DNA of 64,000 nt from the NCBI RefSeq assembly GCF_007750855.1, contig NZ_CP036291.1:558001-622000 (forward strand), given 5' to 3'. The notes under the pieces are model-generated. The model did not search any database. It worked only from the letters and a program-made list of their open reading frames with translations, and was not told the origin of the DNA. Position 1 is the stretch's first letter; each line of letters starts with the position of its first letter. Below, one piece after another: positions 1 through 64,000 of this stretch. A program made the translations under genes and the position numbers. This stretch comes from Pirellulimonas nuda. Its GTDB lineage: Bacteria > Planctomycetota > Planctomycetia > Pirellulales > Lacipirellulaceae.

Positions 1-149
1 CGATGGAGATCCCCGTGAGGCGCGAAGAAGGGTAGGTGATCCCGCCGAGCTCGCCGTGATGGTTGGCGTTGCGTCTCTCGCCGGCGAGGTCACCGACTCG
101 ACGCCACTGAACCGCCAAGCACCCGTCGGCACCTGTACTACGCGCACCG

Positions 150-680
150 ATGATGAACTTCCGATACAGCCTCAAGACATTGTTGATTTTTGGCGCCCTG
201 GCTTCCCTAGCAGCCGTGGCTGCCGCCTACATGATGCGAGATAGTCGGGAAAAGAGGAGTCGAAATGTATTTGGTTCGGTCGACACTTGGAGATTAATTG
301 CGAACCCTGAAAGTGTGCAAGTGCTCGCTGCTCGCCTAAACTCAGGCAATGCATTCGAACAGCCGCAATTGAACTTTGAAGACGAAGTGACCTTGACCCC
401 GATCTGCACGCTCTCTGATGAAGAGTCGGCGGACTTGAGTGAGTTCATGTCGAATCTAAGCCGCTATCCGGCTAATGTCGTGAAGGATTTCACATGGAAC
501 CCAACGGTAGCCCTCAGGTTGCGGCGCGAAGGTCATGAAGCGGATGTCTTTATCGATTTTAGTAGCGAGATGGGGGCGATAGTTAGTGCCGACGTGCCGG
601 CGAAGTTCTTTGTTCTGGATAATGTATCGGCCGACCTCAAGAGAGAGCTGTCAGCGTACGGCGCATTTCAGCGCCCTTGA
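150..680 (+). CDS. Small membrane-anchored hypothetical protein
   Basis: Unrecognised 176-residue protein. Two ATG codons in tandem (150 and 153) could start it. The N-terminus has one hydrophobic segment at about residues 8-27, preceded by a short basic stretch (FRYSLKTLLIF), which suggests a signal anchor with the remaining ~145 residues outside the cytoplasm. Planctomycetes have many small proteins with this FxLxTLLI-type leader. The rest is acidic and polar with no motif I recognise. Base composition is visibly less GC-rich than the nearby GH30 and bioF genes, as in the cassette region near 41-43 kb. It is followed at 750-768 by a fragment of a dispersed repeat. Function unknown. Confidence 0.6.
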   Translation: MMNFRYSLKTLLIFGALASLAAVAAAYMMRDSREKRSRNVFGSVDTWRLIANPESVQVLAARLNSGNAFEQPQLNFEDEVTLTPICTLSDEESADLSEFMSNLSRYPANVVKDFTWNPTVALRLRREGHEADVFIDFSSEMGAIVSADVPAKFFVLDNVSADLKRELSAYGAFQRP

Positions 681-749
681 ATCTGTGAGCATCTCGGGCA
701 GAAGGATCAGCAGGTGCGAACGAGTGGGCAATCGGAACATGCCGCAATC

Positions 750-768
750 GCCGGCAGGTTCACCTACC
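750..768. repeat. Fragment of dispersed 86-bp repeat
   Basis: The 19-bp run GCCGGCAGGTTCACCTACC is identical to the 3' arm of the two 86-bp repeats at 43591-43676 and 45043-45128. A diverged 5'-arm-like stretch (GTTCTGCCGGCACGAACGAG) sits at about 1471-1490, on the other side of the SUKH gene. Confidence 0.55.
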
Positions 769-816
769 CATTGCAGCGCCGCTCAGGGCTTACGTTAATG
801 CGGGAGTTGTTCGGTG

Positions 817-1422
817 TTATCCAGCGTCGCCCTCTCGCCGCGGATCAAGCCAGGCAGTTTCCTTGACCCAAAAGTCGAGCAACTCCCGGACGGTGCTTCC
901 CGCATCCTTCGGGCTATCAAAGTCTTGAAGATCGTACCACAAATACTTTTGGCGTCGCGTGTCCAAGACGAGGAAGTTGTCTCCGTTGTCGTGATAGGAA
1001 AGGACCAATTGCCCCACCGGCGGTGACTGATACATGGCTGCCCAACCAACATCCGTTGCGTCCTGCCAGTCTTGAAGCGGAAGTACTCCGAAGTACGCAC
1101 GTGAGGTCGCCATATCCGCCCACAGGTGGATGCCGTTCACCCGCGTGAGGAATTGAACCAGCTCTCCGGGCAACGAGTGGCAAGGATGTTCGGTCTGCCA
1201 AAGCTGGACTTCATCAAGCGGAACGCCGCGGCCCAAGACGTGGGCGTAACGGAATTCTTTCGATTCCAACTGCTTATCAGGATGGGCCATCAGTTCCGTG
1301 AGCAGCATCGGCTTGCCCTCGGCCAGCACTGCTCGGAGTTGGGATCCGGGCACATGTACCGTCCGTTGGACGATCACCGGGGCTTGAGCGGCGGCGAATT
1401 TGAGAAGCTCGTCGACGGTCAT
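817..1422 (-). CDS. SMI1/KNR4 (SUKH) family protein
   Basis: 201-residue protein with a SUKH-type core. The family signature LPxxLxxFLxxxNG is seen as LPGELVQFLTRVNG at residues 84-97. It is followed by hydrophobic strands, a GDNFLVLDT strand (147-155) of the kind found near the SUKH C-terminal half, and a C-terminal helix ending in LLDFWVKE. The start chosen is the ATG giving MTVDELLKF; the same frame stays open upstream to 2022, but that stretch overlaps the genuine plus-strand gene and has shadow-like composition. Many SUKH proteins are immunity proteins against contact-dependent or polymorphic toxins, others are scaffold-like. No toxin gene is visible beside it, so an immunity role is only an inference. 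Confidence 0.7.
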   Translation of the reverse strand: MTVDELLKFAAAQAPVIVQRTVHVPGSQLRAVLAEGKPMLLTELMAHPDKQLESKEFRYAHVLGRGVPLDEVQLWQTEHPCHSLPGELVQFLTRVNGIHLWADMATSRAYFGVLPLQDWQDATDVGWAAMYQSPPVGQLVLSYHDNGDNFLVLDTRRQKYLWYDLQDFDSPKDAGSTVRELLDFWVKETAWLDPRREGDAG

Positions 1423-1602
1423 GGACAGCTCGTATCGAAAACGTGGTAACAGTAGTGGAGTACGTTCGGTCGTTCTGCCGGCACGAACGAGCTGGCCATC
1501 GGAACGAGCAACAATCGCCCCGCGGAACCACCTACCCCGCGCCCTCCCCACTATCCTACAATACCCCAAACCATCCCGCCCGCTGCTCCCCAACCGACCG
1601 CC

Positions 1603-2082
1603 ATGGATTTCCGCGAACGACTCAAACGCGCCGCCGACCGAGGCGTCCGCACCCGGCAGGCCCGCGACGAGGCCGCGGCCGCGGATGCGCTCAGTGACGA
1701 GGAGTGCCGGCGGCGGCACTCGGCGATGCGGCTGGCGTTGTCCGAGACGATCGAGACGCTGCTGGGCCAGTTGGCCGACAATTTCCCGGGCTTCCGCGTC
1801 AAGACCATCGTCGACGAGCGTGGCTGGGGCGCCCAGGCGGTGCGCGACGACGTGGGGGTCGCGGGCGGGAAGCGGACCAACTTCTTCAGCCGCTTGCAGG
1901 TGACCGTCTCTCCCTACAACGACTACCACGTGCTGGACGTGGCCGCCAAGGGCGCGGTGCGGAACAAGGAGTCGTTCACCCGCGGGCACTTCGAGAAGCT
2001 GCGCGACGCGGAGCTGGAGCACTTTGCCGAGCTCATTGAGCAGTGGGTGCTGGACTACGCAGAGCAGTACGCGGCGGCGTAG
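1603..2082 (+). CDS. Conserved hypothetical protein, planctomycete type
   Basis: 159-residue soluble protein rich in charged residues and helices. It has no signal peptide or membrane segment. The middle contains a glycine and tryptophan motif (VDERGWGAQAVRDDVGV) followed by alternating strand-like residues (LQVTVSPYNDYHVLDVAAKG), then a helical C-terminus (FEKLRDAELEHFAELIEQWVL). I do not recognise a named domain. GC-rich codon use matches the chromosome background. Stands alone between the minus-strand SUKH and GH30 genes. Confidence 0.7.
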   Translation: MDFRERLKRAADRGVRTRQARDEAAAADALSDEECRRRHSAMRLALSETIETLLGQLADNFPGFRVKTIVDERGWGAQAVRDDVGVAGGKRTNFFSRLQVTVSPYNDYHVLDVAAKGAVRNKESFTRGHFEKLRDAELEHFAELIEQWVLDYAEQYAAA

Positions 2083-2087
2083 CTTGT

Positions 2088-2159
2088 AGCTGTTAGCTTA
2101 CGGCGGTCAGCTTTCAGCTTGGTTGCTCCACGGCAAGAGCTGACCGCTGACCGCTGAAA
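2088..2159. repeat. Imperfect inverted repeat of GCTGACCGCTGA type
   Basis: Low-complexity arms GCGGTCAGCTTTCAGCTT and GAGCTGACCGCTGACCGC face each other across a short loop. They lie in the 117-bp gap between two convergent genes and could fold in RNA from either. A related stretch (GCTTTCAGCGTTCAGCTTCC) lies at about 22917-22936. Confidence 0.5.
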
Positions 2160-2199
2160 CGGCAACGCCCCACACCACACAGCGACCCTGAGCGGCGGG

Positions 2200-3891
2200 C
2201 TAGCGTCCGTCGCTCGCGGGGGGGCGCCGATGTCGTAGCGTCGCTACTACTAGCAGCAGCGTGGTCAGCGCCCCCGGCTCGGGCACGGCGATGCCCAGCC
2301 CCGCGGCGCTAATCGCCTGGCCCTGCTCGAGGAAGGCCGTACGCAACAGGAACCAGTCGTTCCGGTCGGTGGTCAGGTCGTTGTTGAGGTCCCCCAGGGG
2401 GCTGCGTTGCCGCCAGCCCAGGAGGAACTGATCGATGTCGAGCTGGTTGAGCTGTCCGTCCTGGTTCAGGTCGCCCCCCAGCAGCAGGTCGAACGTCACC
2501 ATGGCGATGCTGTTGAAGGGGAGCGATCCGATCGTAAAGCTCAGGCCGTCTGCGCTGAGCGAAGCGGCCAGGGCGCCGGAGTTGCCCCCCGTGACGCTGT
2601 TGCCCGGCCCGGACCAGTACTCCCCCGCGAGCGAGCCGCTGCGGATCTTGCCGATCGACAGGTTCACCGGCAGGTTGTTCTGCGCGTCGCCCGGGTTGGC
2701 GAGCCACAGCGTCACCTTGGTCCCCTGCTTGTACGCCTGGTAGAGCGTGGCCTCGCGGTCGGGGTCGAGCTCGTTGAAATCGGGCGAGCCGTTGCCGGGG
2801 TAGTCGGGCGAGAGGGTCTCCACGGGCAGGCCGCCGATCATCGAGTTGATGAGCTCGCGTTTGAGCGTGGTGTCGATGTTGCTCTGGTTTTGGCCGTCGC
2901 CCCACCAGGTGAACGAGCTGACCCCCTCGATGTTGGCGGAGAAGAGCACCGCCATCCCCTTGCGCATGCGGGTGATGTTGTCCTCGGGGGGCGATCCGTT
3001 GTTGGAGTTGGCCGGGTTCATGTGGACCTCGGTGTGCCACATCTCCTTGCCGCCGGAGATGTTGGACATCGTGTTCCAATTGTCCGACGTGTGCCCCGAC
3101 ACGGTGGAGTACTGGTGGCTGCCGACGATGTCGATCGTGTCGAGCCGGCCGGCGCTGCTCAACGCGTTCAGGAAGCTGATGTTCTCGTTGGGGCCGTACG
3201 AGTCGGAGCCGATGAATTTGAGCGCGTCGGTGTCGAACCCACGCGCGTCCAGCTTGGTGTTGAGCCGGTCGTAGGCGCTGATGTAGCGGTCGCTGGTCAG
3301 CGCGTTCTGCGTCTCGTTGTTCAGGCCGACGAAGTCGATCTCGACCCCCTGGGTCCGCATGTAGTCGAAGTAGTCGGCAACCAGCTCTGCGTAGTGCTCC
3401 GGGTTGGGCCGGATGACCGTGTTGCCGAAGATCGAGCCGTTCTGCTGGGAGAAGCCGAACCCCGCCTGGGTGATCCAGTCGGGGTCGCTCGCGGGGCCGA
3501 TAAACGTGTCGCCCCCCAGCAGCTTCAGGCTGGCGAAGACCTGCACGTTGGGGTTGACCAGCTTGATCTGGTTGATGCTGTCGATGAGGGTGTTGTACTT
3601 GCTCTGGTCGACCGTGCCGTCCGCGAAGTGCGCTTCGGCGAAGATCGGGATCCGCACCATGTTGGCGTTCACGGCGCCGTAGAGCGCGTGGGCCTCGGCG
3701 GGGGTGTTGGTCCTGCCGACCGCCCCCTTGAGGTCCCACGCCCAGCGATCGACCACCGGGCCGACCGCCTGGTAGGGGTTGATCGTGACCGCGAGGCAGT
3801 CGCCCGCCCCCAACCCCAGCACGAGCCCACCCAGCACGACCAATCCCAGCAGCCGTGCGGCGATGAAGCGGGAGCGGATCGATTCTTTCAC
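2200..3891 (-). CDS. Secreted GH30-like glycoside hydrolase with dockerin and PEP-CTERM tail
   Basis: 563 residues. An N-terminal signal peptide (about 1-35) leads into a TIM-barrel glycosidase resembling GH30 (clan GH-A). The likely acid/base is E193 in GLNNETQ and the likely nucleophile E288 in MWHTEVH. A TWW motif follows near 330, and then the beta-sandwich region that usually accompanies the GH30 barrel. Residues about 473-520 contain two dockerin-like calcium repeats (GDLNQDGQLNQLDIDQF and GDLNNDLTTDRNDW). A PEP-CTERM sorting segment begins at 536 (VPEPGALTTLL, hydrophobic stretch, then basic RHRR). It is probably exported and cleaved or anchored by an exosortase system encoded elsewhere. 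Substrate is not readable from sequence; xylan, beta-1,6-glucan and galactan are family options. Confidence 0.85.
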   Translation of the reverse strand: MKESIRSRFIAARLLGLVVLGGLVLGLGAGDCLAVTINPYQAVGPVVDRWAWDLKGAVGRTNTPAEAHALYGAVNANMVRIPIFAEAHFADGTVDQSKYNTLIDSINQIKLVNPNVQVFASLKLLGGDTFIGPASDPDWITQAGFGFSQQNGSIFGNTVIRPNPEHYAELVADYFDYMRTQGVEIDFVGLNNETQNALTSDRYISAYDRLNTKLDARGFDTDALKFIGSDSYGPNENISFLNALSSAGRLDTIDIVGSHQYSTVSGHTSDNWNTMSNISGGKEMWHTEVHMNPANSNNGSPPEDNITRMRKGMAVLFSANIEGVSSFTWWGDGQNQSNIDTTLKRELINSMIGGLPVETLSPDYPGNGSPDFNELDPDREATLYQAYKQGTKVTLWLANPGDAQNNLPVNLSIGKIRSGSLAGEYWSGPGNSVTGGNSGALAASLSADGLSFTIGSLPFNSIAMVTFDLLLGGDLNQDGQLNQLDIDQFLLGWRQRSPLGDLNNDLTTDRNDWFLLRTAFLEQGQAISAAGLGIAVPEPGALTTLLLVVATLRHRRPPASDGR

Positions 3892-4070
3892 AGGAACCAG
3901 AAGCGTTCGTGGGGCGGGAGCGCGGGGGGCCGAGCGGTTGCGCGTACCTCCGGTTTACGCTGCCGTGCGGGCCGCGTCAATCAAATGGAGGGAATTGCAC
4001 CTGGGCGCGGCCCGGATCGGGGTCCCCCGCCGAGGCTTCGCTGGGGCGCTCGTGGGGCGCTCGCGGCGCC

Positions 4071-4958
4071 TCAGGACGTGGGGTCGTCGACCGCTAGGGC
4101 CAGCCGCTTGAGCGACTCGAGCACCGCCACCAGGTCGTCGCGGCCTATCTCTTGCCAGCCGGTCAGCTTGTGGTTGAGCAGCACCAGCTTGAACTGCTCG
4201 AACGCCTCGGCGACGTCGGCCGGCAGCTCGGGGAGCTCGGCGAAGGGGCGCTCGCGCGGCGGGCGTGGGCCGTCCTCCGGCTCGTGGGTTTCGGACGGGG
4301 ACTGGTCGGCCTCGTCGTCCTGGGCGCTGCGCTCGCGGGGCTGGCTGGCGACGGCCGGCTCGCTGACGCTCGGCTCGCCCTCGCCCCACGGCGTGGCGGG
4401 CGACTGGTCGGCCGGCGCCTGGTCGGTTTCGAGCGGGGCGTGCTCGTCATCGGCGTCCTCCGCGTCTGGGTCGGAGGCGCCCACGGCCGCGTCGCCCAGC
4501 GTCTCCCAGCGTTGGGCCCGCATCTTGGAGATGGACCAGCCGTTCTGCACGGCGCCCTCGAGCCACATCTCTGCGTCGGGCCACTCCAGGGCGGCGTAGA
4601 AGTGGCTCCAGTAGAGCCCGGCGTACTCACGCCAGACGTCGCCGTACCGCTGTTGGGTGCGTCGCAGCCGGCCGACGTGCTGGCTGGTGACCCCGCCCAC
4701 AAGCTGGGCCCAGGCCTGGTCGGAGAACTCGGTGGCGTCTGAGCCGGCCTTCTCGAGCTGGTTGCGCCAGGCCGCGATGATCCGTCCCTTCTCCCAGTTG
4801 GTGGTGCTCTCGAGCGTCTGCCACTCCCCCACGAAGGGGCGGGCCGAGGCGATGAGCTCCGCGGTCAACTCTAGCGGCGAATCGGCAGACGACTGGTCGG
4901 GCGTCTGGGGCTGGGCGTCCCCAACCAAAGCGGCCAGGCGGTTGACGGTTTCCGACAT
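4071..4958 (-). CDS. Conserved hypothetical protein with acidic linker
   Basis: 295 residues beginning MSETVNRLAALVG. This ATG was chosen over an in-frame codon 12 residues upstream because GAAGGGAG lies just before it as a ribosome binding site. The N-terminal ~150 residues are helical and tryptophan-rich (GEWQTLESTTNWEKGRIIAAW; WREYAGLYWSHFYAALEW). The middle, about 155-240, is a disordered acidic and proline-rich linker, and the C-terminus is a short helical domain ending DDPTS. No signal peptide, so cytoplasmic. The tryptophan-rich helices vaguely recall DNA-binding or ParB-helper proteins, but I cannot assign a family. Confidence 0.75.
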   Translation of the reverse strand: MSETVNRLAALVGDAQPQTPDQSSADSPLELTAELIASARPFVGEWQTLESTTNWEKGRIIAAWRNQLEKAGSDATEFSDQAWAQLVGGVTSQHVGRLRRTQQRYGDVWREYAGLYWSHFYAALEWPDAEMWLEGAVQNGWSISKMRAQRWETLGDAAVGASDPDAEDADDEHAPLETDQAPADQSPATPWGEGEPSVSEPAVASQPRERSAQDDEADQSPSETHEPEDGPRPPRERPFAELPELPADVAEAFEQFKLVLLNHKLTGWQEIGRDDLVAVLESLKRLALAVDDPTS

Positions 4959-5329
4959 GCGTTGGACTCCCTTCGGGCAGTGCGGGGCAAACACGCCCTA
5001 GCGGCGCGAGCCAACGAGCTTACCGCGCGCCGCCCGCGGCCCGACAGGAGCCACACGGCCAGAATGGGGCGGGCGCCGCCGCGGCCGCAACGCGCGACGC
5101 GTACAACCGTTGAATCCGGCGCCCGCGGGGCGGCCGGCCGCACGCGCCCGGTGGTGGAGAACGTGTTGGTGAGCCGGAAGCGTCAGCGCCCGGAGGCTAA
5201 CGCGCCCAGAGCAGTAGCGGCGCACCGGCCTCCGGGCGCTGACGCTACCGGCTCAAGTCTCGGAGGCTTGGCCGGGCGGTGACGCTTCCGACTTAGATTC
5301 AGATACTGAAGCTCGACGCAGGAGCGTCG
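4959..5329. other. Intergenic region with near-perfect hairpin
   Basis: 371 bp with no supportable gene. It holds the hairpin at 5171-5254 and otherwise GC-rich sequence including the upstream region of the 4071-4958 gene. Confidence 0.5.
5171..5254. repeat. Near-perfect hairpin, GAGCCGGAAGCGTCAGCGCC family
   Basis: Arms of 26 bp (5171-5196 and 5229-5254) are reverse complements with one mismatch, separated by 32 bp. A third partial arm continues to about 5290 (GGGCGGTGACGCTTCCGA). The core GAGCCGG.AGCGTCAG.GCC recurs in the window, including inside the cytochrome gene near 22317-22340. Confidence 0.8.
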
Positions 5330-5545
5330 TCAGACCCCCGGGGCGCGTTCGTCGGAGACGAACTCGCAGCCCTTGTGGGCGCCGTCGCAGAACGGGCGGC
5401 GGGCCGATTGGCCGCAGCGGCACAGGGCGATGGCGGGCTTGTCCGGGTTCAGCTCGAACGCGTTCCCCTCGGAGTCGATGAGCTTAAACGGGCCCTCGAC
5501 CAGAAAGGGGCCGCTGGGGCGCATGCGGATAGTGACGTCGGCCAT
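5330..5545 (-). CDS. CDGSH iron-sulfur domain protein
   Basis: 71-residue protein carrying the CDGSH-type [2Fe-2S] signature CRCGQSARRPFCDGAHK: ligands C42, C44, C53 and H57 in the C-X-C-X8-C-X3-H arrangement. Serine of CDGSH is replaced by alanine, which is common in bacterial members. The start MADVTIRMRPSGP was chosen over an upstream in-frame ATG because the family normally begins just before this strand. Small bacterial CDGSH proteins are cytoplasmic electron-transfer or cluster-carrier proteins. It lies 115 bp downstream of a coiled-coil membrane protein gene on the same strand. Confidence 0.9.
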   Translation of the reverse strand: MADVTIRMRPSGPFLVEGPFKLIDSEGNAFELNPDKPAIALCRCGQSARRPFCDGAHKGCEFVSDERAPGV

Positions 5546-5660
5546 GGCGGTTGCTTCGTGGAGGAAAGGAAGGGTTCCGCCACAGTGTAAACAACACGCG
5601 GTCCGCGGACGATGGTCCACAGATCAGCAAACGAGAGGGCAAGGATGGGATCGCGGACGG

Positions 5661-6932
5661 CTACAGCGCGTCGATGTCTACCGCACCGCGGGAGGGCGCA
5701 GGGACCCGGCGGAGGTCGCCCCCCAGCGCGGCCGCGTGCGAGGCGAACAGTTGTTCGGCCAGGCGGTTGTTCTCTACCAGCGTCTTCTCGAAGAGCGCCT
5801 TGGCGTTGGTGAGCTGCTGCTGCACCTGCGTGTAGAAGTTGGTGAGCGCCTTGAGGTCGGTCTTGAGGCCCGTCAGCTCCTTGGTCAGCTTGGCGACCTC
5901 CGCGGTGCGGTAGGTCACGCTCTGTTTGGCGGAAGCCAGGGCCACTTGCAAGCGGTCGCCGTCGGTCTGGGCCGCGTCGAGCGCCGCCAGCATCTCGATC
6001 TTGTGGGCCTGGGCCTGATGGAACAAGTACGCGTAGTCGCGTAGCTGCCGGCTGTAGCGGTACACCGTGTCTGCGTTGTAGTCGTCGGGGCCCACGGGCT
6101 GACCGTCGGCGTTGAAGCCCTCGCGGCGTTGCGGCGGGTCGTCGTTGGTCAGCTCGCCGCCGTCGCGGATGTACTCTTCGGCCACCGGCTCGGAGAACCA
6201 CGTCTTGAGCTGCTCCGGCGGCACCCCCTCGAACACGTCGTGCGTGTCGACGGGCATCGATTCGTAGAGCACCCACGGGCCGCGGCCGCGCATGATACGC
6301 GCCAGCTCCCGCTTGTCTCGTTCTGCCTCGGGCTGCGCCTCGGGCGGCACTACCGGCTCTAGCGTCACCACCCCCTGCGCCGCGTTGATGGCGCGGAACT
6401 CGCCGATGTACTCGGCCCCCTTGCCGGGGTCGCCCTCTTCAAACGCGAACAGCACCGAGCCGGGCGAGATGCCCAGGTTCGCTTGATCGGCGAACCGCAC
6501 GGCGATCTTCCCCTGGGCGCGGTCGACCGTCGGCGCCCCCCCCGACCAGCTCCGCCCACGCAGGCGGGTCTTCAGCTCCAGCAGGTGCCGCTTGTCGACG
6601 GCGCTGTCGAGCGTCTCTGCGTCTTCGGCCACACGCAGCTCACGCGCCCCGAGCTGAGCGATGACGCCGGGGTCTTTGCTGCCGGTGTCCAGCGCCAGCA
6701 GCAGTGTGTTGGTCTCCGCCAGGTCCTTGGCGGCGCGTTCTGCGCGGGCCTGCGACGCAGAGCGTTCGGAGAAAATGTTGGCCGCCAGGATCGCGTAGCC
6801 GATCGAGCAGAACACCAGCAGCACGACCACCACCACCTGGCCCCAGTGCCAGCGCTTGGACGCAAGGTAGGCGAGCACCAGCGTGGCGATCACCACCAGG
6901 CCGAGCAGTATCTGAAAAACGATGGGGGGCAA
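5661..6932 (-). CDS. Membrane-anchored coiled-coil protein
   Basis: 423 residues. Two hydrophobic helices at about 5-23 and 32-52 anchor the N-terminus. A helical, alanine-rich region follows (about 55-120), then a globular segment with a small beta-barrel look (about 135-200, KIAVRFADQANLGISPGSVLFAFEEG). Another domain holds the motif GPWVLYESMPVDTHDVFEG, and a long coiled coil runs from about 305 to 395 with regular leucine and valine heptads (LTKELTGLKTDLKALTNFY). Proteins with this plan occur widely in planctomycetes but have no known function. The bulk probably faces one side of the membrane as an elongated rod. Confidence 0.8.
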   Translation of the reverse strand: MPPIVFQILLGLVVIATLVLAYLASKRWHWGQVVVVVLLVFCSIGYAILAANIFSERSASQARAERAAKDLAETNTLLLALDTGSKDPGVIAQLGARELRVAEDAETLDSAVDKRHLLELKTRLRGRSWSGGAPTVDRAQGKIAVRFADQANLGISPGSVLFAFEEGDPGKGAEYIGEFRAINAAQGVVTLEPVVPPEAQPEAERDKRELARIMRGRGPWVLYESMPVDTHDVFEGVPPEQLKTWFSEPVAEEYIRDGGELTNDDPPQRREGFNADGQPVGPDDYNADTVYRYSRQLRDYAYLFHQAQAHKIEMLAALDAAQTDGDRLQVALASAKQSVTYRTAEVAKLTKELTGLKTDLKALTNFYTQVQQQLTNAKALFEKTLVENNRLAEQLFASHAAALGGDLRRVPAPSRGAVDIDAL

Positions 6933-7140
6933 GTCGTTGCCTCAACGGGATCGGTGCATCCGGGTGCAGAACGCCAACCCTCACTCTAAATGGGGGGGAG
7001 GGCAGGGTCAACGAAACGCTTGGGCGATCTCCCGGGCGGGGGGCGAAAGCCCGCCGATGTTGCCCGCAGAAAGCGCCTAGAACGCACCGCCGGCGCCCAT
7101 TCTGCCCCCTTTCTGGGGCCCCAGGGGGCGGGCGGGCCCC

Positions 7141-8340
7141 CTAGCCCGCACAACCCGTCGAGGCGACGTGCGCGGCCAATGCCTGGGTCAGCAGGTCGAG
7201 CTGCTCGGGGGTGTGGCGCCAGCTCAGGCTGATCCGCAGCAGCGACTGGCCCTGGGGGACCGTGGGGGGCCGGATCGCCGGAACCCACAGCCCCGCCTCC
7301 CGCAGCCTGCGGGCGAGCCGCACCGCGGGCTCGGGGTCGCCGATCAGCAGCGGGATGATCTGGCTCTCGGAGGCCCCCAGCCGCCAGCCCTGGCCCCGGA
7401 GCCGGTCGCGGAGCTCCGCAGCACGGCTCAGCAGCTCGCGGCGGCGGTGCGGCTCGTCGCGCACAACGTCGAGCGCCACGAGCGCCGCCGCGGCCGCCGC
7501 GGGGGGACCGGCCGTAGAGAAGACGTAGGGCCGCACGCGGTTCGCCAGCCAATCGATCAGCAGCCGATCCCCCACGACAAACCCGCCGGCCGACCCCAGC
7601 GCCTTGCTGAGCGTCCCCACACGCACGGCGGCCCGCGCGGCCACGCCCGGTTGCAGGGCGTCATAGTGCTCGACCGCGCCGCGTCCCGCCGGGCCCAGCA
7701 CGCCGGTGGCATGGGCCTCGTCGACCATCAGCATGGCGTCGTGCTTGTCGGCCAGCTCCGCCAGGCGGTCGAGCGGCGCCAGGTCGCCGTCCATGCTGAA
7801 CAGCCCGTCGGTGACGATCAGCCGGCGCCGCAGCGGGGCGGCCTCGGCGAGCATCGCGTCGAGCGATTGCCAGTCGTTGTGCGGGTAGATGCGCCGCGCC
7901 GCGCCGCTGAGCCGGCAGCCGTCGATCAGCGACGCGTGGTTCTTGGCGTCGGAGAAGACGGCGTCGCCGGCCTCGACGAGCGCGGGGACAACGCCGGCGC
8001 CCGCCGCGAAGCCAGAAGGGAACACTAGCGCCGCCTCGCACGACTCGAACTCGGCCAGCCGCGTCTCGAGCCGTGCGTGCGACGTGCTGCGGCCGGTGAC
8101 CAGCGGGCTGGCGCCGGCGCCCCAGCCCTCGCGCGTCGCCGCCTCGGCCGCGGCCGAGGCCAGGCGTGGGTCGCCCGCCAGGCCGAGGTAGTCGTTCGAG
8201 CCGAAGTTCGCCACCGGCTCGCCGGCTAGCTCCGTCACCGGGCCCTGCGGCGACTGCCGCTCAACCAGCACACGGCGCAGCCCCAGGCCCTCGAGCGCTT
8301 CGAGCGAGTCCGGAACCCAGCGGAGCGAAGGATGAAGCAT
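7141..8340 (-). CDS. bioF: 8-amino-7-oxononanoate synthase (biotin synthesis)
   Basis: 399 residues from the ATG at 8340 (MLHPSLRWVP); an in-frame TTG eight codons earlier is an alternative. A PLP-dependent alpha-oxoamine synthase that condenses pimeloyl-ACP/CoA with L-alanine to 8-amino-7-oxononanoate, the first committed ring-building step of biotin synthesis. Visible signatures are NFGSNDYLGLA (46-56), NHASLIDG (134-141), DEAHATGVLG (207-216) and the Schiff-base lysine K246 in VGTLSKALGSAGG. Length fits BioF. KBL (glycine C-acetyltransferase) is the nearest alternative, but the N-terminal SNDYLGL spacing and length favour BioF. No other bio genes are nearby. No clear ribosome binding site precedes the ATG. 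Confidence 0.9.
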   Translation of the reverse strand: MLHPSLRWVPDSLEALEGLGLRRVLVERQSPQGPVTELAGEPVANFGSNDYLGLAGDPRLASAAAEAATREGWGAGASPLVTGRSTSHARLETRLAEFESCEAALVFPSGFAAGAGVVPALVEAGDAVFSDAKNHASLIDGCRLSGAARRIYPHNDWQSLDAMLAEAAPLRRRLIVTDGLFSMDGDLAPLDRLAELADKHDAMLMVDEAHATGVLGPAGRGAVEHYDALQPGVAARAAVRVGTLSKALGSAGGFVVGDRLLIDWLANRVRPYVFSTAGPPAAAAAALVALDVVRDEPHRRRELLSRAAELRDRLRGQGWRLGASESQIIPLLIGDPEPAVRLARRLREAGLWVPAIRPPTVPQGQSLLRISLSWRHTPEQLDLLTQALAAHVASTGCAG

Positions 8341-8379
8341 CGGCAGCCAACCAGCCAAGGACAATCAGAAAGCAGGAGC

Positions 8380-8396
8380 TGCCGACCTACGGTCGG
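8380..8396. repeat. GCCGACCTACGGTCGGC palindrome
   Basis: Short perfect palindrome, a member of the family also seen at 12928-12959, 18430-18451 and 54785-54817 (arms around CCGACC...GGTCGG/C). Confidence 0.5.
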
Positions 8397-8430
8397 CGCG
8401 AAACAGAACTCCATCCAACTTGATCGAAGA

Positions 8431-8622
8431 AAACCACAGCGCCACAGACAACACGGAAGGAGTGAAGAGATTGAAACCGCAGATGAACGCAGATGCATCT
8501 AGGTGTGCTGAGTCTCCTTCCCTACCTTTTCTCCTCATCTGCGTTCATCTGCGTCTATCGGCGGTTCCCTTCTACCTTCTTCTCTATCCGTCTCTATGTG
8601 CACTTTAACGCCGTGGTTCTTT
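8431..8622. repeat. Long imperfect inverted-repeat element (no gene)
   Basis: Left arm 8431-8496 (AAACCACAGCGCCACAGACA ... AACCGCAGATGAACGCAGATG) faces right arm 8537-8622 (CATCTGCGTTCATCTGCGTC ... CCGTGGTTCT). Arms are about 65-85 bp with gaps and the ends read ACCAC/GTGGT. One of six elements of this architecture in the window. Confidence 0.75.
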
Positions 8623-8773
8623 TGCCTCCGTTGCAGGACGCGTGGCTTGGTGATTGCGGCGACGGGGCAGAGCCCGTCGGCTGTTGGTTTTGGTTTGGAT
8701 CGTTTGTGGCGGCTCGATTTGACACCGGTCGCGGGGAACCGAACAATGCTTTCTGGGAAACCCTGGGTGCGTG

Positions 8774-8799
8774 GGAACTATCTTCCCCTGCCACGCGTC
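8774..8799 (+). promoter_or_regulatory. ECF-type promoter, GGAAC-N17-CGTC
   Basis: GGAAC at 8774-8778 and CGTC at 8796-8799 are spaced 17 bp, the classical group-IV (ECF) sigma promoter pattern. It lies directly upstream of an ECF sigma gene, suggesting autoregulation. It would place the transcript start near 8806, so the GTG at 8771 cannot be the start codon from this promoter. Confidence 0.6.
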
Positions 8800-8869
8800 T
8801 GTCTTTCTAGAGGGCTTCCGAGAGACGTCCTTAGGGGGGAGAAACCAGTCGACCCAGGTTCATAGCCGC

Positions 8870-9484
8870 TTGAGCGTTTCCGGCCCCCCCGACCTTGCCA
8901 GCCGCGACCCCGCGACCGCCGACGCGGAAGCGCGGTGGCTGCGCGCGGCCCGCGGGGGAGACCGCGACGCGTTCGGCCGGCTGGCGGAGAAGCACCAGCA
9001 GCGGTTGTTCCACTGCCTGCTGCGGCTGTGCGGCTCGGCGGACGACGCAGAGGAGTTGGCCCAGGACGCGTTGGTGCAGGCGTACGTGAAGCTCGATTCG
9101 TTTCAGGAGAACTCGGCGTTTTTTACGTGGCTGTACCGGATCGCGTTTAACCTAGCGGCCAGCCGTGCCCGCCGCCGCAGGCCCCGTGCGTCGCTCAACG
9201 CCGCGGTCGAGGCGGGGGTCCCCGAACCGACGGCGCCTGCCGCTCCCCCAGACGGACCTATGATCCAACAGGAACGCGACTCGCTGGTTCAGCACGCGAT
9301 CGGCCGGCTGGCGCAGGAGCACCGCCAGGTGATCGTGCTGCGGGAGATCGAGGGGCTCGACTACCAACAAATCGCCGACGTGCTCGAGACGCCCGTCGGC
9401 ACCGTGCGGAGCCGGTTGTTCCGCGCCCGGATGCAGCTCCGCGAGCTGCTGGCGCCGATGTTCGCCGAAGAGACTTCTGCCTGA
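8870..9484 (+). CDS. RNA polymerase ECF sigma factor
   Basis: 204 residues if translation begins at TTG 8870 (L/MSVSGPPDLASR); the frame is open to a GTG at 8771, but that codon overlaps the predicted promoter. Region 2 is clear: DAFGRLAEKHQQRLFHCLLR, then the DDAEELAQDALVQAY and FFTWLYRIAFNLA signatures. Region 4 contains the helix-turn-helix EIEGLDYQQIADVLETPVGT followed by VRSRLFRARMQL. It directs core polymerase to extracytoplasmic-stress-type promoters. The stop codon overlaps the next start by one base (TGATG), so it is probably co-translated with the downstream anti-sigma-like membrane protein. Confidence 0.92.
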   Translation: MSVSGPPDLASRDPATADAEARWLRAARGGDRDAFGRLAEKHQQRLFHCLLRLCGSADDAEELAQDALVQAYVKLDSFQENSAFFTWLYRIAFNLAASRARRRRPRASLNAAVEAGVPEPTAPAAPPDGPMIQQERDSLVQHAIGRLAQEHRQVIVLREIEGLDYQQIADVLETPVGTVRSRLFRARMQLRELLAPMFAEETSA

Positions 9485-11277
9485 TGACGCAACCACCCGC
9501 CAACCCGAACAACACACCCAGCGGCGCCCCCGACGCGCGGCTCGCGGAGCTGATTAGCGCGCTGGCCGACGGGCAGCTCACCGGCGCCGAGCGGGCCGAG
9601 GCCGAGGCCGCCGTGGCGGCCAGCCCGGAATCGCACCGGCTGATGAACGACTTCCAGACGCTCTCGTCGGCCATCCGCGCGTTGCCGGCCCAGGCGCCGC
9701 GGACCGACCTCGCCGCCGCGGTGCGTCGGCGGCTTGATGCCGAGGCGCCCGCCCGCGGCGGCGGCGGGAGCCTGCCGATCGGGCGTTCGCCCCGGGGCTG
9801 GATGTGGGCGGCGCTTGCGATTGCCGCCGCGGTAGCGCTGATGGTCACCACCCGCGACGGCGGCCAGAACGACGTAGCGCTGAAGGCGCCGGCAGAAGGG
9901 GCGCTGGCCGATGCACGCGGGCCGGACCGCCCCGCGGCAGCGAAGCCCGACGCGGCATTCGTCGCGGTCGACGAGCCCGAGGGGACCGACAACGCTCTGG
10001 CAGACGCTATCGTCGCAGACGAAGCGGCCCCGCCACCCGCCAGGGAGGAAGCAGCCGCGTTGGCGAAGTTAGACAGCGATGCGGGCCGCGCGTCGGATGC
10101 TCCGTCCGGCGCTGCGTCTGACGCCGCGACAGACCGCGCGAGCCGTGCCATGGGCCGTCGGATGGAAGCGGTCCAAGAAGACTCGCGGGACCGGTTCGCC
10201 GCGAGCGAGCCGGCCGACCCGGCCGGGGTCGCCGTCAATGGCGTCGACGGCAGAGTACCCGACGCGATCGCCGAGGGCTTGGGCGAGGGGGGGCGCGCCG
10301 CCGATGGCGCTGGCCTCGACAGGGAGGCTCCGCTGCAAAGCGTCATCGCCGAGACGCAGAACTTCTTTGCCAACAACGCCGCGCCCGAGCCGAACCCGGC
10401 GCTGCAGTTGTTCGTGAGCGTTCAGGCCAAGCCCGAAGCGCTGCGTACCGGCCAGTTCGTGCGGACGCTGGGGCGGAACCAGATGGAGGTGGAGCCGATG
10501 GAGTCGTTGGGCGCGATCGCGGGCTCCTCCGAAGCCAACGAGCCGGCCGACCGCCAGCGCGGCGCCGGGACGCGGCCCGCCATCGGCGACCGCGCGCTGG
10601 CCGCCGACGTTGAGCTGGTGCTGATGGACGCCCCCGCGTCGCAGGTGCTGGCGTGCCTGGCCGACCTCAAGGGGGACTATTCAAACTACGACAGCATCGA
10701 GGTAGAGACCCTCCCCGCCCAGCAGCCTCGCTCGGCCCGCTCGCCTGCGGCCCAACCGTCGGTCGCTTCGGCAGGCTCGCCGTCCGCCGAATATAGGTCG
10801 CTTCGATCGCCGACCCAGTCGGCTGGCCAGTCGGTGGGCCAGTCGGTGGGCCAGTCAGCGACTCCGTCGCTTGGCGCCCAGCAGGGGGCCGCCAAGCAGT
10901 TCCGCAGCGAGGACCGCTGGTACTCGTTCAACCGCGGAAGTGGGGGGCCTGCCGAAGCCGATTGGCAGTACGAACAGGCCGCCCAGCAGCTCAACCGCTT
11001 CAATAATCGCGGCGTGGTGCAGCAGGGGGCAAGCCAACAAGCACGCGAGCAACGCTTCGGGTACGCCGGCGGCGAGCTCGGTGGGGGCGCCGGGGGCCGG
11101 CCGGCCGAAGCAGACGCCGACCGCACGCTCGACCAGCGCGCCATCGTGGCGCCGCGGATCTTGCTGGCACGGTCGAAAGAGAAGACGCCGGCCTCTGGGG
11201 TCGCCGAGCGTGTGCAGGCGTTGTTCTTGCTGCGGGCGGTCGACGCCCCGCCGAGCCCGGCCGCGCCTGCTCCCTAG
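9484..11277 (+). CDS. Anti-sigma-factor-like transmembrane protein
   Basis: 597 residues. Residues 10-95 resemble the cytoplasmic part of RseA-type anti-sigma factors (RLAELISALADGQLTGAERAEAEAAV...), with the typical short helices but without the HxxxCxxC zinc motif. One membrane helix lies at about 102-121 (GWMWAALAIAAAVALMV). The periplasmic remainder is long, low-complexity and alanine/aspartate-rich to about residue 290. A folded segment follows (about 300-400, PALQLFVSVQAKPEALRTGQF ... VELVLMDAPASQVLACLADL), then a glutamine/serine-rich tail with a small VGQS repeat. The start overlaps the stop of the sigma gene, so it probably holds that sigma factor inactive until a periplasmic signal arrives. 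Confidence 0.85.
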   Translation: MTQPPANPNNTPSGAPDARLAELISALADGQLTGAERAEAEAAVAASPESHRLMNDFQTLSSAIRALPAQAPRTDLAAAVRRRLDAEAPARGGGGSLPIGRSPRGWMWAALAIAAAVALMVTTRDGGQNDVALKAPAEGALADARGPDRPAAAKPDAAFVAVDEPEGTDNALADAIVADEAAPPPAREEAAALAKLDSDAGRASDAPSGAASDAATDRASRAMGRRMEAVQEDSRDRFAASEPADPAGVAVNGVDGRVPDAIAEGLGEGGRAADGAGLDREAPLQSVIAETQNFFANNAAPEPNPALQLFVSVQAKPEALRTGQFVRTLGRNQMEVEPMESLGAIAGSSEANEPADRQRGAGTRPAIGDRALAADVELVLMDAPASQVLACLADLKGDYSNYDSIEVETLPAQQPRSARSPAAQPSVASAGSPSAEYRSLRSPTQSAGQSVGQSVGQSATPSLGAQQGAAKQFRSEDRWYSFNRGSGGPAEADWQYEQAAQQLNRFNNRGVVQQGASQQAREQRFGYAGGELGGGAGGRPAEADADRTLDQRAIVAPRILLARSKEKTPASGVAERVQALFLLRAVDAPPSPAAPAP

Positions 11278-11435
11278 CGCTGGGGGACGCCGCCACCCGC
11301 TGGCTGCCGGTGCTAGCTCGCGCGTCGCGGCGCCAGGAAAACTGCCCTCGCCCCCGCAGCGGCGTTCTTCTAACCTCCCGCGCCTGTTGCGCACCGTGTG
11401 CGCGCCCCGAAGGAACGTCAAGGAGGACGATAGCA

Positions 11436-12851
11436 ATGGATACGATTCGACCGCTTGCCACGATCACGATCCTGGCCGTGCTTGGTTTGTTCTTGGCGAT
11501 GAAGATTAATCAGAGCCCCGTGGCGCCCATCGAAGGCATCAGCGGCGACGCGTGGGAGCAGACCGACCCGCGGGCCACCGAGGTCGCTACCGCTTGGCCG
11601 GGCGCTGCCGAAACGGCGCCGCCGGCCACGACGGCCGACGCCGCGGCAAAGCCCGCGGCCAGCGTCACGGCGGCCCCCGCCATGCCGGAGCTGCCGATGC
11701 CGATGGAGATCCCCACCGCGCGGTACGGCGCCGCCGAACAGAGCAAGCCGGAGAAGGTCGCCGCGTCGGGGCGAGTGCCGTCGTTGGGGACCACCACGGC
11801 CGACATGGCCGGCTCCCTGCCCGCCGTCCCCCCCCAGCCCGAGACGCCCCAGCCGAAGGCGCCCCAGCCGCGGGACCCCCAGCCACAGGACCCGCAGCCC
11901 AAGTCGCCCGAGGCGGTCGCCCTGGCGCTCCCCGTGGCAGCGGCGGCCGGCGGGCGTTATGCCGAATCCGAAACGACGCCGATCGATTTCTCGGCGCTCG
12001 ACTCGATCCCCCCGGCCAAGGCCGACACGCCGACGCCGCGCGAAGCCGCGCCGGCCGACGAGATGGCGTCGCTGCCGGCGCTGCCCAGCCTGCCGGCGAT
12101 GACCCCCCCCGCTTCGCAGGGGGCGGGAAGCCCCGCGCTCGGGGGCTCTCCGTTCGACCTCGCTAGGCCCGCGATCGACGCGGCGCTCGAGCGTGGCGAA
12201 CTAAGCCGCGCCCACCTGCTGCTGACGCAGTGGTACAGCGACCCCACACTCACCCCCGCGCAGAAACTCGAGGTCGAGCAGCTCGTGAGCCAGCTCGCCG
12301 GATCGGTGATCTACTCGACCGATCACCTGATCGAGCCGGCCCACGAGGTCCAGTCGGGCGAGACGCTCGAGACGATCGCCGCCAAGTACAACGTCCCCTG
12401 GCAGTTGTTGGCGAAGATCAACGGCGTCTCCAGCGCGGACGGCGTCCGGCCGGGGCAATCGGTCAAGGTGATCCGCGGCCCGTTCCAGGGGATGGTCGAC
12501 CTGAGCGACCAGCAACTGGTGCTGATGGTCGGCGGCCGCTACGCGGGCCGGTTCCCGGTGCGGCTGGACGGCGCCGCCAGCAGCGGCGGTGAGTGGACCG
12601 TGGAGCAGAAGAAACTCGAACCGGTGCGCGGCACCCCGTACGCCGCCTACGACCCCAGCGCCGCGGCCGCGGCGCAGCAGAAGGTGGTGGTGCTCCGACG
12701 CCCGGGGGGAGCGTTCGGCCCCAGCGTGGTGTTGGGCAGCCCCGAGGCGCCCAGCGAGGCGCACCAGGGCCGGATCTCTGTCGCCCAGAAGGACCTAGAC
12801 GACCTGTACGACATCCTGTCGGTCGGCTCGCAGGTCACCATCCGCCTGTAG
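11436..12851 (+). CDS. LysM protein with degenerate L,D-transpeptidase-like domain
   Basis: 471 residues starting at ATG 11436 behind a strong AAGGAGG ribosome binding site. An N-terminal membrane anchor (about 5-23) is followed by a long proline/alanine-rich spacer with a repeated PQPK/PQPR pattern (about 125-160). One LysM domain lies at about 303-346 (HEVQSGETLETIAAKYNV ... GQSVKVI). The last 120 residues look like a YkuD L,D-transpeptidase fold (VDLSDQQLVLMVGGRYAGRFPV ... DLDDLYDILSVGSQVTIRL). The expected HGT and S-x-GC catalytic motifs are missing; the cysteine position reads GRIS. It is probably a non-catalytic peptidoglycan-binding envelope protein. It follows the sigma/anti-sigma pair by 158 bp. 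Confidence 0.8.
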   Translation: MDTIRPLATITILAVLGLFLAMKINQSPVAPIEGISGDAWEQTDPRATEVATAWPGAAETAPPATTADAAAKPAASVTAAPAMPELPMPMEIPTARYGAAEQSKPEKVAASGRVPSLGTTTADMAGSLPAVPPQPETPQPKAPQPRDPQPQDPQPKSPEAVALALPVAAAAGGRYAESETTPIDFSALDSIPPAKADTPTPREAAPADEMASLPALPSLPAMTPPASQGAGSPALGGSPFDLARPAIDAALERGELSRAHLLLTQWYSDPTLTPAQKLEVEQLVSQLAGSVIYSTDHLIEPAHEVQSGETLETIAAKYNVPWQLLAKINGVSSADGVRPGQSVKVIRGPFQGMVDLSDQQLVLMVGGRYAGRFPVRLDGAASSGGEWTVEQKKLEPVRGTPYAAYDPSAAAAAQQKVVVLRRPGGAFGPSVVLGSPEAPSEAHQGRISVAQKDLDDLYDILSVGSQVTIRL

Positions 12852-12927
12852 TCGCTGCGCGACGGGACTGGGGGAGGCGCTGCTGGCGCAGCGGGGGCTG
12901 GGGGTTGGGGACGCGCAAGCGATGCCC

Positions 12928-12959
12928 GATAGCAGCCGACCCGTAGGTCGTCTGCTATC
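12928..12959. repeat. Hairpin GATAGCAGCCGACC / GGTCGTCTGCTATC
   Basis: 14-bp arms with one mismatch around a 4-bp loop, 76 bp after the LysM gene and 54 bp before pyrE. Same family as 54785-54817. No U-run follows, so it is not a classical terminator. Confidence 0.65.
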
Positions 12960-13013
12960 ATCCTTCTTGTTTTCTCGCCCCCCGTCCCTCACCCCGCGGC
13001 GCAGCCGCTTGCC

Positions 13014-13568
13014 ATGTACGACCGCGACGCGCTTGCCCAGTTGATCCGTGAGAAGGCGCTCAAGTTTGGCTCCTTCACGCTCGCCTCGGGGAAACAGGCC
13101 AGCTACTACCTCGACTGCCGGCAGGTAACGCTCGACTCGGCCGGCGCCCAGCTCATCGGCGAGGGGATGCTCGACCTGATCGGCAACCCGCTCCCCGAGC
13201 TGGTCGGCGGGATGGTGATCGGCGCCGATCCGATCACCGCCGCGGTGCTCACCGTCGCCGGCTCGCGCGGGCTCCCGCTCCGCGGGGTGATGGTCCGCAA
13301 AGAGCCCAAGGCCCACGGCCGCGGGCAGCAGGTCGAGGGCCCCTACCTGGCCGGCGAGCGGCTCGTGATTGTCGAGGACGTCGTCACCACCGGCGGCAGC
13401 AGCCTCAAGGCGATCGAGCACTGCGAAGCGGTCGGGCTGAAGGTGGAGCGCGTGCTGGCCATCATCGACCGCGAAGAGGGGGGCAAAGAGGCGTTCGCGG
13501 CCAAGGGCTACGAGCTAACCTCGTTGTTCAAGGTCTCCGACTTCGGTATCGACCCCAGCGGCAACTAA
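13014..13568 (+). CDS. pyrE: Orotate phosphoribosyltransferase
   Basis: 184 residues. Converts orotate and PRPP to orotidine 5'-phosphate in pyrimidine synthesis. The N-terminus LIREKALKFGSFTLASGKQASYYLDCR is characteristic of PyrE (hood and substrate loop). KEPKAHGRGQQVEG matches the flexible K-x-x-x-H catalytic loop, and VIVEDVVTTGGSSLKAI is the PRPP-binding P-loop with adjacent acidic residues. Length is slightly short but normal for this family. No other pyr gene adjoins it. Confidence 0.93.
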   Translation: MYDRDALAQLIREKALKFGSFTLASGKQASYYLDCRQVTLDSAGAQLIGEGMLDLIGNPLPELVGGMVIGADPITAAVLTVAGSRGLPLRGVMVRKEPKAHGRGQQVEGPYLAGERLVIVEDVVTTGGSSLKAIEHCEAVGLKVERVLAIIDREEGGKEAFAAKGYELTSLFKVSDFGIDPSGN

Positions 13569-13589
13569 GCAGCAACACGACGCCCCCCC

Positions 13590-13677
13590 AATAGCCGCCG
13601 GGCTACGCCCCGGCCGGTGCGGAGGAGCAACCCGCGGCAATCGAGCGCCAGCGACGCGGCGGAGCCCGTCGGCTATT
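13590..13677. repeat. Palindromic element, AATAGCCGCCGGGCTACG family
   Basis: Ends AATAGCCG.CGGGCT.CG and CG.CGGAGCCCGTCGGCTATT are inverted relative to each other with a partly paired centre. The same architecture recurs at 22942-23025. It fills most of the gap between pyrE and the next gene. Confidence 0.7.
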
Positions 13678-13705
13678 CACCACTTACTACTCACGATTCA
13701 CTCGT

Positions 13706-14389
13706 TTGGAAACCTCGCTCCATCAGCAGCTCAAGGCCCACTACGCCGGCGCCAGCGGTGAGATCGAGGTGCGCCTGGGCCGCTTCCGCATCGACGTGGT
13801 GCTGGGCGACGAGCTGATCGAGATCCAGCACGGCGGGCTGGCCGCGATCCGTGACAAGATCCGCAAGCTGTGCGAGACACACCCGGTGCGCGTCGTCAAG
13901 CCGATCGTCGCCCGCAAGCAGATCATCAAGTACGACAAGCAGGGGGGCCAGGTCGTGTCGTCGCGGCTGAGCCCCAAGCGGGGCGCCATGATCAACCTGT
14001 TCGACGAGCTGCTGCACTTCACCCGCGCCTTCCCCCACCCCCGCTTGAAGCTCGAAGCGGTGCTGGTGGAGGTCGAAGAGCACCGCTCGCCGGGCCACGG
14101 CCGCCGGCGCCGGTGGCGGAAGAACGACTTTGTGGTCGACGACCAGCGGCTCGCGGAGGTTGGCGAGAGTGTGACGCTGCGCCGCGCCGCCGACCTGCTG
14201 AAGCTGCTGCCGGCGATCCCCCGCGGCCCTTTCGACACCGGCGCCCTGGCCCAGGCCATCGGCGAGCAGCGGTGGGTGGCGCAGCGGATCGCCTACGTCC
14301 TCAGGCACACCGGCGCCATCCACGAGGTGGGCAAACAGGGCAACGCCCGGCTCTACCGCCGCGGCGCGGGCCGTCGGCGAGCCGCATAG
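13706..14389 (+). CDS. Hypothetical protein with nuclease-like N-terminus
   Basis: 227 residues with a TTG start (METSLHQQLKAHYAG); no ATG fits the conserved-looking N-terminus better. Residues 15-45 read GASGEIEVRLGRFRIDVVLGDELIEIQHG, resembling a PD-(D/E)XK active site: an early E, then D in RID, then E-x-Q in place of E-x-K. A basic middle follows (GRRRRWRKNDFVVDD) and a C-terminal helical domain suggestive of a winged helix (FDTGALAQAIGEQRWVAQRIAYVL ... GAIHEVGKQGNARLYRR). This combination suggests a DNA-binding or DNA-processing protein of planctomycetes, function unproven. Confidence 0.65.
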   Translation: METSLHQQLKAHYAGASGEIEVRLGRFRIDVVLGDELIEIQHGGLAAIRDKIRKLCETHPVRVVKPIVARKQIIKYDKQGGQVVSSRLSPKRGAMINLFDELLHFTRAFPHPRLKLEAVLVEVEEHRSPGHGRRRRWRKNDFVVDDQRLAEVGESVTLRRAADLLKLLPAIPRGPFDTGALAQAIGEQRWVAQRIAYVLRHTGAIHEVGKQGNARLYRRGAGRRRAA

Positions 14390-14635
14390 CGCGGTCGCCC
14401 GATGGCCGCCGCGGGGTTGTCGACCGCGTGACGCCGGCTTACGCTTCCCAGGGGTTTTGAGGCAGGCGCGCCCTCCGTGGCGCTACGCGCAATCGGGGCA
14501 TGCATGGCGGGGGAATCCGACGGGCCACAACAGGCGCCAAAAACGGCGTCAACCACGGCGGCTGCGGGCCCAGCAGTTACGGGCCCGGCAACCGACGCCG
14601 GGCAGATGGTCCGCCGCTGCGCCGCCTTCCGCCTG

Positions 14636-15622
14636 ATGGGGGTCCGCGTGCTGGGCTCCGGCTCGTTCGTGCCCGACAACGTGGTCACCAACGACGACCT
14701 CGCCTCGCTCGGCTGCGACGCCGAGTGGATCGTCCAGCGGACCGGCATCCGCGAGCGGCGCCACGCCCCCCCCGGCATGGCCACCAGCGACATGGCCGTT
14801 GAGGCCTCGCGGCGGGCGATCGCGGCGGCCGGCGTCGACCCCGCCGAGATCGACCTGGTGGTGCTCGCCACCCTCTCGCCCGACCACCTGCTGCCGCAGA
14901 CCGCCTCGGCGGTGCAGGACCGGCTCGGCCTGAACTGCGCCGCGATGGACGTCTCGGCCGCCTGCGCGGGATTCGTCTACGCGTTGGTGACCGGCGCCCA
15001 GTTTGTAGGGAACGGTTGCGCGCGGAGCGTGCTGGTGATCGGGGCCGACACGAACAGCCGGGTCGTCGACCCGGCCGACAAGAAAACCTACCCGCTGTTC
15101 GGCGACGGCGCGGGCGCCGTGGTGATCGGGCCGGGCTCGGCCGAGCAGGGGCTGCTCTCCTACACGATGGGCGCCGACGGCGCCGGCACGTCGCTGCTGT
15201 ACCGCCCGACCGGCGGCGTGCAGCGGCCCTTCGGCGAGTGCCTGACCCAGGGCCCCAAGGCGTGGGTGGACGCCTCGTGGATGAAGATGGACGGCCGGCC
15301 GGTGTTCAAGTGGGCGGTGCGGCTGATGGAAGACTCGTTCCGGCAGGTGCTGCAGCACGCGGGACAGACGCAAGACCGGGTCGACCTGTGGCTGCTGCAC
15401 CAAGCCAACATGCGGATCCTGGACGCCGCGATCACGAGCATGGGGATCGAACCGGGCCGGGTCCCCGCGCAGCTCGACCGCTACGGCAACACCTCGGCCG
15501 GCAGCATCCCGATGATCCTCGACGAAGCGCTGCTCGCGGGCCGCATCCAGCCGGGCAACGAAGTCATGTTCTGCGGCTTCGGCGCCGGCCTCAGTTGGGG
15601 CACCGCGCTTTGGAAGTGGTGA
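14636..15622 (+). CDS. fabH: 3-oxoacyl-[acyl-carrier-protein] synthase III
   Basis: 328 residues from ATG 14636 (MGVRVLGSGSFVPDNVV); the frame extends upstream but that part is low-complexity and does not match the family. Initiates type II fatty acid synthesis by condensing acetyl-CoA with malonyl-ACP. The catalytic triad is visible: C110 in DVSAACAGFVYAL, H255 in LLHQANMRI and N285 in YGNTSAGSIP. The typical WIVQRTGIRERR motif lies at 31-42. No other fab gene is adjacent here, so this may be a stand-alone copy. A long inverted-repeat element follows the stop codon. Confidence 0.92.
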   Translation: MGVRVLGSGSFVPDNVVTNDDLASLGCDAEWIVQRTGIRERRHAPPGMATSDMAVEASRRAIAAAGVDPAEIDLVVLATLSPDHLLPQTASAVQDRLGLNCAAMDVSAACAGFVYALVTGAQFVGNGCARSVLVIGADTNSRVVDPADKKTYPLFGDGAGAVVIGPGSAEQGLLSYTMGADGAGTSLLYRPTGGVQRPFGECLTQGPKAWVDASWMKMDGRPVFKWAVRLMEDSFRQVLQHAGQTQDRVDLWLLHQANMRILDAAITSMGIEPGRVPAQLDRYGNTSAGSIPMILDEALLAGRIQPGNEVMFCGFGAGLSWGTALWKW

Positions 15623-15630
15623 CGGACGAT

Positions 15631-15895
15631 CAACCACTAAGGGCACGAAGACGCAAGAAGGACGGACGGACGCATGAGAGAAGAAAGACAGAGAAGCCGC
15701 CAAGTCGCCACGAGCGCCAAGACGCGCCAAGGACGGAAAGGCAGATTGATTGTTAAGTGATGAATCGTTCAAGCGCTACGAGATCGACTTCTGATTTAGA
15801 TCATCCCATTGAATGTTCGTTCTTGGCGCTCGTGGCGGCTTGGCGACTGCTTTTCGTCCGTCCTTCGTGCTTCGTCGTGTCCTTTGTGGTTAACC
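15631..15895. repeat. Long imperfect inverted-repeat element (no gene)
   Basis: Left arm about 15631-15722 (AACCACTAAGGGCACGAAGA ... GCCGCCAAGTCGCCACGAGC) pairs with right arm 15820-15895 (GCTCGTGGCGGCTTGGCGAC ... CCTTTGTGGTTAACC). The central ~97 bp are unpaired and AT-richer. Same architecture as elements at 8431, 46601, 51167, 52438 and 62669. It ends 20 bp before the pepF start codon. Confidence 0.8.
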
Positions 15896-15914
15896 TTTAG
15901 AACAAGCTAGATTC

Positions 15915-17717
15915 ATGGCAAAGACCAAGAAGCTCCCCCCCCGCAGCAAAGCAAAGCCGGCCGATACGTGGGACCTGGCGAGCCTGTTCCCCTCGGACGC
16001 CGAGTGGGAGAAGGCGTTCAGCGCCTGGGAGAAGCAGGTCTCCAAGTACGAAAAGTTCCGCGGCAAGCTGGACGACCCGAAGCAGCTCGCCGCGTGTCTG
16101 AGGTTCGACAGCAAGCTCGACCGCGACGCAGAGCGGATCGGCTCGTACGCGTTCTTGCGGACCGCGGAGGACACCGCCAACAGCACCCACCAGCGGATGC
16201 AGGGGCGGTTCCAGAACGTCGCCAGCCGCGCGGGGCAGGCCGCCAGCTTCATCCGGCCCGAGCTGCTGGCGCTCTCAGACGCCAAGCTGAAGAAGCTGAT
16301 GGCCGCCAAGGAGCTGGCGCCCTACCGGCTGCTGCTGGAGCGGATCGTGCGCTACAAGCCGCACACGCTCTCGGACAAGGAAGAGCGGCTGCTGGCGATG
16401 CAGAGCGAGATGGCCCACGCGTCGGACCAGATCTTCCGCCAGCTCACCGACGCCGACCTGCGGTTCGGCTTTGTGGAGAATGAGAAGGGCGAGTCGGTCG
16501 AGCTCTCCAACAGCACGTTCAGCCTGTTCCTTCACTCCCCCAAGCGGAGCGTCCGCAAGCAGGCCTTCCACCAGTTCTACGACCAGTACCAGGGGCACGA
16601 GAACTCCTTGGCGGCCGCGCTGCGGGGCTCGGTGCAGCGCGACATCTACTACGCCCGGGCGCGCGACTACGACAGCGCCCGCGGCATGGCGTTGTTCGCG
16701 GACGACGTGCCGGTGAGCGTGTACGACAACCTGATCTCCGCGGTCCGCGCGAAGCTGCCGGCGCTGTACCGTTACTTCGACCTGCGCAAGCGGCGGATGA
16801 AGCTCAAGGAGCTCCACCACTACGACACCTACGTGCCGATCCTCAGCGACCTGGACGTCCGCCACACGTGGGAGCAGGCGAGCGCCAAGATCCTGGCGTC
16901 GCTGGCCCCGCTGGGAGACCAGTACGTCAGCGTGCTCGAGTCGGGCCTCCGCGGCCGGTGGTGCGACCGCTACCCCAACCAGGGGAAGCAGTCGGGCGCG
17001 TTCAGCGCGGGCTCGTTCGACGGCGACCCGTTCATCCTGATGAACTACCAGCCCGACGTGCTGGATCACGTGTTCACGCTGGCGCACGAGGCGGGGCACT
17101 CCATGCACAGCTACTACTCGTCGAAGCACCAGCCGTTTGAGTACTACGACTACGTGATCTTCGTCGCCGAGGTGGCCAGCACGTTCAACGAGCAGCTCCT
17201 GAGCCGGCACATGATGGACTCAGCCGGCAGCGACCAGGAGCGCGCCTACCTGATCAACCGCGAGATCGACGCCATCCGCGGCACGATCATCCGCCAGACG
17301 ATGTTCGCCGAGTTCGAGAAGGTGATCCACGAGCTGGCCGAAGCGAACGAGCCGCTGACCGTTGAGCGGTTCAAGCAGGAGTACCGGGGGCTGCTGGAGG
17401 CGTACTTCGGCCCCGGCTTCGCGATCGACCCGCAGCTAGAGCTCGAGTGCCTGCGGATCCCGCACTTCTACCGCGCGTTCTACGTGTACAAGTACGCGAC
17501 GGGCCTGTCGGCCGCGATCGCGCTGAGCGAGCGCGTGCTTTCGGGGGGCAAGCCGGAGCTCGACGCGTACCTCAGCTTCCTCAAGGGGGGCTGCTCGAAG
17601 TACCCGCTGGAGCTGCTGCGCGACGCGGGGGTCGACATGACCAGCCCCAAGCCGGTGGCGACGGCGCTCGATCGGTTCGAGGGGTTGGTGGACGAGCTGG
17701 ACGGGCTGTTGGGGTGA
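15915..17717 (+). CDS. pepF: Oligoendopeptidase F, M3 metallopeptidase
   Basis: 600 residues, full length for the family. A cytoplasmic zinc peptidase that cleaves oligopeptides of roughly 6-20 residues. The zinc-binding HEXXH is HEAGH at 391-395 inside FTLAHEAGHSMHSYYS; the third ligand is expected in the VAEVASTFNEQL helix about 25 residues later. The N-terminal helical region (DTWDLASLFPSDAEWEKAF) and the C-terminal IPHFYRAFYVYKYATGLSAA segment match PepF. No signal peptide. An oligopeptide ABC transporter is encoded at 50-55 kb, and the two could act in peptide scavenging, although they are not linked. Confidence 0.95.
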   Translation: MAKTKKLPPRSKAKPADTWDLASLFPSDAEWEKAFSAWEKQVSKYEKFRGKLDDPKQLAACLRFDSKLDRDAERIGSYAFLRTAEDTANSTHQRMQGRFQNVASRAGQAASFIRPELLALSDAKLKKLMAAKELAPYRLLLERIVRYKPHTLSDKEERLLAMQSEMAHASDQIFRQLTDADLRFGFVENEKGESVELSNSTFSLFLHSPKRSVRKQAFHQFYDQYQGHENSLAAALRGSVQRDIYYARARDYDSARGMALFADDVPVSVYDNLISAVRAKLPALYRYFDLRKRRMKLKELHHYDTYVPILSDLDVRHTWEQASAKILASLAPLGDQYVSVLESGLRGRWCDRYPNQGKQSGAFSAGSFDGDPFILMNYQPDVLDHVFTLAHEAGHSMHSYYSSKHQPFEYYDYVIFVAEVASTFNEQLLSRHMMDSAGSDQERAYLINREIDAIRGTIIRQTMFAEFEKVIHELAEANEPLTVERFKQEYRGLLEAYFGPGFAIDPQLELECLRIPHFYRAFYVYKYATGLSAAIALSERVLSGGKPELDAYLSFLKGGCSKYPLELLRDAGVDMTSPKPVATALDRFEGLVDELDGLLG

Positions 17718-17763
17718 CAGAAATGATTTGGCGGCGCGAGGCGGTGCGCCGTACAATACCTTC

Positions 17764-18426
17764 ATGAGCACCACGCTAGTTCAGCCCCAGACGCCCGCCG
17801 TCGCTCCCTCTGTCGCTGCGCCGCCCGCCGCAGCGCTTTCGGACGTCCCATCGCCTCGCCTCGCGCAGTTCTCGATCGAGCAGTACCACCAGATCGTGGC
17901 CGCCGGCGTGTTCGGCATGGAGCAGCCGCCCCGACGGATCGAGTTCCTCGAAGGGGTTTTTGTTGAGATGTCAGCGGTAGGGTATCGCCATCGTCAGGTT
18001 ATTGACGAACTCATGTACTGGGCGCTCGGGGCGTTTCCACGCGACGCGTGGCACGCCAGCGTCCAACAGCCGATCCAGCTCATCAACTCACGGAGCGTGC
18101 CCGAGCCCGACTTAGCAATCTACCGACCGGGGGGATGGGGTGGAAATCATCCCAAGGCGGAGCACGCCGGGCTGGTGATTGAGGTCGCTGATTCGACCCT
18201 CGTGCTAGACCTCGGCTATAAGATGCGGCTCTACGCCAAGGGGGGCGTGGCGGAGTATTGGGTGTGCGACGTAGCGAACAAGACGATCGTGGTCCACCGC
18301 GCGCCGGAGAACGGACGTTACGGTTCGATTGAGTCGTTCACCGGGAACGCCACAGTCGCCCCCCTGGCGCTCCCGACGGCGGTCGTGACGCCCGAAGCGA
18401 TCTTCGGCGGTTCGCACGAGTCGTGA
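17764..18426 (+). CDS. Uma2 family endonuclease-like protein (DUF820)
   Basis: 220 residues from ATG 17764. Matches the Uma2/DUF820 restriction-endonuclease-like fold: RRIEFLEGVFVEMSAVGYRHRQVIDEL, then VPEPDLAIYRPG carrying the metal-binding D, then LVIEVADSTLVLDLGYKMRLYAKGGVAEYWVCDV with the E-x-x core and the conserved K and YW. A proline/alanine-rich leader of about 35 residues precedes the domain. Uma2 proteins are abundant in planctomycetes and cyanobacteria, usually as solitary genes of unknown biological role. It follows pepF by 46 bp on the same strand. Confidence 0.88.
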   Translation: MSTTLVQPQTPAVAPSVAAPPAAALSDVPSPRLAQFSIEQYHQIVAAGVFGMEQPPRRIEFLEGVFVEMSAVGYRHRQVIDELMYWALGAFPRDAWHASVQQPIQLINSRSVPEPDLAIYRPGGWGGNHPKAEHAGLVIEVADSTLVLDLGYKMRLYAKGGVAEYWVCDVANKTIVVHRAPENGRYGSIESFTGNATVAPLALPTAVVTPEAIFGGSHES

Positions 18427-18429
18427 CGC

Positions 18430-18451
18430 GCCGACCCTAGGTCGGCGGCTA
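18430..18451. repeat. CCGACCCTAGGTCGGCGG palindrome
   Basis: Palindromic core CGACCCTAGGTCG followed by GCGGCTATT, related to the hairpins at 12928 and 54785. It lies between convergent genes. Confidence 0.5.
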
Positions 18452-18470
18452 TTGCTTCTCTGGGTCCGCG

Positions 18471-20135
18471 CTAGAACTTCCAGCGGTACTCGATCCGCGC
18501 GCCGGAGATGTCGCCGGAGTTTTCTAGCCAGCCGTGCATCACGTCGGCACGCACCAGCGAGGCGTTGGTGAGCGCCTTCTGCCAACGGGCGCCAACGCCG
18601 TACTGATCGCCGGGGGCGACGCGTCCCTGGTCGCTGTCGAACACCTGCAGCGCGGCGACCTCAACGATGAGTTGTTGGTTAAACGACCGCGACAACAGGT
18701 CGGCGCCCAGCGCCGCGCCGAAGCTGTTGTTGCCGGTGGGGTCGAGCGTCGGGTAGCCGGTGAGCGCGTCGCTCTGGAACAAGATGCCCGTGTTGAACAG
18801 CACGCCGCCGAAGGCGCCGGCGCGGGCGGCGGGCTGCGGGCGGCCAAAGCCCGCGAAGAAGTTTAGGTAGGGGATCACGTTGTACTGGTTCTCGGTGATC
18901 AGCGAGTTCTCCATCAGCAGCAGCACGCCGTCCGCGGTCCGCTCGTCGACCGGGCCGTCCTGGCCGGCGTTGAAGATCGTCCGCAGCGAGTTCGACACCC
19001 GCCCGAAGTACCGCCGTGTGTAGCTCAGGCCGATGTTGTTGTAGCTGCGGCCCGCCTGCACCTTGTCGAGCACGTAGGCGTAGCCCGCCTCGAAGTAGCC
19101 GCCGCGCGACTCGATGAACGTGTGGGCGCCGAACAGGTTGACGTCGTTCTCGTTGAAGCCGTCTGCCGCGGTGGAGATGCGGTCAAACGCGGCGAAGAAC
19201 GTGACGTCGAAGTTCGACCAGTCGAGCGCGGCGCTGTTGTTTGCCGGCAGGCAAGCCGCAACGCCGGTCATCGCGTCGAGCATCCACACGCCGTTCTGGA
19301 ACAGCAGCGGCACCAGCCCCGCGGTCACGGGCAGGTCGATCGGCGCGTACTGGCCGGTGGCGCCGCCGTAGATCTGGCCCAGGTCCCCCTCGAAGAACAG
19401 CGTGTCGGTGCCGGCGTCGAAGAAGTCGAGCTCGTTCTTGAACTCGCCGTCCTCGATCCGCATGAAGTTGTTCCCTTCCTGCAGCGGACCCAGAAAAGCG
19501 TGAAACCGCTCGGTGGCCGTGAGCCAGTAGTCGACTTCTAGGTTCAGCCGGTGGGCCAGCACGCTGTTCTCACCGACGACCAGGTCGTTCTGACTGAACC
19601 CCAGCCGGTAGTCGCCGTACACGTAGAACTTCTGCTGCACCAGGTTGGTGGGGCCAAGGAAGTCTTGCGACACGGGGATGGGGCCGTTGTCGTAGAACGG
19701 GAGCCCCAGTTCGACCAGCGGGCGCTGCGTAGGGATGAGGTACTTGTCGCCGTAGATCCCTTGTTCCTGCCGCGGGCAGTAGGGGGCGTAGTCGTAATTT
19801 GGATCGGCGCTAAAGTCGCCGGGGCAGGGGACGCCGCACGGCGGAGGAAGACGCACGGGCGCCGCCGGCGCGCCAAACAGGGACGATTTGTCGGCGACCG
19901 GCGCCTGGGGTCGGAGCGAAGTGGAGCCGCCAGCAGCCTCGGCGAAGACGTCGGTGGGCGAGTACCGCGGGGCCGCTGGGGGCTCCGGCTGACGCCTGCG
20001 ACCCCAGCCGCCCTCATCGATCCCAACGATCGATTGCTCCGGCGCAGCGAACAACGGCTCACCGGCGCGCGCGCCGCTGCACGCGACGAGCATCGTCGCG
20101 ATCAGCAGGCCGAGTTGGGGACCGCGGTTGGTCAT
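18471..20135 (-). CDS. Putative outer-membrane beta-barrel protein
   Basis: 554 residues from ATG 20135 (MTNRGPQLGLLIATMLVACSG). Signal sequence about 1-24; LVAC could also be a lipobox. After a proline-rich segment (about 25-110) the protein is dominated by alternating hydrophobic/polar strands rich in tyrosine, phenylalanine and glycine (FYVYGDYRLGFSQNDLVV, LDWSNFDVTFFAAFDR, GYFEAGYAYVLDK). It ends in the aromatic strand IEYRWKF, the usual terminal-phenylalanine signal of outer-membrane barrels. Function unknown; a porin or export channel is plausible. It is downstream of a five-heme cytochrome gene on the same strand, so the pair may act together in envelope electron transfer, but this is only an inference from position. 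Confidence 0.75.
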   Translation of the reverse strand: MTNRGPQLGLLIATMLVACSGARAGEPLFAAPEQSIVGIDEGGWGRRRQPEPPAAPRYSPTDVFAEAAGGSTSLRPQAPVADKSSLFGAPAAPVRLPPPCGVPCPGDFSADPNYDYAPYCPRQEQGIYGDKYLIPTQRPLVELGLPFYDNGPIPVSQDFLGPTNLVQQKFYVYGDYRLGFSQNDLVVGENSVLAHRLNLEVDYWLTATERFHAFLGPLQEGNNFMRIEDGEFKNELDFFDAGTDTLFFEGDLGQIYGGATGQYAPIDLPVTAGLVPLLFQNGVWMLDAMTGVAACLPANNSAALDWSNFDVTFFAAFDRISTAADGFNENDVNLFGAHTFIESRGGYFEAGYAYVLDKVQAGRSYNNIGLSYTRRYFGRVSNSLRTIFNAGQDGPVDERTADGVLLLMENSLITENQYNVIPYLNFFAGFGRPQPAARAGAFGGVLFNTGILFQSDALTGYPTLDPTGNNSFGAALGADLLSRSFNQQLIVEVAALQVFDSDQGRVAPGDQYGVGARWQKALTNASLVRADVMHGWLENSGDISGARIEYRWKF

Positions 20136-20155
20136 TGAAACAGTGTTTGGGACGT

Positions 20156-20182
20156 GCCGGGGGCGAGGACGCCCCGGCTCAC
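20156..20182. repeat. Partial GCCGGGGGCG hairpin repeat
   Basis: GCCGGGGGCGAGGACGCCCC followed by GGCTCAC matches one arm of the full hairpin at 33031-33098. Here only one arm is present, fused to the heptanucleotide repeat. Confidence 0.6.
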
Positions 20183-20336
20183 AACTCACAACTCACAACT
20201 CACGAATGACAACTGACAACTGACAACTGACAACTGACAACTGACAACTGACAACTGACAACTGACAACTGACAACTGACAACTGACAACTGACAACTGA
20301 CAACTGACAACTGACAACTGACAACTGACAACTGAC
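20179..20336. repeat. Heptanucleotide tandem repeat, TGACAAC x ~18.5
   Basis: About 18.5 perfect copies of TGACAAC run from 20207 to 20336, preceded by three copies of the variant TCACAAC (20179-20199). The array begins one base from the stop codon of the multiheme cytochrome gene and fills most of the gap to the barrel protein gene. It resembles the short tandem heptamer repeats first known from filamentous cyanobacteria. Copy number is likely to vary by slippage. Confidence 0.95.
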
Positions 20337-20337
20337 C

Positions 20338-22860
20338 TCACCTCACCTCGAACTCTACCGACCGCGGATGGATATCAAGGATCCCTTCGTTCATCGCCCG
20401 CTCCATCTCTGGCGTCGCGTCGCAGAACCGCATGAAGTAGATCGGCTCGACGCGGTTCCGTAGACGGATGCTCAGCCGGTACCGCCCCGGTTGCGTCATC
20501 AGGTGGGCCGGCACGTGGTACGGCACCTTCCGCGACCCTAGCGGCGCCAGCGACTGGCTCTCCATGCGGATGAACGGCGGGTGGTTCAGCACGCTGATCG
20601 GCAGCGCCCCGGGCCGCAGCAGCGGCACCTGGTCGAAGCTGATGTTCACCGGCAGCGGGAACTCGCGGTCGGTCCCCACCGCGCCGGTGATCAGGAACAT
20701 GGTCTGCAGGTTGAAGAGCTGGTGGTCGAACGGCAGCCGCCCCGCGCGGACGTCCAGCGAGTGCTGGTTCGCCAGGTCGCCGATGGAGTCGGTGTAGCCC
20801 GTCTCCCACAGCCGGCGCCCGTCTGGTCCGATCAGCACCACGTTGGCCCACAACTGCGGCTGGGCGCCCAGCGATGCGGTCAGCGTGTTGTGCCCCTCGT
20901 TCATGTTGGTGACGACGTAGTGCAGCCGCAGCGGCCGGCCCGCCTGTGGCGCGGCCGCAAAGAACGGCCCCTCCACCTTCAGGCTGTGGTCCATCAGCTC
21001 CTGCCGCACGACGCGCTTCTTCTTGAGCAGATCGAGGTTGTCCTCGACCACGTCGCGGGCGTCCATGCGGTCGTCGCTGTTGGTCCAGGGCTCGGGGAAG
21101 CAGTCGGCGACTTGGCCATCCTCCACGGCCTTCTCAAAGTCTTCGGTCCCCCAGCCGGCCCGCCAGTCGAACAGCAGCCACTGGTCCATCGACCACTTCT
21201 GCGCGTCCTCGTGCAGCGGGAAGATGCCCGGGTGGGCGATGGAGTAGCTGGGGCCGTAGAAGCTGTGGTTGGCGTGCTTGCGGTCTTCGCACACCTTCTT
21301 GCCGCCGACTTCGGCGATGGCGCACGTCTCGTACCCGCACGCCTGGCCGGGGACCTTGCCCATGTGGCAGTCTTGGCAGGTGATCCCCTTCTTGTAGGCG
21401 GGGGAGTGGCGGTATTGTTCCCACACCACCTCCAGCTTGATGCCGGGGTGCACCGCTACCTGGTGGCAGCTCTGGCAGAACTCGGCGTGCGAGATCTGAT
21501 CGAAGAACCGACCCTCGAGGTGGATCGGCTGGCCGGGGCCCTTCTCCTCGGGCGAGGTCTTCACTTTGTAGTCGGACTTGTTGGCGATCACTTCCGCCAC
21601 CCCAGCGCCCCCGATGCCGCCGTACACCGGCGCATAGATATCGCCCGGCACGATGCGGCGTTCCCCGTTCACCTTGCCGTAGCGCTCGTTCACGCGGTGG
21701 CACGCGATGCAGCTAATCCCCTCGCGGGCCGCGCGGCTCTGTTCCCACAGCGGCGTGTCGCGCGACTCGTACATCGCGGTCGCGATCGGGGCGTGGCAAC
21801 GCTGGCAGAAATAGCCCACGGTCCCCTTGCTGAGGTCGTAGATCTTCTGCTCGAACTTCTGATACATCGGTGAGACGAACGCGTACGCGTGGCTGCTCGT
21901 CCGCCACTCGTCGTACTGCTTCGGGTGGCACTTGGCGCATTCGGCCGCCGACGGGTAGCAGTTCTTGGAGTACAGCTCGCGGTGGGCTAGGTTCCCGTGC
22001 GGATCATCGCTGTTGGGTTCAGCCCCCTCTTTGGGACTGGAAGCGCCGGCGCCCGTCGGCGAGCCGTCGGCGTAAGCCGCCGGAGGCCGGGCGACCGACG
22101 GGTGGGCGACCGGAGGCTGGCCCGCCGAGGTCCCACCCCCAACGCCGGGCGCATGAAACAAGGGCGCCCCTTCCGCACGTGGCGTGGCGCCCGGTGTTCC
22201 TACCTGGGGCGCTCCAAAGAGCGGAGTCGCCGGCGAGCCGCCGGCGTCAGCCGCCGGAGTATGTTGCGGCTCAATCGCCGATTCCGCAGGTCCGCTGTCG
22301 CGACCCACTCCGGGCCCTGACGCTTCCGGCTCGCTTGAGTGCGCCTGGGGTTCGCGGGTTGGCGACTGCGTTGCGCCTTCGCCGGGGGGCGGGTCCGCCG
22401 GCTGGGCAGTGGGGGCGGCGTTGTTTGGATCTACTCCGGCGGCTGACGCCGGCGGCTCGCCGGGCGGGGCAGATTGGGGCGGCGACGCGTGCTCCTCGGG
22501 AACCCGCCACGCATCGGGGTTCACCAACCAATCACCGCGGGCGTCGGCGATCCGCACGCCGGTGATGGCCGCCGAGGCCGCCGGCTGGAACGCCGCGGTC
22601 TGGTGGTAGGGGGGCGCGAGGCCGGTTGCTTGTTGGGCAAGAAACTCTGCGGCGTGCGGGCAGGCCTTCAGCAGCAGGCTGAGGTCGTCGTCGGCAGGTT
22701 CGCTCGCTGCGCAGTGGGAATCCGCTGCTGGCGCCCGTCGCTGCGCAAGCTGGCCGCAGCGGACGACGACCAGGGCCGTCGCCGCGACTAGTACGACCAT
22801 CAGTGCACGCCGGCCGCGCGACGCATCCTTGCGACTGCTGCCGGACGGGACCGCATCCAT
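20338..22860 (-). CDS. Multiheme cytochrome c family protein (five CXXCH)
   Basis: 840 residues. A membrane anchor lies at about 17-38, then a disordered Pro/Ala/Ser-rich linker to about residue 285. Five heme c motifs follow: CAKCH (C308), CQRCH (C352), CIACH (C384), CQSCH (C462) and CQDCH (C495), surrounded by extra histidines that may be distal ligands. The C-terminal 300 residues lack hemes and look like beta-sandwich structure (ANVVLIGPDGRRLWETGYT; GRYRLSIRLRNRVEPIYF). Presumably exported and facing the periplasm for electron transfer. The linker has palindromic DNA repeats inserted in frame (22059-22090, 22231-22260, 22317-22340, 22434-22463). Enzymatic role not readable. Confidence 0.9.
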   Translation of the reverse strand: MDAVPSGSSRKDASRGRRALMVVLVAATALVVVRCGQLAQRRAPAADSHCAASEPADDDLSLLLKACPHAAEFLAQQATGLAPPYHQTAAFQPAASAAITGVRIADARGDWLVNPDAWRVPEEHASPPQSAPPGEPPASAAGVDPNNAAPTAQPADPPPGEGATQSPTREPQAHSSEPEASGPGVGRDSGPAESAIEPQHTPAADAGGSPATPLFGAPQVGTPGATPRAEGAPLFHAPGVGGGTSAGQPPVAHPSVARPPAAYADGSPTGAGASSPKEGAEPNSDDPHGNLAHRELYSKNCYPSAAECAKCHPKQYDEWRTSSHAYAFVSPMYQKFEQKIYDLSKGTVGYFCQRCHAPIATAMYESRDTPLWEQSRAAREGISCIACHRVNERYGKVNGERRIVPGDIYAPVYGGIGGAGVAEVIANKSDYKVKTSPEEKGPGQPIHLEGRFFDQISHAEFCQSCHQVAVHPGIKLEVVWEQYRHSPAYKKGITCQDCHMGKVPGQACGYETCAIAEVGGKKVCEDRKHANHSFYGPSYSIAHPGIFPLHEDAQKWSMDQWLLFDWRAGWGTEDFEKAVEDGQVADCFPEPWTNSDDRMDARDVVEDNLDLLKKKRVVRQELMDHSLKVEGPFFAAAPQAGRPLRLHYVVTNMNEGHNTLTASLGAQPQLWANVVLIGPDGRRLWETGYTDSIGDLANQHSLDVRAGRLPFDHQLFNLQTMFLITGAVGTDREFPLPVNISFDQVPLLRPGALPISVLNHPPFIRMESQSLAPLGSRKVPYHVPAHLMTQPGRYRLSIRLRNRVEPIYFMRFCDATPEMERAMNEGILDIHPRSVEFEVR
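22059..22090. repeat. Intragenic palindromic repeat, copy 1
   Basis: GGCGAGCCGTCGGCGTAAGC followed by CGCCGG. Translated in the cytochrome frame as PPAAYADGSPTG. Same core as copies at 22231 and 22434 and the intergenic one at 40440. Confidence 0.7.
22231..22260. repeat. Intragenic palindromic repeat, copy 2
   Basis: CGGCGAGCCGCCGGCGTCAG followed by CCGCCGGAGT. Encodes TPAADAGGSP in the cytochrome linker. Confidence 0.75.
22434..22463. repeat. Intragenic palindromic repeat, copy 3 (opposite orientation)
   Basis: CTCCGGCGGCTGACGCCGGC followed by GGCTCGCCGG, the reverse complement of copy 2. Encodes GEPPASAAGV in the cytochrome linker. Confidence 0.75.
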
Positions 22861-22941
22861 GCGATTCCTCGAGGTTTATCCGTGGTTCCCAAGCCATCAA
22901 CCAGCAGCAAGCCGCTAGCTTTCAGCGTTCAGCTTCCAGCC

Positions 22942-23025
22942 ATTAGCCGACGGGCTACGCCCCGTCGGAGCGGCTGATAAGCTGCATCCATCGCGCTACT
23001 CCGACGGGCGGAGCCCGTCGGCTAT
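22942..23025. repeat. Palindromic element, TAGCCGACGGGCT family
   Basis: Outer arms TAGCCGACGGGCTACGCCCC and GGGCGGAGCCCGTCGGCTAT enclose a second paired set (CCGTCGGAGCG / CGCTACTCCGACGG). It lies in the 310-bp gap between the subtilase and cytochrome genes. Matches the element at 13590-13677 in both sequence and layout. Confidence 0.8.
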
Positions 23026-23170
23026 GGGTCATCTGGCTGCTTGGTTAGGTAGGGGCGTATGTCCGCGACGCTAGCATCGCTGCAATCGGCGCGCTCACTT
23101 GCCCGAACTGCAACATCGAACGCGGCGCCCCCGCCGGGCCGGTGTTTCCCTCGCTGCCGGCGAGGAGGGC

Positions 23171-25039
23171 TTAACCGTTAGAGTCGGCCGCGGTGGGCGA
23201 GTGGAACTGTGCGAAGCCCACGTGTCGCGTTGGGCGTAGACGGCCGGCGCCTGCCGCCGCAGCCAGCGCCAGCAGAACGCCGAGCGCCAAACCCGTCGGC
23301 TCCGGGGCCGCCACGCCGGCGGTCGCCGCGGGGAAGATCGACTGCCCCAGGTGATCTCGCCAGAGGCTGTAGTCGGCCGCGTCGATCGCTAGGTCGCCGT
23401 TGGCGTCCCCAGGCGTGATGCCGCCGCGGGCGATGGACGTGGCCCCAAACCCAGACCTCCACACGGCGAGGTCCTGCAGGGTGACCGAACCGTCCCGATC
23501 GAAGTCCCCCGGCAGCAAGCCGGCATCGCTCAGCCACCAGGCCAGGCCGAACGGGGTCGGGGTGGTCGCGCCGGCGACCTCGATCGAGTAGTCGCCGCTG
23601 GCCGCGAGTGCTAGCGGCACGTGCAAGTGCTGCAGGTTGTCGTCGATCGACAGGCTCTGGGCGACGACCTGCCCCAGACCGTCGCGGACGAGCAGGCTGA
23701 GGTGCTCAAGCGGCGCGGCCGTGTAGCTGTCGCTGGACTCGATTACGCCGTCGCCGTCTGCTTCCATCACCACCCGATCCCAGACCAGCGTCGCGGTCAG
23801 GAACGCCCCTTGGGCGGCGGCCGAGCCCAGGGTGTAGCTCAGCGCGCCGGCGCCGCAATCGCATTGAGAGCCGAGGTCCCAGCCGATGGCGGCGACGCTG
23901 CCCGGCCCCTGCCGGCCCGCGACGGTTTGGATGACGGACCGCTGGGTGTCGAGCAGGCCGACGCCCTGTTCTTCGTCAAGCGGCCGGGTGGTGGTGAAGA
24001 CCCCAGCGGCGACGCTCCACTCGGTAGGGGTCCACGACCCCGTGAGCCCGGCAGCGCCGGTCTGCAGCGCCTGGTCGCCGGCAACGAGATAATTACGGTC
24101 GTTTGTGGCGTTGTTGGCGCCGAAATCAAACGATTGGCTCAGCCCCGGCGCCGGACCCCCGACGCCGCGTTTGCGGGCCGAGTTAAGGATGGTGGCCCGG
24201 GCGAACAACCGTGCGGGGTCGGCGCCAAGCTGGGAATCAGCAATCTCTAGCAGCACCGCGGCGGTGCCGGCCACATGCGGAGCGGCGAAGCTGGTGCCGG
24301 TCTGAGACTGGGTCAGACCATCGGTCACGAAGTTTCCGGGAGCGAGAATGTCTGGTTTTGCGCGGCATTCTGCGCAGCCGTTCAAGCGATAGGACGAGTA
24401 GGTGGACCGGCCCTGCGTGAGCTCGTCCATCGCCCCAACCGTAATGCCGTTAAAGAACCCGCCCGGATTCGCTATGCGATTGACGGTCTGACCATTGTTG
24501 CCCGCCGACTGCACGACAAGGGCGCCCGACGCAGTCGCAATCCAGTCGATGAAAAGTTCGTCGGAGCTTTGCCCGTTCTGGTTCTCTCCGAACCCGAAAC
24601 TGAAGTTCCAGACGTCCGCCTGTGCATGGTTGGCTAACCAAGCGGCGCCTGCTCTGAGTGAAGGGCTGTCGTTGATGGACGCCAAGTGAATCGACGCGCC
24701 CGAAGCAATGCCGGGATGAGTGGCGCTGGCGCCCGCGATCACATCGGCTGCGAGCGTTTCGTGTGGGTCGAAGCCTTCGGGCATAGCCGCGGGCTGGTCT
24801 GCTGGGGCCAGGTCCAGGAAGGAGACCTGCTCGATCAGTCTAACCCCTAGGTTGTTCTGCGGCAGAATGCCGTAGGGGAGCGTATCTAGCAGGCCGACAC
24901 GCACACTACCGCCGACGCCGACCAACGGCGACCACCCCAGATTCGCGCCTGCTGGCAACGTGGAAGTGTTTAGCGCAACTGCCGCCGGGGCGTACGTAGT
25001 GCAGAGCAGCCCAATCAAGAAGCAGCGCAGCAACTGCAT
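23171..25039 (-). CDS. Secreted S8 (subtilisin-like) serine peptidase with dockerin and PEP-CTERM tail
   Basis: 622 residues. Signal peptide about 1-22. The subtilase triad is visible as D52 (VGLLDTLPYG), H93 (DPHETLAADVIAG) and S250 (GTSFAAPHVAG), with the oxyanion asparagine in SAGNNG (179-183). A beta-rich domain follows, then a dockerin-type pair (GDFDRDGSVTLQDLAVW and GDANGDLAIDAADYSLW, about 515-570). The PEP-CTERM segment starts at 579 (PEPTGLALGVLLALAAAAG, then RLRPTRH) and unusually carries about 16 more residues after the basic cluster. No long propeptide separates the signal peptide from the catalytic Asp. Probably a surface-anchored or released protease. Confidence 0.88.
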   Translation of the reverse strand: MQLLRCFLIGLLCTTYAPAAVALNTSTLPAGANLGWSPLVGVGGSVRVGLLDTLPYGILPQNNLGVRLIEQVSFLDLAPADQPAAMPEGFDPHETLAADVIAGASATHPGIASGASIHLASINDSPSLRAGAAWLANHAQADVWNFSFGFGENQNGQSSDELFIDWIATASGALVVQSAGNNGQTVNRIANPGGFFNGITVGAMDELTQGRSTYSSYRLNGCAECRAKPDILAPGNFVTDGLTQSQTGTSFAAPHVAGTAAVLLEIADSQLGADPARLFARATILNSARKRGVGGPAPGLSQSFDFGANNATNDRNYLVAGDQALQTGAAGLTGSWTPTEWSVAAGVFTTTRPLDEEQGVGLLDTQRSVIQTVAGRQGPGSVAAIGWDLGSQCDCGAGALSYTLGSAAAQGAFLTATLVWDRVVMEADGDGVIESSDSYTAAPLEHLSLLVRDGLGQVVAQSLSIDDNLQHLHVPLALAASGDYSIEVAGATTPTPFGLAWWLSDAGLLPGDFDRDGSVTLQDLAVWRSGFGATSIARGGITPGDANGDLAIDAADYSLWRDHLGQSIFPAATAGVAAPEPTGLALGVLLALAAAAGAGRLRPTRHVGFAQFHSPTAADSNG

Positions 25040-25161
25040 GTCGAGCCATTCAAGAAGTAAAGGAATAGAGCGTGTGTATTCTCTACCCTACTTGAGGAGA
25101 TCCGATTTGTCGCCATGCGTGCTCGCCGTTTCGATACCTGCAAAACGTTCACGCGATACGC

Positions 25162-25200
25162 AAAAAAACAGCCGCCACGGTAAGCACCGTGGCGGCTGTC
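25162..25200 (-). terminator. Rho-independent terminator
   Basis: Perfect 13-bp stem (CAGCCGCCACGGT / ACCGTGGCGGCTG) with a 4-base loop, followed on the minus strand by seven T residues. It lies 40 bp downstream of the 25240-25845 gene. Confidence 0.9.
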
Positions 25201-25239
25201 GATTACTTGTCTACTTTCCGAACTACGAAGCCTTCGCAA

Positions 25240-25845
25240 CTAGGCGACACGGCGACGCAGCATGACGCCGGCGATGGCCAGACCGGCCAGGGCCAGGGTG
25301 CTGGGCTCGGGGATATCGGTCGAGCCACCAGGCAGCATGCCGGTGATCTCAACCCGTGTCAGGTCAGCCAGAACAACGTTGCCGCTGTAGGTGACAACGC
25401 CAAGGGCGGACGTGGGGACAACCAAACGAGCAACGTTCAGGCTCGAAACCGCTTCGGTCAAGTTATAGGCGCCCTTCAGGAAATTAGCACCCTCAGTCTC
25501 GGCGAGAGCGACGTTGACCCCCATTCCGCTGCCCGTGTTGAACAGGAATCGCGAGTCGAGCGAGGGATCGTACTGACCCGGCACTGGGCTGGCAAAGTTA
25601 TTGTTCACGGTCGGCTGGGAGAAAAACTGCACTTGATTGAGCGGACCGAAGAAGCCCGAGTCAACCGAGGGATCGGTGCCACCAGCAGAGAAGTCAACGG
25701 TTGCGATCGGGCCGGTATCGCTCGCGATGTTCACGAGGATCTGCGACAGACCTCCGCCCAAGTCGCTGACTTCACCGGTAACCATAACGGCGGCGTTGGA
25801 GTAACCTGCCACCAAAACCGCAAGAGAGCAAATAAGTGTACGCAT
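25240..25845 (-). CDS. PEP-CTERM sorting domain protein
   Basis: 201 residues from ATG 25845 (MRTLICSLAVLVAGYSNAA), chosen because AAGGA lies upstream and a signal peptide begins at once. The mature part is beta-rich, threonine/serine/glycine-rich and has no enzymatic motif. The C-terminus DIPEPSTLALAGLAIAGVMLRRRVA is a canonical PEP-CTERM signal: PEP box, hydrophobic helix, arginine cluster. Such proteins are exported and processed by exosortase, and in planctomycetes often belong to surface or matrix material. Its own terminator at 25162-25200 indicates a monocistronic transcript. Confidence 0.88.
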   Translation of the reverse strand: MRTLICSLAVLVAGYSNAAVMVTGEVSDLGGGLSQILVNIASDTGPIATVDFSAGGTDPSVDSGFFGPLNQVQFFSQPTVNNNFASPVPGQYDPSLDSRFLFNTGSGMGVNVALAETEGANFLKGAYNLTEAVSSLNVARLVVPTSALGVVTYSGNVVLADLTRVEITGMLPGGSTDIPEPSTLALAGLAIAGVMLRRRVA

Positions 25846-26118
25846 AGTGGAAATCCTTGAAAGGTAATGCACAAGTTTGTTTCGAATCAGATAGTTGAGC
25901 TTCAACAGCTGCTTCACGGTGGCCGGGATTGCCGTGGCTCCCCGACCCAACACTCATGCATTAGCGGTCCAAACCTTCCTTTCCCGACGCAGAGCGGGGA
26001 GGAGAACGGGTGCGAAGTTGCAAGGGAGCGGAACACCGCCCTACGTCGATTTCAAACCCCCGCCCCAGCCGTCTGCGAAACAGGCTGGAAGCGGAGGGGA
26101 GTTAATACTACCTAAAGA

Positions 26119-26994
26119 CTACTTCTTGTTGCGACGGGCGGCAGCGATCAAGCCGATCGAGGCCAAGCCGGCCAACACCATCGAGCCCGGCTCAGGCACT
26201 CCGGCACCGCCGATGGCACCACCCACGGCGGCGGGCGGGATGACGAACGCCGTGAGAACCTTGTTAAAGTTGGCACCGAACACGGTCAAGTCAGCGGAGT
26301 CAACCGCAGCTGAGCCAGTGAAGTTTCCTTGAGCCCAAGTGTAAGTTCCGGGCTTGTTGAAATTGGAACCGAAGATCGTGAGGTCAATGGAGTTTACCGG
26401 CGTTGCTCCGCCAGAGAAGTTGGCGTCACCACCAAAAACCTGGTACTGGAACTTCTTCCCAGCGTCCAAAAGGGAGTTGGCACCGGCCTGGGCGATCAAC
26501 CCGCGAGTGCCACCGACAGCAAGAGGGGGGCCAGCCGCACTGTAGACGCCGCCGACATTCACGGTGCTGACGTGGCTGTTACCAAGTCCGCCGGTGGTGA
26601 TCGTGGGTCCAGGGACGGTTAGCGTGACGGCCTCGAAAGTGCCGGCGCCAGTGAGGAAGGTGCTCCCAAGGTTGACGGTTGCGGCACCAGCGGCAACGGG
26701 CGAAACACCATCGGGGCCACTCATGCCGGGGTTGTCATTCGGGAAATTTGCAGCGTTCTTGGCTGCCGCTGACAGGCCCGTTGACGACAGGGTCCACTCA
26801 ATCGCTACGGAACCCCCGTTCGCCCCACCGCCCGGGTTTGCCCCGTAGAGCGCGTCGTCCGGGTCAACCCCAATCGACCAGCTGTAGTTCGAACCGCTGA
26901 GCGTCGGGTTTGTAGCCACGACATTCGGCACGGCCAACACCGGGCTCACCATCGCGGCCAAGGCCGCGGCACACGTTAGACTTTTCCAAGACAT
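26119..26994 (-). CDS. PEP-CTERM protein with dockerin-like repeats
   Basis: 291 residues from ATG 26994 (MSWKSLTCAAALAAMVSPVLA, signal peptide cut about 21). A GGTGGAG stretch lies upstream. The body is glycine, asparagine and threonine rich beta structure (VATNPTLSGSNYSWSIGVD). Near residues 195-250 are two calcium-loop-like repeats with the pattern DLTIFGSNFNK ... DLTVFGANFNK, a dockerin-like pair typical of planctomycete secreted proteins. The PEP-CTERM segment is VPEPGSMVLAGLASIGLIAAARRNKK. No enzymatic signature. Separated from the neighbouring PEP-CTERM gene by 273 bp, so probably transcribed independently. Confidence 0.87.
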   Translation of the reverse strand: MSWKSLTCAAALAAMVSPVLAVPNVVATNPTLSGSNYSWSIGVDPDDALYGANPGGGANGGSVAIEWTLSSTGLSAAAKNAANFPNDNPGMSGPDGVSPVAAGAATVNLGSTFLTGAGTFEAVTLTVPGPTITTGGLGNSHVSTVNVGGVYSAAGPPLAVGGTRGLIAQAGANSLLDAGKKFQYQVFGGDANFSGGATPVNSIDLTIFGSNFNKPGTYTWAQGNFTGSAAVDSADLTVFGANFNKVLTAFVIPPAAVGGAIGGAGVPEPGSMVLAGLASIGLIAAARRNKK

Positions 26995-27746
26995 TCGATT
27001 TTCTCCACCCACTTTGAGAAACCCAGGTTGAAAATAGAGTCGCCGATCGACTTACTTGACGCCCACGGTTGGTTCAGTCGGTTTTGGCCATCGGACCGTG
27101 GCCGCTGAACCCTCTCGGCTACCCCCTCAGTGAAAAACTTACTCGGCCCTTACTTTAATCGGACCTGCGAGGAGTTCCAGAGTCAAACTCTGAACGATCC
27201 TCAAATCTTCTTACGGTTTGCCGATACGCCCTTCCTGAGAGCAGATACCGCGGCTTCGTACCACGGCGACGCATTCAAAGTGTTGTTCTCGTCAGTCAGC
27301 GGTTTGACGGCACAGGCCACTCTCTGCTTGGCGCTGATGCGTGTGTCAAACTGCTAAGCGTAGTTGCCTGGGTCCAGTAGTCGAGAAACACGCGGTTCGT
27401 TGCACTCGTATCGGGTTGCAACTGGCCGCGAAGAACTCTGACGTCCCGGTCGCCTAAAGCTAGGCGGACAAGGCTTGGTCGGACTATGCAATCATGATGA
27501 CCGCGACTACCGACCAACGCAACTACTCTCAGCTCGCTGTTTTAGGACACTCCTAATCTCTAGGTCTCGCGATTCTAAACCTAGTAGTTCCTAAGGCCGC
27601 TGCCGAAAACAAAACAACTCTGAATACCTCGGTCCAGAAAAACGCGGCCGATGGAGGCAGCGGACTTCTAGAGCCAAACGCACGTATCGGTCTCGGTTTG
27701 ACTTGCACGCATTATGTTGGGGCGATTGGGGCCTGTCAAGCAGTTT
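26995..27746. other. 752-bp intergenic region, no gene seen
   Basis: Short open frames here (for example 27130-27357) lack signals and family features. Two weak inverted repeats are visible: GGTTCAG / CTGAACC at about 27070-27109 and AGCGGTTTGAC / GTCAAACTGCT at about 27298-27350. GC content is lower than the flanking genes. It probably holds the promoter of the 26119-26994 gene. Confidence 0.4.
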
Positions 27747-28811
27747 CTAACGGCTTTGCGGCTTTTTCCCGTTTCGTGCTGACAGCCTTGTTTTTCCGCT
27801 GTATTTCGCGATCCCTAGGGGCGCCGCGGCCGCCAGCAGCAGCAGCAACGAAGAAGCTTCTGGTACAGAATTTGCGCCAACGGCGGGGCCCATCATGGCC
27901 GGCGCGCCGAAGTTCATCTTCCAAATGTCGTAGTCGGCCTGGTCGATCACGCCGTTGCCGCTGCCGTCTGCTCCGGTGCCGTTGGGGACCGTCAGCGTGA
28001 GGGTGTCCCGCCAAACGGTGTAGTCGGCGGCGTTCACGGCGCCGTCGAGGTTGAAGTCGCCCGCTAGGCCCATCAGGTTGTCGCGGACGATCGTGGTGAT
28101 CGTGGTGGCCGAGGGCATGGACGTGGCGCCGATGGTCGTTAGCGTGCCGATCGACGTGTAGGTCGAGGCGATGTGCGTCTCGCTGCCGCTGGAAAAGAAG
28201 TCGGGGAGCTGGCCGGCGGCAAACGTGCCGGTAGCGACGATGGCGGCGGTGTTCCAGGCCGCTTCGCCCAGCACGTCTCCCGGCGCCCAGGGGAGCCCCG
28301 GGACGCCAGTCAACGTGGTCAGGCTGGGGCCGATGGAGTTGCTGCCGCCGGGTTTGCCGGGGAAATTAGGCGCGCCGTTTTGAAGCGTTCCGAAGCCGTA
28401 AAAGACGCCGGTTTCGGGCGTGGTGGGGGTAGCCGGTTGTGCGATAAACAGCTCGCTGTACGAGCCGCGGTCGATGATGTAGCGCTGTGAAAACCCGGCC
28501 GGATTGCTGCTGTTCACCGTGCCCATGGGGGCCATCAACCCGGGGCTAACCGCGTTGTCGTTGAGCAGCACACGCAGCGCCGCGATGCCCGACCCGTCGC
28601 TCTTGGCCACCAACTGCCAGGCGCCGGCGGAGTTGGGGTTGGTCGGCACTTCGTACAGCAGGTTGAGGCTTAGATCGACCTGGATCGCGCGGGCCGATTG
28701 TCCCGAAACCAGCAATAGACTACCGGCCGCGAGCAGCGTGAGCAGCGCGCTTCGGCCCGCCGGGCAGCGAAAAAAGCGTCGTTTCGCACCGGCGATGGAA
28801 AGAGTTTTCAT
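27747..28811 (-). CDS. Secreted dockerin-type protein with PEP-like tail
   Basis: 354 residues. A long basic N-terminus (MKTLSIAGAKRRFFR) precedes a hydrophobic signal region to about residue 42 (ALLTLLAAGSLLLVSGQSARA). The mature beta-rich part starts IQVDLSLNLLYEVPTNPNS and contains no catalytic motif. Dockerin-type repeats are clear: AGDFNLDGAVNAADYTVWRD and GSGNGVIDQADYDIWK. The tail VPEASSLLLLLAAAAPLGIAKYSGK is PEP-CTERM-like but with VPEA instead of PEP and a weaker basic end, extended by about 16 residues. Either a divergent sorting signal or one no longer used. Confidence 0.83.
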   Translation of the reverse strand: MKTLSIAGAKRRFFRCPAGRSALLTLLAAGSLLLVSGQSARAIQVDLSLNLLYEVPTNPNSAGAWQLVAKSDGSGIAALRVLLNDNAVSPGLMAPMGTVNSSNPAGFSQRYIIDRGSYSELFIAQPATPTTPETGVFYGFGTLQNGAPNFPGKPGGSNSIGPSLTTLTGVPGLPWAPGDVLGEAAWNTAAIVATGTFAAGQLPDFFSSGSETHIASTYTSIGTLTTIGATSMPSATTITTIVRDNLMGLAGDFNLDGAVNAADYTVWRDTLTLTVPNGTGADGSGNGVIDQADYDIWKMNFGAPAMMGPAVGANSVPEASSLLLLLAAAAPLGIAKYSGKTRLSARNGKKPQSR

Positions 28812-29119
28812 AGATTCCAGTTGCTCAAATGTTGCCTGCCCCGCCCCGTGGCCCTTCTATCGAGCATAACTACGGGTGAGGGTAGCTCAAGCTTTCTGTG
28901 AGAATGTTTCGCGCCGCGAGCGGGTGCGGATGCGTTAAGATCGGACGATGCGGAAGGAAGTCGGCGCGGTCGGCGGGCGATTTTGGCGCGTTTTTCGTGG
29001 TTTTCGGTCGGGCCGCGTCCAGGCGAGGCTCGGCAGCCACTGGGTTCCCGCGGGCTTCGCTTCCTCCCAGCACAACTCACAGATCCCTATTTTCCTAGCC
29101 CCGTCGCGAAGCGACCCCC
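28812..29119. other. Divergent intergenic region
   Basis: 308 bp between divergent secreted-protein and kinase genes, presumably holding both promoters. I see no strong repeat or RNA. Confidence 0.4.
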
Positions 29120-31795
29120 ATGTCTGGTTTGCGGACGTTTCTGTTCACCGACATCGTGAGTTCGGTCGACCTGAAGAGCCAGATGGCCGGCTCCAGCACG
29201 ATCGAGCGGGACGAGGCGTACGTCGCCACGATCCTCACGCCCCACCGCGAGCGCATGGACGCCGGGCTGGCGGAGCTGGGGGGGCGGGTCGTCTCGACCG
29301 CGGGAGACGGGCATTTTCTGGTGTTTGGCGACACCGCACGCGCCGCCCGTTGGGCCATCGCCGTGCAGCGGAGCCACGCCAGCCAGCCGATCCGCGCGCC
29401 CGGCGGGCAGGCGGTGCAGGTGCGCATGAGCCTGCACGTGGGGGTGCCGCAGCCCGACCCCAGCGACCCGAACAACTTCATCGGCAAGGCGGTCGACTAC
29501 GCGGCGCGGCTGTGCGACTACGCGTCGGGGGGGCAGGTGTTGGCGTCGCGCGCGGCCGTGGCCATCTTGGAAGACGCGGGGCTGGCGGACGTGCACTTCC
29601 ATCGCCACGAAGACCGGCAGCTCAAGGGGATCGGCCGGGTCGAGGTGCACGAACTGCTGTACGACCGAACCTCGCCGCGTCGGCCCCGGCAGTCGCCCAG
29701 CGACCCCAGCGAGAAGCCGCGCGAGTGGACCGTGCTGCCGCCCACCGAGGGGCTCACGGCCTGGGGCGGCGCGCGGCCGCCGGTGGGCGCGGACAGCAGC
29801 ACCCATCTTGCCAGCCCCTCCAAGACGCTGCCCATGGTGCGGCGCGTCGGCAATTACCAGCTCGAGGCGCTGCTGGGCGCGGGGGGCATGGGGAACGTCT
29901 ACCGCGCCCGGCACACGCAGTTCGGACGCACGCGGGCCGTGAAGGTGATCAAGCCGCACTTGGTGGAAGGGGGACGCGAAGACGTCGTCCGCCGCTTCTA
30001 CCAGGAGATCCGCGCGATCGGCGCGCTCGAGCACCCGAACATCGTGGTTGCGATCGACAGTTCTGCGCCGGAAGACGCCACGCACTACTTGGTGATGGAG
30101 TACGTGGACGGGCTGGGGGCGGATGAGCTGCTGGCGCGTGTCGGCCCGCTGGCCCCGGCGGACGCTTGTGAGATTGTCCGCCAAGCGGCCCTGGGCCTGG
30201 AGTACATCGCCCAGCAAGGGATGGTGCACCGCGACATCAAGCCGTCGAACCTGATGTTGGCGCTCGCCCCCAGCCTGCTGCCGGGCGATCCGGCCAAAGC
30301 CACGGTCAAGATCCTCGACCTCGGCCTGGCGCTGTTGGTGGGGGACGACCAGCAGCGGCTGACGCAGCTCGACCAGGGCGCCATGGGGACGGGGCTCTAC
30401 ATGTCTCCCGAGCAGTGGCGGACGACCAGCGTCGATATCCGGGCAGACATCTACAGCCTCGGGTGCACGCTGCACCACCTGCTGACCGGCCGTCCGCCGT
30501 ACGGCGACTCGGACCTGCGGCAGGAGATCGCCCACGAGCGTGAACCGACCCCCGACCTGTCGACGCTGCCGGGTGTTTCTCGCGAGCTGGCCGGCGTGCT
30601 GCAACAGATGATGGCCAAGCAGCCTGCGGACCGCTTCGCCCACCCGGCCGACATCGCCGCGGCGCTTGCGCCGCTGGCCGAGGGCGCCGACCTGGAGGGG
30701 CTGATCGAGCTGGCCCGCGGCGGCAGCGAGCCCTCGGGCCGGCGCGTGCACCCGGCCGGCGAGACGCACCCCCGCGGCCGCAGCGCCACGCCGGTAAGCA
30801 CCCGCCCCAGCACACGGGCGCCGCTCTGGCGGCGACTGGCGTTGCCGGTAGGGTTGATTGCGTTGCTGGGAATGGCCGGCTGGTTGGCGGTGATCGACAT
30901 GGGCCGGCGGCAGCAATCTATCGCGCAGCGGCAGCAGACGCTCGAGGTAGCCGCTGGGTTCGCGGCAGAGCAGCTTGCGATCGAGATCGATAGCCGCATC
31001 GGCGTGCTGACCAAGCTAAGCCGGAGCCCAGAGCTGCGAGAGGCGATGCTGGCGATCGCCGACGCGCCAGACAACGAAGCGTTGTGGGCGCCCGTGCAGC
31101 AGTGGATCGTGCAGCAGAAAGAGGAGTACGACAACGAGCTCCCCTCGGATAGTTGGTTTATCACCAACGCTGCGGGTCGGCAGGTCGCGCGCTCGCCGGA
31201 GGGGGAGAGCATCGGCCGCGAGTACGCCACCCGAGACTACTTCCACGGCTTAGGGACCAACGAGCCGGTCGGCGATGCGGCGCTCGTCCCGATCGAGGCG
31301 CCGCATCAGTCGGTGGTGTACGCCAGCACGAGCAGCCGGGGCGACCTGAAGGTGGCGTTCAGCGTGCCTATCTGGAACGGCGAGCGGATCACCGAGCGTC
31401 GCAAAGTGATCGGCGTGCTGGCGATGAGCCTCGACCTGGGCACGTTCCGCGTGTTGGAGAACACCAAGCGGCTGCCGCCGCCGCTCGAAGCGGTGCTGAT
31501 CGACCTGCGCCCGGACGACCTCCCGAGCGGCGATCAGCGCGGCCTGCTGCTGCACCACCCGCAACTCAAGCAGTTCAACTCGGACGAGCAGCCGCTGCGG
31601 GTGCGGCCTGAGCTGATGGAACAGATCGAGGCGGCAGGGCGCAAGGAAGGCCGCCCGCTGGGACCGTATCCAGACCTCCTCAGGCGCCGGGGCGAGCCAA
31701 ACTACCGCGCCGCGATGGAGCCGGTGATGGTCCGCTACTCCGAGTCGGACCCCGACACGCGGTGGTTGGTGCTAGTACAGGAGCCGGCCCAGTAG
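29120..31795 (+). CDS. Cyclase-like / Ser-Thr kinase / Cache fusion protein
   Basis: 891 residues in four blocks. Residues 5-175 resemble a class III adenylate/guanylate cyclase: metal site LFTDIVSS, GGRVVSTAGDGHFLVF and the NFIGKAVDYAARLCDYASGG helix, where the usual transition-state Asn (VNxAARL) is Asp. Residues about 245-525 are a Hanks-type kinase: GAGGMGNVYRA from G253, K275, HRD 370-372 (VHRDIKPSNLML), DLG 400-402 and GTGLYMSPEQW. A Pro/Arg-rich juxtamembrane segment leads to one membrane helix at about 574-592. The last 300 residues look like an extracellular Cache-type sensor (DSWFITNAAGRQVARSPEGESIG; YATRDYFHGL). It probably senses a small molecule outside and signals inward by phosphorylation; cyclase activity is doubtful. 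Confidence 0.9.
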   Translation: MSGLRTFLFTDIVSSVDLKSQMAGSSTIERDEAYVATILTPHRERMDAGLAELGGRVVSTAGDGHFLVFGDTARAARWAIAVQRSHASQPIRAPGGQAVQVRMSLHVGVPQPDPSDPNNFIGKAVDYAARLCDYASGGQVLASRAAVAILEDAGLADVHFHRHEDRQLKGIGRVEVHELLYDRTSPRRPRQSPSDPSEKPREWTVLPPTEGLTAWGGARPPVGADSSTHLASPSKTLPMVRRVGNYQLEALLGAGGMGNVYRARHTQFGRTRAVKVIKPHLVEGGREDVVRRFYQEIRAIGALEHPNIVVAIDSSAPEDATHYLVMEYVDGLGADELLARVGPLAPADACEIVRQAALGLEYIAQQGMVHRDIKPSNLMLALAPSLLPGDPAKATVKILDLGLALLVGDDQQRLTQLDQGAMGTGLYMSPEQWRTTSVDIRADIYSLGCTLHHLLTGRPPYGDSDLRQEIAHEREPTPDLSTLPGVSRELAGVLQQMMAKQPADRFAHPADIAAALAPLAEGADLEGLIELARGGSEPSGRRVHPAGETHPRGRSATPVSTRPSTRAPLWRRLALPVGLIALLGMAGWLAVIDMGRRQQSIAQRQQTLEVAAGFAAEQLAIEIDSRIGVLTKLSRSPELREAMLAIADAPDNEALWAPVQQWIVQQKEEYDNELPSDSWFITNAAGRQVARSPEGESIGREYATRDYFHGLGTNEPVGDAALVPIEAPHQSVVYASTSSRGDLKVAFSVPIWNGERITERRKVIGVLAMSLDLGTFRVLENTKRLPPPLEAVLIDLRPDDLPSGDQRGLLLHHPQLKQFNSDEQPLRVRPELMEQIEAAGRKEGRPLGPYPDLLRRRGEPNYRAAMEPVMVRYSESDPDTRWLVLVQEPAQ

Positions 31796-32008
31796 CTGGG
31801 AAAACAAAGCGTTTCGCGGCACGGGCCGGCGGCGTTGTGCGGGCGCCCGAAGGGTGGCGTCGGGAAAACCGAAAGATTCGTTAGATTTTCTCATCCGTGG
31901 ATCGACGTGCTGCTGTACAACTAGCGATGAGCGTTGCCCCGGTCCGTCACAGGCTGGGGTTAGCGTTCGAAACTTATTTCCTCATTCCAAAGAATCCAGG
32001 GGAGTCTC

Positions 32009-32947
32009 ATGCGTTTCAACCTAGCTCTCACCGTGGCCTTGGCCATGGCGGCGAGCAGCGCTCAGGCGGCGCTTCTTGTTGGCGTTACGAACACGAACGA
32101 CCTTATCGAGTTTGATTCGACGAACCCGGCGCAGCTTACTTCTTCGCTGCCGCTGACCGGTCTCGGCCAGAACGAATTGATCCGCGGGATCGACTTCCGC
32201 CCCACCGACCAGCAGCTCTACGCGGTCGGCAGCAGTGGCAACATCTACACGGTGAACCGCGCCACCGGCGCCGCGACCGTCAAGTCGACCATTAGCGGCA
32301 CGGTGCTCAACGGCTCTGCGTTCGGCGTCGACTTCAACCCGGTCGCGGACAAGGGCGGGGCCAGCAGCCTGCGGATTGTCAGCAACACCACCCAGAACCT
32401 GGCCGTGAACGCCGACACCGGCGTCGCCACGGTCGCGACGCCCGTTTCCTACGGCGGCGGTGCGGTGAACATCGTCGGCGAGGCCTACTCCAACTCCATC
32501 ATCGGCGGCGTCGATGGCCCGCTGACCCCGGCCACCGGGACCACGGGCACGACGCAGTACGCGATCGATTCGGGCACGGACGGTCTTGTGTTGCAGGCCT
32601 TCAACGCCGGCACCCTGACGCCGGTTGGCTCCTTGGGGGTCAACACGACCGCGTCGGTCGGCTTCGACATCTTGTCGATCCCCGGCCTCGCCGGCATCAC
32701 GAACATCGGTTACGCGTCGCTTGAAGTCGACGGCGCGCCCGGCAAGAGCATCCTGTACGAGATCAACCTGAGCACCGGCGCCGCGGTGTCGCTCGGTCAG
32801 ATCGACGGCGGCATCCTGGTGCCGAACCTCACCGCCGAGCTGGTGATCGATCCCAACTCCGTGGTCCCCGAGCCCTCGTCCCTCGGCCTGGCCGGGCTGG
32901 CCCTGGCCGCGATCGCCCTGCGTAGCCGCAAGGCCCGCGTAGCGTAG
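32009..32947 (+). CDS. DUF4394 domain PEP-CTERM protein
   Basis: 312 residues. AGGGGAG precedes the ATG. Signal peptide about 1-19 (MRFNLALTVALAMAASSAQA). The mature part matches DUF4394, a beta-propeller-like family: LLVGVTNTNDLIEFDSTNPAQL, GIDFRPTDQQLYAVGSSGNIYTVN, AFGVDFNPVADKGGASSLRIVSNTTQNLAVN and IPGLAGITNIGYASLEVDG. The C-terminal sorting signal is VPEPSSLGLAGLALAAIALRSRKARVA. Exported and probably surface-displayed; no enzymatic activity is known for the family. Followed by a strong terminator at 32975-33009. Confidence 0.92.
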   Translation: MRFNLALTVALAMAASSAQAALLVGVTNTNDLIEFDSTNPAQLTSSLPLTGLGQNELIRGIDFRPTDQQLYAVGSSGNIYTVNRATGAATVKSTISGTVLNGSAFGVDFNPVADKGGASSLRIVSNTTQNLAVNADTGVATVATPVSYGGGAVNIVGEAYSNSIIGGVDGPLTPATGTTGTTQYAIDSGTDGLVLQAFNAGTLTPVGSLGVNTTASVGFDILSIPGLAGITNIGYASLEVDGAPGKSILYEINLSTGAAVSLGQIDGGILVPNLTAELVIDPNSVVPEPSSLGLAGLALAAIALRSRKARVA

Positions 32948-32974
32948 CGAGCCAACGGAACCTAAGCTGCCCCA

Positions 32975-33009
32975 GCGGGCGCCGGTCGCGAACCGGCGCC
33001 CGCTTTTTC
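32975..33009 (+). terminator. Rho-independent terminator
   Basis: Stem GCGGGCGCCGGT / ACCGGCGCCCGC with a CGCGA loop, followed by TTTTT. It lies 28 bp after the DUF4394 gene. Confidence 0.9.
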
Positions 33010-33030
33010 GTGTCAGGATCGTTGCCATAA

Positions 33031-33098
33031 CGCCGGGGTCGGGGACGCCCCGGCTCGCACGCGGACCCGTGTGAGCCGGGGCGTCCCCGCCCCCGGCG
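33031..33098. repeat. Hairpin repeat, GCCGGGG..GGGGACGCCCC family
   Basis: Arms CGCCGGGGTCGGGGACGCCC and GGGCGTCCCCGCCCCCGGCG pair across a centre that is itself palindromic (GGCTCGCACGCGG / CCGTGTGAGCC). A lone arm occurs at 20156-20182. Confidence 0.85.
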
Positions 33099-33149
33099 CA
33101 TCTGCCCACCACCATCGAGCCTCGACACCCTCCCCCCGCGAGCCCACGG

Positions 33150-34559
<1,410 letters not shown>

Positions 34560-34592
34560 CGCGACGAGCCGTTCGAAGTTATCGCGACGCGC

Positions 34593-34630
34593 AAAAAGAA
34601 ACGCCGCCGCGACAAGGGGTCGCGACGGCG
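34593..34630 (-). terminator. Rho-independent terminator
   Basis: Stem CGCCGCCGCGAC / GTCGCGACGGCG with a short loop; on the minus strand it is followed by TTTCTTTTT. It lies 26 bp after the 34657-35526 gene. Confidence 0.85.
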
Positions 34631-34656
34631 CTCTTGGGGGGCGTTGGGGTGCTACG

Positions 34657-35526
34657 CTAGCTGCGCGTCGCGGCAAGCGCCTTGCTCACGTCCTTGCGGA
34701 AGGCGTCCTTGTCCAGCTCCGGGTAATCGCTGGGGGTCACCTTCGGAGCGGCGCCTATGACGCGGGCCTCGGCGTTAATCATCACGCGGACATTCCCTTC
34801 ACGGTCCATCTTGAAGTTGAGCGCCTCGAACGGCACGGCCGAGTACTTCTCGCCGATGCCCAGCGTGGCTCCGTCGCCGATGATCGCGTACTTCGCCTGG
34901 TGATCGGCGGCGTCGACAATCAAGGCCTCAAGCGTTCCGCACTCTTCCTCCGAATCGCAATACACGGCCGCGTCGGTCAGCTTGCTGGCGCACATCATGT
35001 CGTCGCGGCTAGCGAAGGTTTCCGCCGCGTCGGCGCCATAAAACCGGTTGTTGCGGTCGACAAACGACGCCACGGTGACGTCTTCGTAACCTTCAAGCGA
35101 CACCTCCGGCGCGGCTTCGAGCTGCTCGGCGGTCTTGTCGATCTTCACGCTGCAATTCTTCTCGCCGTCTACCATCCGGCACTCGCAGTTGAGCGCGTTG
35201 ACAGGGATGGCGATCGAGTTGCCGCCGAGGCCCAGCGTGGCCCCGACCGTGGCGATGGCGTACACACCCTTTCCGTCCTTGGTCATCACAACGTCGCTGA
35301 TCGTCGCGACCGATGGGTTGTCCGGCCCGTTGCCGATGATCTCGGCGCCCACGATCTTGTTGCTAGAGATCAGGGCGTGCATCTGCTTGGCGTGGTTCGG
35401 CTTTATGGCGGCCGGCTTCTTGGCGGCGGCCGTGGCGTCTGCCGCGGCGGCCGGGCTAGCCGGGCCGATCAGCGGAAGGCACAGCAGTGCCGCTGTCAGT
35501 GCGGTGGTCAGTAAGCGGGTCATCAC
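34657..35526 (-). CDS. Secreted PRC-barrel-like protein
   Basis: 289 residues; the first of two tandem ATG codons has AAGGAG six bases upstream. Signal peptide about 1-29 (LLTTALTAALLCLPLIGPASPAAA). Two PRC-barrel-like modules follow: NKIVGAEIIGNGPDNPSVATISDVVMTKDGKGVYAIATVGATLGLGGNSIAIP and, in the second half, LEALIVDAADHQAKYAIIGDGATLGIGEKYSAVPFEAL. Between them is an insertion with four cysteines (CECRMVDGEKNC; C...YCDSEEEC), perhaps disulfides. A periplasmic protein of unknown role; PRC-barrels in bacteria often act as small adaptor domains. A terminator follows the gene. Confidence 0.78.
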   Translation of the reverse strand: MMTRLLTTALTAALLCLPLIGPASPAAAADATAAAKKPAAIKPNHAKQMHALISSNKIVGAEIIGNGPDNPSVATISDVVMTKDGKGVYAIATVGATLGLGGNSIAIPVNALNCECRMVDGEKNCSVKIDKTAEQLEAAPEVSLEGYEDVTVASFVDRNNRFYGADAAETFASRDDMMCASKLTDAAVYCDSEEECGTLEALIVDAADHQAKYAIIGDGATLGIGEKYSAVPFEALNFKMDREGNVRVMINAEARVIGAAPKVTPSDYPELDKDAFRKDVSKALAATRS

Positions 35527-36019
35527 AAACTCCTTGCTTGGGGGAAACGAAGAACATGTCTGCTACGGGGCGTACGCCGCCCCTCGGCGGTGTGAGCGTG
35601 TCTGCCCTGGCCGGCTCGCGCTGGGTCCGAAGCCGCCACGCGAACGACGCCACGTCGAATCGATGACGCGGCCTGTGTTCAATCACGACGTATCGCATGA
35701 CTAGCTCCGGTTCGGCGGGCTTGCTGGGGCGTAGCGGCGGATGGGGTGGGCATCTCGCCGACGCACCCACCGGATGCACATGCCGCGCCGAAACCGCTCG
35801 AACCGTGAATCGCCCCGTTTTCAACGCATCGAGGGCCGCACACCGACATCGGGGTGGTCGCGCGCGGGCTCGACTGGTTAGAGGTCGGCCAATCGGCCGC
35901 CTGGAGAGGTCGCGGCGGTTGCCGGCCGATCAACGGGGCCGGTGGTTGCCCGCGCCGGTTGCGGACCGCCCCGCCGAGGGGGGCGGGCCCCGTTGGCTGC
36001 TTTCTGGGGGAAACCGCTG
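35527..36019. other. 493-bp intergenic region, no gene seen
   Basis: GC-rich sequence upstream of the 34657-35526 gene and downstream of amylosucrase. Open frames here look like GC-driven noise. No repeat of the families above was recognised. Confidence 0.4.
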
Positions 36020-37996
<1,977 letters not shown>

Positions 37997-38241
37997 GCGG
38001 TGGGGGTCTTAGGCGGGAACGGTTCGGGGGGCCCAATAACCTAGCACGCCGCGGCACGCGGCGACGGCGGTCGGTCGACCTGTGAGGCTTATAACAGTAT
38101 GGTGAAGCAGCGGTGGCGCACAAACCGGGGCCGCTGCACGCGGCTGCCGCTGGGTCCGGCCCCTGGAGTTGTCCGCTGGGGTCGGCCCGCTCGGCACGCG
38201 GTTTGCGGCCTTCTTTCCCGTTTCGGCGTTGGAGGCTTCTT

Positions 38242-40437
38242 TTGTACTTGCAACTAGTCAGCATCCACGGCTTGGTCCGTGGGACGAACGTTGAGATGGG
38301 ACGCGACGCCGACACCGGCGGCCAGATCCGCTACGTGCTGGAACTGGCGCGGAAGCTCGCCGAGCAGCCGGGCGTCGACGCGGTCGACCTGTTCACCCGG
38401 CGGATCCGCGACCGGCGCTTCTCCGAAGACTACTCGCAAGACACCGAGTCGATCTCCAGCAACTGCCGCATCGTCCGGCTCCCCTGCGGCGGCGGGCGGT
38501 ACGTCCGCAAGGAGCGGCTCTGGCCCATGCTGGACGAGTTTGTCGACGGCATGATCGCCTTCACCCGCCGCCAGGGGCGCCAGCCCACGCTGGTGCACGG
38601 CCACTACGCAGACGGCGGCTACGTGGCCCGCGAGGTGGCCGACGCGTTCGACGCGCCGTTTGTGTTCACCGGGCACTCGCTCGGCAAGCCCAAGCTGGAG
38701 TACCTGCTGCGCGAGGGCTGGACCCCAGAGCGGGCCGACGACGAGCTGGCCATGGGCCACCGCATCCGCGTCGAACAAGAATGCCTCGACGCGGCCGACC
38801 TGGTGGTCTGCAGCACACGCCACGAACGCGACCACGGCTACGGCCAGTACGCCAAGGACGACAGCCTGCCGATCCGGGTCATCCCGCCGGGGACCGACCT
38901 CGACCGCTTCTTCCCCTACTACGACTACGAGATCGACTCCGCCCACATCGACGAGTCGTACAAGCAGTCGCGCATGGGGATGCAGAACGAGCTGGGGCGG
39001 TTCTACTCCCACCCGGAGAAGCCGCTGATCCTGGCGCTCTGCCGACCCGACCGCCGCAAGAACATCGGCGCGTTGATGAAGGCCTACGGCGAGAGCGCGC
39101 AGCTCAAGGCCATCGCCAACCTGGCCATCTTCGCCGGCATCCGCACCGACATCGAGCAGATGCCCGAGAACGAGCAACGCGTCCTCACCGACCTGCTGCT
39201 GGCCATGGACCGCTACAACCTGTACGGCAAGCTCGCCATCCCCAAGCACCACGACTCCGAGTACGACGTGCCGGAGCTGTACCGCCTGGCGGCCAGCTCG
39301 CGCGGCGTGTTCGTGAACACCGCGTTTGTCGAGCTGTTCGGCCTCACCGCCATTGAGGCGGGCGCCACGGGGCTGCCGTTTGTCGCCACCCAGAACGGCG
39401 GGCCGCAAGACATCTACGAGAACTGCCACAGCGGCCGGCTGGTCGACGTGAACGAGCAGGACGAGATCACCGCCGCCATCTCCGAGCTGCTGACCGACCC
39501 CCAGGCCTGGAACGTCGCCTCGAACAACGGCATCAACCGCGTCCGCGAGCTCTACACCTGGCAGGCCCACTCCGAGCAGTTCCTGGCCGCCGTCCAGGAG
39601 CTGGCGCCCGAGAGCGGCCGCGGCGCCGCGCCCTTCAAGGCGCCCCCCACCGGCAAACGCCTCGCCTCGGTCGAACGGCTGCTGATCACCGACATCGACA
39701 ACACGCTGCTGGGCGACGACGCGGCGCTCCAACAGCTCAAGGAGCTGCTGGCCGAGAACCACGACCGGCTCGGGTTCGGCGTCGCCAGCGGCCGTTCGCT
39801 CGAGCTCTGCATGGAGGTGCTCGAAGAGTACGGGCTGCAGAACCTCGACCTGATCATCTCCTCGGTCGGCGCCGAGGTGTACTACGGCGGCGAGGCCTCC
39901 CCCGACAAGGGCTGGGCCACCCAGCTCCGCGCCAAGTGGCGCCCCGACCGCATCCACGACCGGCTGGACAAGCTGGGCTTCCTCACCCTGCAAGACCGCG
40001 ACTTCGCCCAACGCGAGTTCAAGATCAGCTACGACGTCACCGGCGACATCCCGGTCGAGGAGGCCGAGAAGCAAATCCGCGCCGCGCTGGCAGACGCCAA
40101 GGCGCCCTCCAGCGTGATCATCTCCCACGGCGCGTTCGTCGACGTGCTGCCGCACCGCGCCAGCAAGGGCAAAGCCATCCGCCGGCTGGCCGCCAAGTGG
40201 AACCTGTCGCTGGGGCACATCGCCACCGCGGGCGACTCCGGCAACGACGCCGACATGCTGGCCGGCCAAACCGCCGGCATCGTGGTGGGCAACCACTCGC
40301 CGGAGCTGGCCCACCTGAAGGACCTGCCGGGCACACGGGTCTACTTCGCCAAGGCCCACTGCGCCGCGGGCATCATCGAGGGGCTGCACCACTACGGCTT
40401 CGTCGGCGCGGACGTAGGCGCAACCGCCGCCACCTAA
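38242..40437 (+). CDS. Sucrose-phosphate synthase with fused phosphatase-like domain
   Basis: 731 residues from TTG 38242 (MYLQLVSIHGLVRGTNVEMG), chosen because the family begins with this strand and GGAGG lies upstream. The GT4-type glycosyltransferase part (about 1-490) contains GRDADTGGQIRYVLELARKL, HGHYADGGYVA, FTGHSLGKPKLEYL, LALCRPDRRKNI and EAGATGLPFVATQNGGPQDI, all typical of sucrose(-phosphate) synthases. A HAD IIB domain (about 512-731) has motif I DIDNTLLGDD and a late GDSGNDADML motif, so the protein may both make and dephosphorylate sucrose 6-phosphate. Divergent from amylosucrase. Sucrose can be an osmolyte in halotolerant bacteria. Confidence 0.93.
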   Translation: MYLQLVSIHGLVRGTNVEMGRDADTGGQIRYVLELARKLAEQPGVDAVDLFTRRIRDRRFSEDYSQDTESISSNCRIVRLPCGGGRYVRKERLWPMLDEFVDGMIAFTRRQGRQPTLVHGHYADGGYVAREVADAFDAPFVFTGHSLGKPKLEYLLREGWTPERADDELAMGHRIRVEQECLDAADLVVCSTRHERDHGYGQYAKDDSLPIRVIPPGTDLDRFFPYYDYEIDSAHIDESYKQSRMGMQNELGRFYSHPEKPLILALCRPDRRKNIGALMKAYGESAQLKAIANLAIFAGIRTDIEQMPENEQRVLTDLLLAMDRYNLYGKLAIPKHHDSEYDVPELYRLAASSRGVFVNTAFVELFGLTAIEAGATGLPFVATQNGGPQDIYENCHSGRLVDVNEQDEITAAISELLTDPQAWNVASNNGINRVRELYTWQAHSEQFLAAVQELAPESGRGAAPFKAPPTGKRLASVERLLITDIDNTLLGDDAALQQLKELLAENHDRLGFGVASGRSLELCMEVLEEYGLQNLDLIISSVGAEVYYGGEASPDKGWATQLRAKWRPDRIHDRLDKLGFLTLQDRDFAQREFKISYDVTGDIPVEEAEKQIRAALADAKAPSSVIISHGAFVDVLPHRASKGKAIRRLAAKWNLSLGHIATAGDSGNDADMLAGQTAGIVVGNHSPELAHLKDLPGTRVYFAKAHCAAGIIEGLHHYGFVGADVGATAAT

Positions 40438-41037
40438 CAGGCGAGCCGTCGGCGTCGGCCGCCGGGGATTAGCCCGGCCTGGGCGTATTGTCCTTTTGTC
40501 CCTCCCCCGGCGGCGCGCGTTTTCGGACAAAACCCGCCCCCCGCGCGATTGCTCCGCAAAAAACGCCCCCCCACCCGGCCCGACCCCCTCTGCAGGGGTG
40601 GTTTGCGACCGGTTTTGTCCCGACCGGCCGGACACAAGTCCCCCCGATCGGACACCGGGGGGACAAAAGTGCGACCCCTCCCGAGCGCCCCGCGGACGCC
40701 GCGGCCTGTTGGCTGTTTGCTGCATCGTTCTGTCCTGGGAGGGGCGACGTGATGGACCCCGCATTCTCCCCGAGCGTGTGGCTATTTGCGACCACGAAAT
40801 CCCGCCCAGCAGCGGAAGGCGCTTCGTCAGGCGCCGGCGCCGCCGGTGACAACCCATTTGCGGACGCGGCGACTCACCCCGGCGGGGCCACCCACACCTC
40901 CGGTCTGCATAACTCCGACCAGTCGATTTCGCTGGTGCGACAAAGCTTGCGGACGGCTGGAGTTACGGCGATATTGGGCGTGGCTGCTTATTGGGTTAGG
41001 CAGAATTGTTTCTGTCCATTTATTGTTCGCTAAATAA
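40438..41037. other. 600-bp intergenic region with repeats
   Basis: Open frames here (for example 40488-41033) have GC-driven, proline/arginine-rich translations and no signals. The region holds a palindromic repeat at 40440-40470, several TTTTGTCC / GGACAAAA words (about 40491, 40514, 40613, 40664) and an inverted repeat at 40909-40966 that could be a degenerate recombination site ahead of the cassette-like genes. Confidence 0.5.
40440..40470. repeat. Palindromic repeat GGCGAGCCGTCGGCGTCGGC
   Basis: Same core as the intragenic repeats in the cytochrome gene (22059, 22231, 22434), here immediately after the sucrose-phosphate synthase stop codon. Confidence 0.65.
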
Positions 41038-41427
41038 ATGAGCACGTGGAAGTTCTCCTGCGAAACAAAGGATTCTATTCCTCTGCCGCCCGAATACACT
41101 TTCCCGCAAGCGTTCAATTACCTGAACCCAGAATGCAATTCGTTCTACATTCTCGAGGCCCCCAACGGCAGCTACCTCCAGTGCGGAGGATCGAAGGAAC
41201 GATGCACGGTCGAGTGGCGCTCATTCCACGGAAAGAAATACGATCATTTCGTCCTCGGCAAGCGAGACGGACCCGAAGCGGAGACCAAGATTGAGATGAG
41301 TGATGGAGGAGTGACCGTCTTGGAGCGGGAAGTATTCAGACACTGGGAAGCGATTGATTTGTTCAAACGCTTCTTTTCAGGAGCTGAGTTCCCTGACGAC
41401 ATCGTCTTGAGAAAGGTGAACCTTTGA
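41038..41427 (+). CDS. Cassette-borne hypothetical protein
   Basis: 129 residues, soluble, no signal peptide. Begins MSTWKFSCETKDSIPLPPEY and ends FFSGAEFPDDIVLRKVNL. The mix of aromatic strands and acidic patches recalls small immunity-like proteins, but no motif supports a specific family. Codon use is less GC-rich than the flanking chromosomal genes. It precedes the attC-like site at 41441-41550, consistent with the first cassette of the array; its left boundary is unclear. Confidence 0.6.
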   Translation: MSTWKFSCETKDSIPLPPEYTFPQAFNYLNPECNSFYILEAPNGSYLQCGGSKERCTVEWRSFHGKKYDHFVLGKRDGPEAETKIEMSDGGVTVLEREVFRHWEAIDLFKRFFSGAEFPDDIVLRKVNL

Positions 41428-41440
41428 CCAAGAATATGAA

Positions 41441-41550
41441 GCGAACCAGGCGCTCCAGTGAACCATCACCCGCCGTCACGCCCCGTGCTTGCTCGCTGAA
41501 GCTCGCGGCACGGGTCGCGCCGTCGGGCGATGGCCACTGAGCTTGGACGT
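41441..41550 (+). repeat. attC-like site 1
   Basis: Outer arms AACCAGGCGCTCCAGTGAAC and GGCCACTGAGCTTGGACGTT pair imperfectly. Inner arms CCCGCCGTCACGCCCCGTGC and GCACGGGTCGCGCCGTCGGG continue the stem around a loop, about 110 nt overall. The right end is GACGTT. Confidence 0.65.
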
Positions 41551-41562
41551 TCTGTTGACAAG

Positions 41563-42576
41563 ATGAATCCACACTTCCCCGTCTTGCTGTTACTCATTGC
41601 CGTTGGTTGCTCGCCTACCAATCCGTCGGGACGGAATCACGCAACGTCGATTGAAAAGGAAAAAGAAACCGTGCATCCAAAAGTGGACTTTGACCATTGG
41701 GCGTCCGTCTTTCCGATCGAGACTTTTCAGAAGACAAGCGGCCCCCGGCAATTCAGCACAACCGAAAAGGGCAGTCCGCTCGACCTGTGGAAGCCGAAAG
41801 GGGCGATAATCACTAGTCCTGAACATCTCTGTCATATTGAACTCGTACGGAAGAACTACGCCAGAACAAAGGATTTAGGAGATGCTGTTCCGGTTGACAT
41901 TTTCATTTGGAGCGTCACACCAACGGACAAACCCTTCCTGACAAAACTTGGCGGTGTTCCACATCGCGAATCCTCAAAGGCTTGGCCCAACGACGAAAGC
42001 AACAACCCATATACGTTTGTTGCGCAATACTGTTTTGCTGACTCGAAAGACATTGTTTCAAACAAGATTCCCGGCGATGTGATGCTCGTGTTCTTCAAAG
42101 ACGCCGACAGCGTCTACGATCCCGAGGCGATCCACGTCGAATGGAGTTCGATCGAATTAGAATCACCGATGACTGCGGATGAATGCCCTAAGCCCTCTTT
42201 TGTCGTCCCACAACTCTCAGGGCATATATACCGCACGAACGAATACCCAGAAAGCTGGGACGTGTTCGAGCAAGAAGGACATTATCAGTGCTACTTGTTT
42301 CCGACCACTCAGGCTTCGAAAATCGGTCGTGAGACCTTCTTCACACAACACGACGCGCGAGGTGCCGGTGAGGAACTTATTTGCACGCTCAACTCTGTGC
42401 ATCCATCAAAATCAAAATGGCCGTTCATCGACCTGGAAGAACTGCCCGATGATTGGGACAAACCAGACGACCATTACGGCTGGGGTAAATACCGTATGAT
42501 GTTTGCGGATGTTGGCTGCCTTTACTTCGTAATCGACGAAGACGGCAATGTCAGTTGGTCAATGGATAGTTACTGA
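41563..42576 (+). CDS. Cassette-borne DUF1963-like lipoprotein
   Basis: 337 residues from ATG 41563. MNPHFPVLLLLIAVGC is a lipoprotein signal with lipidated C16. The body resembles DUF1963 (YwqG-like): KLGGVPHRESSKAWP matches the family's GG-x-P ... WP motif, followed by FVAQYCFADSKDI, and the C-terminus YRMMFADVGCLYFVIDEDGNVSW matches the closing G-x-LYFxI strand. Family function is unknown. The start codon lies 13 bases after the end of attC-like site 1 and the stop lies 15 bases before site 2, the tight packing expected of a gene cassette. Confidence 0.7.
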   Translation: MNPHFPVLLLLIAVGCSPTNPSGRNHATSIEKEKETVHPKVDFDHWASVFPIETFQKTSGPRQFSTTEKGSPLDLWKPKGAIITSPEHLCHIELVRKNYARTKDLGDAVPVDIFIWSVTPTDKPFLTKLGGVPHRESSKAWPNDESNNPYTFVAQYCFADSKDIVSNKIPGDVMLVFFKDADSVYDPEAIHVEWSSIELESPMTADECPKPSFVVPQLSGHIYRTNEYPESWDVFEQEGHYQCYLFPTTQASKIGRETFFTQHDARGAGEELICTLNSVHPSKSKWPFIDLEELPDDWDKPDDHYGWGKYRMMFADVGCLYFVIDEDGNVSWSMDSY

Positions 42577-42590
42577 ACCCGCAAGAAAGG

Positions 42591-42681
42591 CAACAGAACA
42601 AAAAAATGCACCCGAGTCGCGAAGTCGGGCGTTTTGGCAATGGAGAATCTCTCGTCGCGACCGGGTGATTTTAGACGTTAT
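42591..42681 (+). repeat. attC-like site 2
   Basis: Arms ATGCACCCGAGTCGCGA and TCGCGACCGGGTGATT pair, with an internal GTCGGGCGTTTTGGCAATGG spacer. The right end is TTTAGACGTTAT, containing a GTTAT core-site-like end. I recall similar sequences as dispersed repeats in other planctomycete genomes. Confidence 0.7.
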
Positions 42682-43015
42682 GTGGCAAGGCCCATCTTCT
42701 ATTGACTGGCCAACTCCATGGCATCCGATCCTGGACGGATCGCCCGATGATGGCATGGCCGGTGAGTTGTACAGCGAGGTCTGTCAACAGCACGTTCTCT
42801 ACGGCATCAGGGCTCGTCCAGTTGCACACCGTCAAGATTGTGATGACGTACTTTTCGAATTGCTTGATGAGTCGGGGCGTTTCGCCGTCGTTAACCTAAC
42901 GTTCGCTCAGCATCCCGAACCTGATCCCCACTGGCCGGGGACAGACGTGTATGCTGACTTCTCTGCGTTCGAGCAAGAGCGGATGCAGCCCGACGCCGAG
43001 GAATGGGCCACATAA
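42680..43015 (+). CDS. Cassette-borne hypothetical protein
   Basis: 111 residues. The ATG overlaps the end of attC-like site 2 (GACGTTATGTGG), so the cassette junction itself supplies the start codon. An in-frame ATG at 42548 would begin inside the previous gene and translate the repeat, so it was rejected. Sequence features are [71 protein letters not shown]. This pattern of a H-P-L-YG strand, a DDVLF strand and a late WPGT motif is one I associate with small proteins carried in integron cassettes. Function unknown. Confidence 0.7.
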
Positions 43016-43112
43016 CCACCGGCTGCAGTTGACCGGCGACGCCCGCGAGTAGAATGTAGTTGTCAATTGGTACCCCCCTTCCGCGGGCGGCCGGCAACTC
43101 GGCCTTTTACGT
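43012..43112 (+). repeat. attC-like site 3
   Basis: Begins ATAACCACCGGC and ends CCTTTTACGTTCG. Arms GCAGTTGACCGGCGACGCCC and GGGCGGCCGGCAACTCGGCC pair around an AT-rich loop. The stop codon of the preceding gene overlaps its left edge. Confidence 0.7.
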
Positions 43113-43123
43113 TCGACAAGAAT

Positions 43124-43591
43124 ATGAAAAACTTGATTCTCGCTCTCTCGCTGTTCGTCGTCCTTGTTCAAACGGGGTGCAACAGGAACCATGTAGATGG
43201 AAGACTAATCACGTCTTATAGTGTCGAAACAGCCTCGGGGGATGAGCGTAAGTCTCTTGTGCTGGATTTGGAGGTATATCTTGCGAAGTCGGGAATGAAG
43301 AAGGGCGGTAAGGGAAAGGATCCCGGATTTGGCGCCAGTGGATTCCACAATGCAGGAGAAGCCGCAGAGTTTTGGGTGTCTCCCACTGGAGAATACTCTC
43401 TTTCGATAGTTCTCAACCCGAACGGAAAACTCCTTAGCGGCGATATTGGATGGGATTTCAATGGGGATCGAGCTGACTGGGTAGAACTTGAGGCAGAGAT
43501 CGTGGGGTTTCAGACGGATCTAGTCAATTGGTTCAGAAAGCGTCCAGAGGTAATTCAAAAGGAATCATCCTACTGGGATGGCAAACTTTAG
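43124..43591 (+). CDS. Cassette-borne small lipoprotein
   Basis: 155 residues from ATG 43124 (MKNLILALSLFVVLVQTGC, lipidated C19). An upstream in-frame ATG at 43067 would start inside attC-like site 3. The mature part is a mixed alpha/beta protein with GDIGWDFNGDRADWVELEAEIVGF and an aromatic C-terminus, no recognised domain. Starts about 12 bases after attC-like site 3 as expected for a cassette. No attC-like palindrome follows; instead the stop codon abuts the 86-bp repeat at 43591, which may have truncated the array. Confidence 0.65.
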   Translation: MKNLILALSLFVVLVQTGCNRNHVDGRLITSYSVETASGDERKSLVLDLEVYLAKSGMKKGGKGKDPGFGASGFHNAGEAAEFWVSPTGEYSLSIVLNPNGKLLSGDIGWDFNGDRADWVELEAEIVGFQTDLVNWFRKRPEVIQKESSYWDGKL

Positions 43592-43676
43592 TTCCGCAGG
43601 GCAGGTGGTTCTGCCGGCGCGGATCGGCGGGCCATCGATTGCGTCCTGCCCGCCGGCAGGTTCACCTACCTTTGCC
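43591..43676. repeat. Dispersed 86-bp repeat, copy 1
   Basis: GTTCCGCAGGGCAGGTGGTT...CCCGCCGGCAGGTTCACCTA. Its ends form an inverted repeat (GGCAGGTGGTTCTGCC / GGCAGGTTCACCTACC). Aligns along its length with 45043-45128 in the same orientation. Confidence 0.85.
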
Positions 43677-43945
43677 TGTGGCGGTGGGTGCGTGTCGTGG
43701 GTCGGCGTGAAAGGTAGGTGAACCCGACGGCGAGCAGGCGCTTCGCCATGAGATCACCTCCCGCGCCGTCGGAACCACTTGCCCTGCGTCGCTACGTCAC
43801 TGTTGCGGAGAAGGTTGCGAGCGGCCGACGTTGCGGCGACAATCGGCGTGCCCGACTCTTGGAGTCGGCAGAGTCGTGTCGGCGCCGGTGTTGTTCGGCA
43901 ACGTGGCTGTACTGCGACGCGACTGGGCCAATCCGCGAGAGATTC

Positions 43946-44971
43946 ATGAGAACGATACTGTTCATCCTGGTCTTCACCGGCGTTGCACAGCAAAGCTCCG
44001 CCGCTGATGTAGAGACGGCGGTCCGACGCGGGCTCGCAAGCGTGCAACGCTCTGCGGTCAACTGGCACTCAAATTCCGACTGCTTTTCGTGTCACCACCA
44101 CACGCTTCCGATGCTGGCCTCTCTCGAAGCCTCGCACGTCGGCCTGCCGTTGGACGGGGACTGGATGAAGTCGCAGGCGGATGACGCGCATGCCTATTTC
44201 GAGCAGCAAGTAGACGATATGAACGCCGGATCGCACGTGCCCGGCGGCGCTGCTACCGTCGGCTACGGACTCTGGGCATTGAGCCTGGACCAACGCCCCC
44301 GCGACGAGACGACCACCGCCATGGTGAACTACTTGCTCCAGGTGCAGGGCGTCGCGAGGCTGCGAGACGGCGTGCGTCCCGAACGCACGGCGGTCGATAG
44401 TGGGCGTTGGATTGCATCGTGCCGACGGGCGCCGTTGCAGGCCTCCATGGTCGCCGACACGGTGTTGTCGCTCATGGGGATCGAGCGTTACGCTTCAGAG
44501 CAGCAGCGACCGCGCGCGGCGATCGCTCGCGCCGCCGCCGACAAGTGGCTGGCCAGCGTCGCACTAACGAGTCTTCAGGATCGTCTCTGGCGACTCTACG
44601 GGCTGCATCAGCTTGGCGGTGATGACGAGCAGAAGCGCGCCGTTCGAGAAGCGGTCTTGGTTGCTCAACAAGACGATGGTGGTTGGGCCGAAACACACAA
44701 GCGCCCCACCGATGCCTTTTCCACCGGCCAAACGATCTTCATGTTGTGCGCCGCCGGGACAACGCCGGACCATCCGGCAATCACGCGTGGCCGCGACTTT
44801 TTGTTGCGGTCGCAGCACGCCGACGGATCGTGGGAATTCGAGAGTCACACGAAACCGGTACAGCCGTTCTTTGACAACGGCGACCCGCACGGCAAGAATC
44901 AGTTCATCTCAGTTGCCGCTACCGCCTGGGCGACGTCCGCGCTCGTTCATCTGATGCCGCAGAGCGAATGA
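43946..44971 (+). CDS. Secreted heme-motif protein with terpene-cyclase-like repeats
   Basis: 341 residues from ATG 43946 (MRTILFILVFTGVAQQSSA, signal peptide about 1-19). Residues 46-50 are a heme c motif, CFSCH, followed by two more histidines. The remainder is built of alpha-alpha repeats of the squalene-cyclase/prenyltransferase type: TVGYGLWALSL, DKWLASVALTSLQDRLWRLYGLHQLG, QQDDGGWAETHKRPTDAFSTGQTIFML, HADGSWEFESHT. The DGGWAE and DGSWEF segments resemble QW motifs. The acidic DXDD of true cyclases is not seen, so it is unlikely to be a cyclase. Bracketed by the two 86-bp direct repeats. Confidence 0.82.
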   Translation: MRTILFILVFTGVAQQSSAADVETAVRRGLASVQRSAVNWHSNSDCFSCHHHTLPMLASLEASHVGLPLDGDWMKSQADDAHAYFEQQVDDMNAGSHVPGGAATVGYGLWALSLDQRPRDETTTAMVNYLLQVQGVARLRDGVRPERTAVDSGRWIASCRRAPLQASMVADTVLSLMGIERYASEQQRPRAAIARAAADKWLASVALTSLQDRLWRLYGLHQLGGDDEQKRAVREAVLVAQQDDGGWAETHKRPTDAFSTGQTIFMLCAAGTTPDHPAITRGRDFLLRSQHADGSWEFESHTKPVQPFFDNGDPHGKNQFISVAATAWATSALVHLMPQSE

Positions 44972-45042
44972 TGAGCCGTGCATGCAGGCGCCGGGCCGAA
45001 CCACCGGCCGCACCGATCAGCCGCTCCCGCCGCTGCGACAAA

Positions 45043-45128
45043 GTTCCGTAGGGCAGGTGGTCCTGCCATCGCGAATCGGCCAGCCATGGAATACGCCCTG
45101 CCCGCCGGCAGGTTCACCTACCTTTGCC
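45043..45128. repeat. Dispersed 86-bp repeat, copy 2
   Basis: GTTCCGTAGGGCAGGTGGTC...CCCGCCGGCAGGTTCACCTA, direct repeat of 43591-43676 with scattered mismatches. The 3' 30 bases (CCCTGCCCGCCGGCAGGTTC...) are nearly identical. Confidence 0.85.
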
Positions 45129-45164
45129 CGCGCCGGCGGAAGCGCCTCCTCCACGAGTTGCGCA

Positions 45165-46577
<1,413 letters not shown>

Positions 46578-46600
46578 GTTAGTAGCAACGCGTTACGGGT

Positions 46601-46817
46601 TGACCACGGATAGCACGGATTTCACGGATACGGATTGCCACGAAAAGGCACAAAAAGCACAAAGAAAAACAATCAGAAGATCGCTCGCAAAGACGCGGAG
46701 ACGCAAAGGGCTTCGTTTGCAATTTTGCGCCTCTGCGACAAACTGGCGTCTTGTGCTTTTTGTGCCTTTTTGTGGCTATCGTTCGTCATCCGTGAAATCG
46801 GTGCTATCCGTGGTTCG
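46601..46817. repeat. Long inverted-repeat element (no gene), same termini as the GxxExxY unit
   Basis: Left arm begins TGACCACGGATAGCACGGAT and continues through a GGCACAAAAAGCACAAAGA stretch. The right arm mirrors it (CTTGTGCTTTTTGTGCC ... CCGTGAAATC.GTGCTATCC). The first ~28 bp are the same as the termini of the element at 52438-52928. It separates the paired DUF1549 and DUF1501 genes. Confidence 0.85.
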
Positions 46818-46843
46818 TCTCGTGGCTACGGATGTCCGTAGCA

Positions 46844-49800
46844 CTAATAGCGTGTGATGGTCTCGTGCAGGTTCAGCACCACGCGGGCGACATTGGTCCA
46901 GGCCGCCAGCTCCGCGGCGTCGATCCCTGCGGGGCGCGGGGCGATGCCGATAGCGATGAGCGCCGCGGCTTCGTCGGGGTGGTTTGCGTAGCGCTGGCGC
47001 GCCTTGGTCAGCAGCGCGAGCAGTCCGGCGGCTTCGTCCTGGCTGGGCGTACGTGCGACCGCACGCTTGAAGCACTCCGCTACGCGCTGGCCATCGCTGG
47101 CGTCGTGGCTGGTGAGCAGCTCCCCGGCCAGCACCCGTGCACACTCAACAAACGTTGGGTCGTTCAGCAGCGTCAGCGCCTGCTGGGGGCTGTTGGAGAT
47201 GGTGCGCAGCGCGGTGCAGTCCTCGCGGCTGGGGGCGTCGAAATTCACCAGCTCGGGGTGCAGGAAGGTCCGTTGCCAGTGCATGTACACGCCGCGGCGG
47301 TACTGCCGGTTGTCGGTTTCGGTGTCGTAGCCCCGGTTGGGGAACTGCAAGCCCGCGTAGTAACCCTCGGGCTGGTAGGGCATGGCCGGGGGGCCGCCGA
47401 CTTCTAGGTTGATCAGCCCCGCGATGGCCAGCGCGTTGTCGCGGACAAACTCGGCGTCGAGCCTGCGCGGGTTCTGCGACGCGAGCCAGCGGTTGTGCGG
47501 GTCGCGCTCGATGAGCTCCGGCCGGAGCTGCGAGGACTGGCGGTACGTGTCGCTGGTGACGATCAGCCGCACCACGTGCTTGACGTCCCAGCCGCTGTCG
47601 CGGAACTCGCACGCCAGCCAGTCGAGCAGCTCGGGGTGGCTGGGCGCCTCGCCCTGGGCGCCCAGGTCGTCGATCTGCGGGCTGAGCCCGGCGCCGAAGA
47701 ACTGCTGCCAGAGCCGGTTCACGAACACCCGCGCCGTGAGCGGGTTCTCCGGCGCGCACAGCCACTGGGCCAGGTCGAGCCTGGAGAGCCCCTCGGCTTG
47801 GACTGGCGAGGGGAGGAAGCCGGGGAGCGTGGGGGGGCATATCTCGCCGCCGTCGTCTTGCCAGTCGCCCCGGTTGAGCAGGCGGATGGTCATCGGCTTG
47901 TCGGTGCGCTCGGTCACCATCACGGGCGAGCGGCCGTCGCGCATCGCTAAGATCCGCGCGTCGATCGCCTTGAGCCGCTGGTAGGCCGCACGCGCGTCGG
48001 CCGAGTCGCCCCCGCCAGCGCTACGGAGGTAGAGGTTGGCGGCGATCGTGTCGTCTTTGAGTTGTTCCCGCAGGTTGGCCGGCATGCCGCTCGCGCGGAT
48101 GTCGGGCGGGGCGATCGGCGAGCAGCTCAGCCGCACCGCGCCGGCGCCCCCCGTGAGCTTTACGGACAGCGTCTCCCCTTCCGCAAGCACCAGCGGCTGG
48201 TCGAGCACGAACGTCGCGGAGTGGGGCTGGTCGAGGGCGTCTGGCTGCAGCTTCCAGCCGCTCTGCACGCCGATGATCTCGAACGAGTTGCTGTAGCGCG
48301 GCGCCGAGCGGTCGGCGGCCGCGTGACGCACGCCGACGCGGCGTTCGCCCTTGTCCCCCGCGACCAGCAGGTCGACGCGCATGTCGCCACGCCCCCCTTT
48401 CCGCACGATCAGGCCCGCGTGCTTCGCGTGCGGCAGCAGCTCGACGCGTACGGCCGCGAGGCGCCTTTCGGTTGGGTGGAGCCGGACGATGAGCGGGTCG
48501 GGAGACTTCTCGCCGCGGACGACCGCCAGGTCCTGGTCAACTTCCTGCGACTGGGCGCCGCCCTTGCCGGCGTCGATCGCGGGGGTGGGGGTCTCCCAGC
48601 CCGTGGGGCAGCGGTCGAGGAAGGCGCCCAGCGCCTCTCTCCACGCCTGCGCCGCGGGGGTGGCGAGGTCCTGCTGCTGGCAGAGCGCGGCGATCTGCTC
48701 GTCCGCCTGCTTGAGCCGCCGCATGAGCGTGGGGCTCTCGACCACGATCTCGGGGGGGAAGGGGTAGTCGTTGTTGTAGCCGCGCAGGTCGGGGTTGGGG
48801 GTGTACCCGTAGTCGGCGTACACGCCCCACTGCTTCACGTCTGCAAAGAACGCCGCCAGCGAGTAAAAGTCCTTCTGCTTGATTGGGTCGAACTTGTGGT
48901 CGTGGCACTCGGCGCAGCCGAAGGTGCTGCCGAGCCACGTGGTGCTCACGGTCCGCACGCGGTCGGCGTTGTACTTGGCCAGGTACTCCTTGGGCTGGGC
49001 GCCCCCCTCGCGCGTCATCATGTTCAGGCGGTTGAAGCAGGTGGCGGAGCGCTCGTCGTCGGTGGGGTCGGGCAGCAGGTCGCCGGCGAGCTGCTCGCGC
49101 GTGAACCGGTCGAAGGGCTTGTTGTCGTTAAACGACTTGATGACGTAGTCGCGGTAGGGCCAGGCGTTCTGGTTCTGGTCGCCGTGGTAGCCCACCGTGT
49201 CTGCGTAGCGGGCCGTGTCGAGCCAGCGCTGGGCCATCCGCTCGCCGTAGTGGGGCGAGGCGAGCAGCCGCTCGACCTCCGCAGCGTAGGCGTCGGGCGA
49301 CTCGGAGGCCGCGAACGCGGCGGCTTCTTCGTACGACGGCGGCAGGCCCAGCAGGTCGAGCTTCAGGCGCCGCAGCAGCGTCGCCCGATCGGCTGCCGGG
49401 GAAGGATCGACCCCTTTCTCTGTCAGTCGCTGCCGGATGAACGCGTCGATCGGGCCCGCGGCCGGCCGGCCCTCTACCGCTGGAAGCAGTGGCCGCTGGA
49501 GCGGGGTGTAGGCCCAGTGGACCTGGTACTCGGCGCCCTCGTCGATCCACTGCGTCAGGAGCTGCTTCTCTGCGTCGGAGAGCTTCTTGTGCGAGCGGGG
49601 CGGGGGCATCATCACCCGTGGGTCGGGGTCGATGATCCGCTGGATGAGCGGGCTGCCGGCCGCGTCGCCCGGCTTGATGGCGCCGGCGCTGATTGCGTCG
49701 TCACGCGCGTCGAGCCGCAGATCGGCCTGGCGCGCGCCGGCGTCGGGGCCGTGGCAGAAGAAGCACTTGTCGGAGAGGATCGGCTGGACGTCGCGGTTGT

Positions 49801-49900
49801 AGCTGACGCCGGGCTGCGCCGCGCCGGCCGTCGGGCCGGCGCAGCAGCAGGCCAGGGCGGCGATGGCGGGCAGCGCGGCTGGGCGTAACCGTAGACGCAT
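46844..49900 (-). CDS. DUF1549/DUF1553 planctomycete cytochrome (PSCyt1/PSD1) protein
   Basis: 1018 residues. Signal peptide about 1-28. PSCyt1 heme domain: VSYNRDVQPILSDKCFFCHGPDAGARQADLRLD with CFFCH. DUF1549 follows (PIDAFIRQRLTEKGVDPSPAADRATLLRRLKLDLLGLPPSYEEAAAF ... HYGERMAQRWLDTARYADT), with a second heme motif in FGCAECHDHKFDPIKQKDFY. A sandwich-like middle is followed by DUF1553 (CAPENPLTARVFVNRLWQQFFGAGL ... YRQSSQLRPELIERDPHNRWLASQNPRRLDAEFVRDNALAIAG). Characteristic of planctomycetes and often next to DUF1501 genes, as here. Presumed periplasmic; catalytic role unknown. Confidence 0.95.
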   Translation of the reverse strand: MRLRLRPAALPAIAALACCCAGPTAGAAQPGVSYNRDVQPILSDKCFFCHGPDAGARQADLRLDARDDAISAGAIKPGDAAGSPLIQRIIDPDPRVMMPPPRSHKKLSDAEKQLLTQWIDEGAEYQVHWAYTPLQRPLLPAVEGRPAAGPIDAFIRQRLTEKGVDPSPAADRATLLRRLKLDLLGLPPSYEEAAAFAASESPDAYAAEVERLLASPHYGERMAQRWLDTARYADTVGYHGDQNQNAWPYRDYVIKSFNDNKPFDRFTREQLAGDLLPDPTDDERSATCFNRLNMMTREGGAQPKEYLAKYNADRVRTVSTTWLGSTFGCAECHDHKFDPIKQKDFYSLAAFFADVKQWGVYADYGYTPNPDLRGYNNDYPFPPEIVVESPTLMRRLKQADEQIAALCQQQDLATPAAQAWREALGAFLDRCPTGWETPTPAIDAGKGGAQSQEVDQDLAVVRGEKSPDPLIVRLHPTERRLAAVRVELLPHAKHAGLIVRKGGRGDMRVDLLVAGDKGERRVGVRHAAADRSAPRYSNSFEIIGVQSGWKLQPDALDQPHSATFVLDQPLVLAEGETLSVKLTGGAGAVRLSCSPIAPPDIRASGMPANLREQLKDDTIAANLYLRSAGGGDSADARAAYQRLKAIDARILAMRDGRSPVMVTERTDKPMTIRLLNRGDWQDDGGEICPPTLPGFLPSPVQAEGLSRLDLAQWLCAPENPLTARVFVNRLWQQFFGAGLSPQIDDLGAQGEAPSHPELLDWLACEFRDSGWDVKHVVRLIVTSDTYRQSSQLRPELIERDPHNRWLASQNPRRLDAEFVRDNALAIAGLINLEVGGPPAMPYQPEGYYAGLQFPNRGYDTETDNRQYRRGVYMHWQRTFLHPELVNFDAPSREDCTALRTISNSPQQALTLLNDPTFVECARVLAGELLTSHDASDGQRVAECFKRAVARTPSQDEAAGLLALLTKARQRYANHPDEAAALIAIGIAPRPAGIDAAELAAWTNVARVVLNLHETITRY

Positions 49901-50181
49901 GAGTGAAGACCCGGTTCGGATGAGTGTTTCGGCCCGGGCGAGCGGGGCGATTCGCGTAGGTGGGCCGCGGCCGGCGTGCTAGGCTATCGGGCCTAGCGTC
50001 CAGATGCGTCGTGCGATTCAGTGTACCCACGCCGTCGGGGACGGGCCACGCGTGGGGGAGGTGGGACCCACGCCGTTGTTGTCGGCCGTGCCCCGGGCCC
50101 AACGGGCGGCCTTCTAGACGCTCCGGCCCCTGCTATGGCATAACCGGTCATCGACAACAGCCCAATGCGTGCCGCGCCGCC

Positions 50182-51164
<983 letters not shown>

Positions 51165-51166
51165 TT

Positions 51167-51333
51167 GGAACCGCCGATGGACGCGGATGAACGCAGATAG
51201 AATCCTGAGCAATCAGCAATCAGCTTTGGGCCTGCTGGGCGATAAAGCATCTTTGAAGGAACCCCCATCGGCGTCTATCTGCGTCCATCGGCGGTTCTCC
51301 TTTCCGTCTCTGTGTCCTCGGTGACTCTGTGGT
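51167..51333. repeat. Inverted-repeat element between permease genes
   Basis: GGAACCGCCGATGGACGCGG...AACGCAGATAG (51167-51200) faces CTATCTGCGTCCATCGGCGG (51275-51294). The right side continues TTTCCGTCTCTGTGTCCTCG...CTCTGTGGT without a left counterpart. The GTG start codon of the next gene lies in this CTCTGTGGT end. Confidence 0.7.
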
Positions 51334-52428
51334 AAATCCGTCCAACCCTACCGATTCCAACCAAGCCCCCAGCGGGTTCTGGACCGAGGCGTGGCGGCGG
51401 TTCCGCAAGCGCAAGCTGGCGATGGCGGCCCTGGCGTACGTGATCCTGCTGTCGCTGGTGGCGCTGTGCGCGCCGCTGTTGGCCGGCACCAAGCCGATCA
51501 TCGTCAAGTACAAGGGGCACATCTACTTCCCCGTGCTGGGTACTACGTGCGGAGCTGGGAGCCGGCCGTCTTCCGGCAGCGGCCCTTCCGCACCCGCAAC
51601 TACGCCAAGTACTTGCAGCAGGAAGACCCCGATAGCTGGGCCGTCTGGCCGCCGATCTTCCAAGACCCGTACCGCCGGCTCGAAGCAGGGGACTGGCCCG
51701 GCCGGCCGGGAAACCCCATCGGGTTCGCCGCCCGCCCCAGCTGGCAGAACCCGCTGGGCGCCAACCAGCAGGGGGTCGACGTGCTGGCGCAGCTCATCTA
51801 CGGCGCGCAAATCTCGCTGAGCGTGGGGTTCATCTCGATGGGAATCGCCGCGGCCATCGGCATCACCATCGGCGGGCTGGCGGGCTACCTGGGGGGCTGG
51901 GTCGACGTGCTGCTCAGCCGGCTGATCGAGGTGGTGATGTGCATCCCCTCGCTGGTGCTGATCCTCGCGCTGGTGGCGCTGCTGGACAACGTCACCAACT
52001 TCCACCTGATGGCCGTGATCGGCATCACCAGTTGGACCGGCATCGCCCGGCTCACGCGTGCGGAGTTCCTCAAGCTCAAGGAGATGGACTACGTCACCGC
52101 CGCCCGCGCGCTGGGCGCCGGGCGGGTGCGGATCATGGTGCGGCACATCCTGCGCAACGGCCTGGCGCCCGTGCTGGTGCCGATCACGTTCGGCATCGCC
52201 TCGGCGATCCTGGTCGAGGCGGGGCTCAGCTACCTGGGCTTCGGCGCGTCTCCCCCCAACCCGAGCTGGGGCACGCTGCTGAGCTCCGGCCGGTCGTCGA
52301 TCCAAGAGATGTGGTGGCTGATCGTCTTCCCGGGCCTCGCGATCTTCTTCACCGTGCTGGCGTACAACCTGATCGGCGAGGGCCTGCAGGAGGCCACCGA
52401 CCCCAGGCTGAACCAGGCGGGGCAGTGA
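51329..52428 (+). pseudogene. Oligopeptide ABC transporter permease (DppC/OppC type), frameshifted
   Basis: GTG start (MVNPSNPTDSNQAPSGFWTEAWRRFRKRKLAMAALAYVILLSLVALCAPLL), typical OppC N-terminus with its cytoplasmic FWxEAWRRFRKRK and first helix. One base seems missing near 51540 (GTGCTGGG|TACTAC), after which the other frame continues YYVRSWEPAVFRQRPF to the stop at 52428. The remainder is intact: NPLGANQQGVDVLAQLIYGAQISLSVG, several membrane helices, the EAA loop TAARALGAGRVRIMVRHILRNGLAPVLVP and the end ALxxxGEGLQEATDPRLN. As for the upstream permease, either decay or a base-calling error. Confidence 0.8.
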
Positions 52429-52437
52429 CGCACGGAA

Positions 52438-52928
52438 GTTTTTGACCACGGATAGCACGGATTTCACGGATGATCAGACGACAATGCAACTAAGATCCCG
52501 CAAGCCGTCCGATGAAGCACGAAGCGTTGAGCAGAAGCGTGATCGGAGCGGCGATGGCGGTGCTGAACGAACTGCGGCCGGGGCTCGATGAAAAGGTTTA
52601 CGAGAATGCGATGGTCGTCGAGCTCAAACATCGCGGTCATCAAGTCGATCAGCAATCGCGGTTTCCTGTCTACTACCGCGAGTCGCAAGTCGGAGTTCTC
52701 GTACCGGACTTGATTGTGGACGGGGTTCTGATCGCAGACCCCAAGGTCGTTTCCGTCTTTAACGACAATCACGTCGCCCAAATGGTCGGCTACTTGGCGA
52801 TCTCGCAACTGGAAGTCGCACTCTTGCTAAACTTCAAGCACGCAAAGCTGGAGTGGAAGCGGATCGTCCGCTAGTAGGCTTCCTGCGACAGATCATCCGT
52901 GAAATCCGTGCTATCCGTGGTCAAAAAC
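52438..52928. mobile_element. 491-bp unit with perfect 38-bp terminal inverted repeats carrying a GxxExxY gene
   Basis: 52438-52475 and 52891-52928 are perfect 38-bp reverse complements (outer end GTTTTTGACCACGGATAGC). They enclose one gene and nothing else, and sit exactly between the OppC-type and OppD/F-type genes. The inner termini match the gene-less element at 46601-46817. No target-site duplication was recognised beside the ends. Confidence 0.8.
52512..52874 (+). CDS. GxxExxY family, PD-(D/E)XK nuclease-like protein
   Basis: 120 residues. The family motif is GLDEKVY (G24, E27, Y30), inside VIGAAMAVLNELRPGLDEKVYENAMVVEL. A nuclease-like core follows: VPDLIVDGVLIADPKVV, where D66 and D76-x-K78 fit the PD-(D/E)XK pattern. 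The C-terminal helix and strand QMVGYLAISQLEVALLLNFKHAKLEWKRIV are standard for the family. Full length. No biochemical role is known to me. The gene begins 36 bases inside the left arm of a perfect 38-bp inverted repeat and ends 16 bases before the right arm. It interrupts the oligopeptide transporter operon. All putative active-site residues are kept, so it is not an obvious remnant. Confidence 0.88.
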   Translation: MKHEALSRSVIGAAMAVLNELRPGLDEKVYENAMVVELKHRGHQVDQQSRFPVYYRESQVGVLVPDLIVDGVLIADPKVVSVFNDNHVAQMVGYLAISQLEVALLLNFKHAKLEWKRIVR

Positions 52929-52931
52929 GTC

Positions 52932-54791
52932 ATGTCCGAAGCAGTAATCGACGTCGCCGATCTCCGCACCTACTTCCACACCGACGACGGCGTGGTCCCC
53001 GCGGTCGACGACGTGTCGTTCCGTGTTGAGCTCGGCCGCACGCTCGGCATTGTTGGCGAAAGCGGCTCCGGCAAGAGCGTTACGTCGCTCTCGATCATGC
53101 GGCTGCTCGCGTCGTCGGCCAAGATCGAGACGGGGCGGATCGCGCTGTTTGGACGCGACCTGGTGGGCCTCCCCGAGCCGGAGATGCGCAAGATCCGCGG
53201 CAGCGACATCAGCATGATCTTCCAGGAGCCGATGACCTCGCTCAACCCGGTGTTCACCGTCGGGGCGCAGGTAGACGAGGCGCTCCGGCTGCACCAGGGG
53301 ATGACCAAGGCCGAGGCCCGGGCGCGGACCATCGAGCTGTTCGATGAGGTCGGCATCCCGCACCCCGCGATGAGCGTTGACAAGTACCCGCACCAGATGT
53401 CCGGCGGGCAGAAGCAGCGGGTGATGATCGCGATGGCCCTCTCCTGCGACCCCAAGCTGCTGATCGCGGACGAGCCGACGACCGCGCTCGACGTCACGAT
53501 CCAGGCGCAGATCCTAGAGATCCTCCGCCGCCTGCGCGACTCGCGCGGCATGGCGATCCTGTTCATCACGCACGACCTGGGGGTGATCGCCGAGATCGCC
53601 GACGACGTGCTGGTGATGTACCGCGGCGAGGTGGTAGAGCAGGGGCCGGTCTTGCAGATCTTCGAGTCGCCGCAGCACCCCTACACCAAGGGGCTGCTGG
53701 CGTGCCGCCCCAGGCTCGACACCCCCTACCGGTTGCTGCCGACCGTCAGCGACTTCATGGAAACACGCGAGGCGAACGGCAAGGTAGAGCTGATCGAGAA
53801 GCGCCTCGACGACGCCCGGCTCAACCAGCTCAAGACCACCGGCCGCGGCCGGCTGCTGCACCCCAAGAGCGAGCTCGAGGGGATCGGCCACCCGTGGACC
53901 GAGGGGCAGCACGCCCCCGACACCGTCGCCGTGCCCGAGGGCCAGAAGCCGCTGCTCTCGGTCCGCGACCTGAAGGTCTACTTCCCGATCCGCAGGGGGA
54001 TCTTCTCGCGCGTTTCGGACTACACCCGCGCGGTCGACGGCGTCAGCTTCGACGTCTACCGCGGCCAGACCCTCGGCCTGGTGGGGGAGAGCGGCTGCGG
54101 CAAGACCACCACCGGACGGGCGATCTTGCGGCTGATCGAGCCGACCGCCGGCACGGTGCTGTTCGGCGACAAGTCTGTGGGCGAGCTGGGGGGCAGCGGG
54201 CTGCGGGCCATCCGGCGGCAGATGCAGATCATCTTCCAGGACCCGTACGGCTCGCTGAACCCGCGGATGACGATCGAGTCGACGCTGGTCGAGCCGATGG
54301 TGATCCACCGCCTGGCCCGCACGCGCGGCGAGCGACGCGACAAGGCCGTGGCGCTGCTGGAAGAGGTGGGGATGTCCGCCGCGCACCTGCGGCGCTACCC
54401 GCACGAGTTCTCCGGCGGCCAGCGGCAGCGGGTCTGCATCGCCCGGGCGCTTGCGGTCGAGCCCGACTTTATTATCTGCGACGAGTCGGTCTCTGCGCTG
54501 GACGTCTCGGTGCAGGCGCAGGTGCTCAACCTGCTGAAGAAGCTGCAGGAGACCCGCGGGCTGACCTACGTGTTTATCAGCCACGACCTGTCGGTCGTGA
54601 AGTTCATGGCCGACATGATGGCCGTGATGAACGACGGCAAGATCGTGGAGTTCGGCCCGTCGGAGAACATCTACGCCAACCCCCACCAGGAGTACACGCG
54701 GGGGTTGATCGAGGCGACGCCCAAGGACGACCTAGAGCACCTGCGGGCGCGGGTCGCGCGTCGCAACGCAACCATCGCAAGCAACCAATAG
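52932..54791 (+). CDS. Oligopeptide ABC transporter, fused OppD-OppF ATPase
   Basis: 619 residues from ATG 52932. Two complete ABC ATPase domains in one chain. First: Walker A GESGSGKS, signature [15 protein letters not shown], Walker [13 protein letters not shown]. Second: GESGCGKTT, signature [15 protein letters not shown], Walker [13 protein letters not shown]. Each has the oligopeptide-type C-terminal extension ([27 protein letters not shown]). It energises peptide uptake with the two permeases upstream. The frame is intact, unlike the permeases. The start codon lies four bases after the right arm of the GxxExxY element, so the native leader was replaced or pushed away. No substrate-binding protein gene is nearby. 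Confidence 0.93.
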
Positions 54792-54817
54792 CCGCCGACC
54801 ATAGGTCGTCTGCTATT
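54785..54817. repeat. Hairpin CCAATAGCCGCCGACC / GGTCGTCTGCTATTGG
   Basis: Arms pair with mismatches around an ATA loop, immediately between the stop codons of convergent genes. Same family as 12928-12959. Confidence 0.6.
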
Positions 54818-55655
54818 GGGCGCGGAAGTCGCGGGAGCGGCCTTCGCGTCGGTCTCGGTTGAATCGTGGGTTGTCTTCGTCCGTCAGCTTCTCGAGCTGC
54901 ATCTGGGCGTCGTCTACCACGCCGTCCATCCGCTCGAGCCAGGTCGAACGCAGCAGGCCAAAGTCGTCGAACGCCTCGGCGCCGAACAGCCCCAGCGCCG
55001 ATCCGGCGATGCGGTGGTTCAGGTCGCCCGACTCGGCCGGGTGGAGCGCCGGCAGGAAGGCCATCCGCACCGACGCGGTCAGCAGGCGGACCCCCTCGGC
55101 GCACTCGAGCTGCGGCGCGTCTTCGGCGAAGTCGCGGGCGCGGTCGGGGTGGTGCGCCACGGCCAGCACACGGGCCTCGCCGTGCATGGCCGCTGCGACG
55201 TAGCCCACCAGCATGTCCGACCAGCGGGCCGACTTGATAAACACGCCGCCGATGGCTTCGGACTGCTCGCGGTCGTCCCCGCACCACTGGAACACCGCCG
55301 CGGCGCACCGCGACGCGGCGTCGAGGTGCCCGGCGAGCACGTTGCGGCCGATGGGGTCGGCCTCCCCGACCCCGCGGCGGATGTCGTAGCCGGTCGCGAT
55401 CGCCGCGATGGTCCGGGCCAGCACGCCTGAGAGGGCGATCTCTTCCGCAATGGCGCCCAGGCGACGCAGCGGGCGGTCGCCCGCCGAGCGGAGCCCCGCG
55501 TCCCAGCGGTCGAGCCGGCAACGCGAGGCGGCCCAGTACTCGGTGAGCGACGCCTCGCACAGCGGCGTGGTGCGCGAGAGCAGCGAGCCGCTGCCCGAGG
55601 CCAACAGCGCGGCGATCTCAACGAGCTCTTGGGCGTGAAGTCCACGGTTGTGCAT
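54813..55655 (-). CDS. Conserved hypothetical protein, planctomycete type
   Basis: 280 residues, soluble, strongly alanine-rich and helical (LVEIAALLASGSGSLLSRTTPLCEASLTEYWAASRCRLDRW). Several well-formed helices carry internal histidine, tryptophan and cysteine residues (AAAVFQWCGDDREQSEAIGGVFI; AAAMHGEARVLAVAHHPDRARDFAED), and the tail is charged (EKLTDEDNPRFNRDRREGRSRDFRAQ). No signal peptide. I do not recognise the family; the helical bundle could be a regulatory or scaffold protein. Convergent with the transporter operon. Confidence 0.7.
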   Translation of the reverse strand: MHNRGLHAQELVEIAALLASGSGSLLSRTTPLCEASLTEYWAASRCRLDRWDAGLRSAGDRPLRRLGAIAEEIALSGVLARTIAAIATGYDIRRGVGEADPIGRNVLAGHLDAASRCAAAVFQWCGDDREQSEAIGGVFIKSARWSDMLVGYVAAAMHGEARVLAVAHHPDRARDFAEDAPQLECAEGVRLLTASVRMAFLPALHPAESGDLNHRIAGSALGLFGAEAFDDFGLLRSTWLERMDGVVDDAQMQLEKLTDEDNPRFNRDRREGRSRDFRAQ

Positions 55656-55992
55656 CGGCGGGGGGCGACGCGCGTCGGCCGGAGCCCGGGGTCAGAGGCT
55701 CCGGCAGACGCCACGCCGTGGGTGGTTCGATGGGCGGGGGAAGTGACGCCCCGTCCCAAAGCAGAACCGGCGCCAAAGCCCGCCGAACCGACCGCCGGCG
55801 GCCCCAAAGGGCTTGTCGGCAACGACTTACAGGGATCGGCGCCACGCGCCACGCGCCGGGCTGTGGCCTTCGATGAACCCAAAACGCATCACGCGCCGCC
55901 CCGCGGCGTTGCGTTCTGGCCCCCGGGTGTCGAGAACGCCGTGCGGTAGGCACGGTGAAGCGGTCGCCGTAGAGCCGGCCGATCGCGCCGGG
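55656..55992. other. 337-bp intergenic region, no gene seen
   Basis: GC-rich, between two minus-strand genes. Open frames on the plus strand here are shadows of composition. Confidence 0.4.
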
Positions 55993-57069
55993 CTAGTAAG
56001 CGTCCCCCACCACGGCCGGGGCGACCCCGGGGGTGGCGGCGCTGTCGCCCAGCACCACGTCGTTGCGGCCGTAGCCGGCGGCCTGCTCGTTCCGCTTGTT
56101 GAGGAACAGGTGGTCGTCGCGGTAGGGCGCCCAGGGGTCGAGCCAATAGGAGACGCTCAGGTCGTCGTTGAGCACGTTCTGGCCGTAGCCGCCGTGGTTC
56201 AGGCTGCGGTACCCGTTGCCGCGGTCGGGCTTGTCGGCCAGCAGCGGAGCGCTCCTGCCGGGCTGCTTCCGCACCGCAACGTAGCGGCCTCCTTGCCAAT
56301 AGCCGAAGCGGTAGGCGTAGCTGTTGGGCAGCGCGTCGATCAGCAACGCCCGCGTGTGGCAATCGAGGCCCGCGAGCTGCTGGGTGGTTGGCGTGCTGAC
56401 GCAGGCGCCGCGGGCCCTCAACTGGGCCGCGATCGGGCTCGACGCGCACACCAGCCAAGTCTGCAACTCGTCGGGGTCGACGCCGCCGTTCTGGGCGAGC
56501 CGCACGATAAAGAACCCCGCGTTCTCGCCGGGGCGGATGTGCGGGAAGTAGCCCCCGTGGTTGTCCGAGTAACGGATGCAGGCCACACCCAACTGGCGGA
56601 GGTTGTTCTGGCAAGAGAGGCGGCGCGAGGCCTCGCGGCTCTCGACCATCGCGGGGAGCAACATCATGCCCAGCGCCATCACCACGCCCAGCGTCACGAC
56701 GGTGTCGACCAGCGTGAACGGGCAGCTACGCCCCGGGGCGTCAATGATCCCCAGCCGGTTCGCGGGGTCGGTCCCAAGAACATCGGAGGCGCAGGCCTCG
56801 CCCGTGCGGATGCGCCGCAGCGTGCGGGCGCCCAGGTCGCTCGGCGATTGGCCGTCTGCGGGGTCCCCTGCGTCGTTGGCTCCGACTGGGGGCTGGCCCT
56901 CCGCAGAGCCTTCGGCAGCGTCTTGAGACTCCTCCCCGAAGCCCATGCAGGAGCGGAGGTGCTGCAGCTCTTGCCGCAACGCGGCGTCGCGCTGCAGCCT
57001 GCGCTCCAGCTCCCGACGTTGGTCGGGGCTCTGCTCATCCAGCAAGTAAGCGATCAGTTCGTCGCGCAT
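55993..57069 (-). CDS. Anti-sigma-like N-terminus fused to DUF1559-type pseudopilin segment
   Basis: 358 residues. Residues 1-45 (MRDELIAYLLDEQSPDQRRELERRLQRDAALRQELQHLR) look like the cytoplasmic part of a short anti-sigma factor. After an acidic linker comes a prepilin-like hydrophobic helix (FTLVDTVVTLGVVMALGMMLLPAMVESREASRR), directly followed by the DUF1559 hallmark LSCQNNLRQLGVACIRYSDNHGGYFP. The rest (GENAGFFIVRLAQNG ... YGRNDVVLGDSAATPG) resembles DUF1559 H-x-G-G-x-N-x-L-x-x-D regions. Encoded directly downstream of an ECF sigma gene, so it probably regulates that sigma while its outer part senses the envelope. Confidence 0.8.
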   Translation of the reverse strand: MRDELIAYLLDEQSPDQRRELERRLQRDAALRQELQHLRSCMGFGEESQDAAEGSAEGQPPVGANDAGDPADGQSPSDLGARTLRRIRTGEACASDVLGTDPANRLGIIDAPGRSCPFTLVDTVVTLGVVMALGMMLLPAMVESREASRRLSCQNNLRQLGVACIRYSDNHGGYFPHIRPGENAGFFIVRLAQNGGVDPDELQTWLVCASSPIAAQLRARGACVSTPTTQQLAGLDCHTRALLIDALPNSYAYRFGYWQGGRYVAVRKQPGRSAPLLADKPDRGNGYRSLNHGGYGQNVLNDDLSVSYWLDPWAPYRDDHLFLNKRNEQAAGYGRNDVVLGDSAATPGVAPAVVGDAY

Positions 57070-57221
57070 GGGAGAGTCGGTGCAGGCACGGATGGCCGGC
57101 CCAGCACGCGGCGGGCCGGCCCTTGTGATTCTACATCCTACTCCCGGGCGACGCGCTGTCGCAGGGCGGTTTCAGCCGAGAATTGGGGGGGCCGCAACCG
57201 CGGACTCCCCCTAGCAGCCTT

Positions 57222-57977
57222 CTAACGCGGCTGACCCGGCCGTGCGCCATTGCCCTCGTCCCAGGCTTCGCCCAGGCGGCTAATGGCGGAGTGGAGCCGG
57301 CTCTTCACCGTGCCCACCGGGACCGCGAGTTCTGCTGCTGCTTCCCGATACTTCATCCCCCGGAAGTAGACCAGCGAGACGGCCGACTGCAGCTGCTCAG
57401 GGAGCGTAGCAACGGCCTGCCTCACCCACTCCATACGCTCGCGGAGGTCAAAGCGTTCAGAAGGATTCGCGTCGTCCGACTTTAGCAGGTCCAGCAGCGA
57501 CCCCACCTCGGCGTGGTCGGACTGATTGGGACGGTCCAGGCTCACGAGGTTGTGGCGGCGGTTGCGACGCTGGATGTCGATCGCCCGGTTGGTGGCCACC
57601 GTGTACAGCCAGGGGCGGAAACGACGCCCCTCGTCGAACAGGTCGCTCTTGAGGTGCACCTGCAGGAAAGCCGCTTGAAAAGCGTCTTCGGCCAGGCTCG
57701 CGTCTCCCAGGAAACGCCGCAGGTAGCCGTAAAGCTCCTTCTCGTAGCGGTTCACCAGCACCCCCAAGAACGGGCCGTTGGGCTCGTCGCGGTGCGCGGC
57801 CACCAACGCCTCGTCGCTCATGGCGACCGGGTCGCAAACGACGGCGGCGTCAGTTTCGGCGTGGCGGGTGGTTGTTTTCACTGCGATGGAAGGGTGTTGA
57901 GTGGAAGGGTTCAAAGTCCCGGACCCGGCGGCTGCGAGCCGCTTTCCGGTGCGTTCCTCCGTGCTTCGCGATTTCAT
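57222..57977 (-). CDS. RNA polymerase ECF sigma factor
   Basis: 251 residues from the ATG at 57977, preceded by GAGGAG seven bases upstream. A ~50-residue N-terminal extension precedes region 2 (NGPFLGVLVNRYEKELYGYLRRFLGDASLAEDAFQAAFLQVHLKSD; FRPWLYTVATNRAIDIQRRNRR). Region 4 is LPEQLQSAVSLVYFRGMKYREAAAELAVPVGTVKSRLHSAISRL. Precedes the anti-sigma/DUF1559 fusion gene by about 150 bp on the same strand, a likely sigma/anti-sigma pair. Confidence 0.92.
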   Translation of the reverse strand: MKSRSTEERTGKRLAAAGSGTLNPSTQHPSIAVKTTTRHAETDAAVVCDPVAMSDEALVAAHRDEPNGPFLGVLVNRYEKELYGYLRRFLGDASLAEDAFQAAFLQVHLKSDLFDEGRRFRPWLYTVATNRAIDIQRRNRRHNLVSLDRPNQSDHAEVGSLLDLLKSDDANPSERFDLRERMEWVRQAVATLPEQLQSAVSLVYFRGMKYREAAAELAVPVGTVKSRLHSAISRLGEAWDEGNGARPGQPR

Positions 57978-58449
57978 GACGAACTCCTCGTATGAGGGTT
58001 CGACGTTCTAAGGGAAGTAATCCTTACCTCCCCGCCGTCTCTAAAGTGCCCGACCGGTTCCCCGCATGTCCAGTTGCGATTCCATGGATCCGGCTCTGTT
58101 CCGCCAAGTGAGCGGCGACGCCCCTGAAGCAACTCGTGTGCCAAGGTCCGGCCCCGCTCCCGCCTCGATCCGCCTCGAATCTTCGTTAGTCTTTATCCAG
58201 CAAGGGCTTGCAGATTAGTTAGTGGGTTAACTGTTGTTGGCCGTCTCGCCCCGCAGGGCTTCGACAGACTGTCAAATCTGCATATTCTTGCAAGTCGCCG
58301 CGGCCCAAACGTCGCGAAACTATACGCACGTGCTCGATTTTGAGGCGCTCGCCGTGTGCGACCTCCGCCGCGGGCAATCGCTAGTACGCACGACGCCCCC
58401 CAGTGATTCGCTGGTTCGGGCAAAAACTTGCCAAAAAAACCGGCAGAAG
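57978..58449. other. 472-bp intergenic region, no gene seen
   Basis: Upstream of the sigma gene and downstream of dprA. AT-richer stretch around 58200-58340. I could not identify a convincing ECF promoter or RNA in it. Confidence 0.4.
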
Positions 58450-59556
58450 CTAGCTCCGCGCCACAAAGGCGCCGCTGTGCCGGCGGACGATCCCACGCAT
58501 TTCTAGGCCGCTGAGCGTAGAAAGCACGGCCGCGGCGCCCAGCCCGGAACGCTCGACAATCGTGTCGATCGCTGTCGGCGCCGTGCTGACCAAACCCCAG
58601 ACGGCCCGCTCGGTGTCGTTCAGCTCGGGGGTCGGGGCCGACTGAGGGGCCGGTGCCGCGGATTGCCGCAGGCTGCTGGCGCTATCGATCTCTTCCAGGA
58701 TGTCGTCCACCGAGGCCACCAGCTTGGCGCCGTCCTGGATCAACCGATGGCAGCCGGCCGACAGCGGGCTATCGATGGGGCCCGGCACCGCGAACACGTC
58801 GCGTCCCTGCTCCGCCGCGTGGGTGGTGGTGATCAGCGCGCCCGAACGCTGGGCGGCCTCAACCACCACGACGCCCAGCGACAGCCCGCTGATGACCCGG
58901 TTTCGCTGGGGGAACGCCCCGCTGATCGGGGGCCGATTGGGGGGCGCCTCACTCATCAGCCAGCCCTGGGCAGCGACCCGGTCAGCGAGCCCCGCGTGTT
59001 CGGGCGGGTAGAGCCGCAACAGCCCGCCGCCCAGCACCGCGATGGTCCGCCCCCCGGCCTCTAGAGCGCCCCGGTGGGCCGCGCCGTCGATCCCTCGCGC
59101 CAGTCCGCTGACCACAACCACCCCCGCACGGGCCAGCTCGCGGGCCAGGGTTTCTGCCTGACGCAGCCCGTAGCGGGTGGCGTGCCGCGAGCCGACGATC
59201 GCGACCGCTAAGCGGTCGTCTGGCAGCGGGTCGCCGCGGACGAAGAGGACGCCCGGGGGGTCGCAGATCGACCGGAGGGGCTCGGGGTAGTGGGGGTCGT
59301 CGAGCGCCAGCGGGACGACCCCCGCCTCGGCGGCCGCCGAGAGCTCTGCTTCGACATCGATCCCCCGCGCCGCGGCCAACGCCTCGGCCAGCTTGGGGCC
59401 GATGCCCGACGTCGAGGTAAGCACGCTAACGGGCTGCCGCACGACGTCGTTGGCGGACCCGAAGCGCGCGATCAGGTTGGCGCGCAGACGCGGACCGACC
59501 CCGGGCGTGAGCGCCAAACGCACTTCGGCGATTAGTTGTTCGCTGTAGCGGCCCAC
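58450..59556 (-). CDS. dprA: DNA-processing protein DprA
   Basis: 368 residues with a GTG start (MGRYSEQLIAEVRLALTPGVGPRLRANLIARFGS, a helix-hairpin-helix-like N-terminus). The Rossmann-like DprA core is clear: VAIVGSRHATRYGLRQAETLARELARAGVVVVSGLARGIDGAAHRGALEAGGRTIAVLGGGL, then FPQRNRVISGLSLGVVVVEAAQRSGALITTTHAAEQGRDVFAVPG. A C-terminal winged-helix domain (VWGLVSTAPTAIDTIVERSGLGAAAVLSTLSGLEMRGIV) completes it. Binds single-stranded DNA and loads RecA during natural transformation. No competence pilus genes are adjacent. Confidence 0.95.
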   Translation of the reverse strand: MGRYSEQLIAEVRLALTPGVGPRLRANLIARFGSANDVVRQPVSVLTSTSGIGPKLAEALAAARGIDVEAELSAAAEAGVVPLALDDPHYPEPLRSICDPPGVLFVRGDPLPDDRLAVAIVGSRHATRYGLRQAETLARELARAGVVVVSGLARGIDGAAHRGALEAGGRTIAVLGGGLLRLYPPEHAGLADRVAAQGWLMSEAPPNRPPISGAFPQRNRVISGLSLGVVVVEAAQRSGALITTTHAAEQGRDVFAVPGPIDSPLSAGCHRLIQDGAKLVASVDDILEEIDSASSLRQSAAPAPQSAPTPELNDTERAVWGLVSTAPTAIDTIVERSGLGAAAVLSTLSGLEMRGIVRRHSGAFVARS

Positions 59557-59636
59557 GCCGGCGCCCCCAGGGCAGATGCCATGAGGACAGAGTAATCAGC
59601 CGCTTAGCTTGACACTAACCAAAAACCTGCCGCGGC

Positions 59637-60278
59637 CTACGCATCGCCCCGGGCTTCAAACACGAAGCGCACGAGCTGCGCCAGGTTGCCGGCGTGCATC
59701 TTCTTCATGATCTTCGAGCGCCGCAGCTCCACGGTCCGCAGCCCGATGCTGAACTGCTGGGCGATTTGCTTGTTTGGCATCCCCTCCAGCAGCGAGTCGA
59801 GAACGTCGTTCTCGGCACGCGTGAGGCTCGCCAGCCGGCGTTTGAGCTCCTTGGCGGAGTTCTCTTCCCCCGCCCGCCGTTCGGCCAGGGCGATGGCGCG
59901 GTCGAGCACCGACTCCAGTTCTTCGGCGGGGCACGGCACCACGAGCACGTCGTCGGCGCCTGCGCGGAGCAGATTCACCGCGTCACGGGCGCTGATGTCC
60001 TCGGAGGCCACGACGATCGCGGCGTTCGCGTAGGCGTTGCGGATATCGCTCAGCACCGATTGGTTCAGCACCTGCGCCACGGGCGACGCAACAATCACGC
60101 ACTGTCCTCCTTGGGAGGAGAGGTGACCGTTGAGGCGGGCGATCTGGCCGCGCCAATCCTCGATGTTCGAGAACCGGCTCCAGTCGGATTCGCGGCCATG
60201 TGCGGACTCGGTTACCCGGTGGGCGTCACTGCTGCTCAGTTCGAGCAGACCCACCGAGCCAGTTAAAACGGGGTTCAT
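59637..60278 (-). CDS. LuxR/FixJ-type regulator with degenerate receiver
   Basis: 213 residues from ATG 60278 (MNPVLTGSVGLLELSSSD). The C-terminal 65 residues are a LuxR-type helix-turn-helix: LASLTRAENDVLDSLLEGMPNKQIAQQFSIGLRTVELRRSKIMKKM. The N-terminal domain keeps a receiver-like strand/helix rhythm (CVIVASPVAQVLNQSVLSDIRNAYANAAIVVASEDISARDAVNLLRAGADDVLVVP), but the phospho-acceptor Asp position reads IVAS and the early acidic pair is missing. Probably not controlled by a histidine kinase in the classical way. Stands alone beside dprA. Confidence 0.85.
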   Translation of the reverse strand: MNPVLTGSVGLLELSSSDAHRVTESAHGRESDWSRFSNIEDWRGQIARLNGHLSSQGGQCVIVASPVAQVLNQSVLSDIRNAYANAAIVVASEDISARDAVNLLRAGADDVLVVPCPAEELESVLDRAIALAERRAGEENSAKELKRRLASLTRAENDVLDSLLEGMPNKQIAQQFSIGLRTVELRRSKIMKKMHAGNLAQLVRFVFEARGDA

Positions 60279-60746
60279 CAAGCGCCTCTCTGTTCCGGGA
60301 GTTTGACCAGCCGCCTGGCCTATGCATCCCCCACCTTTCTCACGATAGGCAGGTAGCCGCAACCGACCACAAGTATGCACTAACTGGCTTGCGCTAAATG
60401 CGCAGGAAATTCATTGTTTTACGCATCCCAAGGGACGCGGAAGCAGCCCATTCTTGCGGTTTCTATTTAGGCGCCGGCCCGATCTGCTGTCTGCTGGCGC
60501 CGCACAGCACCCGGCTTCGAGCCGGTGGAAAACTTCTAAGCATTAAGGGGAGGGATGGACTGTTGCGCCACGGGGAGTAGCGGCCCTTAACTTAGTGAAA
60601 CGCGGAACGCCGCAGGCTTTCTACAGCCGGCGCCGATTTTGTCGCACATTTCTTGCTCTGCGGATTCGCTTGGCCGCCCCGTCTGGGCTGTCGCCTATTT
60701 TGCGGGACTGTTCTACGGGGCAGGCCCTCACTGACTCTTGCTCGAT
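60279..60746. other. 468-bp intergenic region, no gene seen
   Basis: Divides the regulator gene from aroB. Open frames at 60398-60580 and 60653-60982 lack start signals and family features; the second overlaps aroB antisense. Confidence 0.4.
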
Positions 60747-61865
60747 TCACAAACCCTGAGCGGCCCGGGTGGAGGGGCCGATCGCTGTCAGGATCGCTTC
60801 GGACGGGGTGTCTGCAAACAGACCGACATCGCCAAACGTGCGGGCCAGCACCAAGCGGAGCTGGCCCCCTTCAACTTTCTTGTCCCTCCACATCAACTCT
60901 AGCAGCTCCTCTGGATCGAGGTCGACCGGCGTGGTCGTTGGGAGCCCAATTGTTTCAAGCAGCGCGCTTTGGCGTTGCGTGAAGCCGCACGGCGCGGCGC
61001 CGATGGCCTCCGACAAGCGGGCTGCACACGTCATGCCAATGGCCACCGCCTCGCCGTGCAGCAGCCGCGTGTAGCCGGTAGCGGCTTCCAAGGCGTGGCC
61101 GAACGTGTGACCGTAGTTCAGCACCGCACGCCGGCCGGAGGTCTCTGTCTCGTCGGCCTCGACCACGTCTGCCTTGAGCCGGCAGCAGCGCTTGACCACG
61201 TGACGCAGCACCTCGGGCAGGCGGGCGTTGATGCCCTCGACGTTCGCTTCGAGGTAGGCGAAAAACTCGGCGTCGAGGATCACGCCGTACTTGACCACCT
61301 CGGCCATACCGGCGCGGTATTCGCGCTCCGGGAGGGTAGCGAGCAGATCGACATCCACCAGCACGCCGGCCGGCTGCCAGAAGGCGCCGACCATGTTTTT
61401 TCCGCCCGGCAGGTTGATGCCGACCTTGCCCCCAACGCTGCTGTCCACCTGCGCCAAGAGCGTGGTCGGCGCCTGAAAAAAGGGCAGCCCCCGCATGAAA
61501 GTCGCCGCCACAAAGCCCGCCAGGTCGCCCACCACCCCGCCGCCGATGGCCAGCACCACGCTCTTGCGGTCGACCCCTTCCTCCAGCATCCGGCTCCAGA
61601 GCTCGAACGCCATGTCGGCGCACTTGCTCGGCTCGCCGGCGTCTATCTCCAGCAGCAGCACCTCCAGCCCCTGGTCGGTCAGGCGGTCGGAGAGGGCGTC
61701 GGCGTGCAGGCCGGCCACGTTGGAGTCGGTCACCACCACCACGTGCTCGGTGGGCCTGCGGGCCTCGATGAAGCCGGCCAGCGACGCGCTGTTGCCGGAG
61801 CCGATCTCGATGTCGTAAGACCGCTCGCCCAGGTCGACGCGGATCAGGTCGGTGGTGTCGCTCAC
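60747..61865 (-). CDS. aroB: 3-dehydroquinate synthase
   Basis: 372 residues from GTG 61865 (MSDTTDLIRVDLGERSYDIEIGSG). Converts DAHP to 3-dehydroquinate in the shikimate pathway, using NAD+ and a divalent metal. Signatures: VVVVTDSNVAGLH, DAGEPSKCADMAFELWSRMLEEGVDRKSVVLAIGGGVVGDLAGFVAATFMRG, PTTLLAQVDSSVGGKVGINLPGGKNMVGAFWQP and the metal-binding NYGHTFGHALEAATGYTRLLHGEAVAIGM. The longer open frame up to 62180 is rejected because it antisenses or overlaps the small gene upstream. GTGA overlaps the stop of the preceding gene, so the two are translationally coupled. Confidence 0.95.
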   Translation of the reverse strand: MSDTTDLIRVDLGERSYDIEIGSGNSASLAGFIEARRPTEHVVVVTDSNVAGLHADALSDRLTDQGLEVLLLEIDAGEPSKCADMAFELWSRMLEEGVDRKSVVLAIGGGVVGDLAGFVAATFMRGLPFFQAPTTLLAQVDSSVGGKVGINLPGGKNMVGAFWQPAGVLVDVDLLATLPEREYRAGMAEVVKYGVILDAEFFAYLEANVEGINARLPEVLRHVVKRCCRLKADVVEADETETSGRRAVLNYGHTFGHALEAATGYTRLLHGEAVAIGMTCAARLSEAIGAAPCGFTQRQSALLETIGLPTTTPVDLDPEELLELMWRDKKVEGGQLRLVLARTFGDVGLFADTPSEAILTAIGPSTRAAQGL

Positions 61866-62083
61866 GGCATCCTCTCTAGGTCGCGGACGCTCACCTCGAT
61901 CCGCCGTTGGAACCCGGTGTGGGTCCTGACATAACTGAGCCGCTCTACCCCCCTGGCGTCTGCGTGCAGGGCCGCGGCGATCCGCGCCCGATCCGCTTGC
62001 GGCACGTGCGCCAGATCGGCGGGCCACTGGGTGAGGGTTTCCATCACCAACGCCTCGCGGTACGGGTCGAACTTGTCCGGCAT
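61862..62083 (-). CDS. Small conserved protein coupled to aroB
   Basis: 73 residues (MPDKFDPYREALVMETLTQWPADLAHVPQADRARIAAALHAD), no signal peptide. It has a helical first half and a strand-rich end (ERLSYVRTHTGFQRRIEVSVRDLERMP). Overlaps the aroB start by four bases (GTGA), so the two are co-translated. I have no functional call; the tight coupling argues that it is a real gene. Confidence 0.7.
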   Translation of the reverse strand: MPDKFDPYREALVMETLTQWPADLAHVPQADRARIAAALHADARGVERLSYVRTHTGFQRRIEVSVRDLERMP

Positions 62084-62170
62084 GAATGGTGCGGGGGGGA
62101 GTGGTTTCTGCGGCCAATGGCGGCCCGCATTCGTGCCGTGCTATCGTGACCCACGCATCGGAAAAGGGCA

Positions 62171-62671
62171 ATGGCTTCAAAAAGGCGCATCATGATCTAC
62201 GCGATCGGCATCCCGCTGGCGGCGGTCGCCCTGGCGGCGTTGATCCTGGCCACGCACATCGAGGATTGGAGCCGCGACCTCACCACCAACCGGGCCGCCG
62301 CTACCCCAGACGCCCGCGACCCACGGCTCAGGCCGCTCGAGCTAGAAGCGGGTCCGCGCGTGCTGCTCGCCCGGATCGACCGGTTGATCGCCGAGAGCAG
62401 CGCCTGGCGCGAGCCCGAGGCCCCCAAGCCGCTGCCGGCCGACTCTCCGCTGCCGGCGTTGTGGACCGGCGAGGTCGTGGAGACGCGTCACCTGGTTCAC
62501 GTGTCGGGGCTGATGCGCTACCGAGACGACGTGTGGGTGGCGATCGAGCCGGCCCCAGAGGGGCGCTGGCGCGTGTGGGCCGAGAGCCGGTCGCGGATCG
62601 GCAAGGGCGACCTGGGACAGAACCCACGCAACCTCCGCGAGCTGCTCTCGGCGCTGGGTGACGCGGGTTAA
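62171..62671 (+). CDS. DUF1499 family protein
   Basis: 166 residues. One N-terminal membrane helix at about 8-27 (MIYAIGIPLAAVALAALILAT). The C-terminal half matches DUF1499: LMRYRDDVWVAIEPAPEGRWRVWAESRSRIGKGDLGQNPRNLRELLSAL, including the family's SRSRxGxxDxGxNxxRxxxLL block. Biochemical role unknown. It lies divergent from the aroB-coupled small gene, and its stop codon abuts an inverted-repeat element. Confidence 0.85.
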   Translation: MASKRRIMIYAIGIPLAAVALAALILATHIEDWSRDLTTNRAAATPDARDPRLRPLELEAGPRVLLARIDRLIAESSAWREPEAPKPLPADSPLPALWTGEVVETRHLVHVSGLMRYRDDVWVAIEPAPEGRWRVWAESRSRIGKGDLGQNPRNLRELLSALGDAG

Positions 62672-62875
62672 CCACAGAGATGGACAGAGGCCACTCGCCA
62701 AGACGCAAACAACTCTCGCAGAGGCGCGGAGGGAACAACAAGAACAACCAGTGACCAAGCCTCAATAGACAAGCCGAGCTAGCGGATGTCTGTTGGACAT
62801 CGCGGCTTGGTCATCGGTCATGCTTTCTTTTCTCCCTCCGTCTCAGTGTTCTCAGTGGCTCTGTGGTTCATCATC
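62669..62875. repeat. Long imperfect inverted-repeat element (no gene)
   Basis: Left TTAACCACAGAGATGGACAG ... GGCGCGGAGGGAACAACAAG (62669-62740) faces right TTTTCTCCCTCCGTCTCAG ... GGCTCTGTGGTTCATC (62828-62875). It begins in the stop codon of the DUF1499 gene and extends into the 3' end of the convergent glycosylase gene. Confidence 0.7.
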
Positions 62876-63523
62876 GTGGGAACCGGCGCCCGGCAGCATG
62901 CACTCCAGCGGGCAGCCCGCGCAGCGGGGCGTGGGGCGGCAGTGCTCAACGCCGACCTTCACGATCAGCGCGTGCAGCTCGCCCAGCAGGGGGGCGTCGG
63001 CCGGCAGCCGCGACTCGAACCACTGCTGCACCGCGGCGTAGGGGGCCTTGGCGTCGAGCCACCCGTGCCGCCCCGCCACGCGCCGGGCGTACGCGTCTAC
63101 GACAAACCGCGGCGCCCCCGCGCCGTAGTTCATGATGCAGTCGGCCGTCTCGGGCCCGATGCCGTGCACGCCCAGCAGGCTGGCCCGCAGCGTCTGGGGG
63201 TCGTCGGCGAACATCGCGTCCAGCGAGCCTCCGTAGCGGTCGACGATGAACTGCGCCACGCACTGCAGGCGCCGCGCCTTGACCCGGTGGGGCCCGGCGA
63301 CGCGGATCAACTGGGCCAGCTCCTCTTGCGGCGCCCGCGCCAGGGGCCCCGGCTCCAGCAGCCCCGCGGCCTGAAGCTGCGTGATGGCGCGCTCAACGTT
63401 CCGCCACGCGGTGTGCTGCACCAGCACGGCGCCCACGATCATCTCCATCGGCGTCTGGGCGGGCCACCAGTGCTGCGGGCCGTAGGCCTCAAGCAGCCGG
63501 CGGTAGGCTTGGTCGATCGGCAT
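62852..63523 (-). CDS. EndoIII/MagIII-like DNA glycosylase (HhH-GPD)
   Basis: 223 residues. HhH motif LLGVHGIGPETAD (116-128), catalytic D143 in FVVDAYARR, and a C-terminal [4Fe-4S] loop CRPTPRCAGCPLEC. In endonuclease III the HhH motif carries the catalytic lysine (GVGRKTA); here that position is E125 (GIGPETA), so it should lack AP-lyase activity. The GIGPETAD/GIGKESAD form is known from MagIII-type 3-methyladenine glycosylases, so alkylation repair is the more likely role. The last residues are encoded within the inverted-repeat element at 62669-62875, which could have replaced the native end. Confidence 0.85.
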   Translation of the reverse strand: MPIDQAYRRLLEAYGPQHWWPAQTPMEMIVGAVLVQHTAWRNVERAITQLQAAGLLEPGPLARAPQEELAQLIRVAGPHRVKARRLQCVAQFIVDRYGGSLDAMFADDPQTLRASLLGVHGIGPETADCIMNYGAGAPRFVVDAYARRVAGRHGWLDAKAPYAAVQQWFESRLPADAPLLGELHALIVKVGVEHCRPTPRCAGCPLECMLPGAGSHDDEPQSH

Positions 63524-63737
63524 GCGTCAAGTGGTGGTTGGCGTCGGGCGCTGTGTGCGCGGCGTTGTCAAGCGGGAATCACGCAAAGAAACTTTGCTGC
63601 GCGAATCACGCTTTGAGGCTTTCGTCATCGGCAGTTATAATCGCTGATGTGCGACGCGCCCGTCGCCAAGCGTTTACGAACCAACCCTGCCACGGCGCGT
63701 CGCGCCGCGTCTGGGCGATGCATACGGAGGCCTGACC

Positions 63738-64000
63738 GTGCTATCGGTCCGTCCCAAGATCGCGGAGCTTACCGTCCAACTCTTTGGCCGGTCGATCCAC
63801 CCCGAGCTGTTCCAGGTCTACGCTAGCAAGAGCTACCAGCGGAGCCGCTACGACGCCACGGTGCAGGTAACCAGCGCCGGGCACGTCGTGATCTGGCGCC
63901 ACCAGGGCCTGGTGCTGACCGAGGTGGCCGCGGCCGCCAACCACCCGCTGCCGCAACGCCGCCGGCTGATGGCCCACCGCGCGCTCGGCGAGCGCGCCGA
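63738..64000 (+). CDS. DUF2617 family protein, 5' part
   Basis: Runs off the window; 87 complete codons seen. GTG start with GGAGG 7-11 bases upstream. Sequence begins MLSVRPKIAELTVQLFGRSIHPELFQVY and continues VQVTSAGHVVIWRHQGLVLTEVAAAANHPLPQRRRLMAHR, matching the DUF2617 N-terminus as I remember it. Function unknown. Divergent from the glycosylase gene. Confidence 0.8.
   Translation, partial: MLSVRPKIAELTVQLFGRSIHPELFQVYASKSYQRSRYDATVQVTSAGHVVIWRHQGLVLTEVAAAANHPLPQRRRLMAHRALGERA

What the first reader, a model, noticed from the sequence alone, without database searches (positions are those of the whole stretch)
52438..52928. GxxExxY nuclease-like gene enclosed by perfect 38-bp inverted repeats: candidate minimal mobile unit
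Seen directly: 52438-52475 and 52891-52928 are perfect reverse complements, the enclosed 415 bp contain only a full-length GxxExxY protein with intact D66 and D76-x-K78, and the unit splits an oligopeptide transporter operon. Established: GxxExxY proteins are placed in the PD-(D/E)XK nuclease superfamily, without known function. Inference: the nuclease-like protein may mobilise or copy its own flanking repeat, in the manner that RAYT proteins are tied to REP elements, and the gene-less elements in this window would be its non-autonomous relatives.
Basis: partly seen in the sequence, partly recalled or inferred. Interest (0 to 1): 0.85.

Follow-up and report, generated by a model that had tools for sequence, protein, structure and literature searches.

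The report
Cas4-like nuclease inside its own repeats
A tiny Cas4-like nuclease gene, usually annotated only as 'GxxExxY protein', sits in many bacterial phyla between two mirrored arrays of a 7-base word that differs with the nuclease lineage, which points to an undescribed family of small genomic elements.

Summary
In detail: perfect 38-bp inverted arms enclose one intact GxxExxY gene (PF13366/TIGR04256). It generalises far beyond the window. Of 177 GxxExxY loci examined, 146 have inverted arms by a simple score; L20 controls give 2 of 30, ParE controls 1 of 30. Arms are typically three 7-bp units, C-R-C-N-N-A-[G/T], at 8-10 bp steps, and the unit differs between elements. The unit follows the protein lineage, also when arms are shuffled within genomes (0 of 5000) and with one element per site (0 of 5000). 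The last unit base changes 3 times on the protein tree (shuffled 17.7). Of 11 genomes without the gene 8 have no three-unit array; copy number follows gene number (partial rho 0.65 given two other small-gene families). The fold is closest to Cas4. The window copy is old: another genus has it at the same site, under purifying selection. No clear target duplication was found. The RAYT/REP analogy is supported as 'works like'; active mobility is not shown. S23/IVP genes show a parallel system with strict 7-bp arms. I propose a new class: a lone Cas4-like nuclease that reads its own arrays and maintains gene-less copies in trans.

The parts
52438..52475 (+). left arm: ACC plus three CACGGAT units (52447-52453, 52456-52462, 52465-52471)
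52512..52874 (+). GxxExxY (PF13366/TIGR04256) gene, 120 aa, Cas4/lambda-exonuclease-like PD-(D/E)XK fold, D66, D76, K78, Q90
52891..52928 (-). right arm, perfect reverse complement (units 52895-52901, 52904-52910, 52913-52919)
46603..46814 (.). gene-less element with the same CACGGAT arms as the gene-bearing one; an array of another unit family (CGCAAAG/CGCGGAG) lies inside
51170..51295 (.). gene-less element with CGCCGAT/CGCGGAT/CGCAGAT arms like those of the GxxExxY gene at C1:2001015, between permease ORFs of the same operon
8476..8565 (.). gene-less element, CGCAGAT/CGCCGAT arms
62715..62867 (.). probable gene-less element with unlike arms (CGCAGAG left, CACAGAG right)
51308..51331 (-). 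single array ACCACAGAG..CACCGAG..CACAGAG, no partner seen in this scan

Best explanation
GxxExxY genes are the coding members of a widespread class of small bacterial elements, about 440-640 bp, that works like REP/RAYT systems but with another enzyme. Each element is one small Cas4/lambda-exonuclease-like PD-(D/E)XK nuclease between two inverted arrays of typically three 7-bp units. Proposed mechanism: the nuclease reads the units at the DNA level, holds both arms, and cuts at or near the outer 'ACC' edge; host repair then places or copies the segment elsewhere at a low rate. Gene-less arm pairs are kept and spread in trans by a nuclease of the matching lineage. Shown: the arms, their spread over phyla, the match of unit and protein lineage, the conservation of arms, the link of copy number with the gene, different elements at one site. 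Inferred: binding, cutting, movement.
For: Arms: 146 of 177 loci score 12 or more (177 rows less the 31 listed). By grammar both/one/none = 103/34/40 of 177, against 0/4/56 of 60 L20 and ParE loci. Unit and protein: Mantel r 0.41 over 121 elements, within-genome shuffles at most 0.21, 0 of 5000; the nearest protein relative in another genome has the most similar arms of that genome in 47 of 65, 12.9 expected; one element per site, n=78, r 0.34, 0 of 5000. Tree of 70, 200 shuffles: unit base 7 changes 3 times (shuffled 17.7, minimum 14), base 5 10 times (20.7, minimum 14). Conservation: at protein distance under 0.3, 6-mer sharing is 0.293 in arms, 0.023 in inner spacers, 0.034 outside. Mismatches between the two arms: 0-8% at unit positions 1-3 and 5-7, 24% at position 4, 29% in spacers; no G-U bias, 74 v 89. 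Copy number: arrays in 11 genomes without the gene 0 (x8), 1, 1, 13; in 48 with it 0 to 264; partial rho 0.65, S23 0.09, ParE 0.00. Site: of 25 dppC-dppD gaps 5 hold GxxExxY genes of two subfamilies, 9 other inverted-repeat inserts, 2 are empty. Fold: Cas4 4ic1 Z 10.6, rmsd 3.2 over 98 residues.
Against: Movement was never seen. Many elements are at the same site in several genera. Between two congeners only 1 of 39 resolvable element sites was cleanly empty in the other genome (69 more unresolved). No clear target duplication among 200 elements. Gene-less families without a resident matching gene among those seen: CGCCAAG in G014 (178) and G027 (155), CACGGAT (35) and CACGACG (31) in G018; the reverse also occurs, a resident gene with hardly more than its own arms (G021 4, 2 and 4 copies, G005 4 CGCCAAG). 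G007 has 13 arrays and no PF13366 hit. 31 of 177 loci score under 12, 9 of them without a grammar arm; a Sphingomonas gene sits in fabD-fabG with gaps of 33 and 2 nt, no room for arms. Unit base 2 follows the tree only weakly, 18 v 22.5, minimum 17. Linkage without recognition could give part of the correlation. 9 of 25 dppC-dppD gaps hold 99-624 bp without a clear inverted repeat. No binding or cutting was tested.
Confidence: 0.6

Rival explanations
1. Passenger model: another enzyme moves any DNA between such arms; the nuclease is cargo, and arms resemble each other among related genes only because gene and arms travel together.
For: Gene-less families without a resident matching gene exist; a Mantel correlation does not prove contact; no movement by the protein was tested.
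Against: Arms stay alike while the spacers beside them do not, also at sites shared between genera. Arrays are nearly absent from genomes without the gene and track its number after S23 and ParE counts are taken out. ParE and L20 genes lack arms.
Confidence: 0.15
2. RNA or regulatory model: the arms form a long RNA stem (as in 23S rRNA intervening sequences) or operators that protect or regulate the gene inside a host operon; no mobility.
For: The window element folds into one long stem, -226.5 kcal/mol, z -8.8; elements are kept under purifying selection between operon genes.
Against: Mismatches sit in spacers and unit position 4 and show no G-U bias, 74 v 89, so units rather than pairing are conserved. 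Arrays occur in up to 264 places per genome, and all but one of the 39 paired arrays seen in unselected stretches were too short for the gene. No Rfam match.
Confidence: 0.15
3. Host-domesticated nuclease (repair or recombination factor) whose arrays act as chromosomal sites, like REP functions; element origin only in the distant past.
For: Same-site inheritance across genera with pN below pS in 87 of 87 pairs from 12 chosen site groups; armless operonic gene in Sphingomonas; with one query protein 0 of 50,697 phage records and 8 of 72,556 plasmid records hit.
Against: Unlike subfamilies occupy the same site in different genera; several unlike elements per genome; some gene-less copies differ between congeners.
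Confidence: 0.1

Closest known systems
REP/REPIN elements with RAYT (TnpA-REP) transposases
   Same: Single-gene small unit flanked by its repeats, many gene-less copies elsewhere, long persistence, repeat matched to enzyme lineage (RAYT facts recalled; starts of the abstracts of PMC8266576, PMC8049555 and PMC3116915 seen in the listing, the whole abstract of PMC8049555).
   Different: RAYTs are HUH/Y1 enzymes on hairpin palindromes (recalled); here the enzyme is a PD-(D/E)XK nuclease and the repeats are arrays of 7-bp units at 8-10 bp steps without sign of pairing constraint.
23S rRNA intervening sequences with S23/IVP (PF05635)
   Same: About 430-nt elements, one small ORF, inverted ends, scattered distribution (PMC4990558, passages). 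Here S23 genes of relatives also have inverted arrays, 26 of 30.
   Different: Unrelated protein; S23 arms have a strict 7-bp period (0.72 at lag 7) and 0 of 26 carry a CRCNRAK unit.
TAACTGA heptamer repeats of Beggiatoaceae and GGGAATC heptamers of Xanthomonas
   Same: Intergenic arrays of a short word, many copies (PMC4679880, PMC4692102; passages); the first paper suggests that a repeat-binding protein might be the mobile element.
   Different: No GxxExxY or S23 gene appears in the passages I saw; the 7-bp period looks like the S23 class, not this one (inference).
Cas4 / lambda exonuclease / AddAB nuclease domain
   Same: Best fold matches, Cas4 SSO0001 Z 10.6; Cas4b profile 2.4e-4 for one member; D, E/D-x-K and a Q-x-x-x-Y pattern (the motif name is recalled).
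   Different: The domain is about 116-120 aa; in the window no cas gene, helicase or annealing protein lies inside the arms.

Membership tests
GxxExxY / PDDEXK_3 (PF13366, TIGR04256) | profile score over the curated cut-off | tested here: met
   112.7 bits v 22; 120.5 v 35
GxxExxY / PDDEXK_3 (PF13366, TIGR04256) | catalytic D, D/E-x-K present | tested here: met
   D66, D76-x-K78, Q90
GxxExxY / PDDEXK_3 (PF13366, TIGR04256) | nuclease activity | not testable with these tools
   no assay
REP/RAYT | HUH/Y1 transposase encoded (recalled) | tested here: not met
   the enclosed gene matches PF13366 alone in Pfam and has a PD-(D/E)XK model
REP/RAYT | gene flanked by its repeat, with many gene-less copies in the same genome | tested here: met
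REP/RAYT | GTAG/CGTC-tagged palindromic repeat (recalled; also title of PMC3733652, listing) | tested here: not met
   units are CRCNNA[GT] arrays
Classical insertion sequence or MITE | target-site duplication | tested here: inconclusive
   200 elements, no clear excess at the outer edge (best there 3 v 0.5 among 190 settings); edges are uncertain and elements old
Classical insertion sequence or MITE | known transposase gene in the autonomous copy | tested here: not met
   PF13366 only
Classical insertion sequence or MITE | terminal inverted repeats | tested here: met
Classical insertion sequence or MITE | empty sites in close relatives | tested here: inconclusive
   2 empty dppC-dppD gaps of 25, but far relatives; G014 v G027: 1 empty, 38 with DNA in the other gap, 69 unresolved
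23S rRNA IVS / S23 element | PF05635 gene or site in 23S rRNA | tested here: not met
   PF13366 only; no Rfam match in 52300-53050

The most novel reading that the evidence does not exclude
A general class of prokaryotic 'array-ended' elements: a small protein that is not a known transposase recognises inverted arrays of a short word and maintains gene-less copies in trans. It arose at least twice, with a Cas4-like nuclease (8-10 bp steps) and with the S23/IVP four-helix bundle (strict 7-bp steps); the 23S rRNA intervening sequences and heptamer repeats such as TAACTGA would be special cases of the second.
Probability: 0.35. Interest if true: 0.95.

Novelty: categorically new. Interest (0 to 1): 0.86.

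Why it matters
It gives a testable role to a protein family that is annotated across many phyla with no function, and would explain dispersed repeats such as CACAGAG, CGCCAAG and CACGGAT arrays in the intergenic DNA of these genomes. It would be a REP/RAYT-like system built on a Cas4-type nuclease, with natural lineage-specific DNA recognition by a 120-residue protein, and it suggests where the puzzling 23S rRNA intervening sequences may belong.

Tried and rejected
Target-site duplication: nothing clear at the outer edge; the high scores at offsets of +2 or more lie inside the units and come from the units themselves.

Exact empty site: attempted for the window site (relatives too far, intergenic DNA not alignable) and by comparing 400 kb of two congeners (79% identity over aligned parts). 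shows clear differences, for example A 29605, A 109362 and B 139550, but no base-exact boundary. In '38 filled' means that the other genome has 60 bp or more in the gap, or is not shorter by 40; I did not check that it is the same element, and a site can be counted from both sides.

Phage or plasmid cargo: viral contigs no relative, phages 0 of 50,697, plasmids 8 of 72,556, each with one query and its stated limit. Of the four plasmid records opened (of 8), three carry radA, fab genes, or adenine deaminase and a guanylyltransferase beside the gene and look chromosome-like; the fourth is Prevotella with mostly hypothetical neighbours.

Known RNA: no Rfam hit at the element or at the gathering level in five relatives. 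Defence: no PADLOC hit for the window protein. Solved homologue by sequence: none convincing, best E 0.25.

Arg two residues before the catalytic D with units ending in G (41 of 50) and rarely with T (2 of 20): an attractive contact, but only 3 changes on the tree, so confounded with descent; two T-unit proteins keep Arg. Kept as a prediction only.

Weak or divergent homologues are therefore under-sampled. For one search, 30 loci had been fetched (one search found matches in 46 of 59 genomes); L287 (partial match) was left out, 29 were looked at, 4 had no dppC upstream, 25 remain, the window's own included. In one search I assigned by hand which of 11 genomes have a gene with a given word; L207b and L230b (8-bp steps) were counted as CACGACG, L218 (10-bp steps) as CACGGAT, and only 4 of G027's 6 PF13366 hits had been fetched.

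Full report
Observation. The arms 52438-52475 and 52891-52928 are perfect reverse complements of 38 bp; they extend to 46 nt at 93%. Between them lies one ORF, 52512-52874, a full PF13366/TIGR04256 protein. The element sits between a permease ORF that ends at 52428 and an ATPase ORF of a peptide-transporter kind whose likely start is 52932 (the names dppC and dppD are my labels). The arm is ACC plus three CACGGAT words at 9-bp steps.

The whole genome. The window is C1:558001-622000 of a 6.62-Mb single-contig genome. The word ACCACGGATNNCACGGAT occurs 40 times there, the reversed control 0 times. PF13366 occurs six times, five full and one fragment. All six have inverted arms, and the other five use other words: CACAGAG/CACGGAG, CGCAGAG/CGCGGAG, CGCCGAT/CGCGGAT, CGCCAAG, CGCGAAT-like (700-bp flanks). 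This is the turning point: the arms are general, the word is not.

Generality. With one score (ungapped, +1/-2, 300 bp each side), 30 of 30 best-hit loci from relatives reach 12, while 60 control positions in those loci reach at most 11. Of 80 loci from named genomes of many phyla (the best 80 of 490), 58 reach 12 and 42 reach 15; of 337 control positions 8 reach 12 and 0 reach 15. Of 63 further loci, 54 reach 12. Ribosomal L20 genes of relatives give 2 of 30 (range 7-12, median 9), ParE toxin genes 1 of 30 (median 8.5). Of the 31 GxxExxY loci under 12, 22 have at least one array by grammar. Exceptions exist, for example a Sphingomonas gene squeezed between fabD and fabG.

Grammar. Among 121 elements the commonest arm has three units of C-R-C-N-N-A-[G/T] (62 of 121; 16 have none by this pattern), at steps of mostly 8, 9 or 10 bp; the median element is 481 bp. 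Mismatches between the two arms of one element fall in spacers (29%) and unit position 4 (24%), against 0-8% elsewhere in the unit; part of this contrast is built in, because a unit had to fit the pattern in at least one arm. There is no surplus of changes that would keep a G-U pair (74 v 89). So the words are what is kept, not the pairing. That points to reading at the DNA level.

The word follows the protein. Over pairs from different genomes, arm similarity follows protein similarity with r 0.41; shuffling arms among the elements of the same genome gives at most 0.21 in 5000 trials. Elements of one genome are less alike (0.020) than elements of different genomes (0.030), so base composition is not the cause. 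Many elements stand at the same site in several genera; with one element per site (n=78) r is still 0.34, 0 of 5000. On a tree of 70 site-unique proteins, with 200 shuffles, the last base of the unit changes 3 times (shuffled 17.7, minimum 14), base 5 10 times (20.7, minimum 14), the step 18 times (27.8, minimum 21), base 4 18 times (24.0, minimum 19), base 2 18 times (22.5, minimum 17: weak). Arms stay similar where spacers next to them do not (0.293 v 0.023 at protein distance under 0.3). I infer selection on the arms, or repeated renewal.

Gene-less copies. The window has several, three with arms of gene-bearing elements of the same genome. By eye their interiors do not resemble the gene-bearing element; I ran no formal test. 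In unselected stretches 38 of 39 paired arrays were 54-212 bp long and one, doubtful by its arms, 324 bp. Across 59 genomes the three-unit pattern (reversed control 0-3 per genome) is found 0 times in 8 of 11 genomes without PF13366, and 1, 1 and 13 times in the others; in the 48 with the gene, 0 to 264 times. Rank correlation with gene number is 0.74, and 0.65 after S23 and ParE counts are removed; those two keep 0.09 and 0.00. Word by word in 11 genomes, copies are commoner where a gene with that word is resident (median 16 v 1.5, one-sided p 0.006), but the largest CGCCAAG families (G014 178, G027 155) have no such gene among those seen, and G018 has 35 CACGGAT and 31 CACGACG copies without one. 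Gene loss, relaxed specificity or a second factor would explain this; I cannot tell which.

History of the site. In G021, of another genus, the same gap holds the same element: 74% protein identity, synonymous sites saturated (pS 0.91), pN 0.20, the same CACGGAT words with changed spacers. Three other genera (G004, G020, G016) hold a different GxxExxY subfamily with other arms in the same gap; nine gaps hold other inverted-repeat inserts, among them CACGACG, CACCAAG/CACAAAG and 7-bp kinds; two gaps are empty (25 and 45 bp); nine hold 99-624 bp without a clear inverted repeat. At another site L048 carries a gene only 29-37% identical to those of the other genera, with other arms. So the same gaps have been filled independently. 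Yet once present, elements last: 87 of 87 pairs from 12 chosen site groups show pN below pS (five of these pairs compare L048 with the unlike element). Between two congeners only 1 of 39 resolvable sites was cleanly empty in the other (69 unresolved). No clear target duplication was found. This is slow, RAYT-like behaviour rather than that of a busy insertion sequence.

The protein. The model of the window protein is confident (pLDDT 96.4). Foldseek finds no hit under 0.001; its best are LHK-Exo, lambda exonuclease and Cas4-type proteins. The second aligner puts Cas4 SSO0001 first, Z 10.6, rmsd 3.2 over 98 residues; restriction-type, Holliday-junction and exonuclease domains follow at Z 8 and below, where fold sharing alone says little. 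Invariant in 43 sequences are G24, E27, Y30, D66, K78, Q90 and N107.

A parallel system. S23/IVP genes (PF05635) of relatives, chosen as a comparison, also have inverted arrays: 26 of 30 reach 12. Their arms repeat at exactly 7 bp (0.72 at lag 7, 0.73 at lag 14), none of 26 has a CRCNRAK unit, and the arms follow the protein (r 0.19, 1 of 5000; not corrected for shared sites or genomes). S23 is the protein of the 23S rRNA intervening sequences, for which a mobile origin with inverted ends has been discussed (PMC4990558, passages).

Print. In the held library GxxExxY is in 2 papers, both in passing (listing; passages), PF13366 in 1 (listing), TIGR04256 in none of the 18 papers found. Listings for the repeats or for a PDDEXK element with inverted repeats showed nothing on this system (9 of 9 listed; 12 of 183 listed; 8 of 8). 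Subscription papers and preprints are not held, so an earlier report cannot be excluded.

Verdict. The class of elements is shown. That the nuclease reads its own arrays is the best explanation (about 0.6). That it moves them is inferred. Works like REP/RAYT: likely. Is a REP/RAYT: no, enzyme and repeat both differ.

Noticed in passing
L059-L088 (PF05635 loci): S23/IVP genes lie inside inverted arrays with strict 7-bp period, a second system with its own grammar.
   Followed up: partly
L051, L207, L224, L230, L248 (apgM region): In several genera two GxxExxY elements of different word families lie about 1.7 kb apart; in L051 they bracket a phosphoglycerate-mutase-like gene (label from memory).
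   Followed up: partly
L262, L280, L286 (dppC-dppD gap): A GxxExxY subfamily with a GHLEK[VI]YE motif has another arm word (such as CCACGAAAAGGCAC); arrays of that look also lie nested in or beside CACGGAT arrays of the window's genome (L018, L022, L025).
   Followed up: no
L361 (Sphingomonas, fabD-GxxExxY-fabG): A GxxExxY gene without room for arms sits inside the fatty-acid operon with gaps of 33 and 2 nt; it may be a domesticated copy.
   Followed up: no
G014/G027 stretches (L289-L328): Other inverted inserts without CRC units (for example GC-rich stems with CCCTCCCC arms) differ between the two genomes at intergenic sites.
   Followed up: no
G007: Has 13 three-unit arrays but no PF13366 hit: possible relics after gene loss.
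   Followed up: no
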